DNA from: Planctomycetota bacterium
GTDB taxonomy: Bacteria > Planctomycetota > Planctomycetia > Pirellulales > Pirellulaceae
Length of the DNA stretch: 11,755 nucleotides
Reading direction: 5' to 3'
Assembly: GCA_024277285.1 (NCBI GenBank)
Contig: JAJRVM010000301.1
Location: 1-11,755, forward strand
The position numbers and the translations under genes are program-made. Shown piece by piece: positions 1-11,755 of the stretch; the first letter of the stretch is position 1, and every line of letters starts with the position of its first letter. Below the pieces are notes generated by a model. That model had not been told where the DNA came from. It searched no databases and saw nothing but the letters and a program-made list of their open reading frames with translations.

Positions 1-2
1 AC

Positions 3-443
3 TTGAACCGTGCCGCAGCTCAAGCCGAGCCCAGCACCAATCAGCAGAGAGCGCTGAACCGGTCGGCATGGAGAAACGCCACTCAACCAACGCGCCAATT
101 CGTACCAGCCGGCACGCCTTCCAACGCGCCACCTGCCAACGCGCCACCTGCCACCGCACCGCCTGCCACCGCACCCTCAAACAATGCGACTCATGTCTAT
201 CCCACCAACGGCACCGGCATTGACAACGCACCGCTGGGCCAACAGGGGTTTACTGGCGTCGGGGCACAGGACTCACTTTCGGCGAAGTCCCGGCCGTGGG
301 CTCGGCAGCATGAACAAGCAGCTCATTTTGAACCTCCGCGATTCCGGGTTCCAACAAAGCCAGGCGTTCAGCGACATCTCGGGCGTGGGACGATTCGACG
401 GTCCCCGTTAACACCGCGACCCGACCTTCCATCTTCACATTGA
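3..443 (+). CDS. Doubtful partial frame, Pro/Ala/Thr/Asn-rich, cut by the left edge
   Basis: A plus-strand frame is open from the left edge to a TGA at 441-443, so any real gene would begin outside the window. Positions 3-250 encode a low-complexity Ala/Pro/Thr/Asn/Gln-rich stretch with an imperfect APPA(N/T) repeat around 121-180, as in the disordered tail of a secreted or surface protein. From 250 onward it runs antisense through the BON-domain gene, and there the translation turns Arg/Pro/His-rich, which is typical of a shadow frame. Either a real C-terminal tail ends near 250 and the rest is readthrough by chance or a frameshift, or the whole frame is accidental. No family is recognised. 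The minus-strand frames here contain stops, so they offer no better gene. Confidence 0.3.
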   Translation: MNRAAAQAEPSTNQQRALNRSAWRNATQPTRQFVPAGTPSNAPPANAPPATAPPATAPSNNATHVYPTNGTGIDNAPLGQQGFTGVGAQDSLSAKSRPWARQHEQAAHFEPPRFRVPTKPGVQRHLGRGTIRRSPLTPRPDLPSSH

Positions 444-1029
444 CCGATCCACGACCGTAATCGCCGCGTTGGAGTACGCGTTTGATTACCTTGTCGTAGT
501 TGGCGCGGACGTTGGCCACCGGCGCAACGGAGGCGGTGAAGCCGAGTTTGGCGTGAGTTCGGATGACCTTCCGACCTTGGTTTGATTGTTGCTGCTGGCT
601 GCCACCGAACCGGTTGTTCCCGAATCCGTACATGCCGCCAACGCCACCGAGCCCGCCGACGCCACCAAGCCCACCGAATCCGCCGACGCCGCCAATACCA
701 CCAAGGCCGCCAAAGTTTCCCCGGCCCGTATTGCTGCCGGCGCCGAGCGCCGTCGCAGCTCCTTGACCAAACGCGCCGGTACCAGCGCGCGCGCCGGCGG
801 TGGTCGTCCCGATCAAGGTACTCCCCCGGGTATAGGTATCGAATCCCGAACCCATGAATCGACTGTCCAACCCGTAGCCTTGGGCCGATGATAACGTCGA
901 CGCGCTGCCCGCCCTGCCGGTTGAAGAACCGGTCGCGCCACCAGACCCTTGCTGGGCAAACGCTTCTTGGTGAGCGGAAAACAGGCACATAGCCAATGCC
1001 GCGACAAGGCAAATCGATTGGCGAATCAT
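250..1029 (-). CDS. Secreted glycine-rich BON-domain protein
   Basis: The protein is 259 aa. The ATG at 1029 was chosen over an upstream in-frame ATG at 1128 because a GGGAG Shine-Dalgarno-like motif precedes it and the protein then opens with a clean signal peptide (MIRQSICLVAALAMCLFSA, AFA cleavage site near residue 25). Order: signal peptide; Gly/Ser/Thr/Ala-rich linker (about 26-102); a GGxGGx glycine-rich repeat (about 103-143); a Gln/Asn patch; then a BON domain (about 172-239) with a VKMEGRVAVLTGTVESSHAR strand-turn-strand and VQNELLV at its end. BON domains occur in exported proteins such as OsmY and secretins and are thought to bind membranes or phospholipids. An envelope or periplasmic role is inferred. 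The gene is transcribed away from the DUF3352-like gene across a 768-bp gap. Its exact role is unknown. Confidence 0.85.
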   Translation of the reverse strand: MIRQSICLVAALAMCLFSAHQEAFAQQGSGGATGSSTGRAGSASTLSSAQGYGLDSRFMGSGFDTYTRGSTLIGTTTAGARAGTGAFGQGAATALGAGSNTGRGNFGGLGGIGGVGGFGGLGGVGGLGGVGGMYGFGNNRFGGSQQQQSNQGRKVIRTHAKLGFTASVAPVANVRANYDKVIKRVLQRGDYGRGSVNVKMEGRVAVLTGTVESSHARDVAERLALLEPGIAEVQNELLVHAAEPTAGTSPKVSPVPRRQ

Positions 1030-1488
1030 CGGTTCAGCTCCCTGAGACGGCTTGGCCGCCAAGCAAGAATTCCAACAAGGTGTGCACCAAGCAGGTTCGC
1101 TACCAAAGCTTGCGCACGCAAAATCCACTCACCCGGCATGCCGCAGCCAAACGAACCTGCTACACGCACGCGCCACAGAGCGCATCTTTCATCGCATCGG
1201 TTGACTTTGGCCCATTCCCCGAGGCGTTCAAGATGATTTTGGCCCCAACCATGCGTTCCATGCCCAATTGTACTCGATTTTCCACTCTTGTGGCCAGATA
1301 ATCCAAGCCGCACAACACATCAAACCCCAAAACACATGCCAGGTGCCGGTAGACACTGCCGAATCCGCACGATCAATCCACTCGCAGCTGAAACTCTGGG
1401 GGGAAGACAGGGGTATTCTTGAGCAATCACAATGTCCGCAATTTGCGGGGAGTTTCAGCGAATACCCTTTCATCGAAGCTCGATTAGT

Positions 1489-1630
1489 TTTTTCGTATCT
1501 GTTTAGCCGATTGCAGCGTTTGACGAAGTCAGGGACCCCGGCGGGCTTGCCCCGTAGGTGAACGAGTTTTGCCAGCTAAGACGCCGATCCCAATAAACTT
1601 CTTCACCCGCCGCACAAGGCGGTGGGGGTC
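1489..1630 (+). repeat. Structured palindromic repeat element, copy 1
   Basis: Three pairings occur in order. First is a hairpin at 1538-1546/1550-1558 around TTG (7 of 9 pairs, one G-T). Second is a split inverted repeat, GGTGAA..AGTTT (1557-1569) against AAACT..TTCACC (1595-1607). Third is a hairpin at 1606-1613/1619-1626 with loop ACAAG (8 pairs, one G-T). The same three pairings in the same order occur at 11409-11590 with different stem bases. The 5' flank (1489-1537, with TTTTTTCGTA, TAGCCGAT, GCAGCGT and GTCAG) matches 7641-7694. The element lies upstream of the DUF3352-like gene. It could be a REP/BIME-like or IS200/IS605-derived palindromic repeat (inference). No transposase gene is present. 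Confidence 0.7.
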
Positions 1631-1683
1631 GATCCACTGCCAACCAAACCTCAATGCACATTCAACTTCATTCGGCTAAACTG

Positions 1684-1713
1684 TTGCGTTTTTCTCAAGC
1701 GGTTTGTTATGTA
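1684..1713 (+). promoter_or_regulatory. Possible sigma70-like promoter for the DUF3352-like gene
   Basis: TTGCGT at 1684-1689 and TATGTA at 1708-1713 are 18 nt apart, about 85 nt upstream of the preferred GTG start. The -10 box sits within a GTTATGTAAC palindrome (1706-1715). The match is moderate and planctomycete promoters are poorly characterised, so this is only a candidate. If real, it rules out the longer ATG start at 1654. Confidence 0.3.
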
Positions 1714-1784
1714 ACAGCTGTGGCGGCCCATCATCAAGCCCGCACCGTATCACGAACGTTTTCACCCCCCAAACGAATGGCGTC

Positions 1785-1790
1785 AAGGAG
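1785..1790 (+). promoter_or_regulatory. Shine-Dalgarno AAGGAG that decides a GTG start
   Basis: AAGGAG lies 7 nt before GTG at 1798 (a TTG follows at 1801). The upstream in-frame ATGs at 1654 and 1777 have no comparable motif, and starting there would put a long non-hydrophobic stretch before the signal peptide. Confidence 0.65.
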
Positions 1791-1797
1791 AGTCCCC

Positions 1798-3591
1798 GTG
1801 TTGCAGGTTCACATTCGATCAAGATCCTTTTCTTGCTTGGCAACTTCTGTAGCTGTAGCTGCATGCTGCTTGGCGATAGGTGGTTCCAACACTTTCGTAG
1901 AACGGGCTTTTGCAGAACGGCCGAGTGCACCGAAGTTGCTGCCCAAGAAGACGGTTGCCTATTTGCGCGTCGCGGACGCTCCAGCACTGATCGAAGCATT
2001 CAAGGCAACGTCGATGGGCCGATTGGGGCGCGACGAGCAAATCCGGCCGCTTGTTACGCAACTTTATGGCTCGGCGGCACAAGCGTTCACGAAGATCCAA
2101 GACGAAATCGGCGTGTCGTTGAGCGAAGTCATGGACCTTCCCCAGGGCGAGATGTGCGTCGCCGTGGTCGCCCGTGAAGAGGGCGATCCAGCCTTTATCG
2201 CGCTGATGGATGTGGGCAAGAACTTACCTGCAGTAAAAAAGGTACTTGGTGCCGCCGAGCGTGCGGCACAGCGCGATGGTAAGTCGCGCCGCACCGAAGA
2301 CGTGGATGGCGTGCAGCTGACGATTTTGGACGACAAAGTTGCGTTCTGTGATCGCGAAGACACGGTCCTGTTCAGCTCGTCGCCCGAACTGATCAAGGAA
2401 GTCCTTCAAACATGGAACGAAAATGAAGGCGTCGAGACGCTGGCCGACAACATTCAATTCACCACGATCATGCGTGGCAGTTTGGGGACCAAGGACGAAC
2501 GTCCTCAGATTACTTGGTACGTCAATCCGCTCGACTTGTTCCGAGCGGTTACACGCAACAATGGCGGCGCGCAGATGGCCTTGACCATGCTCCCCATGCT
2601 GGGGCTCGACGGCGTAAAATCGGCTGGCGGCAGCGTCATCCTCGCCACCGAGGAGTTTGACTCGATTTCCCATATGCACTTGCTATTGGATACGCCTCGC
2701 GAGGGTGTCATCAAGATGTTGGCCATTGAACCGGGAGATTCCGATCCGGAGGACTGGGTCCCTGAAGACGCGGCGTCCTACATGACCGTCCATTGGAACT
2801 TGCAGCAGACGTTTGATGAATTGGAGAAGATGATCGACGCATTCCGCGGCGAGGGCGCCTTCGGCCGCATGATCAGCCAGAGAATGTCGGAGCCGTTGGG
2901 AATCGACTTCCAAAAGGATGTTCTGGACCAGCTGGATGACCGCGCAACACATGTTTCCTGGTTCGAAAAACCGGCTCGGGTCAACAGCGGAACGAACTTG
3001 ATTGGCATCAAATTGAAGGATGCCAACGCCTTTTCAAGTACGTTTGACAAGATCTTGCTTAAGGTCGGCCAGCGCGCGACCAAGAAGACCTATCGAGGGA
3101 TCACGTACTATGCGTTCAAGGCACGGCGCCAACTCAATGCAAAACAAGAAGGACTCGTCCGCCAGCCGACACCTTGCATGGCGATTGTGGGAGATTATTT
3201 ACTGGGCTCGGACAGCGTCAAATGCCTCGAAGCGGCCGTAGCGGCGAAACGCGATCCGGCGACTTCATTTGCCGACGCGTTGGATTACAAGCTGATCGCC
3301 AGCCGAATTGAACAACAACTGGGATCCACCAAGCCGGGCATGGTCGCGTTTCAACGCCCCGAGGAAACGATGCGTTCGTTTTACGATCTGGCCACCTCGC
3401 CCACGACGCGGCGTCAACTCGAGGAACTGGCAAAAACCAACAAGGCACTGAAGACGCTCAACGACGCCCTGCGCGACAATCCTCTACCCCCATTTTCGGT
3501 AATCGCTAAGTACCTGGCTCCCGGCGGCGGCATGCTGATTAGCGATCAGTCCGGCTTCCACTACATGACTTTCGCGCTCAAGAGAGAATAG
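1798..3591 (+). CDS. Secreted DUF3352-like protein of unknown function
   Basis: The protein is 597 aa when started at GTG 1798, chosen for the AAGGAG motif before it. Residues 11-29 are hydrophobic (ATSVAVAACCLAIGG) and are followed by an AFA site near residue 39, giving a Sec signal peptide. A loose lipobox (VAAC) in the hydrophobic core leaves a lipoprotein possible but less likely. The mature protein opens with LLPKKTVAYLRVADAPALIE and continues through VMDLPQGEMCVAVV, a pattern I associate with large secreted DUF3352-like planctomycete proteins. It has two similar-looking halves, each with an alternation of predicted strands and helices and a short 'valuation' strand (MCVAVVAREEGDPAFIALMD and CMAIVGDYLLGSD). 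No catalytic motif is visible. The family assignment is from memory of the pattern and the function is unknown. It appears to be a single transcription unit. Confidence 0.85.
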   Translation: MLQVHIRSRSFSCLATSVAVAACCLAIGGSNTFVERAFAERPSAPKLLPKKTVAYLRVADAPALIEAFKATSMGRLGRDEQIRPLVTQLYGSAAQAFTKIQDEIGVSLSEVMDLPQGEMCVAVVAREEGDPAFIALMDVGKNLPAVKKVLGAAERAAQRDGKSRRTEDVDGVQLTILDDKVAFCDREDTVLFSSSPELIKEVLQTWNENEGVETLADNIQFTTIMRGSLGTKDERPQITWYVNPLDLFRAVTRNNGGAQMALTMLPMLGLDGVKSAGGSVILATEEFDSISHMHLLLDTPREGVIKMLAIEPGDSDPEDWVPEDAASYMTVHWNLQQTFDELEKMIDAFRGEGAFGRMISQRMSEPLGIDFQKDVLDQLDDRATHVSWFEKPARVNSGTNLIGIKLKDANAFSSTFDKILLKVGQRATKKTYRGITYYAFKARRQLNAKQEGLVRQPTPCMAIVGDYLLGSDSVKCLEAAVAAKRDPATSFADALDYKLIASRIEQQLGSTKPGMVAFQRPEETMRSFYDLATSPTTRRQLEELAKTNKALKTLNDALRDNPLPPFSVIAKYLAPGGGMLISDQSGFHYMTFALKRE

Positions 3592-3964
3592 TTGGTGACC
3601 CCGGGGTTCTTCAACCTGAGTCAAGCGGGGAAGCACCGCCAAGCAAAGACGCGCGCCGCCTCGGTTTCCAACCCGGGTCGGTTTGTGGCAGGCGGTTTGT
3701 GGCAGGCAGTTTGGCGGCGACCGCCATCGCGATCCCCTCCAATCCGAACACCGCCGGGCAATTTACGGGGTGCAAAATGGTCTATCAGCCCAGTCTACTT
3801 GGGGTTTTCCGCGGCGCCCTCGTGGTCCTTTGCCCGCTCCCTGGGCCCGTTCACGGCTAGTTTCCTTTGCCCAGTCGGTTGCAAAACTGAGCGAACTCCG
3901 CTACTTCTATAGCTTAGATACAGCGCAATGCCCGGGACGGGTCTAGTGAAAAGGTAATTGATCG
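3592..3964. other. Intergenic region before the response regulator
   Basis: This 373-bp gap holds a CCCCGGGG-centred palindrome (ACCCCGGGGT, 3598-3607) just after the upstream stop, which may belong to a weak terminator without a T-run. It also holds a short tandem repeat (3681-3708) and, before the ATG at 3965, a modest AAAAGG ribosome-binding site. Frames through the gap encode Pro/Arg/Ser-rich sequence with no recognisable domain and are treated as non-coding. Confidence 0.55.
3681..3708 (+). repeat. 14-nt direct repeat, two copies
   Basis: GTTTGTGGCAGGCG (3681-3694) is followed at once by GTTTGTGGCAGGCA, and then by a partial third unit beginning GTTTGGCGG. It looks like a slippage duplication; no function is evident. 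Confidence 0.7.
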
Positions 3965-4369
3965 ATGGCCAATGAGAACGCCAAGGACGAAAAGTCTACC
4001 GAATCGGAAAAACAGCGAATCCTGTTGGTAGATGATGATTCTGAGATCATTGAGGCGATGCGGTACACGCTCGAGGCAAAGGGCTACGAGATTCTGGTCG
4101 CACGAGACGGCAATCAAGGACTCGCGATGGCTGAGCGAGAGGATCCCGATTTAGTCATTTTGGATATGATGATGCCCAAACGCAGTGGTTTTCTGGTGCT
4201 GGAGAAGCTCCGCCGAACTCGCCCAGTGCCGCTGCGAATCATCATGATTACCGCGAACGAGGGGAGCCGCCACAAAGCATATGCGGAAATGCTCGGGGTG
4301 GACGACTACATTCGCAAACCATTTCCAATGGACCGTCTGATCGCCAGTGTCAAACGTTTGCTCGATTGA
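3965..4369 (+). CDS. Stand-alone receiver-domain response regulator (CheY-like)
   Basis: The protein is 134 aa: a short charged N-terminal tail (1-17) followed by one complete receiver domain and no output domain. All expected residues are present: the acidic pocket in ILLVDDD (D23, D24), phospho-acceptor D67 in VILDMMMP, T96 in IIMITAN, and K118 in DDYIRKPF. Phosphotransfer from a histidine kinase to D67 is the family's known chemistry; output would be by protein-protein contact. No kinase gene lies nearby, so the partner is encoded elsewhere. The ATG at 3965 has a weak AAAAGG about 10 nt upstream. The gene stands alone, with gaps of over 340 bp on both sides. Its pathway cannot be told from the sequence. 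Confidence 0.93.
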   Translation: MANENAKDEKSTESEKQRILLVDDDSEIIEAMRYTLEAKGYEILVARDGNQGLAMAEREDPDLVILDMMMPKRSGFLVLEKLRRTRPVPLRIIMITANEGSRHKAYAEMLGVDDYIRKPFPMDRLIASVKRLLD

Positions 4370-4717
4370 TGCCTGCGGCCACCTGTTCGCCTTTTCATTA
4401 CGATCAGATTATCCCACCTGCGCCGAACCGCTCGATCGGTGCGGCCTTGTCCAGCAGGCGGGTACCGTATTGTCCCGGATAATATTATCGCGGATCGTGT
4501 CGCCATAGTCGTAATGTGAATCACCTGTCGCGCGGTACCACCGGGCAACCGGCGATGGAGACCGATCACCGTCGATTCTTCAAATCGACCCAAATTAACG
4601 TTACTCACTTCCATCCATGCGATGCACAAGCGTGTGCGCTTTGGTCGTATCGCTGTTGGGCGGAACAACCACCTCGACAGTAACAAGCCCCTCCACTTCA
4701 AGCACGAGATATGACGC
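4370..4717. other. Intergenic region before hemQ, with one AT-rich palindrome
   Basis: In this 348-bp gap no gene could be supported on either strand. Minus-strand frames run through it but lack ribosome-binding sites and recognisable domains. The one visible structure is a perfect 12-bp palindrome, GATAATATTATC, at 4478-4489. It is an island of A/T in GC-rich sequence about 230 nt before hemQ and could be an operator or part of a -10 region. Confidence 0.5.
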
Positions 4718-5566
4718 ATGAATCACGGTAGGCCGACCAGACCGGAACCAATCGAGCCCGCGTTGGAGCCGACAAGCGGATGGCATTGCACGCACACATT
4801 CTACCGTTTCAACCGCAGTCGGCTGGCAGGCCTGAGTATCGCGCAACGGCAGGCTGGAGCAGGTCCATTCCATGACGCGCTGAACCCACAACGAGATGAT
4901 GCTCCGGCACGATTACAGACGAGCATTGTGAGTGGGCACCGCGCTGATTTTTCTCTGATGGCGATGGATCCCAATCCGCTGCGCATCGACAGCGTGCATC
5001 AGCAGCTCCTCGCCGGTCCCCTGGGACCCGTGATCGACGCCACCTATTCGTTTGTGTCGATGACCGAGGTTTCGGAATATGTACCGACGCTCGAACAATA
5101 TGGAAAACGCCTGATTGATGATGGCGAACAAGAAGGGACACCCGAGTTCCAGGCAAAAATGAAGGCGTACGAGCGTCGGGAGCCGATGATGCGTCGGCAA
5201 CGACTCACACCCGATCTCCCGCAATGGCCGGCAACCTGCTTTTACCCGATGAACAAGAAACGCAAGGCGGGCGAGAATTGGTTTACACTCGACTTTGCCC
5301 ATCGTAATCGTTTGATGGCGGAACACGCGCGCAGTGGGATGGCATTTGCCGGCCAAGTATCCCAGCTAATCACTGTCGCGGTTGGACTCGATGATTGGGA
5401 ATGGGGAGTAACGCTCTGGGCCAAGAACCCCGAGTTCCTCAAGAACATTGTCTATCGCATGCGATTTGACGAAGCAAGCGCCCGGTATGCGGAGTTCGGA
5501 CCATTCTACGTCAGCTACCTGGCAGATGCTGACGCGATCCTCGAACATTGCCGCGTCGGTCCATAA
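4718..5566 (+). CDS. hemQ: HemQ, coproheme decarboxylase (chlorite dismutase family)
   Basis: The protein is 282 aa. HemQ (ChdC) converts iron-coproporphyrin III to heme b by H2O2-dependent oxidative decarboxylation, the last step of the coproporphyrin-dependent heme pathway, in the cytosol. The N-terminal half (about 21-120) is the divergent ferredoxin-like repeat and the C-terminal half (about 160-270) the heme-binding repeat. Diagnostic motifs are CFYPMNKKR, NWFTLDFAHRNRLMAEH, GLDDWEWGVTLW and MRFDEASARYAEFGPFYVSY. H203 fits the proximal heme ligand. Spacing from it places R162, Y176 (catalytic Tyr), K180 and Q216 exactly where I recall R131, Y145, K149 and Q185 relative to H172 in Geobacillus HemQ. 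Gln at the distal site favours HemQ over true chlorite dismutase, which has Arg. The ATG at 4718 gives the expected length; the ribosome-binding site is weak. No other heme gene is in the window. Confidence 0.92.
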   Translation: MNHGRPTRPEPIEPALEPTSGWHCTHTFYRFNRSRLAGLSIAQRQAGAGPFHDALNPQRDDAPARLQTSIVSGHRADFSLMAMDPNPLRIDSVHQQLLAGPLGPVIDATYSFVSMTEVSEYVPTLEQYGKRLIDDGEQEGTPEFQAKMKAYERREPMMRRQRLTPDLPQWPATCFYPMNKKRKAGENWFTLDFAHRNRLMAEHARSGMAFAGQVSQLITVAVGLDDWEWGVTLWAKNPEFLKNIVYRMRFDEASARYAEFGPFYVSYLADADAILEHCRVGP

Positions 5567-5659
5567 TTCACCCGAGTGGGTCAACGACTAACGGCGAACG
5601 ACCTTCTTTCGCAAAATCCTTTCGCTTCCTTGGTGGTGGCCCACGGCCACGTCGAGCGC

Positions 5660-5697
5660 CCAATGTCCAAGAAACTTGCCAATGTCCAAGAAACTTG
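5660..5697 (+). repeat. 19-bp tandem duplication covering the exonuclease start codon
   Basis: CCAATGTCCAAGAAACTTG occurs twice back to back (5660-5678 and 5679-5697). Each unit carries an ATG, at 5663 and 5682. Because 19 is not a multiple of 3, the first ATG is out of frame and opens an 11-codon frame (MSKKLANVQET) ending in TGA at 5696-5698, so it overlaps the true start. Confidence 0.9.
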
Positions 5698-6245
5698 ATC
5701 GTGTCCTCGTCATCGATATCGAGTGTACCTGCTGGGATGACCTGCCACCGCGTGGGCAAATGAGCGAGATCATTGAAGTGGGACTCTGCGTCGTTGACGT
5801 GCAGTTGCTGCGGCGCCTCGAACGCCGCTCGCTGATGGTCAAGCCAATGACGTCAGAAGTCAGTGAGTTCTGCACCGATTTGACCGGAATCACGACGGAG
5901 ATGGTCCAGGACGCTCCGCCCCTTTCCGAAGCGGTTCGCATCTTGCGTGACCAGTATCGAGCTGGGGACCGGCTGTTCGCCAGTTGGGGTGATTACGATC
6001 GCAAGCAATTCTACCGTAACTGCCAGACATACAACTTGAAGTATCCTTTCGGTCCCACTCATTTGAACATCAAGAACCTCTTCTCAACGGCATTGGGACT
6101 GAATCAAGAGTTGGGCATTGACGGTGCGTGCCAACGCCTTGGATTGACCATGGAAGGTGCACACCATCGCGGCGTCGACGACGCGTGGAATATCGCACGC
6201 ATCTTCTGCTTGTTGCTCAAACGTGCGCGACGCGTCGCCGTGTGA
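5682..6245 (+). CDS. DEDDh 3'-5' exonuclease, ERI-1/KapD-like
   Basis: The protein is 187 aa from the ATG at 5682. An in-frame TTG at 5676 is less likely. It is a single RNase-T-type exonuclease domain filling the whole protein. The catalytic residues are visible: D12 and E14 in VLVIDIECTCW, D106 in WGDYDRKQF, and H162 and D167 in HHRGVDDAWN. The layout matches the ERI-1/3'hExo subfamily, including YNLKYPFGPTHLNIK before the last motif. The family removes nucleotides from 3' ends of RNA or DNA using two metal ions; the substrate here is unknown. No clear Shine-Dalgarno precedes it, and its start lies in a 19-bp tandem duplication. It follows hemQ by 115 bp on the same strand, so a shared transcript is possible, and is convergent with the YdjY gene. 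Confidence 0.9.
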   Translation: MSKKLDRVLVIDIECTCWDDLPPRGQMSEIIEVGLCVVDVQLLRRLERRSLMVKPMTSEVSEFCTDLTGITTEMVQDAPPLSEAVRILRDQYRAGDRLFASWGDYDRKQFYRNCQTYNLKYPFGPTHLNIKNLFSTALGLNQELGIDGACQRLGLTMEGAHHRGVDDAWNIARIFCLLLKRARRVAV

Positions 6246-6296
6246 ACAACGCATCGGGCAATCGAATTGCGGTCTGTTCAGACGAAGAGAACGCTG

Positions 6297-6321
6297 TGTG
6301 GCTCGGGAATCTTTCCCGAGC
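6297..6321. terminator. Hairpin between convergent genes; also one arm of a 25-bp inverted repeat
   Basis: A perfect 9-bp stem GCTCGGGAA/TTCCCGAGC with loop TCT (6301-6321) lies 55 nt after the exonuclease stop and 145 nt after the opposing YdjY stop, so it could act as a two-way terminator, although no T-run follows. The hairpin with its TGTG flank recurs in reverse orientation at 7921-7945, which suggests a dispersed repeat rather than a dedicated terminator. Confidence 0.5.
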
Positions 6322-6447
6322 ATGGACGACATTGCCCTTCCAGGCGAATTACTATTGCCGGTTGATTAAACAGGGGACGCGTTGCGGAATACGCTTATTC
6401 GAGCGTTCTGGCGATAGCTGGATTCTTGCAGCTGGAGCCCCATCCAT

Positions 6448-6467
6448 GCCTGGATAGAATCCCAGGC
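6448..6467 (-). terminator. Weak stem-loop at the end of the YdjY gene
   Basis: GCCTGG (6448-6453) pairs with CCAGGC (6462-6467) across an 8-nt loop, touching the minus-strand TAG stop. With six base pairs and no T-run it is only a possible termination or mRNA-end structure. Confidence 0.25.
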
Positions 6468-7462
6468 TACGGCCCGGCATCTGCTTTTTCTTTGGTCGGC
6501 GTCTTGCCCGGTTGCTCTTTGGTTGGTTCTTGGTCCGACGCCGAAGGTTTTGCCGTCCCACTCTTTGGCGTCGTTTTTTTCTCCTTGCCGTCCGGATCCA
6601 CTTTCACTTTGGCTTTTTTGAGCTTCGGCGTGAGCAACAAGTAGACGCGTGTGCCACGCGGCGGAATCCGCTCCGTGAAAGCACAGAACATGAGCGTGTC
6701 ATTCGCATCACTACTCTCGACGGGAAGATCGAGCATGGCGGTGGAGAAATTTGACACACAAATGAACTCGCCACCATCCGCGTTATAGTACTGTTTGCCG
6801 GTCCGCTCGTCCGTCCAGAACCCGCTGCCGGCGAACACCCACGGATACTCCAAGGCCTTTCCGGTTTTCGTTTGCTTGACCCACTGCTGGGCACGTACGC
6901 GATGTTCTTTCCCTTTAAGGTCCTTCCAAATCACCGTGACTTCCACTTCCGTCCCTTGTGCCGGTTTGTATTTGGGCTGGAATTGGACCGGTGGGCCAGG
7001 CCGAGCGCCGATGGCAACCAAACCTGCATGAACGAACCGAGCTGGCGTGTTGGCCGAGACAATCGCCTCGTGTTCCTTTGTTCCGACCGGGCACGAAAAC
7101 ATCTCCAGCAGCCCCTCGCGAAGACAAATTCTGCCCCCCACCAAGATCTGTTTCTTTTTCAGATCGATCCAAACTTCATAGTCAAGAGTCGAACGGAGCC
7201 AGTTCTTACCTGGTTTGAAAGGTAATTCCGGTTTGATTCGTCGCGTCGATTCGTTTGGCGCCACCTCTCCGTCGTCGGCCGTCGGCTGCTGGCCCCATGC
7301 ACTGCCCTGAGCAAGCACCAATACCAACAGGAAGATGCCGAGAAAGCACGAATTGACCTGACGACCGCATGCCGATCGAGGGTAAATCGAGCGATCGACC
7401 TGATCCAAGCCGCCATTTCTGGCCGCCAGTTGGATCGTGACGGACTTAAGCCGTTGTTGCAT
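6467..7462 (-). CDS. Secreted YdjY-domain protein
   Basis: The protein is 331 aa. The ATG at 7462 was chosen because AGGAAACGG precedes it; a longer in-frame start at 7591 adds 43 residues with no family character. The n-region is long (about 39 residues). A hydrophobic core (FLGIFLLVLVLAQG, about 40-53) and a possible cleavage site after AWG (residue 57) follow. The YdjY core spans about 95-280, with GGRICLREGLLEMFSC, GTKEHEAIV, RFVHAGLVAIGARPGPPVQF, FAGSGFWTDE, GGEFICVSNFSTAMLDLP and FTERIPPRGT, as I remember it from planctomycete proteins of this name. The tail (about 280-331) is a Lys/Pro/Thr-rich low-complexity extension. The domain's biochemical role is not established; export to the periplasm or envelope is inferred. 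It is convergent with the exonuclease gene and bracketed by a 25-bp inverted repeat (6297-6321 and 7921-7945). Confidence 0.87.
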   Translation of the reverse strand: MQQRLKSVTIQLAARNGGLDQVDRSIYPRSACGRQVNSCFLGIFLLVLVLAQGSAWGQQPTADDGEVAPNESTRRIKPELPFKPGKNWLRSTLDYEVWIDLKKKQILVGGRICLREGLLEMFSCPVGTKEHEAIVSANTPARFVHAGLVAIGARPGPPVQFQPKYKPAQGTEVEVTVIWKDLKGKEHRVRAQQWVKQTKTGKALEYPWVFAGSGFWTDERTGKQYYNADGGEFICVSNFSTAMLDLPVESSDANDTLMFCAFTERIPPRGTRVYLLLTPKLKKAKVKVDPDGKEKKTTPKSGTAKPSASDQEPTKEQPGKTPTKEKADAGP

Positions 7463-7640
7463 GGTTCCGTTTCCTGCCAATGGTGAATGATCCTTAAAAC
7501 TCGCCGCGATGGAACAGTGACGACGCCTCAGCGCCGCCTGAGGCCGTTGTGCAAAAACTGTCGCCGAACTGCGGATAATCCAAGCCGACACACTTAATTC
7601 TACTCGTCGAGTCGGTCTTGTTGCACGTAACCGTTCACGG

Positions 7641-7713
7641 TTTTTCGTAATCTTTATCAGTATAGCCGATCGCAGCGTCTGCCTGAGTCAGAGCTGCTCA
7701 CGGGCTTGGCCTG
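7641..7713 (+). repeat. Degenerate 5' part of the structured repeat, copy 3
   Basis: This aligns with 1489-1558 through TTTTTCGTA, TAGCCGAT, GCAGCGT, GTCAG and CGGGCTTG in the same order. It then forms the equivalent hairpin at 7701-7705/7709-7713 with the same TTG loop (5 pairs, one G-T). The inverted arms and the ACAAG hairpin of the full element are not found downstream, so this looks like a truncated or decayed copy. Confidence 0.5.
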
Positions 7714-7894
7714 GGCTGACCAGAAAGCCGAATACTGCGCAGACAGGGGCCACCAAGTCTTCCGCAGGCGTCACATACCCGGGCGTCGAAGCCATGCGAT
7801 TGCCTGGCGACTCAGCTGCCAAGCGATTCAGACGTTGGCTGCGTCTGAAAAGACACCAATTCTACTGCCGCCAAACGTTGAGAAGCGGCAAGCA

Positions 7895-7945
7895 ACGGCA
7901 CGGAGTGCCGTGCCACTCTCGCTCGGGAAAGATTCCCGAGCCACA
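7895..7945. repeat. Two adjacent hairpins; second is the inverse of 6297-6321
   Basis: The first hairpin is ACGGCAC/GTGCCGT with loop GGA (7895-7911). It can re-pair as GGCACGG/CCGTGCC (7897-7903 with 7908-7914). The second is a perfect 9-bp stem (7921-7929 and 7933-7941) with loop AGA. Together with the following CACA, it is the exact reverse complement of 6297-6321 over 25 bp. A REP-like palindromic repeat is the likeliest reading. Confidence 0.7.
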
Positions 7946-8366
7946 CGGAACCTCCGACCAACACAACAAGAAATGGCGTTTCGTACCATACGTGTCTGGG
8001 ATGGGGCGCAGCGTATCTTAGGCGAGCATGATAAAATAGCGAACCAACAATAGCCGATCGAAAGGCTGTTGCGAGCGGCACTAGGTCCAGAATGCAAGAG
8101 TCCGCAGTTGAGAGCCAGAAATCCAGAGTGCTGGAGGTTTCTCAGACCAAGGTTATGCCGACGGTGCGTGTGCATTGGATAAAGTAACGCGTTTTAGGAT
8201 CAGAGTCATAACGTTGCGCATCGAAGCACATGTGGACCGTCGGTCCCGGGGAACCTCATGGTACGTCGTGCGGTGCCACGTTTCGTGCGTTCGCTAACTT
8301 CGGAACCCACCACGCGGTGTGCCCCCATCGGGGCGGACCATACTACGTTTGTGACGGTGATTGAGG

Positions 8367-10190
8367 ATGTCCAAAAAGACCCTATCGACAGCTTCTTCCA
8401 AGCGATCGAAGAACAAGACCAAACCGCCTAAAGGCAGTGGCACGAAGGCGAAGAACAAATCGCCTCGATTAAATGGTCCGGATTTACCGGCATCCGACTT
8501 GTGGACCGATTGGGTTAAGCATTTGTCAACTCGCTCGGTCCCGGCGGATCTGCTCGACCTGCTTGAGAACGCCAATACCCACCCACTCATGTGGGCTCTG
8601 CCGAACCAATACGAACAGCTCAAGCCACCGAAGCTACTGAAGCAGCTCACTCGCTTGAACCGAGCGAAACGGTTCGCTTCCGCCGAGGTCGTTTCACTGT
8701 TGCGCCAATGGCTCGACGCAGCGTCTGGACGCAATCCGGACGGTCTGTTTGCACTGGAGTGTCTAGGGTGGGCGCATGCATTGCCCCGGATCAGTCCAAT
8801 GGTCTCAGAAACGGATTGGCGAACACTGTTAGCGCGATTGGAAGAGACGGTGGAAGTGGCAGGCGGACTGGCGCCACATGATGACCCGGTCGTGCATCAG
8901 TTACTTTGCGGCGAACTGCCTCTGACGCTCGCCTATTTACTGCCCGAGATCACCCGATTCAAGGCGCTCCGTCGAACGGCTCGAGCAGCCTTGTCGTTTG
9001 GGATTGTCGAGCTGACCGATGGAGAAGGACTCGTTAACGCACGTTTGCTCGACCACTATCGCCAGTTGTTGGCCATCTGGACTCGTTGCAGCCTGTTGGG
9101 AGCGACCACCGACTGGGATTGCTTCGATGCGGGCGGTCGCAACCAGTATGAGTGGGTCGTGCGGCAATCTTTACGTTTGAGCCGACCGGATGGCTCATTG
9201 GTTTTCGCGCGTGGGGTGAGTGGCGACTGGTGTCCCGACCTATCGCAAATCGCCCTGGCCGAAGGTGGCGATCAGCTCGATATCAAGATCGCCGATCACA
9301 TGTTGCCAGGAGCGACCAGCAAGCTATCCGCGCGGCAAACGCGTAAGTTACCCGAGCCATCGGTGTACTCGGAATGGTCCGAGGCTTGTTTCATGCGTTC
9401 AAAATGGTCACGTAAGAGTCCACAATTCAGTTGCTTGTTTAGCGATCGCCGCATACGCAGCGAATTGTGCGTAGGTGGACGCGTCATCTGGTCGGGCGAC
9501 ACGAGTCCAGAACTGCAGATCGACCGCAGCGTTCTGGCAATGACCAGCGATTGGACAGAAGTCTGTTGGTTCACCGACGACGATGTCGACTACTTGGAAT
9601 TAGAGGCCGCGTACGAGGGCGGATGGAGAGTTCAGCGGCAATTGTTGCTTGCACGGCACGACCACTTCCTGCTCCAAGCCGATGCGGTTCTCGGTCCGGC
9701 AGAAGCTGACATTAGCTACGCCTGCCGTTTCCCACTAGCCGAGGACATCGCGTTTCTGGGCGAAGAGGCGACGTGTGAAGGTTATCTCAAGAACAGTCGG
9801 CCTCTTTGCACCGTGCTGCCGATCGCCCTACCGGAATGGCGCCGCGCGGCAACCAACGGCAGCTTGCAACTGGACAGCCAGCAGCTGTGTCTGAGCATGC
9901 AGGCGTCGGCGCGGCGACTTTACGCGCCTTTGTTCGTCGATCTCTTATCGCGGCGTTGGCTCGAAAAACGGACGTGGCGCCAGTTGACTGTCGCCGAACA
10001 GTTGGAGATTCAGGGCCCCGACATCGCGGCTGGCTTTCGAGTGCAACTTGGACGCAAGCAGTGGCTGATTTACCGCTCACTCGCCCCACGTAGCAATCGA
10101 ACGCTACTTGGGCAAAATCTTTCGCAAGAATTTGTAACAGCCAGGTTCGACGACGAAGGATGTTTGCAAGAGCTGATCGAGATCGAGTAA
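8367..10190 (+). CDS. Conserved-looking cytoplasmic protein of unknown function, first gene of the yggS operon
   Basis: The protein is 607 aa from the ATG at 8367, where GGTGA sits 6 nt upstream. A TTG two codons earlier is less likely. I do not recognise the family with confidence. Residues 1-37 are Lys/Ser/Thr-rich and basic, with no signal peptide or membrane segment. Residues about 40-245 are Leu/Ala/Arg-rich and probably helical (LLDLLENANTHPLMWALPNQ, VVSLLRQWLDAA, TARAALSFGIVEL). From about 250 on, the sequence alternates as in a beta-rich fold, with LSRPDGSLVFARG, SGDTSPELQIDRSVLAMTSD and WRVQRQLLLARHDHFLLQAD. A helical half followed by a beta-sandwich half faintly recalls heparinase II/III-like lyases, but no catalytic residues could be assigned and the lack of export argues against it. 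It ends 13 nt before yggS, so the two are probably co-transcribed. Confidence 0.85.
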   Translation: MSKKTLSTASSKRSKNKTKPPKGSGTKAKNKSPRLNGPDLPASDLWTDWVKHLSTRSVPADLLDLLENANTHPLMWALPNQYEQLKPPKLLKQLTRLNRAKRFASAEVVSLLRQWLDAASGRNPDGLFALECLGWAHALPRISPMVSETDWRTLLARLEETVEVAGGLAPHDDPVVHQLLCGELPLTLAYLLPEITRFKALRRTARAALSFGIVELTDGEGLVNARLLDHYRQLLAIWTRCSLLGATTDWDCFDAGGRNQYEWVVRQSLRLSRPDGSLVFARGVSGDWCPDLSQIALAEGGDQLDIKIADHMLPGATSKLSARQTRKLPEPSVYSEWSEACFMRSKWSRKSPQFSCLFSDRRIRSELCVGGRVIWSGDTSPELQIDRSVLAMTSDWTEVCWFTDDDVDYLELEAAYEGGWRVQRQLLLARHDHFLLQADAVLGPAEADISYACRFPLAEDIAFLGEEATCEGYLKNSRPLCTVLPIALPEWRRAATNGSLQLDSQQLCLSMQASARRLYAPLFVDLLSRRWLEKRTWRQLTVAEQLEIQGPDIAAGFRVQLGRKQWLIYRSLAPRSNRTLLGQNLSQEFVTARFDDEGCLQELIEIE

Positions 10191-10203
10191 CGGTGGCGCG
10201 ACC

Positions 10204-10914
10204 ATGGCAACAGGATACGAACAACGACTGGAGGACAACTTGGCCAGCGTGCGCGCCGCGATGGCCGACGCGGCACGGCGCAGTGGCAGACAACTGCGGG
10301 ACGTTACCCTGATCGGGGTCACCAAATACGTCGATAGCGCGATCACTGAAAGTCTCGCCCGTGCCGGTTGTTTGACGCTGGGGGAAAGCCGTCCGCAGTC
10401 GCTCTGGGCGAAAGCCGCTTCACTGCAGCATCTGCCGATTCAATGGCACATGATCGGCCATCTCCAACGCAACAAGATCCGCCGTTCGCTCCCGTTGTTA
10501 ACCTGTCTTCACTCGGTCGACAGCACGCGGCTGCTGGACAGCTTGGATCACGAAGCGCGCCGCGCCGATCACCGGCTGAACGTCTTATTGGAAGTGAATA
10601 TCTCCGGCGACACCGAGAAAACCGGCCTGATGCCGGAAGCAGCTATGCCCCTCGCCGAACGCCTCGATCATTGGAGTGCGCTCGATATATGTGGTCTGAT
10701 GGCGATGTCCGGACGGTCGAGTGACGCTGCGCAAGCGCGAGGCCAATTCGCCGAGCTGCGAGAACTGCGCGACCGCATGCAGCGTGTTTGTCCGGACCAG
10801 ATTAAGCTGAGTCAGCTGTCAATGGGGATGAGCGCCGATTACACGATCGCCATTGAGGAAGGGGCCACGATGGTGCGCGTTGGCAGCGCATTGTTTGAAG
10901 GGATTCGCGGGTGA
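10204..10914 (+). CDS. yggS: YggS/PROSC family pyridoxal phosphate homeostasis protein
   Basis: The protein is 236 aa, full length for the family. YggS binds PLP and helps balance free PLP and related amino- and keto-acid pools; it has an alanine-racemase-like TIM barrel but no known enzyme activity. The PLP-binding lysine is K41 in LIGVTKYVD. Other signatures are WHMIGHLQRNK (81-91), VNISGDTEKTGL (131-142), GLMAMSG and SQLSMGMSADYTIAIEEGAT with MVRVGSALF near the C-terminus. The usual GEN-x-x-Q motif after strand 2 reads GESRPQ (60-65), a departure that may mark the clade. The ATG at 10204 lies 13 nt after the upstream stop, with a weak GGTGG before it. The stop overlaps the start of the DUF167 gene. 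It acts in the cytosol. Confidence 0.95.
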   Translation: MATGYEQRLEDNLASVRAAMADAARRSGRQLRDVTLIGVTKYVDSAITESLARAGCLTLGESRPQSLWAKAASLQHLPIQWHMIGHLQRNKIRRSLPLLTCLHSVDSTRLLDSLDHEARRADHRLNVLLEVNISGDTEKTGLMPEAAMPLAERLDHWSALDICGLMAMSGRSSDAAQARGQFAELRELRDRMQRVCPDQIKLSQLSMGMSADYTIAIEEGATMVRVGSALFEGIRG

Positions 10915-11210
10915 TCGAACTAGCCGAGCATGCCGATGGCGTCGTCCTGCCAGTGCGTGCGCAGCCCGGTGCGCGTGCCAATGTAATCCGAGGGCTCCAT
11001 GCCGGAGCGCTCAAAGTGGCAGTAACCCAAATCGCTGAGAAGGGCAAAGCCAACAAGGCGATTGCCAAACTGCTCTGCAAATCACTATCTCTGCGACGCG
11101 CGCAATTGACGCTCATCTCGGGTGAGACCAGTGCCGACAAACAGTTCCTCGTCCGCACGATTACACGGCAGGAACTCGCCGAACGTATCGACGCCGCGTG
11201 TGACAGCTAG
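10911..11210 (+). CDS. yggU: DUF167 (YggU/UPF0235) family protein
   Basis: The protein is 99 aa, starting at GTG 10911 and overlapping the yggS stop as GTGA (4 nt), an arrangement typical of coupled translation. Family signatures are VRAQPGARANVI (15-26), GALKVAVTQ, GKANKAIAKLL (45-55) and SGETSADK (70-77). The usual Pro-Pro before GKAN is replaced here by IAEK. DUF167 proteins are small alpha/beta proteins of unknown function. In Enterobacteria yggU lies in the same cluster as yggS, separated by the membrane gene yggT, which is absent here. The last codons and stop lie in a 10-bp inverted repeat that could end the transcript. The assignment is firm and the function unknown. Confidence 0.93.
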   Translation: MIELAEHADGVVLPVRAQPGARANVIRGLHAGALKVAVTQIAEKGKANKAIAKLLCKSLSLRRAQLTLISGETSADKQFLVRTITRQELAERIDAACDS

Positions 11211-11246
11211 TGCGCTGGCCCAGCCAAGAATTCGGTACTAGCTGTC
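11202..11246 (+). terminator. Inverted repeat overlapping the yggU stop codon
   Basis: GACAGCTAGT (11202-11211, containing the TAG stop) pairs perfectly with ACTAGCTGTC (11237-11246). The 25-nt loop holds its own small palindrome (GCTGGCCCAGC). No T-run follows, so this is a possible end-of-operon structure rather than a textbook terminator. Confidence 0.35.
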
Positions 11247-11281
11247 TCCGCGCTGTCGAACGTTTTGCATAGCCATGCGAG

Positions 11282-11298
11282 CACTGGCATTGCCAGTG
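11282..11298. repeat. Short palindrome downstream of the yggU operon
   Basis: CACTGGCA and TGCCAGTG flank a single T, or a 7-bp stem closes on the loop ATT. It lies about 70 nt past the yggU stop and could add to termination or be a REP-type fragment. Confidence 0.45.
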
Positions 11299-11338
11299 AC
11301 ACCCAATCCGAAGTTCAGGTTGAACCAAAGCCTAGTGC

Positions 11339-11617
11339 GACAGCGCCACTTTATCTGAACCAAAACCCGTAACATGTTTCCAGGTAGTAGGTTATTGGCC
11401 TTAAGGCCCCTGCCTGCTTGGCAGGCAGGTGAATCAGTTTGCCAAGCTAGGAGGCAATCGAGATGATTTCCCCCTTCTCTCCCGCGTCTGCCGCCAGAGG
11501 CGGCAGACGCGGGAGAGAAGGGGGATTTTCGGCGGTGCCCCGGCTAGCCATGCAAACTGATTCACCAACGGCACAAGGCCGTTGGGGTCTGGAGTTTGCG
11601 TCCAAAGTGGCGCTGTC
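11339..11617. mobile_element. Nested palindromic element bounded by 14-bp inverted repeats; contains structured repeat copy 2
   Basis: GACAGCGCCACTTT (11339-11352) and its exact complement (11604-11617) enclose, in order: a 12-bp palindrome GGCCTTAAGGCC (11397-11408); a 9-bp hairpin with loop TTG (11409-11429); a 15-bp arm beginning GGTGAATC (11428-11442); a perfect 27-bp stem with 3-nt loop AGA (11469-11495/11499-11525); the returning 15-bp arm (11552-11566); and an 8-bp hairpin with loop ACAAG (11565-11572/11578-11585). The hairpin-arm-hairpin order repeats the element at 1538-1630. No protein-coding gene is inside. A MITE-like or REP/BIME-like non-autonomous element is the best reading. 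No target-site duplication could be recognised, so mobility is inference. Confidence 0.55.
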
Positions 11618-11713
11618 CAGCGAGTGTGCCAGGCCTCTGACTGCGCGAACAGATGTGCGTGTTTTGACGATCCGCTTGCGGTGGTCGTGGGTTACAACGG
11701 CAGTGCACAGTGG

Positions 11714-11755
11714 CTCCTTGATGGGGCTCCTTGATGGGGCTCCTTGATGGGGCTC
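11714..11755 (+). repeat. 13-nt tandem repeat cut by the right edge
   Basis: CTCCTTGATGGGG occurs three times without mismatch (11714-11726, 11727-11739, 11740-11752), and CTC at the end starts a fourth. The array probably continues beyond the window. The unit length is not a multiple of 3 and no gene is evident here. Confidence 0.85.

Follow-up and report, generated by a model that had tools for sequence, protein, structure and literature searches.

The window analysed here, a stretch of 11,755 nt, carries two short loci, copies A and B, in which hairpins with the same loops and spacing are built from different stem sequences. A sequence-only reading had taken this as a sign of selection on the folded form, and had offered a REP element bound by a RAYT-type transposase, an IS200/IS605-like end or a structured RNA as explanations. 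The two loci thus raise the questions of whether the fold is maintained, what kind of element they represent, and which enzyme could act on them.

Two inverted doublets in the window

Copies A and B each consist of two 29-nt units in inverted orientation, with identical geometry at both loci (Table 1). The right units follow the form TTCACC-N5-CACAAGG-N5-GGGGTC, and the left units are the reverse complement of this form, with CTTGC or CTTGG as the loop. The hairpin parts that had been described are present at both loci with identical spacing, the start points given for them falling 4 nt inside the units. The base changes had also been described correctly. Between copies A and B, the ACAAG hairpin differs at pair 1 (C-G/A-T), pair 2 (G.T/A-T) and pair 4 (C-G/G-C), two of these pairs being changed on both sides and one on one side only, and the CTTG hairpin, there called TTG, shows the swaps G-C/T-A and G-C/C-G. 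In copy A, the latter hairpin additionally contains one G x A mismatch and one G.T pair, which were absent from that description.

Table 1. Features of copies A and B, with positions in the window
Feature	Position	Strand	Description
Copy A left unit	1534..1562	-	GACCCC-stem-CTTGC loop-stem-GGTGAA; stem degenerate (one mismatch, one G.T)
Copy A middle	1563..1601	.	Short, without palindrome; inner arms AGTTT / AAACT extend the GGTGAA..TTCACC pairing
Copy A right unit	1602..1630	+	TTCACC-CGCCG-CACAAGG-CGGTG-GGGGTC; family pattern matched exactly
Copy A outer inverted arms	1501-1510 / 1672-1681	.	GTTTAGCCGA; enclose the doublet
Copy B left unit	11405..11433	-	GGCCCC-stem-CTTGG loop-stem-GGTGAA
Copy B inner arms	11428-11450 / 11544-11566 (span 11428..11566)	.	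87% complementary
Copy B central perfect palindrome	11469..11525	.	27-nt arms, 3-nt loop, pyrimidine-rich left arm
Copy B right unit	11561..11589	+	TTCACC-AACGG-CACAAGG-CCGTT-GGGGTC; family pattern matched exactly
Copy B outer inverted arms	11339-11352 / 11604-11617	.	GACAGCGCCACTTT; enclose the doublet

Copy A is located between a minus-strand gene and a gene starting near 1801, and copy B comes after an ORF that looks DUF167-like by eye. For the 602-aa protein of the window, 107 homologs were found, and the source names of 8 of them include an organism (Pirellulaceae, 2; Thermoguttaceae, 2; Pirellulales, Blastopirellula, Bremerella and Candidatus Nealsonbacteria, 1 each); the host is thus most likely a member of the Pirellulales within the planctomycetes. 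By folding energy alone, copy A is unremarkable (z -0.96) and copy B is remarkable (z -12.6), the latter largely because of its inner perfect palindrome. This palindrome resembles those in doublets of other PVC genomes in place and kind, with a different sequence, and the inner arms of copy B appear by eye to be of the kind found in the doublets of other genomes (GGTGAAnnAGTTnGnTGGCTAG). The outer arms of copy B may be part of a larger element.

Several other repeats were observed in the window. The segment 1496-1532 is identical to 7655-7691 at 30 of 37 bases (score 39, against a maximum of 24 in 300 shuffles), and as it contains the left outer arm of copy A, the copy A doublet is possibly part of a larger repeated element. 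Positions 6296-6321 and 7921-7946 form a 26-nt perfect inverted repeat pair, each member with a GCTCGGGAA..TTCCCGAGC hairpin, and perhaps represent another dispersed palindrome family. A period-13 direct repeat reaches the contig end at 11712-11755 and could be either genuine or an artefact of the assembly edge, and an exact 19-bp tandem duplication is found at 5660-5697, at the start of an ORF judged exonuclease-like by eye.

The unit is a dispersed repeat with covarying stems

Genome contigs were scanned with a pattern of the right unit in which the five outer stem positions on each side were left open and pairing was not built in. This open-stem pattern was found in at least 116 stretches from 29 genomes (by accession prefix). 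Among the matches listed, 25 of the 29 genomes are labelled Lentisphaerae, Kiritimatiellae, Verrucomicrobia, Spartobacteria, Opitutia, Planctomycetes or PVC; in two of the other four, L001 and L065, the stems are unpaired and the matches look like chance. Relatedness was handled solely by counting distinct arms once, which left 42 distinct arm pairs among the listed matches, with 181 of 210 open positions Watson-Crick paired. In 1000 re-pairings of the stem arms, 93 of the 210 positions were paired on average, and never more than 119. The two window copies alone are insufficient to argue for selection on the folded form; the outside copies establish it, in support of what had been proposed from the window. 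Stems varying without compensation, named beforehand as the outcome that would speak against such selection, were tested for and did not occur.

When up to one mismatch was allowed, 23 of these 29 genomes carried at least four copies, with a highest count of 226, and the pattern read backwards gave a single match across all 29 genomes. The consensus of 165 distinct units (window included, among the matches listed) reads RAYCTnn-TTCACC-hairpin-GGGGTC, the edge after GGGGTC being sharp. The feet of the unit are TTCA(CC) and GGTC, with RAYCTnn preceding and with no unpaired GTAG or CGTC tag at either end, and in the same 165 units the CT at -4/-3 is conserved to 96% for C and 68% for T. The unit is a REP/BIME-like DNA repeat without the GTAG/CGTC tag of described REPs.

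Neighbouring units less than 400 nt apart (L001-L116 and the window) were head-to-head ('-+') in 57 cases, on the same strand in 25 and never tail-to-tail ('+-'); tail-to-tail pairs are present in G020, and single and tandem units also occur. Among the matches listed, the hairpins of the two units differ in 55 of 61 doublets, indicating that each hairpin is maintained on its own. Doublets spaced by at least 90 nt contained an inner inverted repeat of 12 to 34 bp in 41 of 45 cases (copy B included, among the matches listed), although three of these 41 repeats (L037, L069 and L107) are merely the hairpin of a further unit and many of the long doublets come from one genome, RIFOXYA12. The left arm of these inner repeats is mostly pyrimidine-rich. 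Copy B is a typical long doublet (spacing 156, 28-bp arm), and copy A is a short one.

The repeat is patchily distributed. With up to one mismatch, 21 of 392 Planctomycetota genomes were matched and the control matched in 6; judged by pairing, read from the rows, only G004 (93 matches) and G159 (4 matches) among the 21 look real, so that the units are convincing in 2 of the 392 genomes. A scan of viral contigs for the unit returned 0 matches.

These data bear on whether the loci could be a structured RNA, a riboswitch-like element or a terminator kept for its RNA fold. In favour of such an element, the covariation is real, and copy B forms a very stable four-helix structure when folded as RNA. 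Nevertheless, no Rfam match exceeded the gathering score, and the ten matches found up to E 1 were all eukaryotic small-RNA models far below that score, placed around the central palindrome. The unit also occurs in both orientations, dispersed, as inverted pairs and as tandem arrays, with as many as 226 copies in one genome, has a patchy occurrence in planctomycetes and, in our own reading of the window and family sequences, lacks a T-tract after its hairpins. The RNA option therefore found no support and we regard it as highly improbable.

A two-domain Y1 gene recurs near the units

No two-domain gene was seen among the ORFs of the window, no mobile gene was recognized by eye among the ORFs beside 13 chosen unit loci, and no convincing gene was present in the 640-nt gap that separates two units of G006. 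In five genomes, weak matches to PF01797 pointed to three genes among units (G020:C119, G020:C463 and G002:C362). An all-against-all BLASTP of 482 ORFs near units gave large groups that, in our own reading, are frames through the repeat itself, and a group of three members (L038, L086 and L099) that is a two-domain Y1 gene. This gene was the sole nameable family recurring across genomes among the 482 ORFs.

The same comparison helps to weigh whether the doublets are classical MITEs, with terminal inverted repeats served by a DDE transposase and hairpins that are incidental. Outer inverted arms do surround both window copies, and some RIFOXYA12 doublets seem, in our own reading, to lie inside longer inverted flanks. 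What recurs across phyla, however, is the unit itself and not the outer arms; single and tandem units would not be predicted by an end-to-end MITE; and the only nameable recurrent family near units encodes a Y1 protein, as judged from that BLASTP comparison. A MITE origin is, in our judgement, quite improbable.

The gene encodes a divergent family of 263 aa with two Y1 domains in one chain. The N-terminal domain has kept the Tyr and Gln of the YxxxQ motif and lost HUH, and the C-terminal domain has kept HUH, in the form PDH[LV]H, the chain stopping before a Tyr. The residue order is accordingly Y120..H213, with Tyr in the first domain and HUH in the second. Both predicted models contain two Y1 folds per chain, and a sister group shows the same split of catalytic residues. 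PF01797 scored 32 to 67 bits on six two-domain sequences (cut-off 23). The NCBIfam RAYT model NF047646 (cut-off 80 bits) gave 15.5 to 24.3 bits, 5 of 5 below the cut-off, and the IS200/IS605 TnpA model NF033573 (cut-off 55 bits) gave 65.3 and 58.4 above it and 44.1, 49.7 and 53.9 below. A profile comparison of the N-half with the C-half was weak by itself (P 0.023), with the correct register. Foldseek and VIA listed mainly the C-terminal domain of the G002 protein P0001, and the missing N-terminal domain in these listings is no evidence against it. With Tyr and Gln in one domain and HUH in the other, the models suggest a single-chain pseudo-dimer in which the two halves would form one composite active site. 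We found no two-domain Y1 protein described in the open PubMed Central literature.

P0001 (263 aa) had 952 homologs at E up to 1e-3, and for many of the best 120 the name given at source is 'REP element-mobilizing transposase RayT'. The two-domain gene was detected in 13 of the 29 unit-bearing genomes (E 3e-28 or better) and in 24 of 387 genomes from the phylum of G020, five of which are among these 29. It was found in none of 30 planctomycete genomes chosen for lacking the unit (best E 0.003), one of which, G415, had 4 matches to a different palindrome. Among 392 Planctomycetota genomes, 3 had the gene; gene and unit occurred together in G159 alone, where the protein is a distant relative. 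The gene was not detected, profile search included, in 16 of the 29 unit-bearing genomes and in 12 of the 23 with at least four matches, unit-rich examples being G003 (19 matches), G004 (93), G006 (17), G012 (53) and G019 (109). As these genomes are fragmented MAGs, absence of the gene from them is not proven.

CAAG-loop hairpins flank the two-domain gene

A profile of the two-domain protein located the gene in 4 of the 116 listed unit loci, from four genomes, and in each case it adjoins units. The gene has the TTCACC..GGGG form no farther than about 150 nt away in 7 of the 13 genomes that carry it; in G023, the pattern matches just once, 22 nt from the gene. The other 6 genomes have variant flanking hairpins (CTCC..GGGGGC, TTCC..GGGGAGCC and others). 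In G008 and G015, variants flank the gene although the abundant unit of these genomes (93 and 32 matches) is of the TTCACC form. Common to the unit and the variants is the (N)CAAG loop.

A hairpin with a CAAG loop and at least 8 bp was found within 300 nt of 31 of 38 genes and was absent near the other 7, the closer group contributing 28 (of 30) and the distant relatives 3 (of 8); for loci drawn by protein alone, the count was 16 of 23. The set of 38 leaves out the duplicates L265, L266, L277 and L280, the 73-aa fragment L290, the distant or partial L246, L291, L292 and L293, as well as G008:C227 and G023:C113. Eleven permuted loop words were found near 0 or 1 of the same 38 genes, and the CAAG hairpin itself near 1 of 27 other Y1 genes and at 73 of 2000 random places. 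The one positive among these other Y1 genes, L132, is a sister-group two-domain protein, as is L131 from the same set, and the count for single-domain genes is hence 0 of 25. Most units are directed away from the gene, both upstream (19 of 24) and downstream (19 of 26), placing the gene inside an inverted pair, where doublets have their middle. Taken together, these counts suggest that the hairpins flanking the gene are its cognate hairpins. At L214, the two-domain gene frame (76-909, listed from a GTG at 76) crosses a unit at 94-122; a later start is possible.

Ordinary Y1 genes and the unit

An ordinary single-domain Y1 enzyme (canonical RAYT, TIRYT or IS200 TnpA) might instead move the repeats, the two-domain gene merely residing in repeat-rich places. 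PF01797 genes are present in 26 of 27 unit-bearing genomes tested, including genomes in which the two-domain gene was not detected. However, the strict unit was found in 0 of 30 Y1 loci (fetched flanks up to 1.5 kb) and in 3 of 40 further ones, and five of these 70 loci (L130, L131, L132, L147 and L181) themselves encode two-domain proteins with variant hairpins. An ordinary-Y1 profile found nothing among the ORFs of the 116 listed unit loci, compared with 52 ORFs in the Y1 loci used as positive control, and G012 has 53 unit matches and no PF01797 match over the cut-off. Ordinary Y1 genes were rejected as a general helper on the strength of the 30 and 40 loci and the profile searches, and we consider it unlikely that they, and not the two-domain enzyme, account for the repeats.

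Ordinary Y1 genes in many cases have flanks with GGGGTCAG..TGACCCC ends. Among them, L149, L159, L160, L164, L167 and L170 are Y1 genes of about 340 aa with such ends, several per genome, similar to TIRYT as presented in the accessible part of PMC3733652. One case speaks for the ordinary enzymes: the TIRYT-like 338-aa Y1 gene at L174/L206 (G020:C342) has a TTCACC-type unit about 25 nt past its stop codon.

A proposed mode of mobilization

We consider it likely that both window loci are non-autonomous REP/BIME-like mobile elements, and that the two-domain Y1 protein is what most likely cuts and moves the unit in trans. The repeat family as a whole often adjoins this two-domain transposase and has probably been spread by it. 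Of the options raised for the window, a REP-like element linked to a transposase of the Y1 type stands, with the differences that the repeat carries no GTAG or CGTC tag and is not tied to canonical RAYT or IS200 genes. The proposal builds on the unit, its covariation, copy number, arrangement and presence beside genes, and on the split of catalytic residues over two predicted Y1 folds.

In the proposed mechanism, the 29-nt hairpin units would be recognized in single-stranded form by the two-domain enzyme, as is the case for TnpA_REP and IS200/IS605 TnpA, and cut at a nearby dinucleotide, for which the CT at -4/-3 is the candidate. The N-terminal Y1 domain would supply the nucleophilic Tyr and a metal-binding Gln, and the C-terminal domain the HUH metal site, the two half sites presumably meeting in the folded chain. 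The unit would be bound and cleaved by this enzyme, and doublets would have arisen from gene-bearing elements, of which they would be an internally deleted, trans-mobilised form. The host of the window would then have, or have had, a two-domain gene. This proposal is weakest where unit-rich genomes have no detected gene and where a gene is not flanked by the abundant unit of its own genome (G008 and G015). Neither an empty site nor a target mark nor any transposition of the repeat was observed.

We lean, by a small measure, towards a broader reading in which these proteins form a distinct HUH class that originated in an ancient tandem Y1 fusion followed by reciprocal loss, with an obligately composite site and its own CAAG-loop REP-like system across Planctomycetes, Verrucomicrobia, Lentisphaerae and Kiritimatiellae. 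If true, each half of such a single-chain enzyme, with its one composite site, could be mutated independently, which would open the cis/trans question for Y1 transposases to direct test. The enzyme would also represent a second solution, besides the GTAG tag, for hairpin recognition by such enzymes. The analysis also provides an anatomy and a likely enzyme for a repeat that several PVC genomes carry in tens to hundreds of copies.

Comparison with known systems

The family resembles the REP/BIME/REPIN and RAYT (TnpA_REP) systems of E. coli, Pseudomonas and Stenotrophomonas in its 20-40 nt hairpins, high copy number and inverted pairs, in units that flank a Y1 HUH gene, and in the CT next to the hairpin. 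It differs from them in lacking a GTAG or CGTC tag, the shared mark being the (N)CAAG loop, and in its enzyme, which consists of two fused half-active Y1 domains and not of one complete domain with HUH followed by Tyr. With the IS200/IS605 TnpA proteins (IS608, ISDra2) it shares the Y1 fold, the HUH and YxxxQ motifs and a gene bordered by hairpins. In the TnpA dimer, one subunit can supply HUH and the other Tyr. Unlike this small single-domain subunit, the enzyme described here would carry both domains in one chain, with complementary halves lost and one site per chain. That IS200/IS605 TnpA works as a dimer is stated in the accessible part of PMC6006769. CT is given as the common TnpA_REP cleavage site in the accessible text of PMC8266576, which also presents REP elements as common bacterial repeats whose movement by transposases is poorly understood.

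The nearest lead among known systems, going by the accessible portion of its source, is class 3 of the TnpA_Y1 proteins (Quentin et al. 2018; PMC6006769). As described there, members of this class, mostly from Planctomycetes and Acidobacteria, are bordered by atypical hairpins whose foot is CnGA and whose copy number reaches about 600, and have HuH (NHVH) followed by Y (YV[VI]xEQ) within one profile of 155 aa. The present family has Tyr before HUH, 263 aa and PDH[LV]H, and is set apart by that description of class 3, not by sequence. Some of its units carry CTGA or CCGA before TTCACC, similar to the CnGA foot as described, and kinship is possible. TIRYT genes, in the available text of Di Nocera et al. 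2013 (PMC3733652), are Y1 genes that have inverted repeats carrying a GGGGWSAS motif at their borders; compared with that account, the genes with GGGGTCAG ends in the same genomes, whose proteins measure about 340 aa, are as a rule not bordered by the 29-nt unit. A REP element paired with a Y1 enzyme is therefore a known kind of system, and it is in the tag, the shared loop and the architecture of the enzyme that the present one differs from the published descriptions, in the parts of them accessible to us.
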